A DNA stretch of 64,000 nucleotides. Source: Sulfitobacter sp. THAF37 (GTDB lineage Bacteria; Pseudomonadota; Alphaproteobacteria; Rhodobacterales; Rhodobacteraceae). Below, piece after piece: positions 1-64,000 of the stretch. The stretch lies in NCBI RefSeq assembly GCF_009363555.1, contig NZ_CP045372.1:496001-560000 (forward strand), in the 5' to 3' direction. Below the pieces are notes generated by a model. It was given only the letters and a program-made list of their open reading frames with translations, was not told where the DNA came from and searched no databases. The position numbers were made by a program, and so were the translations under genes. Every line of letters starts with the position of its first letter. Position 1 is the first letter of the stretch.

Positions 1-780
1 GGAACGACCGGCGAAGGGCCGTCTTTCGGCCTCACAGAACGCATGCGCGCCCTCGAAGGTCTGATCGCTGATGGCATTGCGCCATCAGCTTTGATCGTGG
101 GAACCGGCTGCGCGTCCATCGAAGACACAGCCGCTTTGACCAAACATGCAACGGATCAAGGGTGCGCAGGCACGCTGATCCACCCGCCTTTCTTTTTCAG
201 GCCAGCTGATGATGATGGTGTGATTGAATTCTACTCAGGTTTGGTTGATCAGCTGGGATCTGAAGTCAGGAATATCGTGTTCTACCACTTCCCCGAAGCA
301 ACAGGTGCGGGGATCGGTATTCGCACCATCCGGCACCTTTTATCCGCTTATCCCGGCGTGTTCTCAGGTATCAAAGACAGCTCTGGCGACCTATCGGCAA
401 CGCTTGAATATGTTACTCAGTTCCCCGAGCTTTCAGTGTTCACCGGGGATGACAACCTGCTCTGGCCGGTTCTTGAAGCTGGTGGGCACGGCGCAATTAC
501 GGCCACGGCAAATTTACTTCCGGCTGAACTTTTCGAAATATCTGAGGGTTGGCGAGCTAACTCCCCCAGTGCTCGGGCGGCGCAATCTCGCATGGAATTA
601 GCTTGGGTTGAAACTCTGCTAAAATTGCCGGTTACCCAAGCCGTGAAAGAGGTGCTTGCCCATCGGTCTAGGAATGGAAACTGGCGAACTCTTCGCCCTC
701 CATTGCGCCCATTGTCCGATGCCGACCAGCAGTTTCTGGCCGCGCGAGGAGAAACTAACTTTTGGAATTTCCCCACATAG
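1..780 (+). CDS. Dihydrodipicolinate synthase/N-acetylneuraminate lyase family aldolase (5' end outside window)
   Basis: Class I aldolase of the DapA/NanA family, truncated at its N-terminus by the window edge: the frame is open from base 1 and already encodes the GTTGEGPSF-type pyruvate-binding loop. The Schiff-base lysine lies in SGIKDSSG. The usual YNxP catalytic tyrosine loop reads YHFP here, so the tyrosine is kept but the neighbouring residue differs from typical DapA. Such paralogues are often 2-keto-3-deoxy sugar or amino-acid aldolases rather than lysine-biosynthesis enzymes, so the substrate is open. The gene looks less GC-rich than its neighbours, and nothing on its right is functionally related. 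Family assignment is solid; the specific reaction is unknown. Confidence 0.85.
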   Translation, partial: GTTGEGPSFGLTERMRALEGLIADGIAPSALIVGTGCASIEDTAALTKHATDQGCAGTLIHPPFFFRPADDDGVIEFYSGLVDQLGSEVRNIVFYHFPEATGAGIGIRTIRHLLSAYPGVFSGIKDSSGDLSATLEYVTQFPELSVFTGDDNLLWPVLEAGGHGAITATANLLPAELFEISEGWRANSPSARAAQSRMELAWVETLLKLPVTQAVKEVLAHRSRNGNWRTLRPPLRPLSDADQQFLAARGETNFWNFPT

Positions 781-1027
781 CACGCAAATGCCAATGGTAT
801 CAGACCACCTTACCGCTCCCAATTCCCGACCTCTGTGTTTTGTTCCAACGCTTATCGGTAGATTTATCAGTATCCCAATACCGGACATTCGTTCAGCGCG
901 CAGCATCAGTGAGTCTGGGCTCCTTCCCGTCCTTCGCCGCATCCGGCACCAAGGTCCGGTTTGCCGATCCGGGGTCGGTTCCCGACATCAAGGTCAAGAC
1001 TGCCTGACATGCGACGGCCTGCGCGGT

Positions 1028-1053
1028 CCGGGGCGGGCGGGCACCCGCCCCGG
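1028..1053 (-). terminator. GC-rich hairpin after the copper chaperone gene
   Basis: A perfect 10-bp stem (CCGGGGCGGG paired with CCCGCCCCGG) with a 6-nt loop lies 5 bp beyond the stop codon of the minus-strand PCu(A)C gene. No T-run follows, so it is either a weak intrinsic terminator or an mRNA 3' stabiliser. Confidence 0.45.
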
Positions 1054-1058
1054 CAGGG

Positions 1059-1520
1059 TCAGTCGCCGTGCGACATGGCGCCGTGGTCGGGCTTGCGCTC
1101 GTGGTCCACGGGGATCATCACCTGCATCTCGCCCGCCTTTTCAAAGGTCAGCGTCACGGCGATTTCATCCCCCTGTTCCAGCGGGGCATTCAGCCCCATG
1201 AACATCACGTGGTCGCCGCCGCGGGCCAGCTGGTGCATCCCCCCCGCCGGAACCGCGATGCCGTCCTCGATCTCGGTCATGCGCATCACGCCGTTTTCGT
1301 CCTCGTTGTGGGTGTGCAGTTCGACTTTGCCTGCCACGTCGGAGGACGCGGCGATCAGGCGGTCGTCCTCGGCCCCGTCGTTCGTCAGCGTCATGAAGGC
1401 CGCCCCCGTGACGGAGGACGGCGTGGAGCTGCGCACATAGGCGTCCTTGACCGTGATGTCGGCAAGGGCGGGCGCGGCAAGAAGGGTCGCAGCCACGGCT
1501 GCGGTCAGAAAGCGTGTCAT
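1059..1520 (-). CDS. Periplasmic copper chaperone PCu(A)C
   Basis: A 153-residue exported protein of the PCu(A)C family, which carries Cu(I) in the periplasm and delivers it to the CuA centre of cytochrome oxidase. The first ~20 residues (MTRFLTAAVAATLLAAPALA) are a clear Sec signal peptide. The expected His/Met copper ligands are present: an HTH...MRM stretch and, about 20 residues later, MHQ...HVMFM. The start was placed at 1520 because upstream in-frame sequence has no signal-like character. A DUF2946-like gene lies 40 bp upstream on the same strand, a common pairing in copper-handling loci. Confidence 0.9.
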   Translation of the reverse strand: MTRFLTAAVAATLLAAPALADITVKDAYVRSSTPSSVTGAAFMTLTNDGAEDDRLIAASSDVAGKVELHTHNEDENGVMRMTEIEDGIAVPAGGMHQLARGGDHVMFMGLNAPLEQGDEIAVTLTFEKAGEMQVMIPVDHERKPDHGAMSHGD

Positions 1521-1560
1521 GTGTTCTATCCTTGGTTCGTCTGATTGGGAAATGATTGGA

Positions 1561-1902
1561 TCAGACGACCGCGGGCGGCGCGCGGCTGGGCGGCGTGGGC
1601 CGCTGGGCGGCACGCGGCGGCTGCACCGCCTCGGTGCGCCCCTGCCCGAGGAACACCAGCCGCCGGGGCAGCAGCACGGGCGGCACATCCCCTGCAAACA
1701 CGATGTTCAGCGCGGAATCCGGGCAGATGTGGGGCGCGCCCGTCGGATTGCCCTGCGCATCGACGTAGACCGCCAGGGGGCCCGTCCCCGTGCACAGCAC
1801 CAGCTGCCCGGTTGCCGCAGCAGACCCGCGCGCCACCGCCATGCTCTGGCTGGTGAGCGCCAGCATCAGTGCCAGCAGAAAGGAAGAAAATGTGCGCATC
1901 AT
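1561..1902 (-). CDS. Small exported protein, DUF2946-like
   Basis: A 113-residue protein starting MMRTFSSFLLALMLALTSQS, a likely signal peptide or N-terminal membrane anchor. The core pattern (LVLCTGTG, then a short hydrophilic strand and APHICPDS) resembles DUF2946 proteins, which typically have a CTG motif and a later C-P-D motif. DUF2946 genes often neighbour copper and heme transport genes, and the next gene downstream here is the PCu(A)C chaperone. A role in copper handling is an inference from context. The tail is rich in Pro, Arg and Ala. Either of two adjacent ATGs (1902 or 1899) may be the start. Confidence 0.65.
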   Translation of the reverse strand: MMRTFSSFLLALMLALTSQSMAVARGSAAATGQLVLCTGTGPLAVYVDAQGNPTGAPHICPDSALNIVFAGDVPPVLLPRRLVFLGQGRTEAVQPPRAAQRPTPPSRAPPAVV

Positions 1903-1952
1903 CGCCCCCGTTCTATCCGCACCGCACGGCGATGACGAGGTGCGAAAACGAC

Positions 1953-1979
1953 GCAACCCCGGGCGGGACCCGGGGTTGC
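1953..1979 (-). terminator. Intrinsic terminator of rpmB
   Basis: A perfect 11-bp stem (GCAACCCCGGG paired with CCCGGGGTTGC) with a 5-nt loop lies 24 bp past the rpmB stop codon. On the minus strand it is followed by GTCGTTTTC. This is a good rho-independent terminator, separating rpmB from the DUF2946-like gene. Confidence 0.8.
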
Positions 1980-2003
1980 AGTGTCGGCGACAGGAAGGGC
2001 TGA

Positions 2004-2303
2004 TCAGCTCAGCACGTCGGCTTCCATGCCGGATTTCTTGATCGCTTTCTTGATCTTCAGCGCATTGGCGGACAGATCGGTGTCTTTCGCCTTGGCCAAG
2101 AACTTGTCCAGACCGCCACGGTGGTCGACGGACCGCAGGGCATGCGCGGAGATCCGCAGCTTGAACGACCGGCCCAGCGCCTCCGACTGGAGGGTGGTAT
2201 CGTTCAGGTTCGGCAGAAAGCGACGCCGCGTCTTGTTGTTGGCGTGGCTTACGTTGTTGCCCGTCATCGGGCCTTTTCCGGTCAGTTCGCAAACACGCGA
2301 CAT
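2004..2303 (-). CDS. rpmB: 50S ribosomal protein L28
   Basis: A 99-residue protein beginning [21 protein letters not shown] with the [11 protein letters not shown] segment, the hallmark of L28 (the long form of about 95-100 residues seen in alphaproteobacteria). It is a component of the large ribosomal subunit. The start at 2303 gives the canonical [10 protein letters not shown]-terminus. The gene is monocistronic: a strong terminator follows it, and the divergent gene upstream encodes phosphatidylcholine synthase. Confidence 0.97.
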
Positions 2304-2544
2304 GGCTTCATCCTTTGTTTTAGTGGTGTGGCAGCGCGGCCCGCTGCAACACATAAAAGGGGCCGCGCAATGCGACCCGAAAACTTGTTCACTGGCCTTA
2401 GTGGGAATCAGCTTTGCCGTCAAGTCGGACCGGCCCGCAAAAAAGACCTCAAAGCCCTGCAAATGTCGCGGCAAGCGACGCAGGCTGCAAAATTCCCTTT
2501 CATCCGGCTGAGCGATTTGTCACACCTTGAGGATGAGTATTCAC

Positions 2545-3228
2545 ATGCGCGCCCTTCTCGTCCACCTCTTCACCGCCACCGGTGCCGTTTTTGCCATGCT
2601 GGCGATGCTGGCGGCGGTGGACGGCAAATGGGACCTGATGTTTCTCTGGCTGGTGGTCGCCTTCTTCGTCGATGGCATCGACGGGCCGCTGGCGCGCAAA
2701 TACGACGTCAAGACCAACGCGCCCGAGTTCGACGGCGTGCTGCTGGACCTGATCATCGACTACCTGACCTATGTGTTCATCCCCGCCTTCGCGCTGTTCA
2801 CCTCGGGCCTGATGAGCGGGTGGAGCGGCTGGGTCATGATCATCATCGTCACCTTCGCATCCGCCATGTATTTCTGCGACACACGGATGAAGACGAAGGA
2901 CAATTCCTTCTGGGGCTTTCCCGGCTGCTTCAACATGCTGGTGCTGGTGCTGTTCGCGCTGACGCCGTCGTGGTGGATCTGCCTGATCATCGTCACGGTC
3001 CTGTCGGTGGCGATGTTCCTGCCGATCAAGTTCGTCCACCCCGTCCGCACCGAGCGGTGGCGCGCGGTCACACTGCCGATGGCGCTGGCCTGGACCGTCT
3101 TTGCCGGCTGGGCCGCCTGGGGCAACTTCGACGCGTCCAGCTGGTCACACTGGGGGCTGGTGGTCACGTCGGTCTACCTCACGCTGGCGGGTGCCGTGCA
3201 GCAGGCGTTCTTCGACCCCAAGGACTGA
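2545..3228 (+). CDS. pcs: Phosphatidylcholine synthase
   Basis: An integral membrane CDP-alcohol phosphatidyltransferase that makes phosphatidylcholine directly from CDP-diacylglycerol and choline, a pathway of bacteria that associate with eukaryotes or use choline. The family signature DGxxAR...GxxxDxxxD is visible (DGPLAR, then DGVLLDLIID). About seven or eight hydrophobic helices span the ~227 residues, matching Pcs length. ATGs at 2533 and 2545 are both possible. GAGG sits about 12 bp before 2545 but directly abuts 2533, so 2545 is slightly preferred. The gene is divergent from rpmB and followed by a long non-coding gap. Confidence 0.93.
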   Translation: MRALLVHLFTATGAVFAMLAMLAAVDGKWDLMFLWLVVAFFVDGIDGPLARKYDVKTNAPEFDGVLLDLIIDYLTYVFIPAFALFTSGLMSGWSGWVMIIIVTFASAMYFCDTRMKTKDNSFWGFPGCFNMLVLVLFALTPSWWICLIIVTVLSVAMFLPIKFVHPVRTERWRAVTLPMALAWTVFAGWAAWGNFDASSWSHWGLVVTSVYLTLAGAVQQAFFDPKD

Positions 3229-3377
3229 AGTTTGAGGACGGGAAGGCTGGCACCGCACCGACGGGACCGCTGCCAAGCCTGCCTGCCGGACTTAACCATG
3301 CCTTGCGGCGGTTGGCGGCATTGACCCCATGTTCTATTCTCAAAGCGAAGACCTGTCGCCAAAGCAAAGCTTTGGCA

Positions 3378-3434
3378 GCGCCCGAACCGCCCCCACGGGG
3401 CGGGCGCTACTCGCCCACCCCTCGGTTCGGGCGC
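3378..3434. repeat. 12-bp inverted repeat
   Basis: GCGCCCGAACCG at 3378-3389 is repeated as its exact reverse complement CGGTTCGGGCGC at 3423-3434, separated by 33 bases that are themselves C/G-rich. Transcribed, it would form a stable stem-loop. Confidence 0.75.
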
Positions 3435-3463
3435 GATCTGTTTCGGATGTCGGACATGACCGC

Positions 3464-3791
3464 TTCGTCCGCACACCTGACCTTCGCTTGCCGTGTAGAC
3501 AAGGTCCGGATCGAGACCTTTGCAGACCTTCGTTCACACACCCCGGCACGGAATCGAGGCCGCCTGCGGCGGCCGCCGTGCCAGCGCCGGACCGACCCCA
3601 TGGGCCGGCGCTTTGGCTGAGCCTGGTGCATAGCATCGAGCGAAGATGTAGTTGGCTGCGATAAAGTGCGTCAGCTCGAATGTTGGAAGCGCCGTCCCCC
3701 GGTCCGGCGCTGGCACGGCGGAGCGACGTCCTCTTCGTCCGCACATCCGCCCTTCGCGCGCCTTGCAGTTAAGGTCCGGATCAAACCCTTA
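3464..3791. repeat. Imperfect direct repeat, two ~55-bp copies
   Basis: Copies at about 3464-3518 and 3737-3791 share TTCGTCCGCACA, then CCTTCGC, then AAGGTCCGGATC in the same order and spacing, with scattered substitutions. The copies are 273 bp apart and flank the 22-bp inverted repeat. The level of divergence suggests an old duplication or two insertions of one small element. Confidence 0.7.
3573..3721. repeat. 22-bp perfect inverted repeat
   Basis: Arm 3573-3594 (containing CCGTGCCAGCGCCGGACCG) is matched by its exact reverse complement at 3700-3721, with 105 bases between. The arms lie between the two copies of the longer direct repeat. The spacing is too short for an insertion sequence with a transposase, but it fits a MITE-like or degenerate element. 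Confidence 0.75.
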
Positions 3792-3933
3792 TGAGCCGAG
3801 GCGCAAGCCGGGCGGGTACGCCGCAGCGCCAGTCCAAGCTTCTGACAACGCAAGCAATCGGCAGGGCCACATTTCCGCTTGACCTCAACCTTGGTTGAGC
3901 CGCCATCAAGGGGCAGACCGCAAAGGATTGCCC

Positions 3934-5397
3934 ATGACTGCCCAGCCCACCCCCGACCCACAACCCGAATATGTGCCCTGGCGCGAGTTCCTCGGCGCAG
4001 GTTATACCGCGCCACTGATACTGGTGTCGCTTGGCGTCTGGCTGCATGCCGCAGACAGCCTCGTCGTCGCCACGATGCTGCCCGCCATCGTGGCCGAGAT
4101 CGGCGGGGCGGCCTATGTCAGCTGGACCGTCTCGATCTATGAAATCGGCTCGATCGTCGCGGGGGCGGCCAGCGCGCTGCTGGCCCTGCGCCACGGGCTG
4201 CGGGTGCCGATGGCGGGGGCCGCGCTGTGTTTCGCCCTGGGCTGCGCGCTGTCGGCGATCAGCGCGTCGATGGGGCTGGTGCTGGTGGGTCGCGGCCTTC
4301 AGGGGCTGGGCGGCGGCGGGCTGGTGGCGCTGTCCTTCATCGCCATCGGCGCCCTTTTTCCCCGCAGGCTGGCGGCACGGACACTGGCGGTCGTCTCGGC
4401 TTTCTGGGGTCTTTCCGCCTTTCTCGGTCCCCTTCTGGGCGGATTGTTCGTGGAATATGCCACCTGGCGCTGGGGGTTCGCCTTTTTCGCGGCGCAGGCG
4501 CTGGGGCTGGGCCTGTGGATCGCCCTGCGCTCCGAGGCGGAGCAGACGACCGCGCGGGACGACACCCCCGGCCCCTTTCCGCTGTTCCGGCTGGCGGTGC
4601 TGTGCGGCGCGGTTGTGCTGATCTCGGCCGGTGGCGTCCGGGTGGAGGTGCTGCGCAGCACGTTTCTGATCCTGGCGGGGGGCGCCTGCCTGTGGTGGTT
4701 CCTGTGGCGCGATGCCCGCGCCGGTGCCGCACGGCTGCTGCCCGCCGCCCCGCTGGACCCGCGAAGGGCCACGGGGGCGACCCTGCTGATGCTGCTGTGC
4801 ATGTCGATGGCCACCATCGGCCTGCTGGCCTACGGGCCGCTGCTGATGACGCTGATCCACGGCATGTCGGCGCTGACCGCCGGCTACATCGTCGCCGCCT
4901 CTTCCATCGGGTGGACCCTGACGGCGGTGACGGTCAGCGGCTCGCCAGAGCGGCGCGACCGGTTGTGGATCGGGCTGGGCATGACGATGACGGCGCTCAG
5001 CGTGGCGGGGTTCGCCTATGCGATACCCCACGGACCGCTGTGGCTGATCGCCCTGTTCGCGGCGATCGAGGGCGGTGGCTTCGGGCTTGCCTGGACCTTT
5101 ATCCTGCGCCGCATCACGGCACTGGTCCCGGCAGAGGAAGCGACCCGCGTGTCCGGCGCCATCCCCACCGTGCAGCGCGTGGGCTATGCCCTGGGCGCGG
5201 CCTATGTGGGGATCGTGGTCAACGCCAGCGGCTTTCTGGAGATGGAAGGCGCCGCCGATGCCGCCCATGTGGCGCGGGTGCTGTTCCTGGCCAGCCTGCC
5301 GCTCGCCGGGGTCGGCCTGATCGCGATGATCGGCTTGCTGCGGCGCCACCCGCATGACGAAAGGCTTCAGATGAGCAGCCCCGCCGCCCCCTCGTGA
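3934..5397 (+). CDS. MFS transporter, multidrug-efflux type
   Basis: A 487-residue polytopic membrane protein of the major facilitator superfamily, related to the DHA-type drug/proton antiporters. Hydrophobic helices begin at about residue 20. The TM2 to TM4 region has RHGLRVPMAGAAL and GRGLQGLGGGG, the latter resembling motif C/antiporter signatures. The ATG at 3934 has AAAGGA 6-7 bp upstream and was preferred over an in-frame GTG/ATG further up. The 3' end overlaps the convergent ogt gene by 31 bp. The substrate cannot be told from sequence. Confidence 0.85.
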   Translation: MTAQPTPDPQPEYVPWREFLGAGYTAPLILVSLGVWLHAADSLVVATMLPAIVAEIGGAAYVSWTVSIYEIGSIVAGAASALLALRHGLRVPMAGAALCFALGCALSAISASMGLVLVGRGLQGLGGGGLVALSFIAIGALFPRRLAARTLAVVSAFWGLSAFLGPLLGGLFVEYATWRWGFAFFAAQALGLGLWIALRSEAEQTTARDDTPGPFPLFRLAVLCGAVVLISAGGVRVEVLRSTFLILAGGACLWWFLWRDARAGAARLLPAAPLDPRRATGATLLMLLCMSMATIGLLAYGPLLMTLIHGMSALTAGYIVAASSIGWTLTAVTVSGSPERRDRLWIGLGMTMTALSVAGFAYAIPHGPLWLIALFAAIEGGGFGLAWTFILRRITALVPAEEATRVSGAIPTVQRVGYALGAAYVGIVVNASGFLEMEGAADAAHVARVLFLASLPLAGVGLIAMIGLLRRHPHDERLQMSSPAAPS

Positions 5398-5822
5398 CGC
5401 AAGAGCGCCACCTTGGTCTCGACCCCGCCGCGGCCCGAAAACCCGGTCAGCGCCCTGGCCCCCATGACCCGGTGGCAGGGGATGATCACCGGGATCGGAT
5501 TGCCGCCACAGGCCTGCCCCACCGCCTGCGCGGGCACGCCCAGATCGCGCGCAATCTCACCGTAGGTGCGGGTATGGCCAAAGGGGATCGCGGCGATGGC
5601 GGCGCAGACCCGGCGTTGCAAATCGGAGCCCGCGACCCGCAGCGGCAGATCGAAAACCTGCAGCCTGCCCGCGTCATAGGCTGCAAGCTGGCGCACCGCC
5701 TCTGCCAGCAGGTCGCTGCTGTCGGGCTGCGCGGTGGTCCCCCAGCCGACAGCGACAATCGCGCCATCCTGTTCCGTCAGGGTCAGATCGCCAAACCGGG
5801 TGGAGACATGGGTGCGTTTCAT
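5367..5822 (-). CDS. ogt: Methylated-DNA--protein-cysteine methyltransferase
   Basis: A suicide DNA-repair enzyme that transfers the alkyl group from O6-alkylguanine (and O4-alkylthymine) to its own cysteine. The acceptor cysteine is in IIPCHRVMG. The upstream helix-turn-helix segment IPFGHTRTYGEIARDLG and the downstream LTGFSGRGGVETK match the family. The 151-residue length fits a single-domain Ogt. The ATG at 5822 gives MKRTHVSTRFGDLTL, a natural N-terminus; in-frame sequence upstream looks non-coding. Its last 31 bases overlap the 3' end of the MFS gene tail-to-tail. Confidence 0.93.
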   Translation of the reverse strand: MKRTHVSTRFGDLTLTEQDGAIVAVGWGTTAQPDSSDLLAEAVRQLAAYDAGRLQVFDLPLRVAGSDLQRRVCAAIAAIPFGHTRTYGEIARDLGVPAQAVGQACGGNPIPVIIPCHRVMGARALTGFSGRGGVETKVALLRHEGAAGLLI

Positions 5823-5946
5823 GGGGCCAGAATGGCGCGGAACGCCTGCCCGCTCAATCCGGAACCTGCGGTTAACACGACGGGCAGCACCGCCGGGCGG
5901 CTTTATGACAGCAGGAACGACCGATAACGGTGAGCCTGTTCCCGCC

Positions 5947-6723
5947 CTACATTTTGACGGCACTTAACCGATAGTAAGTGATCGAAAAGAAGAAGCGCCC
6001 CTGGCGCGCAAGCGCGACCTGCTCATCGAACCAGGCCGTTGTCTCAGCCTCGGACATATGGCCGTTTTCAACCGCATAGCGCGACATGAGATGCATCAGC
6101 ATGAAAGCGATACCGTCAGGCCGCAGCGTCACATCACAGAAGTTAAAAGGTTCGACTTCTATGGCTGCAAAACCGGCATCTCGTGTCAGCCTGGGCCAGA
6201 GCGCAGCGACGCGCGCCTCGGTGTAGTGGTGATCCCAGGCGGCCAGAACACGCTGCATTCGGTCAGCGTCTTCGGAAAACCAGTCCAATGTCTTGCACCC
6301 GGTGTCCACGGCAACAAACCTGCCGCCAGTGCGCAGGACGCGGTGGGCTTCGCGAATGGCTGAAGGAATGTCCGAAAGGTATTCGAGTACTTGCACCGCT
6401 ACCGCTTTGTCGACTTCGCCGTCTCGCAAGGGAAGCCTGTCAGCCAAACCATCCTTGATTCGTGCAGTTGGAAATGCCGCACAGCGTGCCGAGGCGGGGG
6501 CCCGCATGTCCTTGCTGGGGTCAACTCCGATAACTTGCCCTGACTGTCCGATGGCACGCGCGATTTCTTCGGTCAGCAGACCATTCCCGCAACCGATGTC
6601 GACGACCTTATCACCTTCGGCAAGGTGGAGAGCATCAAAGGCTTTGCGCCTTCGCCGCGCAACGTCGCCTCCCTGATAGGCCACCTCAAGCAGCTTGATT
6701 GTTTCTTCATCAAATTCCAGCAT
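5947..6723 (-). CDS. Class I SAM-dependent methyltransferase (UbiE/ArsM-like)
   Basis: A 258-residue cytosolic methyltransferase. The SAM-binding motif I is VVDIGCGNGLLTEEIA (about residues 40-55), with the acidic loop GVDPS following and a motif-IV-like VLEYLSDIP and RVLRTGGRF. It resembles UbiE/arsenite-methyltransferase type enzymes in the SAM domain. No cysteine trio of the ArsM kind is seen, so an arsenic role is not supported. The C-terminal 80 residues (after TRDAGF) are family-specific. The gene seems less GC-rich than the neighbouring ileS and may have been acquired. The substrate is unknown. Confidence 0.8.
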   Translation of the reverse strand: MLEFDEETIKLLEVAYQGGDVARRRRKAFDALHLAEGDKVVDIGCGNGLLTEEIARAIGQSGQVIGVDPSKDMRAPASARCAAFPTARIKDGLADRLPLRDGEVDKAVAVQVLEYLSDIPSAIREAHRVLRTGGRFVAVDTGCKTLDWFSEDADRMQRVLAAWDHHYTEARVAALWPRLTRDAGFAAIEVEPFNFCDVTLRPDGIAFMLMHLMSRYAVENGHMSEAETTAWFDEQVALARQGRFFFSITYYRLSAVKM

Positions 6724-7201
6724 CGCCCACCCCAGCCTCGCCCACCCAAGCCTGGTAATGCATACATGAAAAATGCACCCCCAGCAGCATTTTCGATGAA
6801 TGACCGCCTGACCCTGGCTCTTCCCGCCTTCGGACCAGCGATCTGACAGGAAGGTCGGGTTCGCCCGGGATCAGACTGTATCCGCAAGCACCGATACCCG
6901 CACGAGGCCCAGGGCCCCTGCGGTGTCGCTGCAGTCTGGCTGAATATGGAAAGGAGCCGGTAAAGGTGGCGGCGCCGCCAGATTCGGAAAAACGAGACAG
7001 GGCATGGCCCTGCACCCTGAACGGTTCAGCGTGGCGCGCGCGCTTTGCGCGCCTCTGCTCCTGTGGTGCCGAAAGGTGGAAAGTCTTCCGGCGGTCAATC
7101 GCGATTGGTCTGGGGTTCTAGGCACCGCGGGTTAAGGCCGGGTGTGCCCTCCGTGCGGGCGGGGGCGGCGCCGCGCAACAGCCGCGCCGCCCCGAGGGCT
7201 G
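6724..7201 (-). other. 478-bp gap between methyltransferase and ileS
   Basis: No gene is recognisable. It contains a GGCGCGC/GCGCGCC stem (7033-7053) and, next to the ileS stop, the 10-bp hairpin listed separately. The methyltransferase promoter must lie here, but I cannot point to convincing -35/-10 boxes. Confidence 0.5.
7162..7193 (-). terminator. Hairpin downstream of ileS
   Basis: GGGGCGGCGC pairs perfectly with GCGCCGCCCC around a 12-nt loop, 8 bp past the ileS stop on the minus strand. It lacks a U-tract, so termination efficiency is uncertain. Confidence 0.45.
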
Positions 7202-10200
7202 TCAGCCCCGTGCCGCCACTTCGCTCACCGCGTCATCGCAGCGGCCGCAGACGCCGGGATGGGCGTGCGTGCCCACATCCGGCAGCACCTTCCAGCAGCG
7301 GGCGCATTTGCCGCCCTCTGCCTTTTCGAACACCACCGCGACACCGTCGATTTCGGGCATGCGGAACGCCTCTGCCGGGGCCGGGTCGCCGGTCACAAAG
7401 ATGTCCGAGGTGATCGCCACATCCTCGAAGGATACGCTTTCCAGCGCCGCGCGTTGATCCGCATCCGCCACATGCACCACCGGCGCGGCCTCAAGCGAGG
7501 CGCCGATCACCTTGTCAGTGCGCTGCACCTCCAGCGCCGACGTCACGACCCGCCGCGCCGCGCGGACCGATGCCCATTTCGCAGCCAATGCCGGGTCCAG
7601 CCAGTCGGCAGGCGTCTCCGGCATGTCCACCAGATGCACCGAACTGTCCTCTCCGGGGAACCGCTCCAGCCAGACGTCCTCCATGGTGAAGACCAGCACC
7701 GGGGCCAGCCAGGTGGTCAGCCGATGGAACAGCAGGTCCAGCACGGTGCGCGCCGACCGGCGGCGCAGCGTGTCGCCGTCGCAATAAAGCGCGTCCTTGC
7801 GGATGTCGAAGTAGAAGGCCGACAGGTCCACCGTGGCGAAGGTGAAGACCGCCTGGAACACCCCCTGGAAGTCGAACCGCGCGTAGCCGTCGCGCACGAC
7901 CTTGTCCAGTTCCGCCAGCCGGTGCAGCACCCAACGCTCAAGCTCGGGCATGTCGGCGGGGTCGGTACGGTCGGCCTCGGTGAAGTCGGTCAGCGAACCC
8001 AGCATATAGCGCATGGTGTTACGCAACCGGCGGTAGCTGTCCGCGACCCCTTTCAGGATCTCGTCCCCGATCCGCTGATCGGCGGTGTAATCGGTCTGCG
8101 CCACCCAAAGCCGCAGGATATCCGCGCCGTACTGATCCACGATCTGCTGCGGCACGATGGTGTTGCCGATGGACTTGGACATCTTCATGCCCTTGGCATC
8201 CAGCGTGAAACCATGCGTCACCACGTTGCGGTAAGGCGCGCGGCCCGTGGTGCCGACCGATTGCAGCAGCGAGGAATGGAACCACCCGCGATGCTGGTCG
8301 GTCCCTTCCATGTAGACATCCGCGATGCCGTCCTCCGTCCCGTCGGGCCGGTCGCGCAGGGTAAAGGCGTGGGTCGACCCGCTGTCGAACCAGACGTCGA
8401 GAATATCGCGCACCTGGTCGTAGTCGTCCGGGTTCACGATCCCCTCAAGGAAGCGCGCCTTGGCGCCCTCCTCGTACCAGGCATCGGCGCCCTCGGCCTC
8501 GAACGCTTCGACAATCCGCTTGTTCACCTCTTCGTTGCGCAGCAGGAAATCCGCATCCGTGGGCAGCGCACCCTTCCTGGTAAAGCACGTCAACGGCACG
8601 CCCCAGGCGCGCTGGCGCGACAATACCCAGTCGGGCCGCGCCTGCATCATGGAATACAGGCGGTTGCGCCCCGATTTCGGGGTCCAGTTCACATTGTCGA
8701 TCTCGGTCAGCGCGCGTTCGCGGATGGTTTTGCCATGCATGTCCAGCCCGTCGCCCACCGGTTTGTCGATGGCCGCGAACCACTGCGCCGTGTTGCGGTA
8801 GATCACCGGCGCCTTGGACCGCCATGAATGCGGATAGCTGTGCTTGATCTTGCCGCGGGCCAGCAGGCCGCCCACCTCGGCCAGCTTGTCGATGACCGCC
8901 GCGTTGGCGTTGCCTTCCTTGCCGTTCGGCTTGAGAATCGCCTTGCCGCCGAAAAACGGCAGATCGTCGCGGAAACGCCCGTCGGGGTTCACGTTGTAGG
9001 TGATCACCTGCCCCAGCATCCCCAGACCCCGGTAAAGCTCGTATTCCTCCAGCCCGTGCGACGGCGCACAATGAACAAATCCCGTGCCCTCGGTATCGGT
9101 CACGAAATCCGCCGCGCGAAAATCGCGCAGCGCGTCCCATTCGCCCTCCGACCCTTCGGAACCCGCCAGCGGGTGCTGCAGCCTGATGCCCGCCAGCTGT
9201 GCCGGTGTGACATCGCGCAGGCGTGTCCACATCCCCTCCTCCAGCCGCGCGCGGCCAAGGACATCGGCGGCCAGCTTGTCCGCCAGAAGGTACCGGTCGC
9301 CCACTTTGGCCCAGCATTCCTCCGGCGTGGCTGTGACCTCGTAGAGGCCATAGGAAATGTCATCGCCGTACACCACGGCCTTGTTGCTGGGCATGGTCCA
9401 GGGGGTGGTGGTCCAGATCACCACATGGGCACCCATCAGGTCCTCGGCCACCTCCGCGCGTGCCGCCTCGATGCGCTGACGCGCGTCCGGTGTCTCTTCC
9501 TCGCCCATGGTGACGAGATCCGGCAGGTCGAAATCGGCGACGCGGAATTTCACCCAGATGGTGAAGCTTTCCTTGTCGTGGTACTCCACCTCCGCCTCGG
9601 CCAGGGCCGTCTGCTCGACCGGCGACCACATCACCGGCTTTGAGCCTTGATACAGCGTGCCATTCATCAGGAACTTCATGAATTCCTCGGCGATCACCCG
9701 CTCGGCGTGGAAATCCATGGTCAGATAGGGATCGGCCCAGTTGCCGGTGATGCCCAGCCGCTTGAATTCCTCGCGCTGCACATCGACCCAGCCGGCGGCG
9801 AACTGGCGGCACTCCGCGCGGAACTCGTTGATCGGGACCTGGTCCTTGTCGCGCCCCTTCTTGCGGTACTGCTCCTCGATCTTCCACTCGATCGGCAGGC
9901 CGTGACAATCCCAGCCGGGGATATAGCGCGCGTCAAAGCCCATCATCTGGTGGCTGCGCACGATCATGTCCTTGATCGTCTTGTTCAGCGCGTGACCGAT
10001 GTGCAGGTTGCCGTTGGCATAGGGCGGACCGTCATGCAGGGTGAAGGGCGTCCTGCCCTGTTTCTCGCGCAAGCGGTCATAGACCCCGATCCGTTCCCAG
10101 CGTGCCAGCCACTCGGGCTCGCGCTTGGGCAGGCCCGCGCGCATCGGAAAGTCGGTCTTGGGCAGGTTCAGCGTGGATTTGTAGTCAGGCGTTTCTGGCG

Positions 10201-10213
10201 TGTCGGCACACAT
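7202..10213 (-). CDS. ileS: Isoleucyl-tRNA synthetase
   Basis: A class I aminoacyl-tRNA synthetase charging tRNA-Ile, with editing of misactivated valine. The 1003-residue protein has the HIGH signature at residues 71-74 (HIGHALNK), a KMSKS loop at about 677-681, an intervening CP1 editing domain with the TTPWTMPSN segment, and a C-terminal zinc-finger (CARCWK...CGRCDDAV). The ending VPPL-type extension of some species is absent. The start at 10213 gives MCADTPETPDYKSTLNLPKT, typical for alphaproteobacterial IleS. It stands alone, with trpF 270 bp upstream on the same strand. Confidence 0.98.
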   Translation of the reverse strand: MCADTPETPDYKSTLNLPKTDFPMRAGLPKREPEWLARWERIGVYDRLREKQGRTPFTLHDGPPYANGNLHIGHALNKTIKDMIVRSHQMMGFDARYIPGWDCHGLPIEWKIEEQYRKKGRDKDQVPINEFRAECRQFAAGWVDVQREEFKRLGITGNWADPYLTMDFHAERVIAEEFMKFLMNGTLYQGSKPVMWSPVEQTALAEAEVEYHDKESFTIWVKFRVADFDLPDLVTMGEEETPDARQRIEAARAEVAEDLMGAHVVIWTTTPWTMPSNKAVVYGDDISYGLYEVTATPEECWAKVGDRYLLADKLAADVLGRARLEEGMWTRLRDVTPAQLAGIRLQHPLAGSEGSEGEWDALRDFRAADFVTDTEGTGFVHCAPSHGLEEYELYRGLGMLGQVITYNVNPDGRFRDDLPFFGGKAILKPNGKEGNANAAVIDKLAEVGGLLARGKIKHSYPHSWRSKAPVIYRNTAQWFAAIDKPVGDGLDMHGKTIRERALTEIDNVNWTPKSGRNRLYSMMQARPDWVLSRQRAWGVPLTCFTRKGALPTDADFLLRNEEVNKRIVEAFEAEGADAWYEEGAKARFLEGIVNPDDYDQVRDILDVWFDSGSTHAFTLRDRPDGTEDGIADVYMEGTDQHRGWFHSSLLQSVGTTGRAPYRNVVTHGFTLDAKGMKMSKSIGNTIVPQQIVDQYGADILRLWVAQTDYTADQRIGDEILKGVADSYRRLRNTMRYMLGSLTDFTEADRTDPADMPELERWVLHRLAELDKVVRDGYARFDFQGVFQAVFTFATVDLSAFYFDIRKDALYCDGDTLRRRSARTVLDLLFHRLTTWLAPVLVFTMEDVWLERFPGEDSSVHLVDMPETPADWLDPALAAKWASVRAARRVVTSALEVQRTDKVIGASLEAAPVVHVADADQRAALESVSFEDVAITSDIFVTGDPAPAEAFRMPEIDGVAVVFEKAEGGKCARCWKVLPDVGTHAHPGVCGRCDDAVSEVAARG

Positions 10214-10429
10214 GTCTTGCGTCCTTCGAATCTCGGGAAAAATGGTCTGATCGGTGCGATGGTCTCGAACACCTCAAGCCCGGCGTCTCCGATCGGTCAG
10301 AGCGCCGGGGAAATAATTCGAATGAGGATCGCGAAATGCCATGCCATGGGGGGCTTATAATCAGGCACCGCCCGACGGACAAGGCCCGACCCCCCTCTCT
10401 TTTTGCACATAAATACTCCGGGGGAGTTT

Positions 10430-10448
10430 GAGGGGGCAGCGCCCCCTC
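10430..10448 (-). terminator. Stem-loop downstream of trpF with conserved-looking flank
   Basis: GAGGGGGC and GCCCCCTC form an 8-bp stem around a 3-nt loop, 35 bp past the trpF stop on the minus strand. The flank (ACTCCCCCGGAGTATTTATGTGC on that strand) resembles a short motif that I recall recurring after genes in Rhodobacteraceae genomes. It may act as a terminator or 3' processing element. No T-run directly follows. Confidence 0.45.
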
Positions 10449-10483
10449 ATCAGCAAAATGAAATCGCGTACCGCGTCAGCGGT

Positions 10484-11131
10484 TCATTGCGAAAGCGCCG
10501 CCGCGCAGAAGGCCGCCATCCGGTCCGCGTCCTTGACCCCCGGCGCGCTTTCCACGCCCGAGGACACGTCGACCTGCCGCGCTCCGGTCATCGCGATCGC
10601 CTCTGCCACGTTGTCCGGGGTCAGCCCGCCCGCCAGCATCCATGGCACGGGCCACCGGCGGCCCGCGATCAGCCGCCAATCAAAGGACAGGCCATTGCCG
10701 CCGGGCAGTGCCGCCTCCTTCGGCGGCTTCGCATCCACCAGGATCTGATCCGCGACATCCGCGTAATCGTCCAGCGCCGCCAGGTCGTCAGCTCCGGCCA
10801 CGCCGATGGCCTTCATCACCGGCAGACCGTACCGCGCCTTGATCCCGCGCACCCGCGCCGGGGTCTCCTTGCCGTGAAGCTGAAGCATGTCGATCGGCAC
10901 CTCGGCCAGCATCCGGTCGAGAAATGCGTCGGTCGCATCCACCGTAAGCGCGACCTTGCAGATGCCCTCGGGCACCGTGCCGGCCATGAAGGCGGCATCG
11001 GGCAGCGCCAGGTTGCGCGGCGATTTGTCAAAGAACACAAAGCCAAGATAGCGCGCCCCCGCCAGGATGGCGGCGGGCACGTCGGCGCTGTCGGTCAGAC
11101 CGCAGATCTTGACGTTGACGGAGGGGGGCAC
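10484..11131 (-). CDS. trpF: Phosphoribosylanthranilate isomerase
   Basis: A TIM-barrel enzyme of tryptophan synthesis (PRA to CdRP). The N-terminal strand [10 protein letters not shown] carries the catalytic cysteine, and the second catalytic aspartate lies in QILVDAKPP. The phosphate-binding end [11 protein letters not shown] and [15 protein letters not shown] are textbook TrpF. The 215-residue length is normal. It follows lapA with a 7-bp gap, in an arrangement conserved in Rhodobacterales where trpF is followed elsewhere by trpB; trpB is not in this window. Confidence 0.97.
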
Positions 11132-11138
11132 CGCTGGT

Positions 11139-11489
11139 TCAGCCGGTCTCGTCCAGCAGGGCCAGGACCGCGTCCTTGTCCTTGTGCTTCTCGCCCTTCA
11201 GGCGCGCCACCTCGCGCTCCAGCCTGCGCATCTCGCGCGCCTGCCTGGCCGCCTCGGCCCGTTCGCCATACTCGCGGATCCATTCCCAGATGAACCCGAT
11301 CAGCAGCCCCGCCAGGATGCTGCCCAGGATCACGACGAACAGCGGCAGGCCAATCTCAGGCGTGACCGCGAACCATTGCGCCACCTCGGAGGGCAGAACC
11401 CGCAGCACCACGACCTCGCGGTTCGCAAGGGCAACGGACACCAGCGCAATCGCGAAGATCGCGATGCAGAAATAACGAATGTAACGCAT
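11139..11489 (-). CDS. lapA: LapA/DUF1049-family inner-membrane protein
   Basis: A 116-residue protein with two transmembrane helices (about residues 5-23 and 47-69) and a charged C-terminal coiled-coil tail ([30 protein letters not shown]). The layout and position match LapA-domain proteins, which in enterobacteria work with LapB in controlling lipopolysaccharide synthesis; whether that holds here is inference. Its start codon overlaps the ihfB stop by 1 bp, so the two are translationally coupled, and trpF follows. Confidence 0.8.
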
Positions 11490-11773
11490 CAGGCCTTTCC
11501 GTTCAGACGATCCCGGAGCAGCTTTCCGGTCTTGAAAAAGGGTACATGCTTTTCTTCCACATGCACGGTCTCCCCGGTGCGGGGGTTGCGGCCCACCCTG
11601 GCATCGCGCTTCTTGACGGAAAATGCGCCGAATCCGCGCAGTTCGACCCGGTCGCCCTTTGCCATGGCGCCTGTGATCTCGTCGAAGATCGTATTCACGA
11701 TGCGTTCGACATCCCGTTGGTAAAGGTGCGGGTTGTCGTCTGCAATCTTCTGGATCAATTCAGACCGGATCAT
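11489..11773 (-). CDS. ihfB: Integration host factor subunit beta
   Basis: A 94-residue DNA-bending protein of the HU/IHF family. [17 protein letters not shown] and the beta-arm region [30 protein letters not shown] carry the proline that intercalates into DNA. It forms a heterodimer with IHF-alpha, encoded elsewhere. The ATG at 11773 is preferred because the upstream extension (MGGIA) is not conserved-looking and a G-rich ribosome-binding site lies 8 bp before 11773. It is first in the ihfB-lapA-trpF unit, between rpsA and trpF as in other Rhodobacterales. Confidence 0.96.
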
Positions 11774-11798
11774 CGCGATACCCCCCAAGGCACTTAAT

Positions 11799-11804
11799 AT
11801 TATA
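11799..11804 (-). promoter_or_regulatory. Putative -10 box of the ihfB operon
   Basis: A perfect TATAAT on the minus strand within an unusually AT-rich 15-bp stretch, 26 bp before the ihfB ATG. No good -35 hexamer is seen at the right distance, which may mean activator dependence or an extended -10. Confidence 0.45.
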
Positions 11805-12061
11805 TGTCTTCAAGCCGACACTATAGGAAGAAACCCCGCGCCAGTGAAGCCGTGGCGGAGACAGACCCCGACTTTTTTGGCCGCAGAACCCGCTGTTTTT
11901 CGGGCTTTTTTGCATAACTCCAGAACTTGCGCAGCCCTCCGCGGCAAAACCCGGGCCGGGTTTGCGCAGGGCCGGAACCGATTCGCCGCGCATGTCACAG
12001 GACATACAGGCTGACGCCGGGCACCGCAGGACAGCGCCGAAGATGCTACCATGACGTGCAA

Positions 12062-12091
12062 AGGGCCCCGCATTTTTCGATGCGGGGCCCT
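12062..12091 (-). terminator. Intrinsic terminator of rpsA
   Basis: AGGGCCCCGCAT pairs with ATGCGGGGCCCT (12 bp) around a 6-nt loop, 25 bp past the rpsA stop. On the minus strand TTTGC follows. Confidence 0.8.
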
Positions 12092-12116
12092 CTGACGATG
12101 GTCGGTTGCGATGCGC

Positions 12117-13796
12117 TTACTTGTCGTCGTCGCCTTTCAGCGCCGCGCCAAGGATGTCGCCCAGCGATGCGCCGGAGTCGGAGGAGCCGTATTGTTCGAC
12201 GGCCTCTTTCTCTTCGGCGATCTCGCGTGCCTTGATCGACACGCCCAGGCGGTGCGCCTTGGTGTCGACGTTGGTGATGCGGACGTCGACCTTGTCGCCG
12301 ACCGAGAAACGCTCGGGGCGCTGTTCGGCACGGTCACGCGACAGGTCAGAGCGGCGGATGAAGGACTTCATGCCTTCGTATTCCACCTCGATGCCGCCAT
12401 CCTCGATGGAGGTCACGGTGACGGTCACGATGGAGCCGCGCTTCACACCGCCCACGGCTTCGGCGAACTTGTCACCGCCGACACCCTTGATGGAAAGCGA
12501 GATGCGCTCCTTCTCGACGTCGACTTCGGAAACGACCGCCTGGACGACGTCGCCCTTGCGATAGTCCTGGATGGCTTCCTCGCCGCGCTGGTCCCAGCTG
12601 AGGTCGGAGAGGTGAACCATGCCGTCGATGTCGCCGGGCAGACCCACGAACAGACCGAATTCGGTGATGTTCTTGACCTCGCCCTCGACCTCGGTGCCTT
12701 CGGGATGGGTTTCGGCGAAGACTTCCCACGGGTTGCGCATGGTCTGCTTGAGGCCAAGCGACACGCGGCGTTTGGCCTGGTCGATTTCCAGCACCATGAC
12801 TTCCACTTCCTGAGAGGTGGAGACGATCTTGCCGGGGTGGACGTTCTTCTTGGTCCAGGACATTTCCGAGACGTGAACCAGACCCTCGACACCGGGCTCC
12901 AGCTCCACGAAGGCGCCGTAGTCGGTGATGTTGGTCACGCGGCCGGTGTGCACCGTTTCCAGCGGGTACTTGGCGGCAACCAGATCCCACGGATCTTCCT
13001 GCAGCTGCTTCATCCCGAGGCTGATGCGGTGGGTTTCCTTGTTGATCTTGATGACCTGCACCTTGATCGTCTCGCCGATGGCGAGGATCTCGGACGGGTG
13101 GTTGACCCGGCGCCACGCCATGTCGGTCACGTGCAGCAGGCCGTCGACACCGCCAAGGTCAACAAACGCACCGTATTCGGTGATGTTCTTGACCACGCCG
13201 TCGACGTTCTGACCTTCGGTCAGGTTGCCGATGACTTCGGCGCGCTGTTCGGCGCGGGATTCTTCCAGGATCGCACGGCGCGACACCACGATGTTGCCAC
13301 GGCGGCGGTCCATTTTCAGGATCTGGAACGGCTGCTTGAGGCCCATCAGCGGGCCGGCGTCGCGCACGGGGCGCACATCGACCTGAGAACCGGGCAGGAA
13401 GGCGACGGCGCCGCCGAGGTCCACGGTGAACCCGCCCTTCACGCGGCCAAAGATCGCGCCTTCGACACGCTCTTCCGCGGCATAGGCTTTTTCCAGGCGA
13501 TCCCAGGCTTCCTCACGGCGCGCCATCTCGCGGGAGATGACTGCTTCGCCACGGGAATTTTCGACCTGGCGCAGGAAAACTTCGACTTCGTCGCCGACTT
13601 CGATCTTGGGCGCTTCACCCGGATCGGCAAATTCTTTCAGCTCGACACGGCCTTCCATCTTGTAACCGACGTCGATGATGGCCTGACCGGCCTCGATGGC
13701 AATGACCTTGCCTTTGACAACAGACCCCTCCTCGGGGGTGTCCATCTCAAAGCTCTCCTCCAGGAGTGCTTCAAATTCGTCCATAGCGTTTGACAT
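12117..13796 (-). CDS. rpsA: 30S ribosomal protein S1
   Basis: A 559-residue protein of six tandem S1 (OB-fold) RNA-binding repeats, with recurrent motifs such as GAFVDLGGVDGLLH, GAFVELEPGVEGLVHVSEMSW and GLFVGLPGDIDGMVHLSDLSW. It binds mRNA on the 30S subunit and helps initiation on structured or SD-poor messages. The start MSNAMDEFEALLEES at 13796 is preferred; an ATG four codons in is possible. The upstream cmk gene often found next to rpsA is absent from this window. Confidence 0.98.
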   Translation of the reverse strand: MSNAMDEFEALLEESFEMDTPEEGSVVKGKVIAIEAGQAIIDVGYKMEGRVELKEFADPGEAPKIEVGDEVEVFLRQVENSRGEAVISREMARREEAWDRLEKAYAAEERVEGAIFGRVKGGFTVDLGGAVAFLPGSQVDVRPVRDAGPLMGLKQPFQILKMDRRRGNIVVSRRAILEESRAEQRAEVIGNLTEGQNVDGVVKNITEYGAFVDLGGVDGLLHVTDMAWRRVNHPSEILAIGETIKVQVIKINKETHRISLGMKQLQEDPWDLVAAKYPLETVHTGRVTNITDYGAFVELEPGVEGLVHVSEMSWTKKNVHPGKIVSTSQEVEVMVLEIDQAKRRVSLGLKQTMRNPWEVFAETHPEGTEVEGEVKNITEFGLFVGLPGDIDGMVHLSDLSWDQRGEEAIQDYRKGDVVQAVVSEVDVEKERISLSIKGVGGDKFAEAVGGVKRGSIVTVTVTSIEDGGIEVEYEGMKSFIRRSDLSRDRAEQRPERFSVGDKVDVRITNVDTKAHRLGVSIKAREIAEEKEAVEQYGSSDSGASLGDILGAALKGDDDK

Positions 13797-14100
13797 GTAG
13801 CTTTTCGTTTCCTTTTTAGATGTATCTGGCCGCGCGGTTGTCTCCGCCGGTCTTGAGTGTGAATTGGACCTCGGGCCGTTCCGGCAGACGCAAAAGAAAG
13901 AGGGCCGGATGGTTCCGACCCTGCCTCAGTCCTGCGTCCGGTGCTGTCATCGCCCCTTAGACAGAGGCGCGTATAGGTCATTTGCCGCCCGCGCGCAAGG
14001 CCCCCGAACCGCGGAGCGGCCCGAAAAGCCGCTATACGCGTCTTGCGCGCCCACGCCTTGCGGACCCACCCACCGGCAGATCCGCAAGCCGGGGCCGCGA
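13797..14100 (-). other. 304-bp rpsA upstream region
   Basis: The leader just before rpsA is A-rich (a purine-rich AAGGAAACG lies about 12 bp before the ATG). No gene is seen. S1 leaders are often autoregulated in other bacteria, but no specific structure is evident here. Confidence 0.45.
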
Positions 14101-14799
14101 TCAGTAGAGCGCGGTGGTGCGTTCGGGCTTCATCGACGGCAGGACGATCACCGCCGCCCCGTGGACGCTGCGGTCAAAAAGGTGGATCACATCCTGGTTC
14201 AGCATCCGGATGCAGCCCGACGACACCGCCTTGCCCAGCTCGCGCGGCGAGGCATCGCCGTGGATGCGGTAAAGCGTGTCGATGCCGTCCTGGAAGAGGT
14301 AGAGCGCGCGCGCGCCCAGCGGATTGCCCGGTCCCGGATCCATCCCGCCATTTGCCACCGAATAGGGCGCCAGTTCGGGCTTGCGCGCGATCATCGTCTC
14401 GGGGACCTTCCAGCGGGGCCATTCGCGCTGGAACTGCAGCCGGGCGGTGCCGTTCCAGGCGAACCCCTCTGCCCCGACGCTGACACCATAGCGGGTGGCG
14501 GTGTCGGAGGTTTCGACGAAATGCAGCATCGCCGCGTCGGGATCGACGACGATCGTACCGCGCGGGCGGTCGGGCCAGGGGTTCGCCACCTCCTGCCGCC
14601 AGAGCGCCGGGTCGATACTGCCCGCGGGAATCGCCGGGACCGGGAAAGGTTCGCCCGGCACCGCATCGTAGAAGGCGGGCATGGGCGGGGGTGGCGCGGG
14701 CACGGGGGCGGGCGCCGTTGGCGCCTGAGGAAGCTGCCGGGCGCAGGCGCCAAGCGCCACCGCCCCGCCAGCGGCGAGGAAAGTTCTTCTGTTCATCAT
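14101..14799 (-). CDS. L,D-transpeptidase (YkuD domain) lipoprotein
   Basis: A peptidoglycan cross-linking or protein-anchoring enzyme of the ErfK/YbiS family. The N-terminus MMNRRTFLAAGGAVALGAC is a Tat/lipoprotein-like signal with a LGAC lipobox; a proline-rich linker follows (residues 22-45). The YkuD domain carries the catalytic HGxx...SSGCIRM signature (YRIHGDAS, then AVSSGCIRMLN), with the active-site cysteine in SSGC. The 232-residue length is usual. It is probably anchored in the membrane facing the periplasm. The gene upstream encodes a small exported protein. Confidence 0.93.
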   Translation of the reverse strand: MMNRRTFLAAGGAVALGACARQLPQAPTAPAPVPAPPPPMPAFYDAVPGEPFPVPAIPAGSIDPALWRQEVANPWPDRPRGTIVVDPDAAMLHFVETSDTATRYGVSVGAEGFAWNGTARLQFQREWPRWKVPETMIARKPELAPYSVANGGMDPGPGNPLGARALYLFQDGIDTLYRIHGDASPRELGKAVSSGCIRMLNQDVIHLFDRSVHGAAVIVLPSMKPERTTALY

Positions 14800-14854
14800 C
14801 TGTGATTGCCTTTTCTAATCCACGTCAGGGCGCTGTGGTGCGCCCGCTGTCAGA

Positions 14855-15229
14855 TCAGGCGGCGCGCGGCGGCGTCCGGGGCGGCGCACGGGTCAGACCG
14901 GTCAGGGAACAGACCGGCTCCGCCGCCCGGGCATGGGGGCCACGGGCATCGGCCAGCGCAGGCTCTGCAGGCAACACGCCGACCGCGCCGCTGCAATGCA
15001 GTGTGGACAGGGACAAAAAGCGTGTTTCCTTCGCCTCGGCAGGGCCATCGAGGATGCGGTCCGCCCTGGCATCGGCGCGTGCCTCGGCGGCGGGCAGGAT
15101 CGTGTCCGCACGGGTCAGGGCATCCGCCCCAGCACCACCCGCCCAGGCCGAAGCGACACCGCACCACGGCAAGAGCCCGGCCATCAGCAGGAGGATCAGA
15201 AGATGTCTCAGCGTCCGCATGGCATCCAT
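14855..15229 (-). CDS. Hypothetical exported protein
   Basis: A ~124-residue protein with a strong hydrophobic signal-like N-terminus (HLLILLLMAGLLPWCGVASAWAG), then an Ala/Asp/Arg-rich region and two later cysteines (LHCSG and EPVCSLTG). I do not recognise a family. It precedes the L,D-transpeptidase gene by 55 bp on the same strand. ATGs at 15229 and 15220 are both possible, and neither has a good Shine-Dalgarno sequence. The frame is supported mainly by the signal peptide, so it may be spurious. Confidence 0.45.
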   Translation of the reverse strand: MDAMRTLRHLLILLLMAGLLPWCGVASAWAGGAGADALTRADTILPAAEARADARADRILDGPAEAKETRFLSLSTLHCSGAVGVLPAEPALADARGPHARAAEPVCSLTGLTRAPPRTPPRAA

Positions 15230-15385
15230 GTCGCCCAAACCGGTCCGGCGCGCAATCGACAGCACGAGGTTGTGATCGGAAAGCCTTGCTTAAGGTCGCG
15301 TTTGCCACAGAATGAGCACGAACGAGGATCGGACGACAGGAGCACCGGGCAGTTGGTAGCATTCAGGACCGCGGAAGACAGAACT

Positions 15386-16783
15386 TTGAATGATATCAGG
15401 GCGATTATCGGGGATGCCGCCTGCAAGTCCGGGGCCGATGCCGCGCGCTATTACGAGGACCCGCGCGGCAGCTTTACCGGCAGGGACTGCGTGGTCGTCC
15501 TGCCCGAAACCACCGACCAGGTGTCGCAGATCCTGCGGCTGTGCAACGCGGCCGGCGTCGCGGTCATCCCCTATGGCGGGGGGACGGGCGTGGTCGCGGG
15601 GCAGCTTTCGCTGGACAGCGGCGATGCCATCATCCTGTCGCTGGAGCGGATGAACCGCGTGCGCAGCGTGTCGCCGGACGATTTCGTCATGGTGGCCGAG
15701 GCCGGTTGCGTGCTGGAAAACCTCCATGCCGAGGCCGACCGGCACGACCTGATGTTCCCGCTCAGCATGGCGTCCAAGGGCAGCTGCACCATCGGCGGCA
15801 ACCTGGCCACCAACGCGGGCGGCATACAGGTGCTGCGCCACGGCAATGCCCGCGACCTTTGCCTGGGGATCGAGGCGGTGATGCCCTCGGGCGAGGTGCT
15901 GGAAGAGCTGAGCCCGCTGCGCAAGAACAACACCGGCTATGACCTGCGGCACCTGCTGATCGGCAGCGAAGGCACGCTGGGCATCATCACCGCCGCCAGC
16001 CTGACACTGAAGCCGCGCGACCCCGAGGCCGCGACCGCCTTTTGCGCCATCGGGTCGCCGGCGGATGCCTTGCGGGTCCTGCGGGCGCTGCGCACCGCCC
16101 TTGGCAACCGCATCAACGGCATGGAATTGATGAGCGGTTTCGGCGTGGGCCTTGTATGCGCGCATTTTCCGACGCTCAGAAACCCCTTTGCCGACGACCA
16201 CGCCTGGTATCTGCTGATCGACACCGCGGGCAATCCGGGCGTGCGCGCCGAGACCGAGGCGGCGCTGGCGGCGTGTATCGAACAGGGCTTTGTCATCGAC
16301 GTGATCATGGCCGCGTCCGAGGCGCAGCGCGATGCGCTATGGACCCTGCGCGAACATACGCCCGAAGCCAACCACAGGACCGGCGCATTCTGCAGCAGCG
16401 ATACCGCCGTGCCGATCGGCCGGATCGACGCCTTCGTGTCCCGGACTCATGCCGCGATCACCGCCGTACATGGGGGGCTGCGCACGAACAGCTATGGCCA
16501 CATCGGCGACGGCAACATTCATCACAACGTCTTCCCGCCCGACGGCATCGCCAAAGCCGACTTTCTGCAGGATCAGCCCGGCATCGCCGACCGGGTCCGC
16601 GAGGCGATCAACGAGGCGACCCTGTCCCTGGGCGGATCAATCAGCGCGGAACACGGGATCGGCCGCCTGAAGCGCAAGGACCTGAAGCGACATGCAAGCG
16701 CCAGCAAGATGACCGTGCTGCGCCAGATCAAAAAGGCGATCGACCCCAACAACATCCTGAACCCCGGCGCCCTGATCGACTAG
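15386..16783 (+). CDS. FAD-binding 2-hydroxyacid dehydrogenase (GlcD/D-lactate dehydrogenase type)
   Basis: A flavoenzyme of the PCMH/VAO superfamily that oxidises a D-2-hydroxyacid such as D-lactate, glycolate or 2-hydroxyglutarate. The FAD-binding N-terminal half shows PYGGGTGVVAG and GGNLATNAGG. The FAD-oxidase C-terminal half shows GHIGDGNIHHN (metal/substrate ligands) and the closing SAEHGIG. There is no ATG at a sensible place: TTG at 15386 (GGAAG 8 bp upstream) or TTG at 15353 (AGGAG 10 bp upstream) are the candidates, and the first gives the family length of about 465 residues. The exact substrate is not readable. Confidence 0.87.
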   Translation: MNDIRAIIGDAACKSGADAARYYEDPRGSFTGRDCVVVLPETTDQVSQILRLCNAAGVAVIPYGGGTGVVAGQLSLDSGDAIILSLERMNRVRSVSPDDFVMVAEAGCVLENLHAEADRHDLMFPLSMASKGSCTIGGNLATNAGGIQVLRHGNARDLCLGIEAVMPSGEVLEELSPLRKNNTGYDLRHLLIGSEGTLGIITAASLTLKPRDPEAATAFCAIGSPADALRVLRALRTALGNRINGMELMSGFGVGLVCAHFPTLRNPFADDHAWYLLIDTAGNPGVRAETEAALAACIEQGFVIDVIMAASEAQRDALWTLREHTPEANHRTGAFCSSDTAVPIGRIDAFVSRTHAAITAVHGGLRTNSYGHIGDGNIHHNVFPPDGIAKADFLQDQPGIADRVREAINEATLSLGGSISAEHGIGRLKRKDLKRHASASKMTVLRQIKKAIDPNNILNPGALID

Positions 16784-16816
16784 CGGGGTGCGTTGAGGGC
16801 GCTTAGCCCCTGGCAG

Positions 16817-16922
16817 CCAAACCGGCCTCAAGTAGCCAAAGGCGGTGGGCCATAAAGGGTGGTGCCGGTGAGAGGACAACCCTCGAACCAAACCGGCCTC
16901 AAGTACCAGAAGGCGGTGGGCC
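16817..16922. repeat. 35-bp direct repeat, two copies 71 bp apart
   Basis: Copies at 16817-16851 and 16888-16922 share the first 18 bases (CCAAACCGGCCTCAAGTA) and the last 13 (AAGGCGGTGGGCC), and differ only in the 4 bases between. Together with the adjacent TGGTGCC motifs they form a tandem array downstream of tRNA-Thr. Confidence 0.85.
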
Positions 16923-16966
16923 GATTAGAACTGGTGCCGCTGAAAAGAGAGACCTAGAACCAAATG
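16860..16966 (-). other. Two degenerate tRNA-3'-end-like copies downstream of tRNA-Thr
   Basis: On the minus strand two segments end in GGCACCA like the real tRNA: one ends at 16932 with GGTTCTAG...CAGCGGCACCA and matches the acceptor of tRNA-Thr; the other ends at 16860 with GGTTCGAGGG...ACCGGCACCA. In the second, GCCGGT (16864-16869) and ACCGGC (16892-16897) can pair around a T-loop-like segment. Neither has a D-arm or anticodon arm, so neither is a functional tRNA by inspection. They could be scars of tRNA-targeted integration or retained tRNA-like 3' elements. Confidence 0.55.
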
Positions 16967-17042
16967 CTCTCATCGCTCCCCTGGAGCGACCGCCGCATGC
17001 AGTTGTTTCGAGAGTTGCGGCATCTTCCTTCGGAAGAGCCAG

Positions 17043-17118
17043 TGGTGCCGCTGAAGGGACTCGAACCCCCGACCCCATCATTACGAATGACGTGCTCTAC
17101 CAGCTGAGCTACAGCGGC
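17043..17118 (-). tRNA. tRNA-Thr (anticodon CGT)
   Basis: A complete cloverleaf on the minus strand: acceptor GCCGCTG/CAGCGGC, D-arm GCTC/GAGC, anticodon loop TTCGTAA with anticodon CGT (reads ACG), T-loop TTCGAGT, and an encoded CCA (17043-17045). Confidence 0.97.
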
Positions 17119-17472
17119 GTTCCTTTGTGATGCGGTCTGCCATGGCTCTGGCAGCAGACCGCGCGCTTCCATTAGCCTCTTCGTCTGGTTCACGCAAGAC
17201 CGGTCAGTCGCTGCGCTGGCCGACCGTCGGGGTGTGGCTGTGTCGGCCACCGCCAGCCCACCGGGATCGGATGGCAGATGACGTAGCGGCAGCTTCTGAA
17301 ATCAGTTCCGTCATGGATGCGGACCCGCCCGGAAATGCCTGATCATGCGTCGAAAAAGCATGCTTTGCGCGGTTTAGAGCGACCAGTCGGTTGCATTGTC
17401 CGGGGGCATGTGCTTGGCTACTTGAAACGCGCCGGAATGGCGCACAATACATAACACCTGGGGAGGTGCGAT
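17119..17472 (+). other. 354-bp gap upstream of the ABC transporter operon
   Basis: No gene is evident. The right end holds the putative operon promoter with a GCGCC/GGCGC dyad and a strong Shine-Dalgarno (GGGGAGGTG, 17460-17468). The left end is the tRNA-Thr promoter region. Confidence 0.5.
17422..17450 (+). promoter_or_regulatory. Putative sigma70 promoter with internal dyad
   Basis: TTGAAA at 17422-17427, a 17-bp spacer and CAATAC at 17445-17450. The spacer contains GCGCC-GGAAT-GGCGC (17429-17443), which could be an operator. It lies 23 bp before the first transporter gene. Confidence 0.4.
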
Positions 17473-18573
17473 TTGTCTGAGACAGCGACTGGCGGCGATT
17501 TCGTCGTTTTTGACCGCGTGCAGAAAAGCTATGATGGCGAAACGCTTGTGGTCAAAGACCTCAACCTGTCCATCGGCAAGGGCGAATTCCTGACGATGCT
17601 CGGGCCGTCGGGGTCGGGAAAGACCACCTGCCTGATGATGCTGGCCGGATTCGAGACGGCGACTCACGGCGATATCCTGTTGGACGGAAAGCCGATCAAC
17701 AACATTTCGCCCCACAAGCGCGGCATCGGCATGGTGTTCCAGAACTATGCCCTGTTTCCCCATATGACCATCGCCGAGAATCTCAGCTTTCCGCTGGAGG
17801 TCCGCAAGATGGGCAAGTCCGAGCGCGAGCAAAAGGTCAAACGCGCGCTCGACATGGTGCAGATGGGCGACTTCGGCGGCCGTCGCCCCGCGCAGCTTTC
17901 CGGCGGTCAGCAGCAGCGGATCGCCCTGGCCCGCGCCCTGGTGTTCGAACCTGACCTGGTGTTGATGGACGAACCATTGGGCGCGCTGGACAAGCAGCTG
18001 CGCGAACACATGCAGTTCGAGATCAAGCACATTGCCGACAACCTCGGGATCACCGTGGTATACGTGACCCACGACCAGACCGAGGCGCTGACCATGTCGG
18101 ACCGTGTCGCGGTGTTCGAAGACGGGCGCATTCAGCAACTGGCGCCGCCGGACGAGCTGTACGAAAAGCCGCGCAACAGTTTCGTCGCGCAGTTCATCGG
18201 TGAGAACAACACGCTCGAAGGCGAGGTGAAGGAGATCAACGACGGGCTCGCGGTTGTGAAGCTGGACGACGGCAGCCTGATCGACGCGATGCCTGTCAAC
18301 GTGTCCAAGTCAGGCGAGCGGACGCTGGTGTCGATCCGGCCCGAACGCGTCGAATTTGACATGACGCGCCTGAAGCCGGGTGCGCATACGCTGAATGCCG
18401 AAGTTCTCGAGTTCATCTACATGGGTGACATCTTCCGCACGCGCCTTCGGGTCGCGGGGAACGAGAACTTTATCGTCAAAACACGCAACGCACCGGATCA
18501 GGTGCGTTTTGAGCCGGGCCAGACCGTCGAGATCGGCTGGCAGGCAGAGGATTGCCGCGCACTTGACGCATAG
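17473..18573 (+). CDS. Polyamine-type ABC transporter ATP-binding protein
   Basis: A PotA-like ATPase energising uptake through the two permeases encoded downstream. Walker A is GPSGSGKT (residues 44-51), the signature is LSGGQQQRIALARAL, Walker B with the D-loop is LVLMDEPLGALD, and the switch His follows in VVYVTHDQTEAL. The C-terminal ~110 residues form a TOBE domain (ENNTLEGEV...VSIRPERVEF). The gene begins with TTG at 17473, chosen for the strong GGGGAGGTG 5 bp upstream. It is the first of four genes encoding ATPase, binding protein and two permeases. Confidence 0.92.
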   Translation: MSETATGGDFVVFDRVQKSYDGETLVVKDLNLSIGKGEFLTMLGPSGSGKTTCLMMLAGFETATHGDILLDGKPINNISPHKRGIGMVFQNYALFPHMTIAENLSFPLEVRKMGKSEREQKVKRALDMVQMGDFGGRRPAQLSGGQQQRIALARALVFEPDLVLMDEPLGALDKQLREHMQFEIKHIADNLGITVVYVTHDQTEALTMSDRVAVFEDGRIQQLAPPDELYEKPRNSFVAQFIGENNTLEGEVKEINDGLAVVKLDDGSLIDAMPVNVSKSGERTLVSIRPERVEFDMTRLKPGAHTLNAEVLEFIYMGDIFRTRLRVAGNENFIVKTRNAPDQVRFEPGQTVEIGWQAEDCRALDA

Positions 18574-18684
18574 GTGCGCGTGTCATGTCGCGGGCAGCCG
18601 CCCGCGATGAACACGAGGCCGGTATCCAATCCCGTTGTTGCTGGTCTCGTCTGAAGAAACGGGAAAAAATTGGGAGAATACCAA

Positions 18685-19779
18685 ATGAAATTCACCAAGA
18701 CGCTACTTGCTACGACCGCACTCAGTGCCGTTGCCGGCGTTGCGGCTGCTCAGGAAATGTCCAACGAGATGACCATCGTCTCGTGGGGCGGCGCCTATCA
18801 GAACAGCCAGCTGAAGGCCTATGTCGAGCCCTACCTGGAAATGAACCCGGATGTGAACGTGATCTGGGACGAAAGCTCGAACGAGGCCGTGGCCAAGCTG
18901 CGCGCGATGAACGAAGCGGGCAACATCACCTGGGATCTGGTTGACGTTGTCGCCTCGGACGCGATCCGTCTGTGCGACGAAGGCCTGGCGATGGAATACG
19001 ACCCCGAAGAGCTGCTGGCAGAGGGCGATGACGGCACCTCCGCCGAAGACGACTTCGGCGACCTGATCGTCTCCGACTGCTACATCCCGCAGATCGTCTA
19101 CTCGACCACCTTCGGCTACCGCACCGACATGGTGCCGGAAGGCGCCGAAGCCCCCAGCGACATCTGCTCGGTCTTCGACCTGGAAACCTATCCGGGCAAG
19201 CGCGCGCTGGAAAAGCGTCCGATCAACAACATGGAATGGGCGCTGCTCTGTGACGGTGTTGCGAAGGACGAAGTCTATGACGTTCTGGCCACACCCGAAG
19301 GTCAGGAGCAGGCGCTGGCCAAGCTCGACACGATCAAGGATGACGTGATCTGGTGGTCGGCCGGTGCGGACACGCCGCAGCTGCTGGCGGATGGCGAAGT
19401 CTTCATGGGCTCCACCTACAACGGTCGTCTGTATTCGGTCATCGAAGAGCAGGACCAGCCGGTCGGCATGATGTGGGACGCCCAGGTGTTCGACCTGGAC
19501 GGCTGGATCATCCCGGAAGGTCTGGAAGAAGCCGACCTGAACCGCGTGAAGGACTTCATCAAGTTTGCCACGGACACCAAGCGTCTGGCGGATCAGGCGA
19601 ACTACATCTCCTACGGCCCGGCCCGTGCCTCTTCGGCGCCGCTGGTTCCGGAGAACATGAAGCAGCACATGCCGACTGACCCGGCGAACTCGCAGAACAC
19701 GTTCCTGTACAACTACGAGTTCTGGGCCGACTATCGCGACGATATCGACGCGAAGTTCCAGTCCTGGCTGGCACAATAA
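18685..19779 (+). CDS. Periplasmic polyamine-type substrate-binding protein
   Basis: A 364-residue exported solute-binding protein of the PotD/PotF type. MKFTKTLLATTALSAVAGVAAAQ is a signal peptide cleaved at AAAQ. The mature start EMTIVSWGGAYQNSQ and the later GMMWDAQVFDLDGWIIPEG resemble putative spermidine/putrescine binding proteins, in which acidic and aromatic residues hold the amine. ATG 18685 has GGGAGAA 7 bp upstream. Spacing to the ATPase gene is 111 bp, commonly seen before highly expressed binding proteins. The real ligand may be any cationic amine. Confidence 0.92.
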   Translation: MKFTKTLLATTALSAVAGVAAAQEMSNEMTIVSWGGAYQNSQLKAYVEPYLEMNPDVNVIWDESSNEAVAKLRAMNEAGNITWDLVDVVASDAIRLCDEGLAMEYDPEELLAEGDDGTSAEDDFGDLIVSDCYIPQIVYSTTFGYRTDMVPEGAEAPSDICSVFDLETYPGKRALEKRPINNMEWALLCDGVAKDEVYDVLATPEGQEQALAKLDTIKDDVIWWSAGADTPQLLADGEVFMGSTYNGRLYSVIEEQDQPVGMMWDAQVFDLDGWIIPEGLEEADLNRVKDFIKFATDTKRLADQANYISYGPARASSAPLVPENMKQHMPTDPANSQNTFLYNYEFWADYRDDIDAKFQSWLAQ

Positions 19780-19866
19780 GCTGATACGGGGCGGGCCGTC
19801 TGGCCCGCCTCTCGCAGGCCGGATACTGCATCCGGCCTGCCCCCATTCCCTGCGAAGGACACCCCG

Positions 19867-21561
19867 ATGAGCGATGTGACCGAGAAGACCGCGCCGATCC
19901 CTCAGGATCCCCCCGACCGGGAGGAGAAAAAATCCGATGGCAAGATCAGGGCCGCGGACGGCACATCCCTGAAAAGCAGTCTGAACCGCGCCCTGCGCCG
20001 CGAGAAGCTGCGCGCACTTGTCCTGATCGCCCCGCTGCTCATCTTCGTTCTCGTCACCTTCATCGCGCCGATCGCGGACATGCTGTTCCGCTCGGTCGAG
20101 AACCAGATCGTCGCCCAGACCCTGCCGCGCACCACGGATACGCTTGCGGATTGGGATTCAACCTCCGGGGAGCTTCCCGGCGCACCGGTCTACAAGGCAC
20201 TTTACGAAGACATTTTCATCGCGCAGGAGCGCAAGCTGCACACCCGCCTCGGCTCGCGGCTGAACTACGAGCTGACCGGCGCGTCCTCGCTGTTCCGCAA
20301 GTCCGGCCGGGGGGTTGATGACATCGGCGAGGTCTACCAGGACCAGTTCGAGGATTTCGATGAATTCTGGGAAGAAGGCGAAAACTGGAACTCCTTCATG
20401 GGGTCCGACGCCTGGCTGGCCGACATACAGGCCTGGGACGAAGATTCGGGCGACCGCCAGCCTGCATTCGAGCTGCGCGAGGGCATCGACGAATTCTTTC
20501 CGCAGACGGCTGCAAAATACGCGATCTACGCCGACGTGATCCAGAACGAGGAAGAAGACAACCTCTACGACGAAGACCCCTGGGCGTTGATCTATTCGGC
20601 ATTCTACGACGATCTGACCGGCCCGAACGCTGAAATCGCGGCCGCCTATACCGGGCCCGCTGCCGCACAGATCCAGTCCGCCGCCGCCGCCGCCGCGGAC
20701 TTCGAACCGGTGGATTATCCCGCCGCTTTCGCCGAGATCGACGGGGATTGGGCGCAAACCCCGATCTGGCAGACGATCCAGACCTATTCCGGTCCCTTCA
20801 CCAATGGCTACTTCCTGAACGCCGTCGACATGCAGAAGACGCCTGACGGCCCTGAACTGCGCCCCGAGAACGAGCGTATCTACGGCACCCTGTTCATGCG
20901 CACGCTGTTCATGTCGCTCATGATCACAGGCAGCTGCATCCTGCTTGGCTACCCGGTGGCCTGGCTGCTGGCGAACCTGCCCGCGCGCACCGCGAACCTG
21001 CTGATGATCCTGGTGCTGCTGCCGTTCTGGACATCGTTGCTGGTGCGGACATCGGCCTGGAAGGTGATGCTGCAACAGCAGGGCGTGATCAACGACACAC
21101 TGGTCTGGCTGGGCATCGTGTCCGACGCGGGCCGGCTGGCGCTGATCAACAACCAGACCGGCACGATCATCGCGATGACGCATATCCTGCTGCCCTTCAT
21201 GATCCTGCCGCTCTATTCCGTGATGGCGACCATCCCGCCTGCCTATCTGCGGGCCGCCAAGAGCCTGGGCGCGACGAACTGGACGTCTTTCTGGCGGGTC
21301 TATTTCCCGCAGTCGGTGCCGGGCATCGGCGCGGGGTCGATCCTCGTGTTCATCCTGTCCATCGGCTATTACATCACGCCGGAAATCGTCGGCGGCACCA
21401 CCGGTACGTTCATTTCCAACCGGATTGCCTATCACATTTCCAGCTCGCTGAACTGGGGCCTTGCCGCCGCGCTGGGGTCGATCCTGCTGGCGGTGGTGCT
21501 GGGGCTTTACTGGGCCTACGACAAGATCGTCGGCATCGACAACGTGAAACTGGGGGGCTAG
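19867..21561 (+). CDS. Polyamine-type ABC transporter permease with a large periplasmic insert
   Basis: A PotB-like inner-membrane permease, 564 residues against about 280-300 for PotB. TM1 is at about 50-75. It is followed by an extra region of about 265 residues (76-340) that is acidic and soluble-looking, then the normal permease core from about 345 on, with the EAA loop in AKSLGATNWTSFWRVYFPQSVPG. By topology the insert should lie in the periplasm between TM1 and TM2. Related roseobacter permeases share this plan; its function is unknown. AAGGAC precedes the ATG, and the next permease starts 5 bp after the stop. Confidence 0.9.
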   Translation: MSDVTEKTAPIPQDPPDREEKKSDGKIRAADGTSLKSSLNRALRREKLRALVLIAPLLIFVLVTFIAPIADMLFRSVENQIVAQTLPRTTDTLADWDSTSGELPGAPVYKALYEDIFIAQERKLHTRLGSRLNYELTGASSLFRKSGRGVDDIGEVYQDQFEDFDEFWEEGENWNSFMGSDAWLADIQAWDEDSGDRQPAFELREGIDEFFPQTAAKYAIYADVIQNEEEDNLYDEDPWALIYSAFYDDLTGPNAEIAAAYTGPAAAQIQSAAAAAADFEPVDYPAAFAEIDGDWAQTPIWQTIQTYSGPFTNGYFLNAVDMQKTPDGPELRPENERIYGTLFMRTLFMSLMITGSCILLGYPVAWLLANLPARTANLLMILVLLPFWTSLLVRTSAWKVMLQQQGVINDTLVWLGIVSDAGRLALINNQTGTIIAMTHILLPFMILPLYSVMATIPPAYLRAAKSLGATNWTSFWRVYFPQSVPGIGAGSILVFILSIGYYITPEIVGGTTGTFISNRIAYHISSSLNWGLAAALGSILLAVVLGLYWAYDKIVGIDNVKLGG

Positions 21562-21565
21562 GACC

Positions 21566-22744
21566 ATGACCGCACTCACGCCAATCAGCCGCACCGCCCC
21601 GTCCTTCTACGTCACGGTCGTGGCGCTCGCCGGGGCTTTCGCCGGGCTTTTCGTCGGCACCGCGCAGGGCAGCGGGCTGTTGGGCATCGTCATCGGCGCC
21701 ATTGCAATGGGCGCGCTGGCCTTTGTCCTGACCCAATTCGTCAAACCCGAGAAGGCCGGCATCTGGGGCACCGTCGCGCTGCTGGCGGTCATCGGCTTTT
21801 TCATGGGCGGCATTCCCGCGCTGGTCATCGGCGGGCTTTTCGGCTGGTTCTTTGCCTGGTTCAGCTACTGGCTGTACGAGGGCCGCTACCGCCGGAAACT
21901 GCCGCCCTACCTCACACCGGGACAGGTGCTCTGGCACTTTGTCTTTCGGGTCATCTGCGGCGCGATCCTGGTCTTTCTGATCACACCGATCCTCGTCGTC
22001 ATGCCGCTGAGCTTCAACGCCGAGAACTTCTTCACCTTCACGCCCGAGATGCTGCGCTTCGACCCCGAAGGATATTCGCTCAAGCACTACCGCGACTTCT
22101 TCAACTCTTCCGACTGGCAGAACACGCTGCGCAACTCGCTGCTGATCGCACCGGTCGCCACCCTGTTGTCGGTGTCCTTTGGCACACTGGCGGCCATCGG
22201 GCTCAGCCAGCCGCATGTGCCATTCCGGCGCGCGATCATGGCGATACTGATTTCCCCGATGATCGTGCCGCTGATCATCTCGGCGGCGGGCATGTACTTC
22301 TTCTACAGCCGCATCGGGCTTCAGGGCACCTACGTGGGCGTGGTGCTGGCGCACGCGGCGCTTGGCATCCCCTTCGTGATCATAACCGTGACGGCGACGC
22401 TGGTGGGCTTTGACCGTTCGCTGACCCGTGCGGCGGCCAACATGGGTGCCTCTCCGGTGCGGACCTTCTTCAAGGTGCAGATGCCGCTCATTCTGCCCGG
22501 CGTGATTTCGGGCGGGCTGTTCGCCTTCATCACGTCCTTCGACGAAGTGGTCGTCGTGCTGTTCGTCGGCTCGGCGGGGCAAAAGACCCTGCCCTGGCAG
22601 ATGTTCATCGGCCTGCGCGAACAGATCAGCCCGACCATTCTGGCGGTCGCGACGCTGCTGGTGATGATCTCGATCGCGCTGCTGACCACGCTGGAACTGC
22701 TGCGGCGGCGGTCCGAACGGTTGCGGGGCATGTCGCCGGGCTAA
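21566..22744 (+). CDS. Polyamine-type ABC transporter permease with extra N-terminal helices
   Basis: A PotC-like permease of 392 residues. The core, from about residue 120, begins with a TM helix (VICGAILVFLITPILVVMPLSF) and carries the EAA motif RAAANMGASPVRTFFKVQMPLILPG, where the ATPase docks. Ahead of it are about 110 residues with three or so additional hydrophobic helices not present in PotC. AGGAC lies just before the ATG. It is last in the operon and partners the preceding permease, binding protein and ATPase. Confidence 0.9.
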   Translation: MTALTPISRTAPSFYVTVVALAGAFAGLFVGTAQGSGLLGIVIGAIAMGALAFVLTQFVKPEKAGIWGTVALLAVIGFFMGGIPALVIGGLFGWFFAWFSYWLYEGRYRRKLPPYLTPGQVLWHFVFRVICGAILVFLITPILVVMPLSFNAENFFTFTPEMLRFDPEGYSLKHYRDFFNSSDWQNTLRNSLLIAPVATLLSVSFGTLAAIGLSQPHVPFRRAIMAILISPMIVPLIISAAGMYFFYSRIGLQGTYVGVVLAHAALGIPFVIITVTATLVGFDRSLTRAAANMGASPVRTFFKVQMPLILPGVISGGLFAFITSFDEVVVVLFVGSAGQKTLPWQMFIGLREQISPTILAVATLLVMISIALLTTLELLRRRSERLRGMSPG

Positions 22745-22880
22745 GCCCGGCAGCAGCCGCACCACAAATGACACTGCGGGCAGCGCCAGTCATGCGCGGC
22801 CCGCAGAGACCCCAGAGACTTCCCTGGGGTCTGGAACTGATTGACCGCGCCCCGAGTTTGCTTTGCAGGAGGGTCCAGTC

Positions 22881-25145
22881 ATGTCCAACGCTCGCGCGAA
22901 CTATCTCACCAAACCGATCCACAAGTGGGCCAAGGGCGTCCTGCCTGCCTTGTCTTCGACCGAGAGCGAGGCGCTGTCGGCGGGCGAGGTCTGGTGGGAG
23001 GCAGAGCTGTTTTCCGGCAACCCCGACTGGGACAAGCTGCACGCGATCAAGGCCCCCAAGCTGAGCGCCGAGGAACAGGCGTTTTTCGACGGCCCGGTGC
23101 GCGACCTGTGCGGCATGATCGACGACTGGAAGATCAACCACGAGGACGGCGACCTGCCGCCAGAGGTCTGGCAGTTCCTGCGCGACAAGAAATTCTTCGG
23201 CATGATCATCCCCAAATCTCACGGCGGTCTGGAATTCTCGGCCTTCGCCCATTCCGAGATCGTGCGCTACATCTCTTCGCGCTCCGTCGCGGCGGCGGTG
23301 ACTGTCATGGTGCCCAACTCGCTTGGGCCGGGCGAGTTGCTGCATCAGTTCGGCACCGAAGCGCAAAAGGATTACTGGCTGCCCTGCCTTGCCGACGGAC
23401 GCGAGTTGCCCGCATTCGGACTGACGAGCGCCGAGGCCGGATCGGACGCATCCGCGATGGTCGACAGCGGCGTGGTCTGCAGAGGCATGTGGAAAGGCGA
23501 GGAAGTGCTTGGCCTGCGGCTTAACTGGGCCAAGCGGTACATTACCCTGTCGCCGGTGTGCACGGTGCTTGGGCTGGCGTTCCAGATGCAGGATCCCGAC
23601 GGTCTGCTGGGCGGCGAAAAGGACATCGGCATCACCTGCGCGCTGGTCCCCACCGACTTGGACGGTGTGGAAACCGGGCGGCGCCATCTGCCCTCCTCCA
23701 CCATGTTCATGAACGGTCCGACAACCGGCGAAGACGTGTTCATCCCGCTCGACAACATCATCGGCGGTCAGGAATACGCGGGCAAGGGCTGGATGATGCT
23801 GATGTCGGCGCTGGCGGCGGGACGGGGCATTTCGCTGCCGTCGATGGGCTGCGCGGCGATTGCCGTGTCGGCCCACACGACCGGCGCCTATTCCCGCATC
23901 CGCCAGCAGTTCAACCTGCCCATCGGCAAGTTCGGCGGCATCCAGGATCGGATGGGACGGCTGGCTGCGGATTCCTACGCCATGGACGCTGCCCGTCATC
24001 TGACCTGCGCGGGCCTTGATGAAGGCCGCGCGCTGTCCGTCATTTCGGCGATCATGAAGGCACATGCGACGTTCCGCATGCGCGAGGCGATCAACGATGC
24101 AATGGACGTCCACTCCGGCAAGGCGGTGATCGACGGGCCGTCGAACTATCTGTTGCCGCTTTACCGCGCGGTGCCCATCGGCATTACGGTGGAGGGCGCG
24201 AACATCGTGACCCGCAGCCTGATCATCTTTGGCCAGGGGTCGATCCGGGCACATCCGCACATGCTGGACAACATGTTTGCCCTGCAGGAGGAGGACCAGC
24301 AGAAGTCGCTGGAGATGTTCGACAAGTCCTTCTGGGCGCATGTGGGTCATACGACCAGGACGCTGTTCCGTGCCTGGGGCCGTGCGATCACCGGAGGCCG
24401 CTTCGCGCCGGCAGGGAATTTCGGACCGGCCAAGCCGATCTATCAGGAGTTGTCCCGCTGGTCCGCCGCCTATGCGCTGACTGCCGACTTCTGTTTCCTG
24501 ACACTGGGCGGCGCGCTCAAGCGCAAGGAAATGATCTCGGCCCGGATGGGCGACATTCTGTCGGAAATGTATATCCTGTCTGCCGCTTTGAAGCGGTGGG
24601 AGGACGAAGGTCGGCAGGAGGCCGACCTGCCGGTGCTGCAATACGCGGCCGACGCGGCATTCCGGCGGATACAGACCGCGCTGGACGAGGTGATCGCGAA
24701 CCTGCCCGCCCGCTGGGCGGCGTATGTACTGCGCTTCCTGACGTTGCCGGGGTCTACACGTCGCGGGCCCGACGACAGGCTGACTGCCGCGGCCAGCGAT
24801 CTGATCTATGAGCCTTCCGAGACACGCGACCGGATCATCGGTCGCCTTGACGGCGGCAAGGAGGGCGATGGGGTCCATACGCTCAACGCCTGCTATGCCA
24901 AGGTGGTCGAAATGGCGCCGGTGATGAAACGCCTGCGCGACGCCAGGCAGACGCCGGAAGAGGCAAAGGCCAAAGGCACGCTGAGCGACAGCGAGATGGC
25001 GCAGATTGAGGAGATGAACGCGCTTGTGGCCAGGGTCATCGCGGTGGACGACTATACGCCCAAAGAACTGTCCCGCTACTTCAAGGATCATGCGGCCCAG
25101 TCGTCGGATGACTACGAAGCGACCCCCAGAGAGGCAGCAGAATGA
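22881..25145 (+). CDS. fadE: Acyl-CoA dehydrogenase, FadE type
   Basis: A 754-residue flavoprotein catalysing the first step of beta-oxidation. It resembles E. coli FadE in the motif VEGANIVTRSLIIFGQGSIRAHP, where the glutamate is the catalytic base, and in having a C-terminal DUF1974 extension (after about residue 480). FAD-binding segments such as FGLTSAEAGSDASA lie near residue 190. ATG 22881 is preceded by GCAGGAGGG. The last 4 bases overlap the thiolase start, making this the first gene of a four-gene fatty-acid degradation operon. Confidence 0.93.
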   Translation: MSNARANYLTKPIHKWAKGVLPALSSTESEALSAGEVWWEAELFSGNPDWDKLHAIKAPKLSAEEQAFFDGPVRDLCGMIDDWKINHEDGDLPPEVWQFLRDKKFFGMIIPKSHGGLEFSAFAHSEIVRYISSRSVAAAVTVMVPNSLGPGELLHQFGTEAQKDYWLPCLADGRELPAFGLTSAEAGSDASAMVDSGVVCRGMWKGEEVLGLRLNWAKRYITLSPVCTVLGLAFQMQDPDGLLGGEKDIGITCALVPTDLDGVETGRRHLPSSTMFMNGPTTGEDVFIPLDNIIGGQEYAGKGWMMLMSALAAGRGISLPSMGCAAIAVSAHTTGAYSRIRQQFNLPIGKFGGIQDRMGRLAADSYAMDAARHLTCAGLDEGRALSVISAIMKAHATFRMREAINDAMDVHSGKAVIDGPSNYLLPLYRAVPIGITVEGANIVTRSLIIFGQGSIRAHPHMLDNMFALQEEDQQKSLEMFDKSFWAHVGHTTRTLFRAWGRAITGGRFAPAGNFGPAKPIYQELSRWSAAYALTADFCFLTLGGALKRKEMISARMGDILSEMYILSAALKRWEDEGRQEADLPVLQYAADAAFRRIQTALDEVIANLPARWAAYVLRFLTLPGSTRRGPDDRLTAAASDLIYEPSETRDRIIGRLDGGKEGDGVHTLNACYAKVVEMAPVMKRLRDARQTPEEAKAKGTLSDSEMAQIEEMNALVARVIAVDDYTPKELSRYFKDHAAQSSDDYEATPREAAE

Positions 25146-26437
25146 GCGATGCAACCCGACAACGCGTCTACCTGGTGGATGGCGCGCGCACGCCCTTCCT
25201 GAAGGCGCGCGGTGCGCCCGGTCCCTTCACACCCGTCGATCTGTCGGTGCAGGCCGGGCGCCCCCTGCTTGCCCGGCAGCCCTTTGACCGCACCGCTTTC
25301 GATCTGGTGATTCTCGGGTGCGTCAATGTCATCGCGGACGAGATGAACCCGGCCCGCGTCGCGGCGCTGCGCCTCGGGCTGGGGGAGGCGATGGTCGCCT
25401 TTACCGTCCAGATCAACTGCGGATCGGGCATGCAAAGCATCGACACCGCGTATCGCTACATCCGCGACGGCAGCCACCAGATGATCCTTGCCGGGGGAAC
25501 AGAGGCGCTGAGCCACGCGCCGCTGACGCTGCGCCAATCCGCCGTCGAATGGTTCGGCAAGATGAACGCCGCCAAGGGACCGCTGGAACAGGCAAAGGCC
25601 ATGACCGGCATCAGGCCGGACTTCTTCAAGCCCGTTGTCGGGCTGGAGCGTGGCCTGACCGATCCGATCACCTCCCTGAACATGGGCCAGACCGCCGAGG
25701 TGCTGGCGCATCGCTTTGGCATCGACCGCACCTCCGCCGACACCTACGCGATGCAGAGCCATCACCGCCTTGCCGCCGCGCAGAAAGACGGGCGGCTGTC
25801 GGACGAGATCATGCCCGCCTTTGACCGCGACGGAACGGTCTACGACCACGACGACGGTGTGCGTCCGGACAGTGACCTGGAAGGGCTGGCCAAGCCCAAG
25901 CCGGTTTTCGAGCCGCCCTACGGGAAAGTCACGGCGGGCAACGCCAGTCAGATCACCGATGGCGCAAGCTGGTGTATCCTTGCCTCGGAAAAGGCGGTGG
26001 AGGCGCACGGGCTGGACCCGCTGGCCGAGATCACCGACAGCGAATGGGCCGCGCTGGACCCGTCGATCATGGGGCTTGGCCCGGTGATGTCGTCGACGCC
26101 GATCCTGCAACGCCATGACCTTTCCCGCGACGACATCGGCGTCTGGGAATTGAACGAAGCCTTCGCCGCACAGGTGCTGTCCTGTCTTGCCGCCTGGGAC
26201 GACGCTGATTTCTGCCGCGAGGTGCTGGGCTACGACAGCGCGTTCGGCATGATCGACCGCGACCGGCTGAACGTGGACGGCGGGGCGATCTCGCTGGGCC
26301 ATCCGGTGGGGACCAGCGGCAACCGCATCGTGCTGCACTTGGCAAACGCCATGAAGCAGCGCGGCGAGAAACGCGGCATCGCGACAGAGTGCATCGGCGG
26401 CGGTCTGGGCGGCGCCATGATGCTGGAGGCCGTGTGA
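25142..26437 (+). CDS. Acetyl-CoA C-acyltransferase (thiolase, FadI/FadA type)
   Basis: The last enzyme of the beta-oxidation spiral, cleaving 3-ketoacyl-CoA with CoA. The nucleophilic cysteine is in INCGSGMQSID, the catalytic histidine in SLGHPVGTSG, and the second cysteine in the C-terminal ECIGGGLGGAMMLE. The 431-residue length is nearer FadI than FadA. It overlaps fadE by 4 bp at its start and the FadB/J gene by 3 bp at its end, so the three are coupled. Confidence 0.94.
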   Translation: MSDATRQRVYLVDGARTPFLKARGAPGPFTPVDLSVQAGRPLLARQPFDRTAFDLVILGCVNVIADEMNPARVAALRLGLGEAMVAFTVQINCGSGMQSIDTAYRYIRDGSHQMILAGGTEALSHAPLTLRQSAVEWFGKMNAAKGPLEQAKAMTGIRPDFFKPVVGLERGLTDPITSLNMGQTAEVLAHRFGIDRTSADTYAMQSHHRLAAAQKDGRLSDEIMPAFDRDGTVYDHDDGVRPDSDLEGLAKPKPVFEPPYGKVTAGNASQITDGASWCILASEKAVEAHGLDPLAEITDSEWAALDPSIMGLGPVMSSTPILQRHDLSRDDIGVWELNEAFAAQVLSCLAAWDDADFCREVLGYDSAFGMIDRDRLNVDGGAISLGHPVGTSGNRIVLHLANAMKQRGEKRGIATECIGGGLGGAMMLEAV

Positions 26438-28512
26438 TGACCGGAACAGTTCTCAATTTCCTTGGCGAAACCAGGCTCGAACTGGGGCCTGCGGGCGCGC
26501 GTGACGGCAACTGGCGTTCCGGGCGCGACGATGCGGGCATCCTGTGGCTGGTGCTGGACAAGCACGACAGCTCTGCCAACACCATATCGGAAGACGTGCT
26601 GCGTGAACTCGACGCGCATGTGGCCAAGGCCGAAGCGGATCTGCCCAAGGCGCTGGTGATCCGGTCGGCAAGGCCCGCCGGGTTCGCAGCCGGTGCCGAT
26701 ATTACCAGTTTCGAGGCCATGAGCGACGAGGGTGCGGATGCGCTGCTGAAGCAGGGGCATGACGTGCTGGACCGGATCGAGGCCCTGAAGTGTCCCACCA
26801 TCTGCGTGGTACACGGCGCGGCGCTCGGCGCGGGTTTTGAGCTTGCCCTGGCCTGCGATCTGCGCATTGCCACACCCGGTGCGTCCTTCGGGTTTCCCGA
26901 AGTGCAGCTGGGCCTGCATCCGGGTCTTGGCGGGACTTTCCGCCTGCCTGCGCTGATCGACCCGCTGGAAGCGATGACAATGATGCTGACCGGCAAGACG
27001 GCCCACACCGACCGGGCGAAATCGCTGGGTATTGCCGACAAGGTGGTCGAGGAACGCCACGTTGCCGCCGCCGTCAGGGCCGCTGCGGACGGCAAGGTCG
27101 AGGCGCACAGTCAGGGTCTGAAGGCCCGCGCCCTTGGGTTCGAACAGGCCCGCAGTCTGGTCGCCCGCCAGATGCGCAGCAAGACGGAGCAAAAAGCGCC
27201 GGAAGTACATTACCCCGCGCCCTATGCCCTGATCGACCTGTGGGAAGAATACGGCGACGACCGCGAGGAAATGCAGAAGGGCGAGATCCACAGTTTCGCG
27301 TCGCTGCTGAAAACCGACACGTCGAAGAACCTGCGGCGGGTCTTTTTCCTGCGACAGAAGCTGAAGGACGCGGGACGGGGCGAGGACGGGATCAGCCATG
27401 TGCATGTGATCGGTGCCGGTGCGATGGGCGCCGAGATCGCAGCGATGGCCGCCATTCGCGGCAAGCGCGTGACGCTGGGCGATGTGCAGACCGACCCGCT
27501 GGGCAAGGCCGTCAAACAGGCCGCCAAGATCTGCAAGGACAAGCACCTGTCGGGCATCGAAACCCGCGACGCGCTGGATCGGCTGATGCCGGACCCCAAG
27601 GGGTATGGCATCGGCAGTGCCGACCTGATCATCGAGGCCGCGCCCGAAAAGATGGACCTGAAGGAAAAGATCTATGCGGATCTGAAGGGCCGGATGAAGC
27701 CTGATGCGATCCTGGCGTCGAACACGTCAAGCCTGTCGGTGGATACGCTTGCCGGACCATCGCCGGACAGGGCGCGTTTCGCGGGGCTGCATTTCTTCAA
27801 CCCCGTGTCCCGTGTCGATCTGGTGGAGGTGGTGCGCGGATCCGAAACCGATGACGACACCGCGACACGTCTCGCCGCGTTCTGCGGCGCCATCGGCAAG
27901 TTGCCCGCGCTGGTCGGCGATTATCCCGGTTTCGTGGTGAACCGCGCCCTGACCCCCTACCTGATGGAGGCGATGGTCCTGATGGACGAAGGCCTGAGCA
28001 AAGAGGTGATCGACACTGCCGCGCTGCGCTTTGGCATGCCCATGGGGCCTGTGACGCTGGCCGATCAGGTCGGATTGGACATTGGCCTGCACGTCGCGGA
28101 ATCGCTGCGCGGCAACCTGGAAAAACCGATGGCCGAGATTTCCGATGATCTGCGCAAGAAGGTCGATGCGGGCGATCTGGGCAAGAAGACCGGCAAGGGG
28201 TTCTACGATTGGTCGGACGGCACCCCGCACCCTGACGCCGATCTGTCCGACGCGCCGAACGACCTGACCGACCGCCTTATTCTGCCCATGCTCGATGCCT
28301 GTGTCGAAGTGCTGCGTCTGGGTGTCGCGAAGAGCGAGGATCAGGTGGACGGGGCGATGATCTTTGCCACGGGCTGGGCGCCGTTCCGCGGCGGGCCGAT
28401 GCATTATGCACGCACGCGGGGGGTGCCGGAGGTCAGAACCCGCCTGCACGAACTGGCGGAAAAACACGGCCCCCGGTTCGCACCGGACGAGGGATGGGAC
28501 ACTCTTGGCTGA
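26437..28512 (+). CDS. Enoyl-CoA hydratase / 3-hydroxyacyl-CoA dehydrogenase (FadB/FadJ type)
   Basis: A bifunctional 691-residue beta-oxidation enzyme. The N-terminal crotonase half contains GFAAGADITSF and GFPEVQLGLHPGLGG with the two catalytic glutamates. The dehydrogenase half begins at about residue 325 with the NAD loop VIGAGAMGAEIA and has the catalytic histidine in HFFNPVSRVDLVE. Its ATG overlaps the thiolase stop (GTGATGA), and its own stop overlaps the TTG of the next gene by 8 bp. Confidence 0.95.
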   Translation: MTGTVLNFLGETRLELGPAGARDGNWRSGRDDAGILWLVLDKHDSSANTISEDVLRELDAHVAKAEADLPKALVIRSARPAGFAAGADITSFEAMSDEGADALLKQGHDVLDRIEALKCPTICVVHGAALGAGFELALACDLRIATPGASFGFPEVQLGLHPGLGGTFRLPALIDPLEAMTMMLTGKTAHTDRAKSLGIADKVVEERHVAAAVRAAADGKVEAHSQGLKARALGFEQARSLVARQMRSKTEQKAPEVHYPAPYALIDLWEEYGDDREEMQKGEIHSFASLLKTDTSKNLRRVFFLRQKLKDAGRGEDGISHVHVIGAGAMGAEIAAMAAIRGKRVTLGDVQTDPLGKAVKQAAKICKDKHLSGIETRDALDRLMPDPKGYGIGSADLIIEAAPEKMDLKEKIYADLKGRMKPDAILASNTSSLSVDTLAGPSPDRARFAGLHFFNPVSRVDLVEVVRGSETDDDTATRLAAFCGAIGKLPALVGDYPGFVVNRALTPYLMEAMVLMDEGLSKEVIDTAALRFGMPMGPVTLADQVGLDIGLHVAESLRGNLEKPMAEISDDLRKKVDAGDLGKKTGKGFYDWSDGTPHPDADLSDAPNDLTDRLILPMLDACVEVLRLGVAKSEDQVDGAMIFATGWAPFRGGPMHYARTRGVPEVRTRLHELAEKHGPRFAPDEGWDTLG

Positions 28513-30361
28513 CCTGCCCCGTCGATTTAGCGATGCGGATGCGATGGCGCGCGCCATTTTCGACAGGACCGGGGGCAAGGTGCGGTTGGCCCTGCCCCTC
28601 GGTCTTGGCAAGCCGGTCACGCTGGTCAACGCGCTGACCCGCCTTGCCGCCGAAGACAGCGCGCTGTCGCTGTCGATCTTCACGGCCCTGACCCTGCGCC
28701 GCCCAGATCCCGCATCGGACATTGAACGGCGGTTCCTGGAACCGGCGATGGACCGTCTGTTCGGGGCCTATCCGGCGCTGGATTATGCCCGGATGATCGC
28801 CGACGACACGCTGCCTGACAACATCACGGTGTCCGAGTTCTTTTTTCAGGCAGGCACCTGGCTGGGCAACAGCTACGCACAACGGCACTATATCTCGGCC
28901 AATTATACCCATGCGCGCGACGTGCTGATCGCGCAGCGGCCCAATGTTCTGTGCCAGTTGCTCGGGCCGGGCGACGACAGCTTCAGCCTGTCGTGCAACA
29001 CGGATATTTCAACGGACCTTTTCGCCCTGCGCGAACAGGGAGAGATGGACTTTGTCGCGGTGGGCGAAGTCAACACCAACCTGCCCTTCATGCCCGGCCC
29101 GGATGCAGAGATCGCCCCCGAGGCGCTGGCCATGCTGTATGAACCGGCAACCTCGTTCGAGCTTTTCTCGGCGGTGCGCCGCCCGGTTTCCGATGCGCAA
29201 CACGCCATCGGCCTCAACGTCGCGCGGCACGTCGTGGACGGCGGAACGCTTCAGATCGGGATCGGAGCCATCGGCGACGCTGTCGCGCAGGCGCTGTTGC
29301 TGCGCGACAGGGCGGCGCTGGCACCGATCTGGCAGGATGCGCCTTTCCCGCTGTCCGGCGACCACACCGGGCCTTTCGATACCGGCCTCTACGGTGTGAC
29401 CGAAATGCTGGTGGGCGGCATGCTGTCCCTGTTCGAGGCAGGCATCCTGCGGCGCGAGGTGGCGGGGGCCGCGATCCACGCCGGTTTCTTTGTCGAGGCG
29501 CGGGATGTCTATGAACGCCTGCGCGACATGCCGCTAGACCGGCGCGCAAAGATCGCAATGAAACCCGTCAGCTTTACCAACGCGCTTTACGGGGACGAGG
29601 CCGCCAAGCGTGCGGCGCGGGTTCACGCCCGCTTTGTCAACGGCGGGATGCAGGTCAGCCTGTTGGGTGACGCCATGTCCGACAGCGCCAAGCCCGGCCA
29701 GGTGATCAGCGGTGTGGGCGGGCAGTTCAACTTTTTCGAGCAGGCCTTTGCGCTGGAAGACGGCCGCGCCATCCTGACCCTGCCCGCAACACGCAGCAGC
29801 GGGGGCGAAACCGGGTCGAACATCGTCTGGCAACTGCCGGTCACAACAGTGCCGCGCCACATGCGCGATATGGTGGTGACGGAATACGGCGCGGCGGACC
29901 TGCGGGGCCAGACCGACGAAGAGGTGATCAAACGGCTGATCTGCATCGCCGACAGCCGATTTCAGCAAGATCTGCTGGAACAGGCGCGGGCGGCAGGCAA
30001 GATCGCCCCGGACTGGGAGGTGCCGCAGGCACATCGGCAGAACACCCCGGCGCGTCTGTCGGCCTGGTTGCGCCCCTACCGGGCGACGCTGCTGCCCGAC
30101 TTCCCCTTCGGCACCGATTTCGACGCAACCGAGCGGGAACTGCTGCCTGCGCTGTCCCGGCTCGGCGTTGCGGCTGCGGACAAGAAGGCGCTGGCGGGGC
30201 TGATCTGGGCATCCTTCGCGCAGCCGGCGCACCCGCGGGAAGGGCCTGCTATGGAACGGATGGGTTATCCACCCGAGCCTGCCCTGACCGAACCGGTGCA
30301 GGCCCGCGCCCTGCGCGGGGCGTTGCGGTTGACTGCCCGGGACCAGGCATCGAACGCCTAG
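28505..30361 (+). CDS. Acetyl-CoA hydrolase/transferase family protein
   Basis: A 618-residue CoA-transferase-family protein. The central stretch GIGAIGDAVAQALLLRDRAA, the later HAGFFVEARDVYERL, and SGVGGQFNFF...EYGAADLRGQTDEE are typical of acetyl-CoA hydrolase/4-hydroxybutyrate CoA-transferase homologues. The start is taken as TTG 28505, which overlaps the preceding stop; an ATG at 28541 is the alternative. It may return CoA from acetyl-CoA or transfer CoA to another acid during fatty-acid use, by context. Its stop shares a CTAG with the stop of the convergent doeB. Confidence 0.8.
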   Translation: MADLPRRFSDADAMARAIFDRTGGKVRLALPLGLGKPVTLVNALTRLAAEDSALSLSIFTALTLRRPDPASDIERRFLEPAMDRLFGAYPALDYARMIADDTLPDNITVSEFFFQAGTWLGNSYAQRHYISANYTHARDVLIAQRPNVLCQLLGPGDDSFSLSCNTDISTDLFALREQGEMDFVAVGEVNTNLPFMPGPDAEIAPEALAMLYEPATSFELFSAVRRPVSDAQHAIGLNVARHVVDGGTLQIGIGAIGDAVAQALLLRDRAALAPIWQDAPFPLSGDHTGPFDTGLYGVTEMLVGGMLSLFEAGILRREVAGAAIHAGFFVEARDVYERLRDMPLDRRAKIAMKPVSFTNALYGDEAAKRAARVHARFVNGGMQVSLLGDAMSDSAKPGQVISGVGGQFNFFEQAFALEDGRAILTLPATRSSGGETGSNIVWQLPVTTVPRHMRDMVVTEYGAADLRGQTDEEVIKRLICIADSRFQQDLLEQARAAGKIAPDWEVPQAHRQNTPARLSAWLRPYRATLLPDFPFGTDFDATERELLPALSRLGVAAADKKALAGLIWASFAQPAHPREGPAMERMGYPPEPALTEPVQARALRGALRLTARDQASNA

Positions 30362-31347
30362 GTCGCGACGGCCACCAGACCGACGAAATCGCCCATCTTG
30401 ACCAGCCCCGGCACATGCCGTGCAGCGAGAATGCCGTCGCGCCGCGCAAGGCACGGTATGGGCGCGACGCCGGTGCGGTCGGCGGGCCAGATGCGGGCGA
30501 TCGGCTGCCCCTCGGCCACGGTATTGCCAAGGTCGACCAGATATTCGATCAGCCCCGCGTTCATGGCAAACTGGAAGCAGGTCTCGTCCGGCATGTCCAG
30601 TTGGACGGTCTCGGCGATTTCAGGCGTCCCTGCGATTATCCCGGCATGGCGCAGGAGATTGCCGATGCCCTTGCGGGCGATGGCGACGCTGCGCGCGGTC
30701 GAGGTGCCTGCCCCGCCCAGTTCGGTGGTGACAAAGGTCTTGCCCTGGGTTTCCACCTCGGTATCGAACATGCCCACGGCGTCGATTTCCAGCATCCGCA
30801 CCGAATAAGGCGCGTTGAACGCCTGCATCGCCGCCATGCAGGCATCCTCCTGCGTCTTGTCCTCCAGCACATGGGCGGCGGCGAAAGGCAGGAAATCCAG
30901 GGTGCTGCCGCCAGAGTGGAAATCCAGCACGATGTCGGCGGCCGGGACCAGCGTGGTCGCGATGTAATGCGCGATCTTCTGGGTCACGGTCCCGTCCGGA
31001 CGGCCCGGATAGCTGCGGTTCATGTTGCCGCCGTCAATCGGCGAACAGCGCCGCCCGGCGGCGAATGCCGGGGTGTTCATCATGGGCAGGATGATCACGC
31101 GCCCGGTGATGTCCTCGGGCCTGAGCGTTGCGGCAAGCTCCTGCAGGGCCACCGGCCCCTCGTATTCGTCGCCGTGGTTGCCGCCGGTCAGCAGCGCCGT
31201 CGGCCCCGCCCCGTTGGCGATCACGCTGATCGGGATCATGACGGACCCCCAGGCGCTGTCATCCCGGCTGTAGGGCAATTTCAGAAACCCGTGATGGGCG
31301 CCATCTGCATCCAGCGGGATTGTCGGGCTGATGGGATTGGCCGTCAT
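30358..31347 (-). CDS. doeB: N-alpha-acetyl-L-2,4-diaminobutyrate deacetylase
   Basis: A zinc-dependent deacetylase of the succinylglutamate desuccinylase/aspartoacylase family. It releases acetate from N-alpha-acetyl-diaminobutyrate, the second step of ectoine breakdown. The zinc ligands are visible in GGNHGDEYEG (His and Glu) and DFHSGG (His). The 329-residue length fits DoeB. The 5' end overlaps the doeA stop by 4 bp, so doeA-doeB are coupled, and the 3' end meets the acetyl-CoA hydrolase gene convergently. Confidence 0.93.
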   Translation of the reverse strand: MTANPISPTIPLDADGAHHGFLKLPYSRDDSAWGSVMIPISVIANGAGPTALLTGGNHGDEYEGPVALQELAATLRPEDITGRVIILPMMNTPAFAAGRRCSPIDGGNMNRSYPGRPDGTVTQKIAHYIATTLVPAADIVLDFHSGGSTLDFLPFAAAHVLEDKTQEDACMAAMQAFNAPYSVRMLEIDAVGMFDTEVETQGKTFVTTELGGAGTSTARSVAIARKGIGNLLRHAGIIAGTPEIAETVQLDMPDETCFQFAMNAGLIEYLVDLGNTVAEGQPIARIWPADRTGVAPIPCLARRDGILAARHVPGLVKMGDFVGLVAVAT

Positions 31348-32528
31348 GTCTTCACCGACAGTTCGCGCGGCGTGGTACAAAGGCATTCGTGCCCGTCTTC
31401 GGTGATCAGGATCGGCTCGGTAATCTCCAGCCCGCCGTCATCCAGCCAGAGCGCAGGCATGAAATGAAAGGTCATGCCCGGTTCCAGCACGGTGGTATCG
31501 CCCCGGCGGAAAGAGATTGTCCGCTCTCCCCAGTCGGGGGGATAGCTGATCCCGATGGCATAGCCGCAGCGGCTGTCTTTCTCGAAACCGGCCTTGTTCA
31601 GCGTGGCGTTGAAAGCGTTGGCGATGTCCTGCGCCTGGTTGCCGGGCCTGGCCTGTTCCAGCCCCGCTTCGATGGCATCCAGCACCGCGGCCTCAGCATC
31701 GCGGTATTTCTGCGGCACTTCCCCCAGAAACAGCGTGCGCGACTGCGGGCATTGATACCGCCGGTGCGCGCCCGCGATCTCAAAGAACGTCGCCTCGCCC
31801 ACTTCGAGCGGGCGGTCGTCCCAGGTCAGATGCGGCGCTGTGGCATCCAGCCCCGAGGGGGCCATCGGTACGATGGCGGGGTAGTCGCCCCAATAGCCCA
31901 GCGCCCCGCGAATCCCGGTGGCATAGATTTCCGCGATCAGATCGTTCTTGCGCATCCCCGGTTCGGCGACCTCAAGGATCTGGGCGTGCATCGCCTCGAC
32001 GATGCGGGCGGCGCGCTGCATGTACTCGATCTCGCGCTCGGACTTGACCGCGCGCTGCCAGTTGACCAGCCCGGTCGCATCCGACAGGCGGACCTTGGGC
32101 AATTGTTTCTTCAGACATTCGTGCGCGGTGGCGGAGTAATAGTAATTGTCCATCTCAACACCGATCCGCGCCTCTTCCAGGCCCAGTTCGGCCAGGAGCC
32201 GCGACAGGTCCTCCATCGGGTGTTTTTCCGGGTTCTGGACAAAGGTGTCGTCATAGCCGCGTATATTGTCCTCTTCGTCCATAAAGACGGTGCGCCGCGC
32301 GCCCAGCGCGTCCATCGCCCGACCCCACCACACCGGATCGCCCTCATGCGTCAGGACAACGCCCTGGAACACGTAGAAGGACCATCCGTCATACCCAGTG
32401 AGCCAAGACATGTTCGACGGATCGGAAACAAAGATCGCATCCAGCCCACGGTCCGACATGGCGGCACGGGTCTTGTCGATGCGGCGGTAGTATTCGGAGG
32501 TGGTGAAGTTCTTTTCGAAGGTCGTCAT
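31344..32528 (-). CDS. doeA: Ectoine hydrolase
   Basis: A creatinase/Xaa-Pro-dipeptidase-fold (M24-like) enzyme opening the ectoine ring to N-alpha-acetyl-L-2,4-diaminobutyrate. The 394-residue protein starts MTTFEKNFTTSEYYRRIDKTR and contains the typical segments MSWLTGYDGWSFYVFQGV and GYAIGISYPPDWGERTISFR. The start at 32528 is clear from this N-terminus. It is divergent from doeX across a 404-bp spacer. Confidence 0.95.
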   Translation of the reverse strand: MTTFEKNFTTSEYYRRIDKTRAAMSDRGLDAIFVSDPSNMSWLTGYDGWSFYVFQGVVLTHEGDPVWWGRAMDALGARRTVFMDEEDNIRGYDDTFVQNPEKHPMEDLSRLLAELGLEEARIGVEMDNYYYSATAHECLKKQLPKVRLSDATGLVNWQRAVKSEREIEYMQRAARIVEAMHAQILEVAEPGMRKNDLIAEIYATGIRGALGYWGDYPAIVPMAPSGLDATAPHLTWDDRPLEVGEATFFEIAGAHRRYQCPQSRTLFLGEVPQKYRDAEAAVLDAIEAGLEQARPGNQAQDIANAFNATLNKAGFEKDSRCGYAIGISYPPDWGERTISFRRGDTTVLEPGMTFHFMPALWLDDGGLEITEPILITEDGHECLCTTPRELSVKT

Positions 32529-32932
32529 TACTGCTGTTCCTTCCCGGCAATCGTCGCCAGGCATGAGTTACGATTACGGTGCCCCGTATGCCTGTGCCTG
32601 TCCGGTCGGCAATGGTGATGTCGCCGGAACCGACCCGACCGCGTGCCGCGCGGCACGCCACCATCGCCCGGTTCCACGATGGCATCGTCATCTTCTATGC
32701 CGCCCGCGTCAATGGCTGCGCGCAATTCCATCCCCCTGGCGGTCGGCATTTTTCACCCCAGACCGGAGCGGAACCCAGCGCACCCGCAGCATCCGGCGGG
32801 CGCCCCCGGATGGCCGGCGATCGCGCAAGCGTCTGAGTTCGCTCTTGTGGGGGTCGAGGTTTTTCATGACAATCCCATCAGAATTTGCAGGACAATCGCC
32901 GTGGACGGCGGTGCCGGGAACAGGATGACCGA
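32529..32932 (+). other. 404-bp divergent regulatory spacer between doeA and doeX
   Basis: Short open frames exist on both strands but none has a good start or recognisable product. The promoters of doeAB and doeX, and presumably DoeX binding sites, must lie here. I cannot identify a clear operator or -35/-10 pair. Confidence 0.5.
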
Positions 32933-33415
32933 ATGAAAATGCACCGGCTCGACCGGACCGATCTGGACATCCTGGCGGTTCTCTCGACCAGCGGGCGGAT
33001 CACCAAGAGCGATCTCGCCCGCCGCGTCGGTCTGGGCCAAACCAGCTGCTGGGAACGGATGCAGAAGCTGGAGGAAGCCGGGGTCGTCACCGGCTACCGC
33101 GCCGAGGTCTCGTTGCGGGCACTGGGGCCGTCGGTGACGGTATTCGTGATGGTCGAACTGGGCGAACACCGGGCCCAGAGCTTTGACCGGTTCGAACACG
33201 AAGTCGCCCGCCACGACGAAATTGTCGGGTGCTGGGCGCTTGGCGGCGGCTACGACTACTTGATGCAGGTGGTGACACGGGACATCGACAGCTACCAGAC
33301 GCTGATCGAGGAGGTGCTGGAACAGCGGGCGGGCGTCGCGCGTTTCTACAGCTACATCGTGACGAAACCGGTCAAGGACAGCCCGCCGCCGTTCGACATT
33401 CTGTTCGGAAAATAG
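32933..33415 (+). CDS. doeX: Lrp/AsnC-family regulator of ectoine catabolism
   Basis: A 160-residue transcription factor with an N-terminal winged helix-turn-helix (about residues 4-60: LDRTDLDILAVLSTSGRITKSDLARRVGLGQTSC) and a C-terminal RAM ligand-binding domain (VGCWALGGGYDYLMQVVTRDIDSYQ). Proteins of this kind control ectoine-degradation genes and respond to pathway intermediates. ATG 32933 has CAGGA upstream; 32939 is a second option. It lies between the divergent doeAB and doeCD genes, the expected place for their regulator. Confidence 0.9.
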   Translation: MKMHRLDRTDLDILAVLSTSGRITKSDLARRVGLGQTSCWERMQKLEEAGVVTGYRAEVSLRALGPSVTVFVMVELGEHRAQSFDRFEHEVARHDEIVGCWALGGGYDYLMQVVTRDIDSYQTLIEEVLEQRAGVARFYSYIVTKPVKDSPPPFDILFGK

Positions 33416-33524
33416 CGGCCACCGGCGAGAGCTATTCGGATCGACACCGGAAATTACCGAAAAACTTTCGGGCGCTTACCGGTTATGTTTCGCGAAACCC
33501 GACATCGAACGTAGTGAGGCTGCC

Positions 33525-35009
33525 GTGTCCGACGTGATCAACAGGAAACACCCGATACTTGCCGCTTTGGATGACCCGGAGCTGCTGCGGACCAAGGCCT
33601 ATCTGGGCGGCGCCTGGATCGAGGCGCAGGATGGCCGGACCAAGGCCGTTACCGACCCCGCGGACGGCACCGAACTGGCGCAGGTCGCCTGCATGGGGGT
33701 CGCCGACGCCCGGCTTGCCGCCACCGCTGCCGATGACGCATGGCAGGACTGGGCCGTGACCCTCCCGCAAGAGCGGATGGCGATCCTGCGCAATTGGTTC
33801 GACCTGATGATGAAGCACAGCGAGGATCTGGCCCGGATCATGACCGCCGAACAGGGCAAGCCGATTTCCGAGGCGCGGGGCGAGATCGAATATGCCGCTG
33901 CCTTTGTCGAATTCTACGCCGAAGAGGCGCGCCGCCCCAACATCGAAAGCGTCACGTCCCACCTGCCCGACGCGGAAGTCGAGGTCTGGCGCGAGCCCGT
34001 GGGCGTTGCGGCGCTGGTGACGCCGTGGAATTTTCCCTGCGCCATGCTGACGCGCAAGGCAGCGGCGGCCCTGGCCGCGGGCTGCACCGTGGTGGCGCAC
34101 CCGTCGATCGAGACACCTCTGTCCGCACTGGCGCTGGCCAAGCTGGCGGAGCGCGCGGGCATGCCCGATGGCGTATTCAACGTCATCACCGGTGACGCGC
34201 CCGAGATCGTCGGCGCCTGGATGGAAGATCCGCTGGTCCGGGCGGTGTCCTTCACCGGGTCGACCGAAGTGGGTCGGCTGCTCTACCGGCAGGGGGCCGA
34301 CACGATCAAGCGGCTGGTGCTTGAACTGGGGGGCCACGCACCGTTCCTGGTCTTTGCCGATGCCGACATGGATCAGGCCGTGGACGAGGCCATCAAGGCA
34401 AAATTCGCGACCTCCGGTCAGGACTGTCTGGGCGCCAACCGGTTTCTGGTGGAGCGATCCGTCTATGACCAGTTCTGCGCCGCCTTTACCGAACGCACCC
34501 GCGCGCTCAGCATCGGGCGGGGCATCGACGACCCCGACATCGGGCCGCTGATGAACGCCCGTGCCGTGGCCAAACAGCGCGAGCACGTCGAGGACGCCAA
34601 GGCAAAAGGCGCCCGCGTGCTGTGTGGCGGGGGCGGCCATGCGGCGGGCGATCTGTTCTTTGAGCCCACCGTGCTGGCCGACGTGTCCGAGGACGCGCTG
34701 ATCATGCACGAGGAAACCTTTGGCCCTGTTGCCGCCATCGCCCCCTTCGACACGGAGAAGGAGGCGATCAAACGGGCGAATGCCACCGAATACGGGCTTG
34801 TCGCCTATCTGCACACGCAGGACCCGCGGCGGATCTATCGTGCCAGCCGCGCCATGCGCTTTGGCATGGTGGCGGTGAACCGCACCAAGGTCACGGGGGC
34901 GCCGATCCCCTTCGGGGGCATGAAACAATCGGGCCTGGGCCGCGAAGGATCCCGGCTTGGGCTGGAAGCCTTTACCGAAGTCAAATACGTATGCCGCGAC
35001 TGGGCCTGA
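33525..35009 (+). CDS. doeC: Aldehyde dehydrogenase, DoeC type (aspartate-semialdehyde to aspartate)
   Basis: A 494-residue NAD(P)-dependent aldehyde dehydrogenase. Its position between doeX and doeD identifies it as DoeC, converting L-aspartate-semialdehyde to aspartate, though the sequence family is the succinate-semialdehyde dehydrogenase group. The active-site cysteine lies in TSGQDCLGANRF, the catalytic glutamate in LELGGHAP, and the cofactor segment is FTGSTEVG. It starts with GTG 33525, with GAGG 5 bp upstream. doeD follows after 25 bp. Confidence 0.9.
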   Translation: MSDVINRKHPILAALDDPELLRTKAYLGGAWIEAQDGRTKAVTDPADGTELAQVACMGVADARLAATAADDAWQDWAVTLPQERMAILRNWFDLMMKHSEDLARIMTAEQGKPISEARGEIEYAAAFVEFYAEEARRPNIESVTSHLPDAEVEVWREPVGVAALVTPWNFPCAMLTRKAAAALAAGCTVVAHPSIETPLSALALAKLAERAGMPDGVFNVITGDAPEIVGAWMEDPLVRAVSFTGSTEVGRLLYRQGADTIKRLVLELGGHAPFLVFADADMDQAVDEAIKAKFATSGQDCLGANRFLVERSVYDQFCAAFTERTRALSIGRGIDDPDIGPLMNARAVAKQREHVEDAKAKGARVLCGGGGHAAGDLFFEPTVLADVSEDALIMHEETFGPVAAIAPFDTEKEAIKRANATEYGLVAYLHTQDPRRIYRASRAMRFGMVAVNRTKVTGAPIPFGGMKQSGLGREGSRLGLEAFTEVKYVCRDWA

Positions 35010-35034
35010 GCCCCGCACCAGAAAGGACCGAAAC

Positions 35035-36411
35035 ATGGACAATGCACGCGCCAACGATCAGCTGACCCAATGGGATCACGATCACTTCTTCCATCCTTCC
35101 ACGCATCTGGGCCAGTTCGCCCGCCGCGAGATGGGCAACCGGATCATCCAGAAGGCCGATGGCGTGCGCATCACCGACCGCGAGGGCAAGACATCGCTGG
35201 ATGCCTTTGCCGGTCTTTACTGCGTCAACGTCGGCTATGGCCGGACCGAAATCGCCGATGCCATTGCGGAACAGGCGCATGAGCTGGCCTATTACCATTC
35301 CTACGTGGGCCACGGCACCGAGGCGTCGATCACCCTGTCGCGCATGATCGCCGAACGGGCGCCCGAGGGGCTGAACCACGTTTATTACGGCCTGTCCGGG
35401 TCGGATGCGAATGAAACCAACATCAAGCTGGTCTGGTACTACAACAACATCTTGGGCAGCCCCGAGAAGAAGAAGATCATCTCGCGCTGGCGCGGCTATC
35501 ATGGCTCGGGCCTGATGACCGGGTCGCTGACCGGTCTGCATCTGTTCCACCAGAAGTTCGACCTGCCGCTGAGCCAGGTCATCCATACCGAAGCGCCCTA
35601 TTATTATCGCCGCGACGACCTGTCGATGAGCGAGGACCAGTTCACGGCCCATTGCGCCGCCGAACTTGAGGCGCTGATCGAACGCGAAGGCGCGGACACC
35701 ATCGCCGCCTTCATCGGGGAACCGGTGCTGGGCACCGGCGGCATCGTCCCCCCTCCCGCGGGCTACTGGGATGCGATCCAGAAAGTGCTGAAAAAGCATG
35801 ACATCCTGCTGATCGCGGATGAAGTCGTTACCGGCTTTGGCCGTCTTGGCACCATGATGGGGTCGGACCACTACGGGTTGAAACCGGATCTCATCACCAT
35901 CGCCAAGGGTCTTACCTCGGCCTATGCGCCGCTGTCGGGGTCGATCGTGTCCGACCGCATGTGGGAAGTGCTGGAACGCGGCACCGATGAAAACGGCCCC
36001 ATCGGCCACGGCTGGACCTATTCGGCCCACCCCATCGGTGCGGCGGCCGGGGTGGCGAACCTCAAGCTGCTGGATGAGCTGAACCTGGTCAGCAACGCGG
36101 GCGAAGTCGGCGCCTACCTGAACAAGGCGATGACCGAAGCCATCGGCGGACACGCCAACGTCGGCGAAGTCCGGGGCGAAGGCATGCTCTGTGCCGTCGA
36201 ACTGGTCAGGGACCGCGATGACCGTGTCTATTTCGACGCCTCCGAAAAGGTCGGCGCGCGGGTCGTGGCGGCGATGCTGGACCGGGGCATCATCGCCCGC
36301 GCCATGCCGCAGGGCGACATCATCGGCTTCGCCCCGCCGTTCTCGCTGACCCGCGAAGAAGCCGACGAGATTGTCGCGGCCACCAAGGCGGCGGTCGAAG
36401 AGGTGCTCTGA
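35035..36411 (+). CDS. doeD: Diaminobutyrate transaminase, DoeD type
   Basis: A PLP-dependent class III aminotransferase turning L-2,4-diaminobutyrate into aspartate-semialdehyde in ectoine breakdown. The PLP lysine is in ITIAKGLTSAY, preceded by the cofactor aspartate in IADEVVTGFGRLG. The N-terminus MDNARANDQLTQWDHDHFFHPSTHL matches DoeD-like proteins. The 458-residue length is normal, and AAAGGACC precedes the ATG. It is the last gene of the doeX-doeC-doeD run, with a terminator directly after. Confidence 0.92.
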   Translation: MDNARANDQLTQWDHDHFFHPSTHLGQFARREMGNRIIQKADGVRITDREGKTSLDAFAGLYCVNVGYGRTEIADAIAEQAHELAYYHSYVGHGTEASITLSRMIAERAPEGLNHVYYGLSGSDANETNIKLVWYYNNILGSPEKKKIISRWRGYHGSGLMTGSLTGLHLFHQKFDLPLSQVIHTEAPYYYRRDDLSMSEDQFTAHCAAELEALIEREGADTIAAFIGEPVLGTGGIVPPPAGYWDAIQKVLKKHDILLIADEVVTGFGRLGTMMGSDHYGLKPDLITIAKGLTSAYAPLSGSIVSDRMWEVLERGTDENGPIGHGWTYSAHPIGAAAGVANLKLLDELNLVSNAGEVGAYLNKAMTEAIGGHANVGEVRGEGMLCAVELVRDRDDRVYFDASEKVGARVVAAMLDRGIIARAMPQGDIIGFAPPFSLTREEADEIVAATKAAVEEVL

Positions 36412-36444
36412 CGGCCTGCCCGGACAGCATCGGGATGCACAAGG

Positions 36445-36466
36445 AGGGGGCCGGCGACGGCCCCCT
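36445..36466 (+). terminator. Intrinsic terminator of doeD
   Basis: AGGGGGCC pairs with GGCCCCCT around a 6-nt loop, and the T of the stem continues into TTTC. It lies 34 bp past doeD and just before the convergent cytochrome gene. Confidence 0.75.
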
Positions 36467-36468
36467 TT

Positions 36469-36897
36469 TCAGTCCGCCCCGTGGGTACGCTGCCGCTGCA
36501 CGTTCTGCGCTTCGACAGGCCAGGAAGCGCGAATGTAAGCGAGGATGTCCAGAACGTCATCTTCGCTGAGCGTATCGCGAAAGGCGGGCATCCCGCTCTT
36601 GAAGCCGGTGACGCCCCGCGCTTCGAGCGTGGCCTGCCCCCCGTCGAGCGTATAGGCCATCAGCATCGGTGTATCGTGGTGCCATGTGTGCCCCGTGACG
36701 TCGTGCGGCGGCGCGGGCAGCACACCGTCCGTTCCGGGCGTGCGCCAGTCGGGCTGGCCCTGCAACTCCGCCCCGTGGCAGGCGGCACAGTTTTCCGCAT
36801 AGAGCGCCGCACCGGTCGCGATGTCGCGATCTTCGAACAGGTGATCCGCGAACGATGGCGGAGCCGCAAGGATGAAGGCCAGAAGAAGACCTCTCAT
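36469..36897 (-). CDS. Exported c-type cytochrome (class I)
   Basis: A 142-residue monoheme cytochrome. Signal peptide MRGLLLAFILAAPPSFA, heme-binding CAACH at 37-41, and the axial methionine probably M103 in GMPAFRD. A C-terminal helix (DDVLDILAYIRASWP) is typical of class I cytochromes. Its start codon overlaps the stop of the upstream cytochrome c' gene by 4 bp, and that gene overlaps cueR in turn. A role in copper or redox stress response is inferred from this coupling. Confidence 0.9.
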   Translation of the reverse strand: MRGLLLAFILAAPPSFADHLFEDRDIATGAALYAENCAACHGAELQGQPDWRTPGTDGVLPAPPHDVTGHTWHHDTPMLMAYTLDGGQATLEARGVTGFKSGMPAFRDTLSEDDVLDILAYIRASWPVEAQNVQRQRTHGAD

Positions 36898-37325
36898 TTG
36901 CGAAACGCCTCGTGGCAGGCACTGCAGGATTTGCCGATCCGGCGCATCACCCCGTCCAGATCGGGTGCTTCCGTCACCGTGCCTTGCGCATTGGTGGCGA
37001 CGTCGCGCAGGTCTTCGGCACGCGCGGTGAAAGTCTCGAACCTTTCCCAGATCACCGGCAACGCTTCGGACCGGGGATGCAGGACGCGGTCGCCGAATTG
37101 CGCCGGGATGCGGGCGGCCTCTGTCGCGATGCCATCCAGCGCGGTGTTGGCCGCGGCGGCATCGAAGGGATCCTGCCCCTTGGCCATCCGGCCCAGCAGC
37201 TTGGTATGCGCGGCGATGTCCGTCATGCCGACCATGCGTTTCATCACGACCGGATCGTCGACACCGCTGTGCGCCAGCGCCGTCGTTCCGACTGCCAGGG
37301 CGGCGGCACAGGCAAGCCCCCTCAT
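36894..37325 (-). CDS. Exported cytochrome c' (class II-like)
   Basis: A 143-residue periplasmic cytochrome. Signal peptide MRGLACAAALAVGTTALA, a helical bundle, and the heme site CSACH at 134-138 near the C-terminus, as in the cytochrome c'/c556 family (DUF-like VMRRIGKSCSACHEAFRK ending). It sits between cueR and a class I cytochrome, overlapping each by 4 bp. Class II cytochromes bind small gases or transfer electrons; which of these applies here cannot be told. Confidence 0.9.
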   Translation of the reverse strand: MRGLACAAALAVGTTALAHSGVDDPVVMKRMVGMTDIAAHTKLLGRMAKGQDPFDAAAANTALDGIATEAARIPAQFGDRVLHPRSEALPVIWERFETFTARAEDLRDVATNAQGTVTEAPDLDGVMRRIGKSCSACHEAFRK

Positions 37326-37744
37326 TCCACCGCCTCGGTCTCGCGCAGGGTGTCGTCGGGGGCAAGCGCCAGCCCGTTCAGGATCGCGCAATCCGGCGCG
37401 TCGTCGCCATGGCACTGGTTGATCATCACTTCCAGTTCCATCTCCAGGGTCTGCAACTGGGCGATCTTGTCGCGCACCGTGTCGAGGTTTTGCAGCGCCA
37501 GTGCTTTGACATCACGGCTGGCGCGCGCCGGATCGGCGTCGAGGTCCAGCAGGCGGCGACATTCCTCCAGCCCGAAGCCGAGGTGACGCGCCTGAGCAAG
37601 CATCCGCAGTTGCGTGATCTGCTTGCCGCCGAACTCGCGGTATCCGTTCTCCGAACGGGCGGCGTTGATCAATCCGATGTCCTCGTAGTATCGGATCGTC
37701 TTGACCGTCAGGCCGGTCTGTTTCGCGGCGTTGCCAATATTCAT
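37322..37744 (-). CDS. cueR: Copper-responsive MerR-family regulator (CueR/HmrR)
   Basis: A 140-residue MerR-type activator. The winged helix-turn-helix starts MNIGNAAKQTGLTVKTIRYYEDIGL. The metal-binding loop has C111 and C119 (CHGDDAPDC) spaced exactly as the Cu(I) ligands of E. coli CueR. A CueR-type promoter lies 20-50 bp upstream of the gene itself, suggesting autoregulation, and another in front of the P-type ATPase. It overlaps the downstream cytochrome c' gene by 4 bp, an unusual partner. Confidence 0.93.
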   Translation of the reverse strand: MNIGNAAKQTGLTVKTIRYYEDIGLINAARSENGYREFGGKQITQLRMLAQARHLGFGLEECRRLLDLDADPARASRDVKALALQNLDTVRDKIAQLQTLEMELEVMINQCHGDDAPDCAILNGLALAPDDTLRETEAVE

Positions 37745-37763
37745 CTGCAGGCTCCTTTCGGAA

Positions 37764-37794
37764 AGGATAAAGGTTCCATCGGCTGGAAGGTCAA
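37764..37794 (-). promoter_or_regulatory. CueR-type promoter/operator upstream of cueR
   Basis: On the minus strand TTGACC and TATCCT are separated by 19 bp, the over-long spacer that MerR-family activators correct. The spacer holds the dyad CTTCCAG-ccga-TGGAA. It lies directly before cueR and would autoregulate the cueR-cytochrome operon. Confidence 0.75.
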
Positions 37795-37835
37795 GGGGCG
37801 CTCGTCATCACGGGTCATGCACGCGGCGGCGGCCC

Positions 37836-40295
37836 CTATAGTTTCGACGCTCTGAGCCTCAGCGCGTTGCCGATGACCGACACCGACGACAGGCTCATGG
37901 CGGCGGCGGCCACCATCGGCGACAGGAGCAGGCCGAACACCGGGTAAAGCACCCCGGCCGCCACCGGCACACCGGCCGCGTTGTAGAGAAACGCGAAGAA
38001 CAGGTTCTGGCGGATGTTGCGCATCGTCGCCTCGGCCAGCTTGCGGGCGCGCACGATGCCGGTCAGGTCGCCCTTGACAAGCGTGATCCCCGCGCTTTCC
38101 ACAGCCACATCCGCACCGGTGCCCATGGCGATGCCCACGTCCGCCTCGGCCAGGGCTGGCGCGTCGTTCACGCCGTCACCCGCCATGGCCACGGACAGGC
38201 CCTCGCCCCGCAACCGCTTGACCAGCGCGCCCTTATCCTCGGGGCTGACCCCGGCGTGCACCTCGTCGATGTTCAATTCGGTCGCGACCGCCTGCGCGGT
38301 GGCTTCGGCGTCGCCGGTGGCCATGACGATGCGCAGGCCCAGGTCGTGCAGCGCGCGAATGGCCTCGGGCGTGGTCTGTTTGATCCGGTCGGCCACCGCG
38401 ACCAGCCCCGCCGCCTGCCCGTCCACAGCCACGAACATCGCTGTCTTGCCTTCGGCCTGCAGTGCCTCGGCCCGGTCGGCAAAGTCGTCGGTGGCGACAC
38501 CAAGCTCGGCCATCAATGCCCTGTTGCCCAGCGCCACAGGGCGCCCGTCGACCATGCCCGTCACCCCCTTGCCTGTGATCGCCTCGAAATCGGTGCAGTC
38601 CTTTCTCGTGGCACCGCGGCTTTCGGCCCCCGCGACCAATGCCTCGGCCAGGGGATGTTCGGACCCCCGCTCCAGTGCCGCGACCAGCGTCAGCAGCTCG
38701 GCCTCTGCCATGCCGCGCGGGGCGACGTCGGTCAGGGTGGGGGCGCCTTCGGTCAGCGTGCCGGTCTTGTCCACGATCAACACGTCCACCCCGGCCAGCC
38801 GCTCCAGAGCCTCGGCGTCGCGGATCAACACCCCGGCATTGGCGCCCCGGCCCGACGCGACCATGATCGACATCGGCGTGGCAAGACCCAGCGCACAGGG
38901 GCAAGCGATGATCAGCACCGATACCGCCGCGACGAAGGCATAGGTCAGCGCGGGCGACGGCCCGACGGCCCACCACACCGCAAAGGCAAGCAGCGCGCAG
39001 GCCACCACGGCGGGCACGAAATAGCCCGCGACCCGGTCAGCCACCGCCTGTATCGGTGCGCGGGATCGCTGCGCGCTGGCCACCATCTGCACGATCCGGT
39101 TCAGGGTGGTGTCGTCGCCGACTTCTTTCGCCTCCATCAGGAACGATCCGGTCTTGTTCACGGTGCCGCCGGTCACGGCATCGCCCGCAACCTTTTCCTG
39201 GGGCACAGGTTCGCCGGTGATCATGCTTTCGTCGACCGACGACCGCCCTTCGGTAACGACGCCGTCCACCGGGACGCTTTCGCCGGGCCGGACCCGCAGA
39301 ATGTCACCGGCCCTGAGCGCGTCCAGCGGCACGTCCTCTTCGCTGTCGCCCGAGACACGGCGCGCCGTCTTTGGCGCAAGGTCCATCAGCGCGCGGATCG
39401 CGTCGCCGGTGCGTTCGCGGGCGGCCAGTTCCATCACCTGCCCCAGCAGCACCAGCACCAGGATCACCGCCGTCGCCTCGAAATAGACCGGGGTCATGCC
39501 CATGGCGTCCGCCATCTGCGCGGGCAGGACATCCGGCGCCAGCAGCGAAAAGATGGAAAAGAGATAGGCCGCGCCGGTGCCCAGCCCGATCAGCGTCCAC
39601 ATGTTCGGGCTGCGGTTCCTGAGCGAATTCCACGCCCGCTTGAAAAACATGCGGGTGAACCAGACCACCCCGGTCGCAAGCACGAATTGCACCCAGACAA
39701 ATGCGGTGTGGCCCATCCACTGCGCAAAGGGGATGCCGATGTGGCTGCCCATCTCCAGCACGAAGACCACCGCCGCCATGGGGGCCGTGATCCAGAGCCG
39801 CCGCTTGAAATCGACGTATTCGGGGTGCGGGCCGCTATCCAGCGTGGGATTTATCGGTTCCAGCGCCATGCCGCAGATCGGGCAGTCTCCGGGATGATCC
39901 TGCACGATCTCGGGGTCCATCGGGCAGGTGTACATCGTCCCTTCCGGCATTGGCTCCGGCGCGGGGCGGTCGCCCAGGTAGGCCTGCGGATCGCCTTCGA
40001 ATTTCGTCTGGCACCCGGCAGAGCAGAAATAGAACCGCTCGCCCGCGTGTTTCGCCATTTGGGCCGCGCTGGCGCGGTCGACAGTCATGCCACAGACCGG
40101 GTCCCTGGCCGTGCGGTAGGGTTCCGGGTCGGCCTCGAACTTCTTGCGGCAGCCGTCGCAGCAGAAGTGATAGGTCCGGCCCTCGTGCGTGGCGGTGGGC
40201 TTGCCCGCCGTGGGGTCGACGGTCATCCCGCAGACGGGATCGCGGATCACCCCGGCCGGGGATTGCGGGTCTTGTCCTGCCTGTACGTTCGTCAT
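37836..40295 (-). CDS. copA: Cu(I)-translocating P-type ATPase with YHS and heavy-metal-binding domains
   Basis: An 819-residue PIB-type copper efflux pump of the inner membrane. In place of the usual HMA (CxxC) domains it has two YHS domains (about 18-60 and 64-107; DPVCGMTVD...FCCDGC) and a zinc-ribbon-like heavy-metal domain (121-146; YTCPMDPEI...CPICGMAL). The core shows TGEP, the membrane CPC at 465-467, DKTGTLTEG and [10 protein letters not shown], with YN and MSLSS in TM7/8 indicating Cu(I). The ATG at 40295 has AAAGG upstream. A CueR-type promoter lies before the gene. Confidence 0.94.
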
Positions 40296-40326
40296 CGTGG
40301 CGCCTTTCTGCAACGGGTCTGTCGCG

Positions 40327-40357
40327 GATGTAGGGGTTCCAGCAACTGGAGGGTCAA
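40327..40357 (-). promoter_or_regulatory. CueR-type promoter/operator upstream of copA
   Basis: TTGACC (40352-40357) and TACATC (40327-40332) on the minus strand, with a 19-bp spacer containing the dyad CTCCAG-ttg-CTGGAA. It matches the element in front of cueR and lies 32 bp before the ATPase ATG. Confidence 0.8.
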
Positions 40358-40456
40358 GAGGGTTTCGGCAATTTTCCGGTTACGGATTATTCGCTTGCAG
40401 GGCGCAGGGAACGCCGGTTTGCTGCCGACACATCAGCCCGCGCACAGGAGCACCGC

Positions 40457-41449
40457 ATGAAGACCACCCGTCTCGGCCCCGATGGCCCGTCCGTTTCGCA
40501 ATTCGGTATCGGCGCAATGTCCTTTGCCGGGATCTACGGCGACGCGACGATGGCCGAAAGCCACGCGATCCTCGACGCCTGCCGCGCCGCCGGGGTAAGC
40601 CACATCGACACGTCGAACAGGTATGGCAACGGGCGGTCCGAAGACATCATCGGCAGCTGGTTCGCGAACACCCCCGGCGCACGGGCTGACATGGTGCTGG
40701 CGACCAAGGCGGGCATTACCGGTGACGCCGACCGGCGGTTCAACAACGACCCCGACTACCTGGAGGCCTGCCTTGACGACAGCCTCAGGCGGCTGGGGGT
40801 CGATCACGTCGACCTGTTCTATGTCCACCGCTACGACCGCAGCCACACCCCCGAGGAGGTCGCGGGCACGCTGAAACGCCTGATCGACGCGGGCAAGACA
40901 CGGACGATCGGCTTTTCCGAGATCGCGCCATCCACCCTGCGCCGGGCCTTTACCGAATGTCCCGTCGCGGCGGTACAGTCGGAATATTCGCTGTCGACCC
41001 GCGCGCCGGAACTGGGGCTGGTCCAGACCTGCCGGGAGCTGGGAACGACGCTGGTGGCCTTTTCCCCGGTGGGACGGGCGTTTCTGACCGATGCGCCGTT
41101 CAGCTACGACCGGGCACAGTCGATGGCCTTTACCAGGGGCAACCCGCGCTTCATGCAGCCGAACTACGATGCCAACATCGCGGCCACCGATGGATTTCGC
41201 GCGCTGGCCGCTGACATGAACGAACCTGCCGCGGCCCTCGCCATCGCCTGGCTGATCGCACAGGGCGACCGGGTGCTGCCCATTCCGGGCACCAAGAACC
41301 CGAACCACCTGGCGGAACTGATCCGGGGGACCGAGATCGACCTGTCAGCCGAAGACCTCGCACGGATCGAAACCGTGCTGCCCGTCGGCTGGGCGCATGG
41401 AGACCGCTACAACGCAGCACAGTGGGAAGGACCTGAAAGGTACTGCTGA
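40457..41449 (+). CDS. Aldo/keto reductase
   Basis: A 330-residue NADPH-dependent oxidoreductase of the AKR superfamily (YajO/Tas-like). The TIM barrel begins MKTTRLGPDGPSVSQFGIGAMSF. The catalytic Asp/Tyr pair is in IDTSNRYGNG, the lysine in ATKAGIT and the histidine in FYVHRYDRS. The cofactor end shows PIPGTKNPNHL. It is a lone gene, divergent from copA, whose promoter region it faces. The substrate is unknown. Confidence 0.93.
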   Translation: MKTTRLGPDGPSVSQFGIGAMSFAGIYGDATMAESHAILDACRAAGVSHIDTSNRYGNGRSEDIIGSWFANTPGARADMVLATKAGITGDADRRFNNDPDYLEACLDDSLRRLGVDHVDLFYVHRYDRSHTPEEVAGTLKRLIDAGKTRTIGFSEIAPSTLRRAFTECPVAAVQSEYSLSTRAPELGLVQTCRELGTTLVAFSPVGRAFLTDAPFSYDRAQSMAFTRGNPRFMQPNYDANIAATDGFRALAADMNEPAAALAIAWLIAQGDRVLPIPGTKNPNHLAELIRGTEIDLSAEDLARIETVLPVGWAHGDRYNAAQWEGPERYC

Positions 41450-41468
41450 AGGACCGTTCAGGCCCCGC

Positions 41469-41651
41469 TCAGCACCCGCAGCCCGCTGGTTTGCTGGCCC
41501 CGTCCAGGGACCCCGCGCAACATTGCTGCCCGTTGGTGAGCGAACAGCAAAAGACGGTGCTGCCCTGCACCTGCTGGACGGTCACGCATTGCGGCAGGGA
41601 GCCGGTCGACGGAGCGGACAGAAACGCGAGCAGAGAAATCACTTTGGTCAT
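41469..41651 (-). CDS. Small Cys-rich exported peptide
   Basis: A 60-residue protein: a short hydrophobic N-terminus (MTKVISLLAFLSAPSTG) that looks like a signal sequence, followed by seven cysteines in 39 residues (positions 22, 35, 36, 44, 45, 58, 60) arranged as CC...CC...CGC. AAGGA lies 8 bp before the ATG, supporting translation. It is 16 bp downstream of the propeller-protein gene on the same strand, so it may belong to the lipase-protease operon. I recognise no family. Confidence 0.65.
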   Translation of the reverse strand: MTKVISLLAFLSAPSTGSLPQCVTVQQVQGSTVFCCSLTNGQQCCAGSLDGASKPAGCGC

Positions 41652-41667
41652 CGGTGTCTTCCTTTGT

Positions 41668-43116
41668 TCAGTCGGCGGCGGCCACGCCGTTCAAATCCGC
41701 CGAGAGGTATTTGGGGAACGAGGTGACGATGCTGCGGTACAGTTTGAGAGCCGCGCCATCGGGGTTCTGCGCGCCACCCGAGGGCGGGCCAACCCGTGCC
41801 AGGAATTCCGCCATCGCGGCCCGTGTCTGCGGCCCGAGGATGCCGTCAGCGGACCCCGCTGGCAATTCCTGCGCGTTCAGTTGTTCCTGAAGTCTGCGGA
41901 CGGAGGGAAAGCTGGCGGGCAGGTTCAGCCGGCCCGACAGGCCGCCGGGGTTGCCGATGACGGTAATGCGCCAGTCCCCGCCAAAGAGATCGCTGCCCGT
42001 GACAATGGCCGCGGCGGAGCCATCGCGGCTCATCTTCAGTCGCTGCACCGGTGCATCCATCTGGATCTGCCCCCGGTGGGCCAGGCCGGTGCCGTCGAAG
42101 GAAAACCGCAGGACGATGTCGGCGGCATTGCTGCTGACCTGAATCTCATGGCCCTGTGCATCGGTCGCAAGGTCGGTCAGCACCGCTTCCCGCGCGGCGG
42201 ATGGCATGTATTTGCTCAGATCAATTTCCAGCGCGCCGAGGCGGGACAGGAAATGCCGGTCGCCAAAGGGTTCGATGCGAAACAGCGACAGCCGGTTTGT
42301 GTTGGGGTCGAGGACCAGGATCGCCTTGCTGGCGCCGTCCACGGCAAAGGGCGTATCGCCCAGGTCGATGACCGCGTGGCGCACCGCATCGAAGGTCGGT
42401 TTGCGCTTCTGCCCTTTCTCCGCCTGTTCGACCACAAAGCAGTCGCCGGTCGCGCTGCGGTCCGCGCCGAGGTCGAGCCTGCCGAATTCCAGGGTGGCCT
42501 GTCCGGCGGTGGAGCCGAGATAATGATCGACGCCGTCGATGGCAAAGATCGAAAGTTGCGAAACGCCACCGCAGCGAAACCTCAGCTGCGGATAATTGAG
42601 CCCCCCCTTGGCGGGCAGTTCGGCGCGGCGCGGAAACGGGCTGGCGGTATAGCTGCTGGCGCTGGCCAGGATCGCATTGCCGCCGCTGTCGAAGGCGATC
42701 GAGGAATACTGCGAGATGCCGAGGTTGGAATTGGCATCAACGGCTTCGAAGGCCGCGCCGTCCGCCACCATGTCACGGGCAAAGGCGACGGCCTTGCTGC
42801 CCGCCTGTCCGAACGACCCGCGCGCCCGGCCCAGCCCCACGAAGTACAGGTTCTGATCCGGGCCCAGCACCATTTCGTTGGCCAGGATCTGGGTCGGACC
42901 GTAATGGGTCAGGCGCAGCGGATCGAGCTGCCATTGCAGCAGCTGACCCTCTACCGCGACGAACAGCTCTTCCCCACCGGAGGCGAACTCCAGGCTCTGG
43001 ACCAGCGGCAGGTCGAAGATCCTTTCGAACCGCAGCCTGCTGTCCGTCTCGGCGCCCGCGGTTCCCGCCAGAGTCAGCAGCGAGACCAGCAGCGCAATCA
43101 GGTATCCTTGGCGCAT
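41668..43116 (-). CDS. Exported propeller-like protein with C-terminal peptidoglycan-binding domain
   Basis: A 482-residue secreted protein. Signal peptide MRQGYLIALLVSLLTLAGTAGA; residues about 25-390 read as repeated beta-strands (FASGGEELFVAV, LGPDQNLYFVGLG, FDSGGNAILAS, MSRDGSAAAIVTG), suggesting a WD-like or YVTN beta-propeller. The C-terminal 70 residues (VRRLQEQLNAQELPAGSADGILGPQTRAAMAEFL) match the peptidoglycan-binding fold. Its first 19 bases overlap the protease gene. The function is unknown; a scaffold anchored in the cell wall is plausible. Confidence 0.75.
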   Translation of the reverse strand: MRQGYLIALLVSLLTLAGTAGAETDSRLRFERIFDLPLVQSLEFASGGEELFVAVEGQLLQWQLDPLRLTHYGPTQILANEMVLGPDQNLYFVGLGRARGSFGQAGSKAVAFARDMVADGAAFEAVDANSNLGISQYSSIAFDSGGNAILASASSYTASPFPRRAELPAKGGLNYPQLRFRCGGVSQLSIFAIDGVDHYLGSTAGQATLEFGRLDLGADRSATGDCFVVEQAEKGQKRKPTFDAVRHAVIDLGDTPFAVDGASKAILVLDPNTNRLSLFRIEPFGDRHFLSRLGALEIDLSKYMPSAAREAVLTDLATDAQGHEIQVSSNAADIVLRFSFDGTGLAHRGQIQMDAPVQRLKMSRDGSAAAIVTGSDLFGGDWRITVIGNPGGLSGRLNLPASFPSVRRLQEQLNAQELPAGSADGILGPQTRAAMAEFLARVGPPSGGAQNPDGAALKLYRSIVTSFPKYLSADLNGVAAAD

Positions 43117-44876
43117 TCGTTTTCCCTTGGCAGGCTTTCTTCACCATCCGCGACCGCCTCGATGAGGCTGGGACCATCTTTAAAGATTTTACACGGCATT
43201 GCCGAGCCTTCATTCGCCCAATCGTCATCCCGCAGCAGATCGACCAACGCGCGGGTATGGACCTTGTAGCGTGTTTCGCCGCTGTCACCGATGGCGACAC
43301 GCTCGAACACCTGAAAGTAAAAGATGCCGTTCCAGTCGCTGTCGGGATAGCGCCGCCTTGCCCCCCGGAGCAGATCCACCAGCGTGTTCGGTGAGCGCGT
43401 CCACTGATAGCTGCCCTGCGTCACACCGCCCGCGTCCGCGGCGCCTGACCCGGTGTGCGCAACCGGATAGCAGCTGTCGGGCATTGTGCCGCGCTGTTTG
43501 AAGACGCCGTCAAGGGGCGTTTCACTGGGTTCGAACGGCCCTTCCAGCGGCACGTAAAAGTTGCGGTTGGTCGGGTCCTCGTCATTGGGGATGCCAGCCG
43601 GCACGTTCCAGGCAATGGGGGTAAAGCAGAAGGCCAGTTCGTCGGCGTAGGGCGGACCTGACAGGGCCCGGTCGTAGGAAAACATGATCGCCACGTCGTT
43701 GTTGGTGCTGATGGACCCTGCGAGGTTCCACTCCGGACTGCCCAGTTCGCTTGAAATGCGCGTTACCGTCGGGCGCAGGGGCGGCAGGTTGATCGGCTCT
43801 TCCACCAGTTTCTTGTTGGCCGCATGCAGCATTTCGTTGGCGGCCAGAATTTCCAGACCCTCTGTCTGCGGCAGCCCGGACGTGCCCGTGCCTGCCCGCT
43901 CAGCCTCGGTGGCGAGCCAGTTCTGGTTGCGCATCAGCGTATTGATCTGGACCATCAGCATGTCGTTGCGCGATGACAGCGCCGCGAATTTATCCAGAAG
44001 CATGTCCTTTTCGCCGTGCAGGGTCGCGATGGCCGCCTGCGCCGCATCAAGGTCCGCGCGCAGGTCGTCTATCTGACGCAGCCGGACCCGTTCGCTGCAG
44101 GGAATATCGAGGTATTCCCGCGACCCGATCTGCAAGGGAATGAGATCGAGAAAGGATTTGACCAGCGTGACATGGACCTCGTCGCGCGAGGTATCGCCGC
44201 TGTCGGCGTTGATGGCCGATACCAGCCCGATGACGCGGTTCTCGGGGTCCAGCACGGGGGAGCCGCTGTCACCCTCCACGATCGTTCCCCTGGGGCCGCT
44301 CATCACCGCGACGCTGCCTGCATCGCCCAGGTTCGACCGGCCATAATCCTCAAGCCGGATTGCCACCTCTCTGGGCTGGAACACGTTGCCGTCATTGAAT
44401 TTCAGGACGCGGTAGACGCCCCCCTTGCGAATGTCGCAGGCCGTCAGGTCGAAGGGGATCGCCTGCAGATCCGGAAAGCCGATGCGCGCGGCGTCGATGC
44501 TTTCGAACGGGGAAGGCGTAACGATGCCGCGGGGGTACTTTTCGGCCGGGACGCCCTGGAAAATGCGCGTCCCGCCGACCTCTACCGTGACATCGCGGCT
44601 GGGGATGAACACCTTGTCGGAGGCGGACATGTTCTTGTAATTCAGCGCCTTGCCGGTGACGTGGTCGGCCGTGATCAGAATGCCCGGCGCCACCGCCCAG
44701 GCAGTGCCCTTGACCGGCTGCAATGCCGTGCCGTCGGCACCCAGCCCCTTGACGATCACCCGGAACAGCTGCCGGGTCTCCAGATGGTCGGGCCAGTCCT
44801 GCGCCGCGGCCCCGCAGGCCGTTGCCGCCAGCCAGACCGCCGCCCCCCGCAGGCAGGTCGCAAAACGATGTCTCAT
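43098..44876 (-). CDS. Exported trypsin-like serine protease with coiled coil
   Basis: A 592-residue secreted protein: signal peptide (about 1-25, ending CGAAAQ), a chymotrypsin-fold protease domain (35-245) with a full catalytic triad by inspection, His72 in ITADHV, Asp128 in FESIDAAR and Ser205 in EGDSGSPV. It is followed by a coiled coil (about 262-320) and a C-terminal domain of ~225 residues that I do not recognise. Its ATG overlaps the lipase stop by 4 bp, and its end overlaps the propeller gene by 19 bp. Substrates may include the coupled proteins. Confidence 0.8.
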   Translation of the reverse strand: MRHRFATCLRGAAVWLAATACGAAAQDWPDHLETRQLFRVIVKGLGADGTALQPVKGTAWAVAPGILITADHVTGKALNYKNMSASDKVFIPSRDVTVEVGGTRIFQGVPAEKYPRGIVTPSPFESIDAARIGFPDLQAIPFDLTACDIRKGGVYRVLKFNDGNVFQPREVAIRLEDYGRSNLGDAGSVAVMSGPRGTIVEGDSGSPVLDPENRVIGLVSAINADSGDTSRDEVHVTLVKSFLDLIPLQIGSREYLDIPCSERVRLRQIDDLRADLDAAQAAIATLHGEKDMLLDKFAALSSRNDMLMVQINTLMRNQNWLATEAERAGTGTSGLPQTEGLEILAANEMLHAANKKLVEEPINLPPLRPTVTRISSELGSPEWNLAGSISTNNDVAIMFSYDRALSGPPYADELAFCFTPIAWNVPAGIPNDEDPTNRNFYVPLEGPFEPSETPLDGVFKQRGTMPDSCYPVAHTGSGAADAGGVTQGSYQWTRSPNTLVDLLRGARRRYPDSDWNGIFYFQVFERVAIGDSGETRYKVHTRALVDLLRDDDWANEGSAMPCKIFKDGPSLIEAVADGEESLPRENECAKDT

Positions 44877-46582
44877 CCTTCGTCCTCCAGCACGTACAGC
44901 AGGTCCTGCGCGATGCTCCGGCCCGCGAGGTCCGCGCTGAGCACATAGACCCCTTCGCCCGGCGCGGTGAGAGTGGCGGTAAAGACGGCCAATCCCCCGG
45001 CGGCAAAGGAAAGATCCCCGTTGATGCCGACGGATTGCTGCCAGATCGGCGTCGCTTCGCCATAGGCCGTCAGCGTCAGATCGACCCGCGCATCCGCCAG
45101 CGCGTCCTCGTCGAAGATCTGCGCCGGGTCCGCGTTCATCTCCAGCCGTAACTCGACGGTTTCGCCCTCGCCCGAGATCTGGGGCATGGCATTCAACGCC
45201 AGCGACTTGACGTCGCCGCCGCCCAGGAAAATCCGTTCCGAATTCACCATCTGCGGAACGCTCTGAACCGGGTCGATCAGGATGTTGTAGACATAGCGGT
45301 GCACCTCGTCGCTGCCGACGATGAAGGGATGCTTGGAGCGCAGGACAAAGGCCTGGTTGCCTTGCGCCAGCGCGCTGCCTTCATAGACCGTGCCATCGCC
45401 CCGCGCGCTGACCCGGTAGGTGATCCCGGCGCCGTCGCCCGCAGCCCCCCGCGCGACATACATCGTCTCGCGCGTGCCATCGACAAGCCGGCCCACCATC
45501 ACGTGATTGGCATCGACCGAAGCCGGCAGCCCCTGGGCATAGACCTGATCCATCACCGCCCGGTTCTGCAATCCGATCCGCAGCAGCGCCCGTTTTGCCG
45601 CGCAATGAACATAAGGACATGGCGTGACCTCGAAACCGAGGACCAGCTTGGCCCAGTACGTTTCATCGAGCGCGGCCACCACGCTGTTGCCGGGGCGGCC
45701 CGCCTCGCCCACGGCGCAGCAGTTCTCGTAGGACGGGATCAGTTCATAGGGGCCGACCATGGACAGCAGGATGTCCTGAATCTCGCGTTTGCCGCCGATC
45801 AGGATCTGGCTGAGCCTGCCCCAGCCGTCGATCAGCGTGCTGGCCACGTTGACGGAGCCCTGATGCGGTGTCGCGATTTCGATGAAGGTATGCAGGCGCG
45901 ACGCCTCGGAAAAGCGGTCGTCGGCCCCGATGCCGCGCCATCCCCCGTCGCCCAGGCTGCCGTAGGCCGCGGCGCAGGTCGCCTCCCGCGTTTCGGGCGG
46001 CAGGTCGGTTTCGACCTCGGGGTCGGTGCAGAAATCCTGCGGGCGCAGGTCCGACAGGAACGCCCGCGTCAGCAATCCGCCCATCGAATGGGCCACGATG
46101 TCGAAATCCTCTCCTGCGGGGATGTTCGCCCTGACGAAATCGTTCAGCAGAACCGCATTCGCGAAATTGGAGCGCCGCCAATCATAGGCAAAGACGAAAA
46201 GGTCCGTGCCCTCGGTATAGTTGCCCAGGATCTCGCGCTGCGCGGCACTGTCGAAAATCGACCTCTCTCCCACCAGAAAGTCGATCAGGCCGGAATAGAA
46301 CCCGATGTTGATGGTGCCGAACACCAGCGGCACGTCGCGCAGCGCATCAGTGGGCGTCAGCGGCACCGCCGCGCCGGTCTCGGGCAGCAGGTCAAGCTGT
46401 CGGAAGTTGGATGCCTTGAGAGAGCTGGCCCGGCCCCAGATGACATTTCCGCTGTCATCGGAAAGCTCGGACCCGACGATTCCGGGAATGACGATCAGCT
46501 TGCGATCGACCTGCGCCATCGCAGGCAGCGCCGTAAGCGTCAAGGCAAGAGCCAGAAGAAATTGAAACACGCGACGCGTCAT
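44873..46582 (-). CDS. Exported LCAT/PDAT-like alpha/beta-hydrolase (lipase or acyltransferase)
   Basis: A 569-residue secreted protein. Signal peptide MTRRVFQFLLALALTLTALPAMAQ; the lecithin:cholesterol acyltransferase-type core starts KLIVIPGIVGSEL and contains FAYDWRRS, the nucleophile Ser166 in AHSMGG, an ATPHQGS segment and GPYELIPSYENC. The later catalytic Asp is probably in GDGTV and the His in RSKHPFIVGSDEVH. The C-terminal ~110 residues look like a beta-sandwich. It likely hydrolyses or transacylates phospholipids outside the cytoplasm. It heads the three-gene operon with the protease. Confidence 0.8.
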   Translation of the reverse strand: MTRRVFQFLLALALTLTALPAMAQVDRKLIVIPGIVGSELSDDSGNVIWGRASSLKASNFRQLDLLPETGAAVPLTPTDALRDVPLVFGTINIGFYSGLIDFLVGERSIFDSAAQREILGNYTEGTDLFVFAYDWRRSNFANAVLLNDFVRANIPAGEDFDIVAHSMGGLLTRAFLSDLRPQDFCTDPEVETDLPPETREATCAAAYGSLGDGGWRGIGADDRFSEASRLHTFIEIATPHQGSVNVASTLIDGWGRLSQILIGGKREIQDILLSMVGPYELIPSYENCCAVGEAGRPGNSVVAALDETYWAKLVLGFEVTPCPYVHCAAKRALLRIGLQNRAVMDQVYAQGLPASVDANHVMVGRLVDGTRETMYVARGAAGDGAGITYRVSARGDGTVYEGSALAQGNQAFVLRSKHPFIVGSDEVHRYVYNILIDPVQSVPQMVNSERIFLGGGDVKSLALNAMPQISGEGETVELRLEMNADPAQIFDEDALADARVDLTLTAYGEATPIWQQSVGINGDLSFAAGGLAVFTATLTAPGEGVYVLSADLAGRSIAQDLLYVLEDEG

Positions 46583-46699
46583 ATCGGGACTCCGTAGGTG
46601 TAAAATGCAAAGAACAATCAGCGAAATATTCTACCGATGGTAGCGTTTATCAGCGATTCGGGGCAAGCCGCTCGAATCGGCGCGGCCCGACGCAAAGAA

Positions 46700-46723
46700 G
46701 GCGGGTGACTTGCATCACCCGCC
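46700..46723 (-). terminator. Terminator between mltB-like gene and lipase operon
   Basis: GGCGGGTGA pairs with TCACCCGCC (9 bp, 6-nt loop). On the minus strand TTCTTT follows, on the plus strand CCTTCTTTT. It is 30 bp past the lytic transglycosylase stop and may act in both directions. Confidence 0.7.
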
Positions 46724-46754
46724 CCTTCTTTTACAGAGCATCAAAAATTCAGCG

Positions 46755-47906
46755 TCAGAGCGTCTGGAGAAGGTCCAGCGAAGGATCGCCCGTCGCCGCA
46801 CGCCCGATGCTGGACTGGTAGGCGGCAATCGCCTTGCGGCTGTTCGGTCCGATCACGCCATCCGCGCCATCGGTGTCGAACCCCTTGGCGGTCAGCCGCT
46901 GTTGCAGTTGAACGCGCTGGTCTTTGGTCAGCCCGTACTTGTCGGGCGGAAAACTTGCGCGGATCGGACCGCCACCCGCAATCCGGTCGGCCAGATGACC
47001 GACCCCGATCGCGTAGCTGTCGGAGTTGTTGTACCGCTTGATGACGTTGAAGTTGGATGTGACATTGAAGGACGGCCCGCCCGGCTGGGGCCGAAGCGTG
47101 CGGCCCGCCGGTGCGCCGTTGCCGACCTCGCCGCCCCAGCGAACACCGCGCGTCCAGCCGTTGCGCTGCAGGTAGGCAGCGGTAGAGGCCAGCGAATCCG
47201 TCGGGTCATCCGACCAGATGTCACGCCGCCCGTCGCCGGTGAAATCGACGGCGAAGGCTTCGTAGGAGGTCGGGATGAACTGCGTATGCCCCATCGCCCC
47301 CGCCCAGGAGCCGGTCATGTTCTGCGCCGAGATGTCGCCGTTCTGGATGATCTTCAGCGCCGCCAGCAGCTGTTTTTCAAAAAACGCGCCCCGCCGTCCG
47401 TCGAAGGCCAGTGTCGAGGTAGACGAGATCACCGGAACATTGCCGCGCCGCTCGCCGAAGAAACTCTCAAGACCCCAGATCGCGGTGACGATCTCGGGGG
47501 CGACGCCATAGCGGCTTTCGATGGCGCCGAGGGTGCTGCGGTGCCGCGCGTAGGCAGCCCGCCCCTTGGACACCCGTTCGTCCGAGGCGGCGATGGCCAG
47601 GTAATCCTCCAGCGTGCGGGAAAATTCCGTCTGGTTGCGGTCGCGCTTGACCACGCCGGGCAGATAGCCGGTGCCGCGGAACGCAGCGTTGAGTGTGGAG
47701 GCCGAGATGCCCTGCCCCGCGGCCCTGTCGCGAAACGACGCGACCCAGGCGTCATAGGCGCCGTTGGGCACCGGGCGCAAATCGTCCGGCAGGCTGGCGG
47801 TGCCGCCGCTGCCCGCGACCGGCCCCAGCGCCCCGCCACCGGTCGTACAGGCCGCCAGCCCCAGCGCGCCCAGCCCAAAGGTGAAATTTCTGCGTGTCGA
47901 TCTCAT
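46755..47906 (-). CDS. Lytic murein transglycosylase, MltB family
   Basis: A 383-residue lipoprotein. MRSTRRNFTFGLGALGLAAC ends in a lipobox cysteine. The SLT-like catalytic domain contains IWGLESFFG with the catalytic glutamate, followed by MTGSWAGAMGHTQFIPTSY typical of MltB. The C-terminal ~60 residues (VQLQQRLTAKGFDTDGADGVIGPNSRKAIAAYQ) form a peptidoglycan-binding domain. It cleaves peptidoglycan glycan strands with 1,6-anhydro product. ATG 47906 was chosen to give the Arg-rich signal start; the in-frame region above it is not signal-like. Confidence 0.93.
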   Translation of the reverse strand: MRSTRRNFTFGLGALGLAACTTGGGALGPVAGSGGTASLPDDLRPVPNGAYDAWVASFRDRAAGQGISASTLNAAFRGTGYLPGVVKRDRNQTEFSRTLEDYLAIAASDERVSKGRAAYARHRSTLGAIESRYGVAPEIVTAIWGLESFFGERRGNVPVISSTSTLAFDGRRGAFFEKQLLAALKIIQNGDISAQNMTGSWAGAMGHTQFIPTSYEAFAVDFTGDGRRDIWSDDPTDSLASTAAYLQRNGWTRGVRWGGEVGNGAPAGRTLRPQPGGPSFNVTSNFNVIKRYNNSDSYAIGVGHLADRIAGGGPIRASFPPDKYGLTKDQRVQLQQRLTAKGFDTDGADGVIGPNSRKAIAAYQSSIGRAATGDPSLDLLQTL

Positions 47907-47952
47907 GGTACTGCCGCGTTTCTCGGATTTTTGCGGATGGTAGCCCAAGAAA

Positions 47953-47973
47953 AACCCCGCGCAAAGCGGGGTT
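47953..47973 (-). terminator. Intrinsic terminator of creA
   Basis: AACCCCGC pairs with GCGGGGTT around GCAAA, followed on the minus strand by TTTTTC. It is 35 bp past the creA stop and upstream of the lytic transglycosylase gene. Confidence 0.85.
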
Positions 47974-48007
47974 CTGAAGCATGTGCGGCTTTACGCTGCT
48001 GCGGGCA

Positions 48008-48475
48008 TCAATCGGGAAACGACCCGAACAGCGGCACGGTCGACATCGACATCTTGGCTGAGCCGTTCTGCACGTCACGCGCGTGGCTGATATAGATCAG
48101 GGTCTGGTTCGCCTCGTCGAAGATCCGCTTGACCCGCAGCGTCTTGAAGATGATCGAGCGGCGTTCGCTGAACACGTCCTCGCCCTCGTCGCCCCGGTCG
48201 ATATCCCCGATCTCGATCGGTCCGGTCTGGCGGCACGAGATGGAAGAGTTCGACGGATCCTCGAACCAATTGCCCTTTTGCAGCCGGTCGATCAGCCCCC
48301 GTTCGAAATAGGCCAGGTGACAGGTCACGCCCTTCACCTCGGGGTCGGCGACCGCCTCGACCACGATATCGTTGCCCAGCCAGTCGACATCCACATTGCC
48401 GACGGTTTCGGCGCGCATGGGTCCGGTCGATGACAGGCAGAGGGCGATGGCGGGCAGGACGTGCGTGATCTTCAT
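48008..48475 (-). CDS. creA: CreA family exported protein
   Basis: A 155-residue periplasmic protein, MKITHVLPAIALCLSSTGPMRAE as signal peptide, then GNVDVDWLGNDIVVEAV and the highly conserved CreA block GVTCHLAYFERGLIDRLQKGNWFEDPSNSSISCRQTGPI with its two cysteines. The biochemical role of CreA is not known; in E. coli it is in the creABCD locus but here stands alone. ATG 48475 gives the signal peptide and is preferred over upstream starts. Confidence 0.92.
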   Translation of the reverse strand: MKITHVLPAIALCLSSTGPMRAETVGNVDVDWLGNDIVVEAVADPEVKGVTCHLAYFERGLIDRLQKGNWFEDPSNSSISCRQTGPIEIGDIDRGDEGEDVFSERRSIIFKTLRVKRIFDEANQTLIYISHARDVQNGSAKMSMSTVPLFGSFPD

Positions 48476-48594
48476 CTCGGCAAACGCGATGCGCGGCAAA
48501 AGGTTCCCGGACGACGGTTGAGAAAATGTCCGAAAAAATGCCGATTGCGTGAGCGGGGCTTGCCCCGGCCCGCATGGGAACATATCAAGAACAC

Positions 48595-49824
48595 ATGGCA
48601 AAATTGAGTCTACAGGAAAAGCTGGCATTGCTCAGCGATGCGGCGAAATACGACGCCTCCTGCGCGTCGTCCGGAACCACGCGCAAAAACAGCCGCGATG
48701 GCAGTGGCCTGGGCAGCACCGAAGGTTCCGGCATCTGTCATGCCTACGCGCCGGACGGACGCTGCATCAGCCTGCTCAAGATCCTGATGACGAACTTTTG
48801 CATCTACGATTGCGCCTATTGCATCAACCGCGTCAGCAGCAACGTGGACCGCGCGCGGTTCTCGGTCGAGGAGGTTGTGCACCTCACCACCGAGTTCTAC
48901 CGCCGCAACTATATCGAAGGGCTGTTCCTGTCGTCGGGCATCATCAAATCGCCGGATGACACGATGGCCGACATGGTGCGCATCGCCCGCGAATTGCGCC
49001 ACACCCATCACTTCCGCGGCTATATTCACCTCAAGACGATTCCCGATGCCTCCCCCGAACTGATCGAGCAGGCAGGCCTGCTGGCCGATCGGCTGTCGAT
49101 GAACATCGAACTGCCGACCGATGCGGGCATCAAGGCTTACGCGCCCGAGAAGAACCCCGATGGCATCCGCGCGGCGATGGGCAAGGTCCAACTGCGCAAG
49201 CTGGCGGCGAAGGAGACCACCCACAGGGGCCGCAAGCCCGCGAAGTTCGCCCCCGCCGGGCAATCCACGCAGCTGATCGTCGGCGCGGACGGGGCCAACG
49301 ACGCAACCATCCTGCAAAGCTCTACCCGGCTTTACAGTTCCTACAAGCTCAAGCGGGTGTATTATTCGGCCTTCTCGCCGATCCCGGACAGGTCCAGCAC
49401 GCTGCCGCTGATCAAGCCGCCCCTGATGCGCGAGCACCGCCTGTACCAGGCCGACTGGCTGCTGCGGTTCTATGGCTTCGACGCACAGGAAATTGCCGGG
49501 GCGGATGGGATGCTGGACCTGCACATCGACCCGAAACTTGCCTGGGCGCTGGCCAACCGCCATGCTTTTCCGGTGGATGTGAACCGCGCCAACCGCGAGG
49601 CGTTGCTGCGGGTGCCGGGGTTCGGCACCAAATCGGTGGCGCGCATCCTGTCGGCGCGGCGCAGCGGGGCGCTTGGCTATGACGACCTGCGCCGCATCGG
49701 GGCGCTGGTCAGCAAGGCAAAGCCCTTTATCACCGCCCGTGACTGGTCGCCCGGATCAATGACGGACGCCGCCAACCTGCGCGCGCGCTTCGCCCCCCCG
49801 CCCGAGCAACTGTCGCTGCTGTGA
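48595..49824 (+). CDS. Putative DNA modification/repair radical SAM protein
   Basis: A 409-residue radical SAM enzyme. The 4Fe-4S cysteines are C69, C73 and C76 (NFCIYDCAYC); an additional conserved-looking set of cysteines lies before it (SCASSG, GICH, GRCIS). The C-terminal region carries a helix-hairpin-helix DNA-binding motif (ALLRVPGFGTKSVARILSARR). It belongs to a family annotated as putative DNA modification/repair radical SAM proteins that is paired with UdgX-type genes. The stop overlaps the next gene by 4 bp, and the chemistry is unknown. Confidence 0.88.
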   Translation: MAKLSLQEKLALLSDAAKYDASCASSGTTRKNSRDGSGLGSTEGSGICHAYAPDGRCISLLKILMTNFCIYDCAYCINRVSSNVDRARFSVEEVVHLTTEFYRRNYIEGLFLSSGIIKSPDDTMADMVRIARELRHTHHFRGYIHLKTIPDASPELIEQAGLLADRLSMNIELPTDAGIKAYAPEKNPDGIRAAMGKVQLRKLAAKETTHRGRKPAKFAPAGQSTQLIVGADGANDATILQSSTRLYSSYKLKRVYYSAFSPIPDRSSTLPLIKPPLMREHRLYQADWLLRFYGFDAQEIAGADGMLDLHIDPKLAWALANRHAFPVDVNRANREALLRVPGFGTKSVARILSARRSGALGYDDLRRIGALVSKAKPFITARDWSPGSMTDAANLRARFAPPPEQLSLL

Positions 49825-51260
49825 GCCATGTGGTGCGCCTGCCCCGGCTGGGCACCTTCGACGCCTGGCGCACCGCAGCCCGTGCGCTGGCCAGCAACGG
49901 CGTGCCCGCGGAACGGGTGATCTGGACGATGGAGGACACGGCACCGGGCCTCTTCGAAGAGACCGCCTGCCCCCTGCCCGCGCCGAAACCGATCACCGTG
50001 CCCAAAGCCTTTCCGCCGCTGGCGAAGCTGCTGTGTGCCAGCCGTGCCGACGGGGCCGTCGATCTTGCCTACCGGCTGCTGTTGCGCTGCCAGGACACGC
50101 CGCGTCTGCTGACCAACCGCGCCGATGCGCAAGTCGCCCGCGCGGAAGAACTCGGCAAGAACATCCGCCGTGACATGCACAAGATGAAGGCCTTTGTCCG
50201 GTTTCGCGACGTGACGCCGAAGGGCGCGAACCGCCGCAAGTTCCTGTCGTGGTTCGAACCCGACCACCGGATCGAAGAGCTGATGACCGGCTTTTTCGCG
50301 CGCCGTTTCGGGGATATGGACTGGATTATCGTGACACCTGAAGTCACCATGCGTTTCGATGGCGAGGTCAGCCTGCAGGCTGTCGCCTCTGACAGGCCCG
50401 ATCTTTCCGATGACATGGAAACGCTCTGGCAGACCTACTACGCCAACATTTTCAATCCCGCCCGGCTCAAGATCAAGGCGATGACCGCCGAGATGCCCCG
50501 CAAATATTGGAAGAACCTGCCCGAGGCGGACCTGATCCCCGGGCTGATCGCCAAGGCGGAGGCGCGGGCGCGCGGGATGGCAGAGGCCGCGCCGACCCTT
50601 CCCCCGGACCGCGCGGCGGCGATCACCGACCGGCTGCGTCAGGGGCTGGCTCCACCACCCGACGGTACAACCCTGGGGGGCTGTACCCGCTGTCCACTGG
50701 CGCAGCATGCCACACAGGCCGTGCCGGGCGAAGGGCCGCGGGATGCCGCGCTGATGATCGTCGGAGAACAACCCGGCGACATGGAGGATCTGTCGGGCCG
50801 CCCCTTCGTCGGTCCGGCCGGGCAGGCCTTTGACCGGATTGCGGCAGAGGCCGGTCTGGACCGCCGCGCGGCCTATGTCACCAACGCGGTCAAGCACTTC
50901 AAATTCACCCCGCGCGGCAAGCGTCGCATCCACCAAAGCCCGAATGCCGACGAGGTAAGCCACTGCCGCTGGTGGCTGGCCCGAGAGCTGGAGACAGTGC
51001 AGCCTGCGCTTGTTCTGGCCCTTGGGGCGACTGCCGCTTCGGCGCTGACCGGCGATGGCGCCAACATCACGCGGCGGCGCGGCAGCATTGAGCGCGGCCT
51101 GCACGGCGGCCCGGTCTTTATCACCACGCACCCTGCCTTCCTCCTGCGGCAAAGCACCGACTTGGGCCGTGAGAGCCAAGAGGCGCTGTACCGCCGCGAC
51201 CTGGAGCAGGTTGCGCAGATGATGGCACAGGTGGTCAGGTCGCACGATGTCGAGGCGTGA
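49821..51260 (+). CDS. DUF4130 - UdgX uracil-DNA glycosylase fusion
   Basis: A 479-residue two-domain protein. Residues 1 to ~250 match the SAM-associated DUF4130/TIGR03915 domain; residues ~285-479 are a family-4-like uracil-DNA glycosylase of the UdgX type. It has the Fe-S cysteines (GGCTRCPL), GEQPGDMEDLSGRPFVGPAG and the diagnostic KRRIHQSP loop at 367-374. In characterised UdgX the loop histidine forms a covalent bond with the abasic site; here this is His371. The gene starts with GTG 49821, overlapping the radical SAM gene, so the two act together. Confidence 0.9.
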   Translation: MSHVVRLPRLGTFDAWRTAARALASNGVPAERVIWTMEDTAPGLFEETACPLPAPKPITVPKAFPPLAKLLCASRADGAVDLAYRLLLRCQDTPRLLTNRADAQVARAEELGKNIRRDMHKMKAFVRFRDVTPKGANRRKFLSWFEPDHRIEELMTGFFARRFGDMDWIIVTPEVTMRFDGEVSLQAVASDRPDLSDDMETLWQTYYANIFNPARLKIKAMTAEMPRKYWKNLPEADLIPGLIAKAEARARGMAEAAPTLPPDRAAAITDRLRQGLAPPPDGTTLGGCTRCPLAQHATQAVPGEGPRDAALMIVGEQPGDMEDLSGRPFVGPAGQAFDRIAAEAGLDRRAAYVTNAVKHFKFTPRGKRRIHQSPNADEVSHCRWWLARELETVQPALVLALGATAASALTGDGANITRRRGSIERGLHGGPVFITTHPAFLLRQSTDLGRESQEALYRRDLEQVAQMMAQVVRSHDVEA

Positions 51261-51472
51261 ACAGGCAGGCGTAATCGGTTCTGAAAACAATGCCGCCTGA
51301 AAGGCCAGCAACCAGCGCATTTATCGCCAGCCGGATTTTGCAAGTAATATCAAAATCATGAAAGCAGGCGTAGATGAAGGCAGTTTGATCCGCACCGAAA
51401 ATCTTGCGGACTGCCCCAAGAAGTTCACCCTATGCGTGAACGGGTAAATTTATTTCTTTTTAGGGGCTTAAG

Positions 51473-51549
51473 TGGCGGACCGAGGAGGATTCGAACCCCC
51501 GACCCCCTGATTCGTAGTCAGGTACTCTATCCAGCTGAGCTATCGGTCC
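51473..51549 (-). tRNA. tRNA-Arg (anticodon ACG)
   Basis: Minus-strand cloverleaf: acceptor GGACCGA/TCGGTCC, D-arm with AGCTGGATAGA, anticodon loop CTACGAA with ACG (A34 to inosine, reads CGU/CGC/CGA), T-loop TTCGAAT, discriminator G and encoded CCA at 51473-51475. Confidence 0.97.
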
Positions 51550-51626
51550 ACTGTCGGGCGGTTTAGTTGTGCGCGGCGGAGTTTGCAAGCCCCAGTTTTG
51601 ACCTGAACCGGATTTCCTGATCCGCC

Positions 51627-53012
51627 TCAGATGGCGGTACCGCCCTTGGGCAGGCAAACAGAGAAACAGGTGCCCGAAGCGTCGCTGTCAACAAGGGTCA
51701 ATTGTCCGCCGTGGCCCCGTACCAACTCCGCCGCGATGGCAAGGCCCAGGCCCGACCCGTCCTTGCGGGTACCCCCTTGAAAGGGCTTGTAAAGATGGGT
51801 CAGCGCCCTCGGCGGCAAACCGGGGCCGGTGTCGGAGACCTCGATGTTCCAGCTGCTTTCGGTCTCGGAGGCGCGCAGCACGATCTCGCCGCCCTTGCCC
51901 GTCCCTGCCAGCGCCTGCCGCGCGTTTCGCGTCAGGTTGCCGAGAACCCTGTAGAGTTGTTCGGGGTCGGCCCGCACCTTGAGGCCGGGGGCAACTTCGG
52001 CCCGCAGGGTAATCGGCTGATCCTGCACCGCCAGGCGCTCGTTCTCGATCACTTCGTCCACCAGTTCCGCCAGCGGCACCATGGTCAGGGTCGGGCCAGG
52101 CTCTTCGGCCTTGCCGAAGGCCAGGGTGCTTTCGCACAGGTGGACCGCGCGGGTGATCGAGCCCACCAGCTTGGGCGCCAGCCGTTTGACGGCCGGATCT
52201 TCGGAGGTCTCGATCCGGTCCGTGAACAGCTGCGCGGTACTCAGAATGTTGCGCAGGTCGTGACTGATCTTGCTGACAGCACCGCCGAGCTGGGCCAGCC
52301 TGTCCTTCTGCTTGAGCGCCTGGGTCAGTTCCGTCTGCAGCGTGCGCAGCGCCACTTCGGCCTCGCGCAGCTCGGTCACGCCGGCCTCGGGTTCGATGAT
52401 GCGGCGCGCGTCCTCGGGCGCCTCGGCGTAGCTTCGAATATGATCCACAACGCGCTTCACGGGTTTCAGGAACATGGCCCGGATGGTCAGGAACAGCAGG
52501 GTCGCGGTGATCGCGGAAATCACGGCCGAGAGCAGCAGGATACGCACGCCATAGTCGATCATCGCCATGCGCATCGGCGCGGTTTCCATCGTGATCTCGA
52601 TCAGCAGCCCCGCGTCGCGGACCGGCGCGCCGATCACGCGAATGACCTCGTTCTCGGGCTTGCCCAGCCGCAACAGCGCATCCCTGATCAGCGTCATCGC
52701 GGTGGCCCGGCGCAGATCGTAGGTCTGTGAAATCGCCTGCGGCATCTTGGAGGACAGCATCAGCTGGCGCACCGCGTCCCGGCGCAACACCACGTTGAAG
52801 ACTTCGGCATTCTCCAGAAGCTCCGCCTCCAGTTCCGGGTCGAGCATGTCATCGGCCAGAAGCGCCAACGAGGCGATCTGCGCCCGTTCCAGCCGCTGCA
52901 GCATGTAGTCCTCGCGGAACCGGGCGATGGAGGGGACGAAAATCAACACCTCGGCCAGCATGACGAAGACGGTGGTCAGGATCAGCAGGCGTCCGGACAG
53001 GGAGTTCATCAT
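51627..53012 (-). CDS. Membrane sensor histidine kinase
   Basis: A 461-residue two-component kinase. TM1 is at about 8-28, a periplasmic sensor of ~120 residues follows, TM2 is at about 153-178, then a HAMP-like region, the dimerisation domain with the phosphoacceptor in KISHDLRNIL, and an ATPase domain with NLTRNARQA (N box), DTGPGLPP (G1) and GSGLGLAIAAELV (G2). No response regulator is adjacent, so its partner and signal are unknown. Either of two adjacent ATGs (53012, 53009) may start it. Confidence 0.93.
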   Translation of the reverse strand: MMNSLSGRLLILTTVFVMLAEVLIFVPSIARFREDYMLQRLERAQIASLALLADDMLDPELEAELLENAEVFNVVLRRDAVRQLMLSSKMPQAISQTYDLRRATAMTLIRDALLRLGKPENEVIRVIGAPVRDAGLLIEITMETAPMRMAMIDYGVRILLLSAVISAITATLLFLTIRAMFLKPVKRVVDHIRSYAEAPEDARRIIEPEAGVTELREAEVALRTLQTELTQALKQKDRLAQLGGAVSKISHDLRNILSTAQLFTDRIETSEDPAVKRLAPKLVGSITRAVHLCESTLAFGKAEEPGPTLTMVPLAELVDEVIENERLAVQDQPITLRAEVAPGLKVRADPEQLYRVLGNLTRNARQALAGTGKGGEIVLRASETESSWNIEVSDTGPGLPPRALTHLYKPFQGGTRKDGSGLGLAIAAELVRGHGGQLTLVDSDASGTCFSVCLPKGGTAI

Positions 53013-53075
53013 GCCAGACCTACCCCCACGGGACGGCGGGCGGGCTGTCGCGCATCGGCGCGCAGGCCCCCGTTG

Positions 53076-54494
53076 TCACGGCAAGAATCGCTGAACAAGG
53101 CGCACCACCCACTTAACAAGACCGCTGTCGAACAGGCGCGGGCTGAAATAGGCCCCCGCCACACGTTTGTTGACTTCACCGATTGTCGGATAGGGCGCAA
53201 CCATACCTGCAATCTGGCTCATTTTCATGTTGTTGGCCAGCGCCAGCGCCCAAAGGCCGATCAGTTCCCCCGCCTGATGCCCCACGACAGAGGCGCCCAC
53301 CGGCCTGCCCCTGACGATCATGACCTTGATAAACCCTTTGGCCCTGCGCTCCGCCAGCGCGCGGTCGTTGTGTTCATAATGGAACCGGACCACCTCCAGC
53401 CTGTCGCCGTGCTTTTCCCGCGCCTCGGCTTCTGTCAGCCCGACCTGCGCCAGTTCCGGGTCGGTATAGGTCGCCCAGGGGATATGGGATGTCTTTGCCC
53501 TGGACGGCAGGCCGAACAATATGGATCGGATGATCACCCCGGCGTGGTAGCCCGCCACATGGGTGAATTGCAGCCCGCCTGCCACGTCGCCGATGGCATA
53601 GACCCTGCGGTTGGTGGTGCGCAGCGATGCATCGACCTTGATCCCGTTGGCGGCTGCCTCGATCCCCGCCTTGTCGAGGTCCAGCTTGTCGGTGTTCGCC
53701 TTGCGCCCCACGGCGATCAGCAGGTGGGAGCCTTTGAAAATCCGCCCATCCTCGGTCTCAACCTCTATCTTGCCCGCCGTGCCGCGCACTTCTGCGGCGG
53801 TGGTGTTCTCCTCGATCACCACGCCCTCTTCGCGCAGGCTGTCCAGCACGACGCGGGCGGTTTCCGGGTCATCCTTGCCCAGCGCCCTCGTCCCTTCGAT
53901 CACAGTGACCGTGCAGCCCAGACGCAGATGGGCCTGGGCCATTTCCATACCGATGGGGCCACCGCCGATGATCAGCAGATGTTCCGGCTTCTCGCGCAGG
54001 GCAAACAGCGTTTCGTTGGTCTCATACGGCACCTGGTCGAGCCCCGAAATGGGCGGCACCAGCGGCGATGACCCCGTGGCGATCACGATGCGGCGCGCCT
54101 TGATCACCGTATCGCCCGCCTGCACTTCATCGCGGGAAATAAAGCGCCCGACCTCGCGGATCACCTTGACGCCCAGCCCTTCAAAGCGTTCCTGGCTGTC
54201 CACCGGGGCAATCTGCGCGATCACATCGGCGACATGATCCTTGGCGGCGGCGTAATCCACAGCACCGGGGGCGTTGGCCACGCCATATTTTGCAGCGTGA
54301 CGCTGCGCATGGGCCGACTTGCCGCTGGCGATCAGCGCCTTTGAGGGCACGCAACCGTAATTCAGGCAATCGCCGCCCATTTCATGGCCTTCCAGCAGAA
54401 CCACATCGGCCCCCATCTGGACCGCGCCGGCCGCGACCGACAACCCGCCAGAGCCCGCGCCGATCACAAGGATATCCGTCTTGATCCGGTTCAT
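53076..54494 (-). CDS. Mercuric reductase-like FAD/NAD pyridine nucleotide-disulfide oxidoreductase
   Basis: A 472-residue class I flavoprotein disulfide reductase. FAD-binding ILVIGAGSGGLSVAAGA is followed by the redox-active pair in GGDCLNYGCVPSKAL. The NAD-binding loop is LLIIGGGPIGMEMA, and the C-terminal dimerisation domain ends with APYPTIGEVNKRVAG. No N-terminal HMA domain is present, so mercury reduction is unproven. It is translationally coupled (4-bp overlap) to the upstream TVP38-family membrane protein, a pairing also seen elsewhere in bacteria. Confidence 0.9.
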   Translation of the reverse strand: MNRIKTDILVIGAGSGGLSVAAGAVQMGADVVLLEGHEMGGDCLNYGCVPSKALIASGKSAHAQRHAAKYGVANAPGAVDYAAAKDHVADVIAQIAPVDSQERFEGLGVKVIREVGRFISRDEVQAGDTVIKARRIVIATGSSPLVPPISGLDQVPYETNETLFALREKPEHLLIIGGGPIGMEMAQAHLRLGCTVTVIEGTRALGKDDPETARVVLDSLREEGVVIEENTTAAEVRGTAGKIEVETEDGRIFKGSHLLIAVGRKANTDKLDLDKAGIEAAANGIKVDASLRTTNRRVYAIGDVAGGLQFTHVAGYHAGVIIRSILFGLPSRAKTSHIPWATYTDPELAQVGLTEAEAREKHGDRLEVVRFHYEHNDRALAERRAKGFIKVMIVRGRPVGASVVGHQAGELIGLWALALANNMKMSQIAGMVAPYPTIGEVNKRVAGAYFSPRLFDSGLVKWVVRLVQRFLP

Positions 54495-55225
54495 TTTATC
54501 ACTTCTTTCCGGCCAGTAGCCCATTTGATTCCGACCGGCAGCAGCGACAGGGCGCACAGACCGAGGATGGGCAACAAGATATGCGGCTCGAAGATGATGC
54601 CAAGGTCCGGCGTCCCGCCACGCTCGAAAACCGCCCCCAGGCCCGCACCGACAGAGGTGTAGACCACCGCCCCCGGCACGATCCCGAAAAAGGTGGAGAT
54701 CACGAAGCGATGGAGCGGCACCGCCAGGAACGCCGGGATCAGGTTGGCGACGAAGAAGGGAACCGCCGGCACCAGCCGGATCAAGAACAGCATCGACCAT
54801 TGATTTTCGTCCAGACCCTTGCGGATCTTCGACACCAGCCCCTCTGACGCGTCCATCCGCGCTCTGAGCGTTTCGCCCAGGCCCATGCGCGCCGCGAGAA
54901 AGATCAGCGTTGCCCCGATGGTCGCCGCCGTCACGTTGAAGGTCGCGCCCAGGGCCGTGCCGAACAGGAATCCCCCGGTCAGGGTCGCTACGGTCGCGCC
55001 GGGCAGGGAAAAGGCCACGATGACCACGTAGGCCAACATGAACAGGACCGCGGTTGACGGATAATGCGCGTCGCGAAAGTCGATCAGCGCGGCGCGGTTG
55101 TCGCGCAGCGCATCGAAACTGAGGTAGTCGCGCAGTGTGACGGCCCCGATCACCGCCACCAGGGCAATGGCGATCAGCGGCACAAACCGCAGCCAGGCGG
55201 ACCCTGTCGAATTCTTGTCGGTCAT
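54491..55225 (-). CDS. TVP38/TMEM64 family inner-membrane protein
   Basis: A 244-residue DedA-superfamily membrane protein (SNARE-associated domain). About five to six hydrophobic helices; conserved segments are FSLPGATVATLTGGFLFG, the GATLIFLAARMGLG helix, and the LRLVPAVPFFVANLIPAFLAV-like signature (FLIRLVPAVPFFVANL). Members move or scramble lipids or act as carriers; the cargo is unknown. ATG 55225 is clear. The gene leads the coupled pair with the flavoprotein reductase. Confidence 0.9.
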   Translation of the reverse strand: MTDKNSTGSAWLRFVPLIAIALVAVIGAVTLRDYLSFDALRDNRAALIDFRDAHYPSTAVLFMLAYVVIVAFSLPGATVATLTGGFLFGTALGATFNVTAATIGATLIFLAARMGLGETLRARMDASEGLVSKIRKGLDENQWSMLFLIRLVPAVPFFVANLIPAFLAVPLHRFVISTFFGIVPGAVVYTSVGAGLGAVFERGGTPDLGIIFEPHILLPILGLCALSLLPVGIKWATGRKEVIK

Positions 55226-55526
55226 ATCGGTCCTATCCAGATTGCGGAAGCGACGCGTGGCGTCCGCCGCTTGAAAGATGATACGAAACAGCGCCCGCGC
55301 CCAGCCCGATCACGCGGCATTGAACCATGGTGTGCATTTGCCCCGTTTCACTCGACAGATCGACGGGAATTGAAATAATCGGCGATCCTGGTGCGAAAAT
55401 TGTTGCAAAGCGGGGGAAAACCCGATGGCAGGGTTTGACTTGCCCCCCTATCCTGACTAGAGAGCGGGTCTGAATTGACGTGACGGGCCGAATCTGCGCC
55501 CCGCATGACCTATTGGAGATCGACGC
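55226..55526 (+). other. 301-bp divergent spacer with the rpmH promoter
   Basis: Carries the rpmH promoter (separate entry) and the upstream region of the TVP38-family gene. No gene is seen in it. The rpmH leader of about 60 nt is GC-rich with no obvious regulatory fold. Confidence 0.55.
55435..55463 (+). promoter_or_regulatory. Sigma70 promoter of rpmH
   Basis: TTGACT at 55435-55440, a 17-bp spacer and TAGAGA at 55458-55463, about 63 bp before rpmH. It is a good match for a strong housekeeping promoter. Confidence 0.65.
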
Positions 55527-55661
55527 ATGAAACGCACCTATCAACCTTCGAACCTTGTCCGCAAGCGTCGTCACGGTTTTCGTGCGCGCATGGCCACCAA
55601 GGCGGGCCGCAAGATCATCAACGCACGCCGTGCCCAGGGCAGGAAGTCGCTGAGCGCGTAA
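55527..55661 (+). CDS. rpmH: 50S ribosomal protein L34
   Basis: The 44-residue basic L34 protein, [18 protein letters not shown] followed by [24 protein letters not shown], is unmistakable. GGAG lies 9 bp before the ATG. It heads the rpmH-rnpA-yidD order conserved across bacteria. Confidence 0.98.
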
Positions 55662-55683
55662 TTCGCGCCGCGTCTTGCACTGA

Positions 55684-56109
55684 ATGACACCGCCGGAGGC
55701 CCCCGTGGACGGCAGCATCGCCTGTCCGGGGACAAATCCTCCGGCGGTTTCTTTGCGCCTGGAAACTCTTGCCAAGCGGACCGATTTCCTGCGTGCCGCC
55801 CGGGCGAAGCATGTGGCGATGCCCGGTTTCGTCGTTCAGATGCGCAGACGAACACCGGACGAGACGCCGGACGCGGATCTGGTGCGTGTCGGGTTCACCT
55901 GCTCCAAGAAGGTCGGCAATGCCGTGGCCCGGAACCGGGCCAAGCGGCGGCTGAGGGAAATTGCACGCCTTACCCTGCCGCAACTGGGCCAACCGGGGTG
56001 CGACTACGTGCTGATCGGGCGGCGCGGAGCAACGGCCACGCTGCCCTTTTCGCAGATGCAGACCGATCTGGACCGCGCGCTGACCCGCCTGCACAGGTCT
56101 GCCGAATGA
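55684..56109 (+). CDS. rnpA: Ribonuclease P protein component
   Basis: A 141-residue basic protein that helps the RNase P ribozyme process tRNA precursors. The RNP signature [13 protein letters not shown] is present together with [11 protein letters not shown] and the [11 protein letters not shown] segment. The N-terminal 25 residues ([16 protein letters not shown]...) look like a non-conserved extension; the ATG at 55684 is the first and no better start is seen. The yidD ATG overlaps its stop by 4 bp. Confidence 0.96.
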
Positions 56110-56348
56110 GCGCGCTCGCCCGCCTGCTGGCGCTTCCGGTGAGGGGGTATCGACTGGTTTTCAGCCCCTGGGTCGGCTTCAACTGCCGCTATCAGCCAAC
56201 CTGTAGCGCCTATGCGCTGGAGGCGTTGGAAATCCATGGGGGCCTCAGGGGCGGCTGGCTGGCGCTGCGCCGGATCGGGCGGTGTCATCCGCTGGGCGGC
56301 AGCGGCTACGATCCGGTCCCGCCGCGGCAAAGCGATGGGTCGTCCTGA
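56106..56348 (+). CDS. yidD: Membrane protein insertion efficiency factor YidD
   Basis: An 80-residue amphipathic membrane-associated protein with the conserved core [28 protein letters not shown]...[23 protein letters not shown]. It aids YidC-dependent membrane insertion. Its ATG overlaps the rnpA stop. yidC normally follows close by, but here it is 4.1 kb away. Confidence 0.95.
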
Positions 56349-56495
56349 GACGGAACGACGGTCACGCGTTCTGACGATTAATACCTGCCTTATGCTTGCC
56401 ACTTCGCATGTCGGTTAAGCCCCATACCGGGGCATAGAGCATCAGCCATCCTCAAGCTCGGCGGGCGACGGTCCTTTCCCGGCCAGCAGTGCCGC

Positions 56496-56674
56496 GTAGA
56501 CATGTCATTTTTGACATGTCTACATTTGCACATGGCAAGGACGAGGCGGTTGTGATGACGAGGCGGTGGTGATGACGAGGCGGTGGTGATCCACTACGCC
56601 TTCTCCGCGTTCCCACCGACCGGCCACCAAATGCAGACAGCGCCCGGTAGACATGTCAAAAATGACATGTCTAC
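56496..56674. repeat. Two perfect 12-bp-arm palindromes with opposite loops
   Basis: GTAGACATGTCA and TGACATGTCTAC flank TTTT at 56496-56523, and flank AAAA at 56647-56674, so the second copy is the reverse complement of the first. Both are followed by ATTT. As RNA each forms a strong hairpin; as DNA each is a candidate binding site or terminal repeat. Confidence 0.9.
56540..56590 (+). repeat. Tandem repeat, 3 x 17 bp
   Basis: GACGAGGCGGTGGTGAT occurs at 56557-56573 and 56574-56590, with a one-base variant (T for G) at 56540-56556. It lies between the two palindromes. Confidence 0.92.
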
Positions 56675-56762
56675 ATTTCTGCGGCATCGTCGCAGATCGG
56701 GATCTGAGGCGTATGGTCGGCCTTGCCCTTCCACACCGACTTGCGAGCGATCCGTTCTCCCC

Positions 56763-57665
56763 TCATGCCAACAGAACCGCATCTCCATTGGTGACTATCC
56801 GTGTTGGCATCGCCTCTGCCGCCGTGCCCGCCACCGTCAGCGCCACGTCGCGAAAGAACAGGTCGTCCTCGAAGTAGAACCGGTGCGATATCTGCGCCCC
56901 CTTCTGCGGAAAGGCCGCGTATCGCCGGGTCGCATCCACATCCACCTGGTCGGCAGCGACCAGATCAGGCAGCCCCTTGCGTCCCGCCCGACTGCGCCCG
57001 CCATTGATGAAGTCCCCCGAGAGTTGCAGGACCGCATCATCGGCATTGTAATAATTCGTCAGCCGTCTGGCGCGGCGGTCCATCACCAGGCTCCCCCAGG
57101 CCCCTTGCCGCATCCACTCCACGTCCACATCCGCCGCCGCGAACATCACCTGGTCCACACCCCATTTCCGCGCCCCCGGTGCATCGCCGACACCTGAAAA
57201 CCCGCGCAGGGCCAGGTAGGCACCCATCGAATGCGCCAGCAGATGCAGCGTGAACCTCGGCGTCTCGTTCAGAAACAGCCCGATCACCTCTGTCACCAGA
57301 TAGGGTGCCACCTTCTTTGCATCGTTGCGGTCTGAATCATACGCCAGCACATTGCCGTCGCTGGGCCAGTCAAAGCCCACCACCGCCCCACGGTAGCCAT
57401 GCCGCCGCAACCCTTGCTCCAGCGCCGTCTGCCTTTGCAGCATCGTCGATTGGGAGGTATTGAAGCCGTGCACGTAAAGCAGGATCTCGCGGCTGTCCGC
57501 CGCGCGCAACACCTCGCGGTGCCAGTCCGCCCGGGAAATGATCCCGCCCTTGCTCACCGGTCCGTCGCCACCTGTCATGAGAACGTATCGCGTGAGGGCG
57601 GCGGCGTTGTTGGTAAAGCGATGGGTCTGCGCATTGTAGGTGCGCCGGGTCGCGAACAGCGTCAT
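56763..57665 (-). CDS. DUF900 alpha/beta hydrolase
   Basis: A 300-residue cytosolic hydrolase of the DUF900 family. The nucleophile elbow is LLAHSMGAYLAL (Ser), preceded by LLYVHGFNTSQ (oxyanion region) and GFDWPSDGNVLAY typical of DUF900. The catalytic Asp/His should lie in the second half. AAAGGAATT precedes the ATG. The substrate is unknown. It lies in the segment inserted between yidD and yidC and has the opposite orientation to its neighbours. Confidence 0.88.
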   Translation of the reverse strand: MTLFATRRTYNAQTHRFTNNAAALTRYVLMTGGDGPVSKGGIISRADWHREVLRAADSREILLYVHGFNTSQSTMLQRQTALEQGLRRHGYRGAVVGFDWPSDGNVLAYDSDRNDAKKVAPYLVTEVIGLFLNETPRFTLHLLAHSMGAYLALRGFSGVGDAPGARKWGVDQVMFAAADVDVEWMRQGAWGSLVMDRRARRLTNYYNADDAVLQLSGDFINGGRSRAGRKGLPDLVAADQVDVDATRRYAAFPQKGAQISHRFYFEDDLFFRDVALTVAGTAAEAMPTRIVTNGDAVLLA

Positions 57666-57780
57666 ATCTTAAATTCCTTTTTGAATGGGTTCTGCAATAT
57701 GCGCGCAGGATAGCACAAATTCGCCCTTTGCGCGAAACCCGTCCGGGCCGGCGCATCGCGTCCTTGATCGAACGAGGGCG

Positions 57781-58662
57781 ATGGATTACTGCGACGGCAT
57801 GCTCGACGAAACCGAAGAAATCCACGCGCTGTTCCGGGGTGCGCCCCGGACGACGGAGTTCAAGAAGCTCCGCAAGCGGATTGTGCGCGCCACCCGCGAG
57901 GCGATTGAACAATACGGCATGATCGCACCCGATGCACATGCCCCCGACGCCCCCCGCGCGCGCTGGCTGGTCTGCCTGTCGGGCGGCAAGGACAGTTATA
58001 CCCTGCTGGCGGTCCTGCACGAGCTGCAATGGCGCGGTCTGCTGCCGGTGGACATCCTGGCCTGCAACCTGGATCAGGGACAACCGGGGTTTCCGGCGAC
58101 GGTGCTGCCCGCCTTTCTGGAAAAGATGGGCGTGCCACACCGGATCGAGTATCAGGACACCTACTCCATCGTCGTGGACAAGGTGCCCGCGAACCGGACC
58201 TTCTGCGCGCTATGTTCGCGGCTGCGGCGCGGGCACCTCTACAGGATCGCCCGCGAGGAGGGGTGTTCGGCGGTGGTGCTGGGCCACCATCGGGACGATA
58301 TACTCGAAACCTTCTTCATGAACCTGTTCCACGGCGGGCGCCTGGCCACCATGCCGCCCAAACTGGTGAACGAGGAGGGCGATCTTTTCGTCTATCGCCC
58401 GCTGGCTCATGTGGCCGAGGCGGATTGCGAGAAATTCAGCGCCGCGATGAACTATCCGATCATCCCCTGCGATCTCTGCGGGTCGCAGGACGGGTTGCAG
58501 CGCCAGCAGGTCAAGCAGATTCTCGACGGCTGGGAACGCAACAGTCCCGGCCGTCGGCAGGTGATGTTCCGGGCCCTGATGAACGCCCGTCCCTCGCACC
58601 TGCTGGATCCAAAACTCTTTGATTTCGCGGGCCTTTCCCTTGATCCGCAAAACTTTACATAA
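57781..58662 (+). CDS. ttcA: tRNA 2-thiocytidine synthetase TtcA
   Basis: Adds sulfur to cytidine 32 of certain tRNAs using a 4Fe-4S cluster and ATP. The ATP-binding PP-loop is SGGKDS (67-72). The conserved cysteines that bind the cluster and sulfur are in FCALCSRL (C142, C145) and in CDLCGSQ. The 293-residue length is normal. ATG 57781 is chosen for a GAGGG just upstream; ATG 57799 is possible. It precedes the EAL gene by 100 bp. Confidence 0.95.
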
Positions 58663-58762
58663 ATACCTGCCGTTTTCCCCGATCCTGTTAACCCTCGCCT
58701 GACACAAGGCGGGTTAGGCTTCCGATGATATGGCCTAACCCACCAATGGCGGAGGATGACCG

Positions 58763-60304
58763 ATGGCGCACAAGCCGCCCGGTACACTGGAAACATGGCA
58801 ATCGCAGCTGACAGCGGTGCTGGATGGGCCGGGCTGGCTGCTGATCCTGCCCGCGCTGACGCTGGGCATCTACGCCACTGCCGGGGAAACCGGTCTGATC
58901 GGACTGTGTCTGGCGCTGCCGGTGCTCTACCTCGGCGTCGGTCGGCGATTGCGCGCCGCCGACGCCGCCGACGCGCGGACTGGCCTGATCCTTGACCGGC
59001 CCGCCTTTGCCGAAGCGGTCGAAGGTTGCCTGAATCGTGCGCGGCTCGAAAACCGGCAGGCCGCCGTTTATGTCATCGCGCTGGACAGTTTCGATGCATT
59101 GTCCGACCAGCACGGGCAGGACGCCGCCGACAAGGTGGTCCGCCGCACCGGTGAACGACTGCTCGCTGTTCTGCGCGATTCCGATATCGTGGCGCAGCTG
59201 GGTGATACACGCTTCGGCATCTGCACCGCCCCCGTGCAGCATCTGGACCTGGAAACCTGCATCCAACTGGCCGCGCGGCTGCAGACCGCCATCGAAGAAC
59301 CGGTCGCCGTCGACGGCATCAACGTCTATGTTTCGGCCAGCATCGGATTTTGTCAACGGGCCCGCGCCCCCGGCAGCGGGGCCGAGGATTGGATGCGCGC
59401 CGCCTTCAACGCCCTGCGCGAGGCCCAAAGCCGGGGACCCTCGGCGATCCGGGCATTTTCGGACCAGATGCGCATCGCCATCGAAACCCGCGACGAGATC
59501 CGCGATGAAGTGGTGCAGGCGGTCGAGTCCGGACAGATTCAGCCATGGTTCCAGCCGCAGATTTCGACCGACACAGGCGCGGTAACGGGGTTCGAGGCGC
59601 TGGCCCGCTGGCACCATCCGCGGCGCGGCGTCCTGCTGCCGCAGGAGTTCCTCCCCGCCGTCGAAAGCGCGGGCCTGCTGGACCGGCTGACCGAGGTCAT
59701 GATGTACCACACTTTCGCCGCGCTCAAGGCCTGGGACAGTGCGGACCTGAACGTGCCGCAAGTGGGCGTGAACTTCACCAGCGCCGAGCTGCGCAACCCC
59801 CGCCTGACCGACAAGGTGAAATGGGAGCTGGACCGCTTCGACCTCGCGCCAGAGCGGCTTGCGGTGGAAATTCTGGAAACCGTGGTTGCAGGTGTCACGG
59901 ACGATCTGATCACCCGAAACGTCAATGCCCTGAGTGCGATGGGCTGTCGGATCGACCTGGACGATTTCGGCACTGGCCATGCCGCGATCACCTCGATCCG
60001 GCGGCTATCCGTCAGCCGTATCAAGATCGACCGTTCCTTCGTGATGAAGTCCGACCGCGACCCCGAACAGCAGCGCATGATCAGTGCCATCCTGACCATG
60101 GCCGAGCGGTTGGAAGTCGAAACTCTGGCGGAAGGAGTGGAGACAGTAGGCGAACACGTTCTGCTGGCGCAACTGGGCTGCGACCACGTGCAGGGCTACG
60201 GGATCGGGCGGCCGATGCCGTTCGACCAGACGCTGGACTGGATCAAACGCCACGCGGCCAAGCTTGAGAACACCCCCAGGATCATGGACGGCAAGCGCCG
60301 CTGA
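58763..60304 (+). CDS. Membrane EAL-domain phosphodiesterase with degenerate GGDEF domain
   Basis: A 513-residue c-di-GMP protein. Two N-terminal hydrophobic helices (about 24-60); a GGDEF-fold domain (about 75-245) whose active motif has decayed to LGDTRF (146-151), so it should not make c-di-GMP; and an intact EAL domain from about 265, with EAL at 278-280, NFTSAEL, EILET, DDFGTG, KIDRSFV and EGVET. Metal and catalytic residues are kept, so it likely hydrolyses c-di-GMP, perhaps regulated by the degenerate domain. Confidence 0.93.
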   Translation: MAHKPPGTLETWQSQLTAVLDGPGWLLILPALTLGIYATAGETGLIGLCLALPVLYLGVGRRLRAADAADARTGLILDRPAFAEAVEGCLNRARLENRQAAVYVIALDSFDALSDQHGQDAADKVVRRTGERLLAVLRDSDIVAQLGDTRFGICTAPVQHLDLETCIQLAARLQTAIEEPVAVDGINVYVSASIGFCQRARAPGSGAEDWMRAAFNALREAQSRGPSAIRAFSDQMRIAIETRDEIRDEVVQAVESGQIQPWFQPQISTDTGAVTGFEALARWHHPRRGVLLPQEFLPAVESAGLLDRLTEVMMYHTFAALKAWDSADLNVPQVGVNFTSAELRNPRLTDKVKWELDRFDLAPERLAVEILETVVAGVTDDLITRNVNALSAMGCRIDLDDFGTGHAAITSIRRLSVSRIKIDRSFVMKSDRDPEQQRMISAILTMAERLEVETLAEGVETVGEHVLLAQLGCDHVQGYGIGRPMPFDQTLDWIKRHAAKLENTPRIMDGKRR

Positions 60305-60464
60305 CGCCGTCCCGGATCAGGCGCGCGCCGCCCGGACACAGGCCTGCCGCGCGCCGCGTCGGATCATTGCGCACCGCCGGAGTTTCCCCGAATCCGCTTG
60401 ACCTCTGGTGCTCAACTCTGTTCAACCCACCCAGATCGAAAGCATCCCGAAGGTGGCGGTCCCC

Positions 60465-62279
60465 ATGGACGAACAGAACAAGAATCTCATCCTCGCGACG
60501 GCGCTCAGCTTTATCGTGATCCTTGCATGGTTCGTGCTGTTCCCGCCCCCTGAGCCTGAGACCGCGGTGGATGGGTCCGCCCCCACGGCTGAGCAAAGCA
60601 CCGCGGGCGCCCCGCCCGTGGCCCCGGCGGATACCGCCACCGCCCCCGTCACGGAAAGCGGCGATGCCGTATCACTGGCCGATGCACCCCGTGTGAACAT
60701 CGAAACACCGCGGCTGACCGGCTCCATCTCCTTGATCGGGGGGCGGGTCGACGACCTGAAGCTCAAGGACTACCGCACCACGCTGGCGGACGATGCGCCC
60801 ATCGTGACACTGCTGTCGCCGCAGGGCACGAACGATGCCTACTATGCCCTTCAGGGCTGGGCCGCAGGCAGCGGGCTGGATCCCGCCGCCGTCCCCGGAC
60901 CGGACACGGAATGGACCCTGACCGAAGGCGATACATTGGGCGTGGATTCCCCCGTGACCCTGACCTGGGACAACGGCGCGGGCCAGATCTTTACCCGCAC
61001 GATCTCGGTCGACGACAACTACATGTTCACCCTGGGCCAGAGCGTCGTCAACAACGGCGAGGCGCCGGTGAACCTCGCCCCCTACGGCATGATCGTACAG
61101 CATACCCAGCCCGACGACCTGGAGAATTTCTTCATCCTCCACGAGGGCGCGGTCTCCATCGCGAACGGCGAACTGATCGAAACAGACTGGGATGACATCG
61201 CGGAATCCGAAACCAATGCCCGGTGGGGCCGCCAGGCCATCGTCAACGAGGGCGTCACCAACGGCTGGATCGGCTTTACCGACCATTTCTGGCAGGCGAT
61301 CCTGATCCCTGACCAGGGCGAACCCTTTGACGAGGCACTGACCTACGACGCCCGGTCGGATGTCTACCGCGCGATCACCCGCCAGCCCACGCAGACCGTG
61401 GCCGCCGGCGGTCAGGCCAGCATGACGACCCAGCTTTTCGCCGGGGCCAAGGAATGGGCCATCCTGCGCAGCTACGAGGACGCCGGGGTGCCGAAGTTCA
61501 TCGACAGCATCGACTGGGGCTGGTTCTTTTTCCTGACCAAACCGATCTTTTGGCTGCTGCACGAGCTGAACAAGCTGATCGGCAACATGGGCATCGCCAT
61601 CATCGGCCTGACCCTGCTGATCAAGGCGATCCTGTTCCCGCTGGCCTACAAGTCCTACGTCTCCATGGCCAAGATGAAAGAACTGCAGCCGCAGATGGAG
61701 AAGCTGAAGAAAGATGCAGGCGACGACCGCCAGAAGCTTCAGCAGGGCATGATGGAGCTGTACCGCAAGGAAAAGGTGAACCCGGCTGCGGGCTGTCTTC
61801 CGATCCTGCTGCAAATCCCGATCTTCTTTTCGCTCTACAAGGTGATTTTCGTAACCATCGAGCTGCGCCACGCGCCCTTCTTCGGACCGTTCCAGGACCT
61901 CAGTGCGCCTGACCCGACCTCGCTGTTCAACTTCTACGGGCTTTTGCCCTGGGCCGCGCCCGAGGCGGGCACGATCATGGCGCTGGTCTTTATCGGCGTC
62001 CTGCCGCTGCTGCTGGGCATTTCCATGTGGCTTCAGCAAAAGCTGAACCCGGCGCCCACCGATCCCACGCAACAGATGATCTTTGCCTGGATGCCCTGGG
62101 TGTTCATGTTCATGCTGGGCAGCTTTGCCAGTGGCCTGGTGGTATACTGGATCGCGAACAACACGATCACCTTCACCCAGCAGTATCTGATCATGCGCAG
62201 CCAGGGGTACAAGCCGGACCTGATGGGCAACATCATGGGCACGTTCAAACGCAAACCCAAGCCGGACGCAAAGAAATGA
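60465..62279 (+). CDS. yidC: Membrane protein insertase YidC
   Basis: A 604-residue insertase for inner-membrane proteins. TM1 (MDEQNKNLILATALSFIVILAWFVLFPP) is followed by a proline/alanine linker and the large periplasmic domain (about 70-340), then the conserved core of five helices from about residue 360 with INPAAGCLPILLQIPIFFSLYKV. AAGGTGG lies before ATG 60465. The MOSC gene overlaps its stop by 4 bp. Its usual partner yidD is 4.1 kb upstream. Confidence 0.97.
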   Translation: MDEQNKNLILATALSFIVILAWFVLFPPPEPETAVDGSAPTAEQSTAGAPPVAPADTATAPVTESGDAVSLADAPRVNIETPRLTGSISLIGGRVDDLKLKDYRTTLADDAPIVTLLSPQGTNDAYYALQGWAAGSGLDPAAVPGPDTEWTLTEGDTLGVDSPVTLTWDNGAGQIFTRTISVDDNYMFTLGQSVVNNGEAPVNLAPYGMIVQHTQPDDLENFFILHEGAVSIANGELIETDWDDIAESETNARWGRQAIVNEGVTNGWIGFTDHFWQAILIPDQGEPFDEALTYDARSDVYRAITRQPTQTVAAGGQASMTTQLFAGAKEWAILRSYEDAGVPKFIDSIDWGWFFFLTKPIFWLLHELNKLIGNMGIAIIGLTLLIKAILFPLAYKSYVSMAKMKELQPQMEKLKKDAGDDRQKLQQGMMELYRKEKVNPAAGCLPILLQIPIFFSLYKVIFVTIELRHAPFFGPFQDLSAPDPTSLFNFYGLLPWAAPEAGTIMALVFIGVLPLLLGISMWLQQKLNPAPTDPTQQMIFAWMPWVFMFMLGSFASGLVVYWIANNTITFTQQYLIMRSQGYKPDLMGNIMGTFKRKPKPDAKK

Positions 62280-63015
62280 CCACGGTCACACAGCTCTTCC
62301 GTCACCCTTTGAAAAGTCACGGACGCGAAGAGCTGCAGACCGTGGCCCTGACCGCCGGTCAGGCGATGCCCTATGACCGGCTCTGGGCTGTGGCGCATGA
62401 CCACTCCAAGGCGGATGGGTCGGAATGGGCGAAATGCGTGAATTTCAGCATCGGCACCAAGGCCCCCAAACTGGCCGCGATCAATGCCGTTCTGCACCCG
62501 GATGGCGAAACCCTGACATTGACCCACCCGGACCGGCCCGATCTGAGCTTCCGTCCCGACAGCGAGGGCGCGCGGCTGATCGAATGGGTGCAGCCGCTGG
62601 TGCCCGAGGACCGGGCGCAACCCGACCGCATCCTGCGGCTGACAGGCCGCGGTTTCACCGACACCGACTATGCCTCGGTCAGCCTTTGCAACATGGCCTC
62701 GCATCGCGCGGTCGAAGGAAAGGCGGGCACCGACCTGTCGAACCTGCGCTGGCGCGGCAACATCTGGTTCGACACCGGCCTGCCCTGGGACGAACTGGAC
62801 TGGATCGGCAAGGACGTGACCGTCGGCGGCGCGGTGCTGCGGGTACGCGAACCGATCCGGCGCTGCCTGCATACGGCTGCCAACCCCGCGACCGGGGAAC
62901 GCGACGTGGACACGCTGGGCCTTCTCAACACCTGGGACCATCAGGATTTCGGCGTCTACGCCGAGGTGATCCGCTCGGGTCCCGTGGCGACGGGCGACAA
63001 GGTGGAGCTGACCTG

Positions 63016-63016
<1 letters not shown>
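62276..63016 (+). CDS. MOSC domain-containing protein
   Basis: A 246-residue protein with an N-terminal beta-barrel domain (TQLFRHPLKSHGREEL...PYDRLWAVAHD) and a MOSC domain with DLSNLRWRGNIWFD and the cysteine in EPIRRCLHTAANP. MOSC proteins bind molybdenum cofactor or handle sulfur via that cysteine. It is coupled on both sides (4-bp overlap with yidC; its stop overlaps the engB ATG by 1 bp), an order conserved in roseobacters. Confidence 0.93.

Positions 63017-64000
<984 letters not shown>

Follow-up and report, generated by a model that had tools for sequence, protein, structure and literature searches.

Bacterial gasdermins are cytosolic pore formers, the membrane-damaging partner being triggered by an operon-encoded protease, and to our knowledge the cytosol or the inner membrane is also where most protease-triggered effector systems described in bacteria work. 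In the NucA-trypsin conflict systems (System 3), which are found mostly in alphaproteobacteria, a hydrolase effector is coupled in an operon to at least one trypsin-like protease and a proteolytic cascade was proposed (Kaur et al., 2020; PMC7159879). As far as the passages on these systems describe them, the effector is a nuclease, some members carry EAD1 domains or transmembrane segments and some recruited lysozyme domains (PMC7159879). It was shown that the Aeromonas acyltransferase SatA (GCAT) is activated by the serine protease AspA or by trypsin, involving a disulfide loop, and that Legionella PlaC is activated by ProA, a control thought to protect the producer (PMC5701174). Streptomyces umbrella toxins combine trypsin-fold and β-propeller parts with an ALF-repeat toxin carrier and the UmbB adaptor, and the trypsin-like domain of UmbA is catalytically inactive (PMC11062931).

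In this paper we analyzed a three-gene locus (the trio) in a 64,000-nucleotide stretch of Sulfitobacter sp. THAF37 DNA, which we call the window. The genes lie on the minus strand at 41668-46582, as do all the protein features located below, and their open reading frames agree with the layout and the overlaps of 4 and 19 bp given in the initial annotation. The first gene (44873..46582) encodes a 569 aa LCAT-family lipase/acyltransferase, the middle gene (43098..44876) a 592 aa serine protease and the third (41668..43116) a 482 aa propeller protein with a C-terminal peptidoglycan-binding-like tail. The signal peptides previously assigned to all three appear in a simple hydropathy scan as hydrophobic N-terminal segments of signal-peptide type, and such starts were seen, by hydropathy only, in the 31 proteins of the trio and its relatives that were scanned.

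Like gasdermin operons, the trio joins a protease to a putatively membrane-acting partner, which here is a lipase with a signal-peptide-like start. As in the NucA-trypsin systems, a trypsin-like protease is coupled to a hydrolase effector, judged by the overlapping genes and by a clade-wide pairing described below, and in both cases lysozyme domains occur in some cassettes and proteolytic activation is proposed (PMC7159879). The trio differs in its LCAT-type lipase effector, coiled-coil protease and propeller with a peptidoglycan-binding-like segment, and Pfam recognised no nuclease, NucA-type included, among its three proteins. SatA and PlaC share with our proposal a secreted lipid acyl hydrolase or acyltransferase under the control of a bacterial protease; yet they are GDSL enzymes, whereas the trio lipase is an LCAT-type α/β hydrolase, and the passages on them (PMC5701174) name no propeller partner, which the trio has. 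The umbrella toxins resemble the trio as a multi-protein set with trypsin-fold and β-propeller parts, but, unlike the UmbA domain (PMC11062931), the trio protease keeps its triad intact, and Pfam recognised neither an ALF-repeat (UmbC) nor a UmbB domain in the three proteins. A description of this three-gene set was not found in the open-access papers searched.

The lipase scores 28.5 bits against the Pfam LCAT model (PF02450; cut-off 21), and the top solved relative of its profile is group XV phospholipase A2 (E 5.8e-4), a family with which it shares the Ser motif, the Asp and the His. No GDSL match was found in Pfam. The nucleophile Ser166 (46085..46087), already placed in the AHSMGG motif by the initial annotation, is invariant in a 20-row alignment, and Ser occupies this position in all 82 rows of a wider set built on the best 80 of 317 relatives. 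Asp396 in GDGTV (45395..45397) and His418 (45329..45331) are also invariant in the 20 rows; we take Asp396 to be the catalytic acid from the LCAT family pattern, and His418 is presumably the catalytic base. The substrate may be phospholipid. Set against the LCAT family at large, the lipase belongs to a separate bacterial clade with a vicinal cysteine pair, Cys288-Cys289 (45716..45721), which is the signature of this trypsin-paired clade.

Analysis of the protease model structure (AlphaFold2; mean pLDDT 76.7, pTM 0.47) shows a double-barrel trypsin fold of the MarP/HtrA-like type at residues 37-245 (44142..44768), which together with the His/Asp/Ser triad assigns the protein to the trypsin fold, while the Pfam scores lie below cut-off (Trypsin_2, PF13365, 21.3 against 27.6 bits; Trypsin, 16 against 20.6). 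His72, Asp128 and Ser204 (in GDSGSP) are invariant across a 21-row alignment; the first two are as annotated before, and the serine lies one residue ahead of the 205 given earlier. The proposed coiled coil is supported by a single long helix in the model at residues 262-326 (43899..44093) and by a heptad test, in which 16 of 21 a/d positions in residues 263-335 are hydrophobic, a value reached by 13 of 5000 shuffles. It is followed by a β-rich C-terminal domain, seen as model strands at residues 382-565 (43182..43733), which the window protease has in common with that of genome G743; against the protease of the relative L115, residues 199-568 align at 26% identity and 365-568 were found by tblastn. 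The top folds of the model are MarP, DegP and DegQ, in a match list that is filled by the trypsin domain. These are periplasmic stress proteases. Unlike MarP and HtrA/DegP, the window protease has no PDZ domain recognised by Pfam and carries the long helix and the β-rich domain instead. Its N-terminal hydrophobic segment scores lowest of the trio (1.59); given a lipobox-like match within this segment, the protein could be a lipoprotein, which leaves its exact location ambiguous.

The propeller-like body foreseen for the third protein was confirmed by an AlphaFold2 model (mean pLDDT 80.0, pTM 0.82) and a fold search, which show a WD40-type β-propeller at residues 26-395 (41932..43041). Residues 404-438 (41803..41907) form a PG_binding_1-like segment by Pfam and profile comparison. 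The Pfam score (PF01471) of 23.8 passes the cut-off of 23 marginally and covers profile positions 3-37 of 57, 13 of the 15 propeller alignment members, the window counted, match at E<=1, and the copy in the relative L142 stays under the cut-off at 21.2 bits. Among solved structures, the profile also matches PGBDs from an endolysin and a lytic transglycosylase. The peptidoglycan-binding tail of the initial annotation therefore stands as a marginal match, and wall anchoring through it is plausible.

The order lipase, protease, propeller, with gene spacings between -19 and +4 bp, was found in seven loci including the window, in four Sulfitobacter-group genomes and in Roseibium, Aliishimia and Tateyamaria, so the co-occurrence in relatives on which the earlier idea of a system depended does exist. 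Identity across these loci falls to 36% in the lipase and 23% in the protease and propeller. The Roseibium, Aliishimia and Tateyamaria loci share only the trio, of nine window genes blasted, and their genomic sites differ. The trio is rare: the lipase was found at E<=1e-20 in 4 of 58 genomes of the genus, and a protease relative at E<=1e-6 in 4 of 394 genomes of the family and 1 of 385 of the class. When the class was searched with the whole propeller profile, 27 of 385 genomes had a match, yet the matches listed reach only the PGBD end (positions 381 on), the window's own full-length match excepted, and this number is thus not evidence for the trio. In all three genes dN/dS is 0.10-0.20, rough values, as they come from simple NG86 counts in which dS reaches 1.29.

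Ordinary genes surround the trio in the window, namely mltB, a Pfam-assigned aldo-keto reductase and a copper-type P-ATPase (by eye). The mltB that adjoins the Sulfitobacter-group site encodes a lytic transglycosylase with a PGBD. It was found in each of the 14 trio-less members of the genus that were tested, out of 54, so mltB does not need the trio; in four trio-less genomes mltB is not followed within ~6 kb by the aldo-keto reductase and CopA, and these genomes thus give no clean empty site. The gap between mltB and the lipase gene holds a 9-bp GC-rich hairpin (46700..46723), terminator-like on the plus strand, opposite to that of the operon; it may mark an operon boundary, which is a guess, as terminator-like sites are no commoner here (6) than in shuffles (mean 6.9). 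Base composition is even around the trio, as is GC across the region, which speaks against a recent foreign insertion in the window. Cargo of phages or plasmids was also considered and rejected, the window protease having no match in either sequence set; three distant lipase relatives lie on Rhizobium plasmids. Of 63 pattern matches in viral contigs, three encode a relative of the lipase. The best, L139, ends within the lipase, is preceded at the mltB position by a 397-aa open frame with a PGBD-like match and looks like bacterial chromosome. No defence model of PADLOC 2023 matched the trio at full length; only RT-Protease_XI models match, in the protease domain (best 21.5 bits), and Pfam finds no reverse transcriptase domain in the trio proteins.

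The pairing of lipase and trypsin extends beyond the trio. The window lipase falls inside a supported LCAT-family clade that comprises 15 rows (support 100/95; bootstrapping of the careful lipase tree had not settled). Among the loci surveyed (confirmed relatives, the best 80 of 317), a trypsin-fold gene adjoins the lipase in 12 of the 15 clade loci and in none of the 67 others. Of these 67, 51 have at least 1.5 kb visible on each side and 66 on one side or both; as the flanks are short at some loci, a few neighbors of outside-clade lipases may be unseen. The trypsin profile was trained on eight sequences, among them those of the window, L009, L010, L011 and L143, and the training rows with the near copies L007 and L008 are no independent finds of the pairing; five of the 12 paired loci (L012, L013, L015, L016 and L017) lie outside the training set. 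Among the loci run, Trypsin_2 passes the Pfam cut-off in L012, L013, L016, L017 and L143, and the trypsin partners carry an FGE-sulfatase domain in L016 and MORN in L143. In L014, inside the clade and with both flanks visible, the partner is not a trypsin and is instead a 398 aa lipoprotein-like protein. HtrA-like genes 1.7 kb from the lipase in L026 (in the clade) and 1.6 kb off on the other strand in L064 (outside it) were not counted as adjacent, and L013 has a second, weak match ~5.7 kb off. The third gene of L012 (437 aa, lipoprotein-like) was considered as a propeller homologue and shows no sequence match. Paired loci are labelled Pseudomonadota, Nitrospirota and Myxococcota. The CC dipeptide is present, in open frames from the same best 80 of 317 relatives, in 14 of the 15 clade rows and in 1 of the 67 others; the exception in the clade is L026, whose lipase is cut by the contig end. 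A CC dipeptide with an adjoining trypsin-fold gene is thus a simple rule for finding more members. A disulfide loop like that of SatA was also considered as a shared cleavage site, but Cys185-Cys203, the pair that could form it, is present in all six trio-type lipases and aligned in none of the nine other clade rows, and because of this restriction a shared site is unsupported.

Protease and propeller also recur without the lipase. Clear relatives of both were found in two lipase-less loci, L115 and L142 (G743 and a Paracoccus plasmid), which also carry a fusion of lysozyme-like (GH19, below cut-off), PGBD and trypsin domains. L116 and L151 carry such a fusion too, with uncertain propeller kinship: the PGBD protein of L116 reaches an hhalign probability of only 57% and that of L151 gives short matches only, and neither was accepted as a sure propeller homologue. 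The Paracoccus plasmid cassette adjoins contractile-injection genes, and in G743 the sheath gene sits on a different contig from the cassette. A sheath gene was found in G743, G661 and G512, and in 29 of 189 family genomes, G512 among them; it is missing from all seven trio genomes searched, so the trio is not constantly accompanied by contractile injection. The link is at most confined to the lipase-less cassettes, with very few cases picked after the fact, and the sheaths may be prophage. A Pycsar pair, a CHAT protein and contractile injection genes lie near some relatives, so this scattered context leans toward conflict, while the window's own neighbors do not. What is new here is the trypsin-paired LCAT clade with its CC mark and the lipase-less recurrence of protease and propeller.

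The mechanism that we favor, tentatively and short of calling it probable, is that the three proteins work as a single unit, in which an exported lipase gated by the protease attacks envelope phospholipid. Sec-type signal peptides would take all three across the inner membrane; export is supported by the signal-peptide-like N-termini, and the route and a periplasmic location are proposed. The propeller protein would be periplasmic, with its C-terminal domain as a probable tether to peptidoglycan, and would act as a platform and probable sensor; the serine protease may either bind to it or form oligomers by means of the long helix. Once a cue is sensed, the protease would cleave, and so activate or release, the lipase, which would then attack phospholipid in the producer's own envelope or in the envelope of an invader or of a contact partner. 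Gating or guarding of the lipase by the protease, proposed by analogy, is strengthened by the wider lipase/trypsin pairing and by the SatA and PlaC precedents (PMC5701174). A role in conflict, as defence or antagonism, is suggested by the likeness to NucA-trypsin systems, from which the trio would differ by acting on lipid. Points against the proposal are the non-trypsin partner in L014, the restriction of Cys185-Cys203 to trio-type lipases, the ordinary neighbors in the window, the weak PADLOC match, the even base composition and the lipobox-like match of the protease. Of the exported module in the initial annotation, export is supported, and predation, defence and remodelling are not told apart.

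Another explanation is envelope housekeeping, which we regard as rather unlikely, in which the HtrA-like protease and the peptidoglycan-bound propeller are quality control or chaperone partners of a periplasmic phospholipase, serving outer-membrane lipid recycling or remodelling under stress with no killing or defence involved. The MarP, DegP and DegQ folds of the protease, the low dN/dS and the Sulfitobacter-group site amid ordinary genes, beside a lytic transglycosylase with a PGBD, would fit. Yet housekeeping factors are seldom as rare as a trio with so patchy a distribution in genus, family and class, and mltB persists independently of it. A secreted antibacterial assembly is improbable too. 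In such a loosely umbrella-like assembly the propeller would bind the target, the trypsin-fold/coiled-coil protein would be the connector and the lipase the toxin, but the UmbA domain is inactive (PMC11062931) where the trio triad is intact, ALF-type repeats are not found by Pfam in the trio, the lipase has a gene of its own and the wall-binding-like tail favors retention at the cell wall.

Sulfitobacter and Roseibium lineages are marine heterotrophs, and lipase and protease are each plausible as digestive enzymes, so the trio could be a set of exported hydrolases and binding proteins that digest lipid and protein and are clustered for joint expression. Such nutrient scavenging appears improbable as well: among the nine window genes blasted, no further pathway gene travels with the trio to Roseibium, Aliishimia and Tateyamaria, the propeller with its wall-binding-like tail is left unexplained and a clade-wide lipase/trypsin pairing goes beyond the needs of loose digestion. 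That the genes are chance neighbors with unrelated roles is hardly credible. Nothing beyond the rarity of the trio favors it, and as order and the abutting or overlapping layout are kept in distant genomes, down to 23% identity and at other sites in other genera, the trio is no chance cluster.

Beyond the protease-gated lipase, an unlikely but larger idea is that the trio belongs to a new class of conflict modules that are exported and in which a swappable envelope hydrolase is gated in the periplasm by an active trypsin-fold protease, while the protease and the wall-bound propeller sensor stay. If this is true, the hydrolase would be the LCAT lipase in the trio and the lysozyme-like-PGBD-trypsin fusion in G743 and the Paracoccus plasmid. 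The reuse of protease and propeller beside contractile injection genes, with one clear case and a second less certain, raises the question of a role in lysis, release or priming. The lipase/trypsin pairing would then be old, given the loci labelled Pseudomonadota, Nitrospirota and Myxococcota, and the class would be a periplasmic counterpart of protease-triggered cell-death systems, with some members beside contractile injection genes. As a conserved lipase that comes with a protease and with a propeller possibly bound to the wall, all three with export-type starts, the trio would give a directly testable periplasmic protease-triggered system.

The lipase (window 44873–46582), the protease (43098–44876) and the third, propeller protein (41668–43116) are encoded by minus-strand open reading frames in a genome of 4.26 Mb. 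The initial annotation described these genes as overlapping, and this was borne out, with 4 bp shared by the lipase and protease genes and 19 bp by the protease and third-protein genes. It also claimed export-type starts, and a simple hydropathy scan found signal-peptide-like N-terminal segments on all three proteins; in the protease a lipobox-like match also falls within this segment. The catalytic residues are as claimed, except that alignment places the protease serine at Ser204. A GC-rich hairpin of 24 bases (window 46700–46723) lies between the upstream lytic transglycosylase gene mltB and the lipase gene; such hairpins are not above shuffled-sequence expectation. It was found that mltB is kept in all 14 of the genus members examined out of 54 without the trio, and the trio is therefore probably best seen as its own operon.

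Based on tblastn, all three genes are jointly present at five loci (L007 to L011) among the best 80 of 317 lipase relatives from a genome scan. Adding the window and S. alexandrii (L119) brings the number of trio loci to seven, including other genera; the conserved order that the initial annotation proposed to look for was found in each, with tight gaps of -4 to +4 bp and -19 to -4 bp. For L007 to L011, tblastn local alignments put lipase identity to the window at 81, 81, 41, 43 and 36%. The protease gives 70 and 75% and otherwise 23–30%; the propeller gives 75% twice and otherwise 23–29%, with some of its alignments spanning just a part of the protein. In the protein database, matches whose longest contigs have equal lengths are an indirect sign of six contigs with protease and lipase, and four with all three, among the first 21 lipase rows. 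In named data the window's kin are Sulfitobacter, with EhC04, DFL-14 and S. alexandrii as the closest hits, and all four Sulfitobacter-group genomes (the window's included) share one mltB/aldo-keto reductase site; in other genera the trio occupies different sites. Among these four, dN/dS is 0.10–0.16 for the lipase, 0.12–0.19 for the protease and 0.12–0.20 for the propeller, as rough NG86 values (dS 0.43–1.29). A phage-type integrase is located ~1 kb past the Roseibium trio (L009). An IMG/VR contig filed as viral (L139), which is probably bacterial chromosome, terminates in a lipase that shares 82% identity with that of the window, with a 397-aa open frame ahead of it at the mltB position.

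A trypsin-domain profile scan of the same 80 loci and a Rhizobium etli plasmid locus (L143) shows a trypsin-fold gene adjoining the lipase in the window-type trios, in a Nitrospirales MAG (L012), Hyphomicrobium (L013), Bradyrhizobium (L015 and L016), a MAG titled Deltaproteobacteria but labelled Myxococcota (L017) and L143; HtrA-like genes 1.7 and 1.6 kb off the lipase (L026 and L064) were left out of this count. The trypsin partners at L012, L013, L016, L017 and L143 have signal-peptide-like starts by hydropathy scan, and that at L015 by eye; extra FGE-sulfatase (L016) and MORN (L143) domains are found. In a tree of 82 lipases all 12 paired lipases fall within one 15-row clade (support 100/95, bootstrap not fully settled), and none of the 67 rows outside it has an adjacent trypsin-fold gene (at 51 of these loci both flanks are visible for 1.5 kb). 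Alphaproteobacteria and Nitrospirota occur both inside and outside the clade, therefore taxonomy alone does not explain the split. A CC dipeptide is present in 14 of the 15 clade lipases versus 1 of the 67 others. Three clade members are unpaired: at L018 942 bases remain past the lipase, at L026 the lipase is cut by the contig end, and at L014 (Bradyrhizobium macuxiense) the partner is not a trypsin, which is absent there, but a 398 aa lipoprotein-like protein after the lipase (L014 11515–12711) with no Pfam match.

Several neighbours of the paired loci can be described. At L012 the third gene (3574–4887) encodes a 437 aa lipoprotein-like protein, perhaps a propeller, that has neither a family match nor sequence similarity to the window third protein. 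In R. etli (CP007643.1, L143 6067–11308) the lipase and trypsin-MORN genes overlap by 4 bp, with a Pycsar pair (PycTIR, PycC) shortly downstream, and near the Hyphomicrobium pair a 1231 aa TPR-CHAT (caspase-like) protein (L013 13429–17124) has, by eye, a signal-peptide-like start.

Related cassettes are also found without the lipase. In the Rhodobacteraceae genome G743, locus L115, where tblastn gives no lipase match, encodes a protease with the C-terminal region of the window protease (26% over window residues 199–568) and a propeller/PGBD protein 35% identical to the window's. Upstream lies a second trypsin, together with a fusion that joins lysozyme-like (GH19, below cut-off), PGBD and trypsin parts. 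On a plasmid of Paracoccus sp. MC1862 (L142), a diverged relative of the protease (22%) occurs with a propeller/PGBD protein (32% to the window's), a trypsin and the same fusion type (49% to that of L115), and this cassette adjoins a cluster of contractile injection genes that includes a PASTA protein (NZ_CP067227.1, L142 5398–22261). In genome G661 (L116) the fusion occurs with two trypsins, one with its catalytic Ser replaced as read from the alignment, ~2.4 kb from injection genes (L148) 48–78% identical to those of the plasmid; whether its PGBD protein is a propeller relative is uncertain. L116 2586–6319 also encodes an EAD-type trypsin (by eye) and a protein joining amidase, trypsin and NUC-type nuclease (by eye), and these, which lie a few kb away from the cassette, resemble a published NucA-trypsin conflict system. 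The fusion, with a trypsin and a PGBD protein, lies on an 8 kb contig of G512 (L151), the only one of 189 family genomes with it at E<=1e-40.

What could such a set do? The main rival explanation is envelope-lipid housekeeping, which fits the ordinary genes around the trio in the window; the trio's patchy distribution speaks against this explanation. The lipase is in 4 of 58 genus genomes (E<=1e-20), and at E<=1e-6 the protease profile matches four genomes out of 394 in the family, where the G743 and G661 matches are partial, and a single one out of 385 in the class, that of the window. Single-sequence searches of 120 family genomes found the protease in one, the propeller in one and the lipase in three, with two of the lipase matches weak. 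In the open-access literature on lipase/trypsin, LCAT, conflict-system and injection-system themes, judged by title or abstract start, we found no publication describing the lipase-protease-propeller set. For the gating step there is precedent in secreted acyltransferases that serine or metalloproteases switch on (PMC5701174), and in the cascade that has been proposed for NucA-trypsin systems, found in alphaproteobacteria (PMC7159879). The architecture, conservation and pairing are shown here, with folds assigned by model; we infer export, cleavage, tethering, a lipid target and a role. The most economical reading is that an exported hydrolase would be gated by its own protease, while the propeller protein may serve as a wall-bound platform or sensor.
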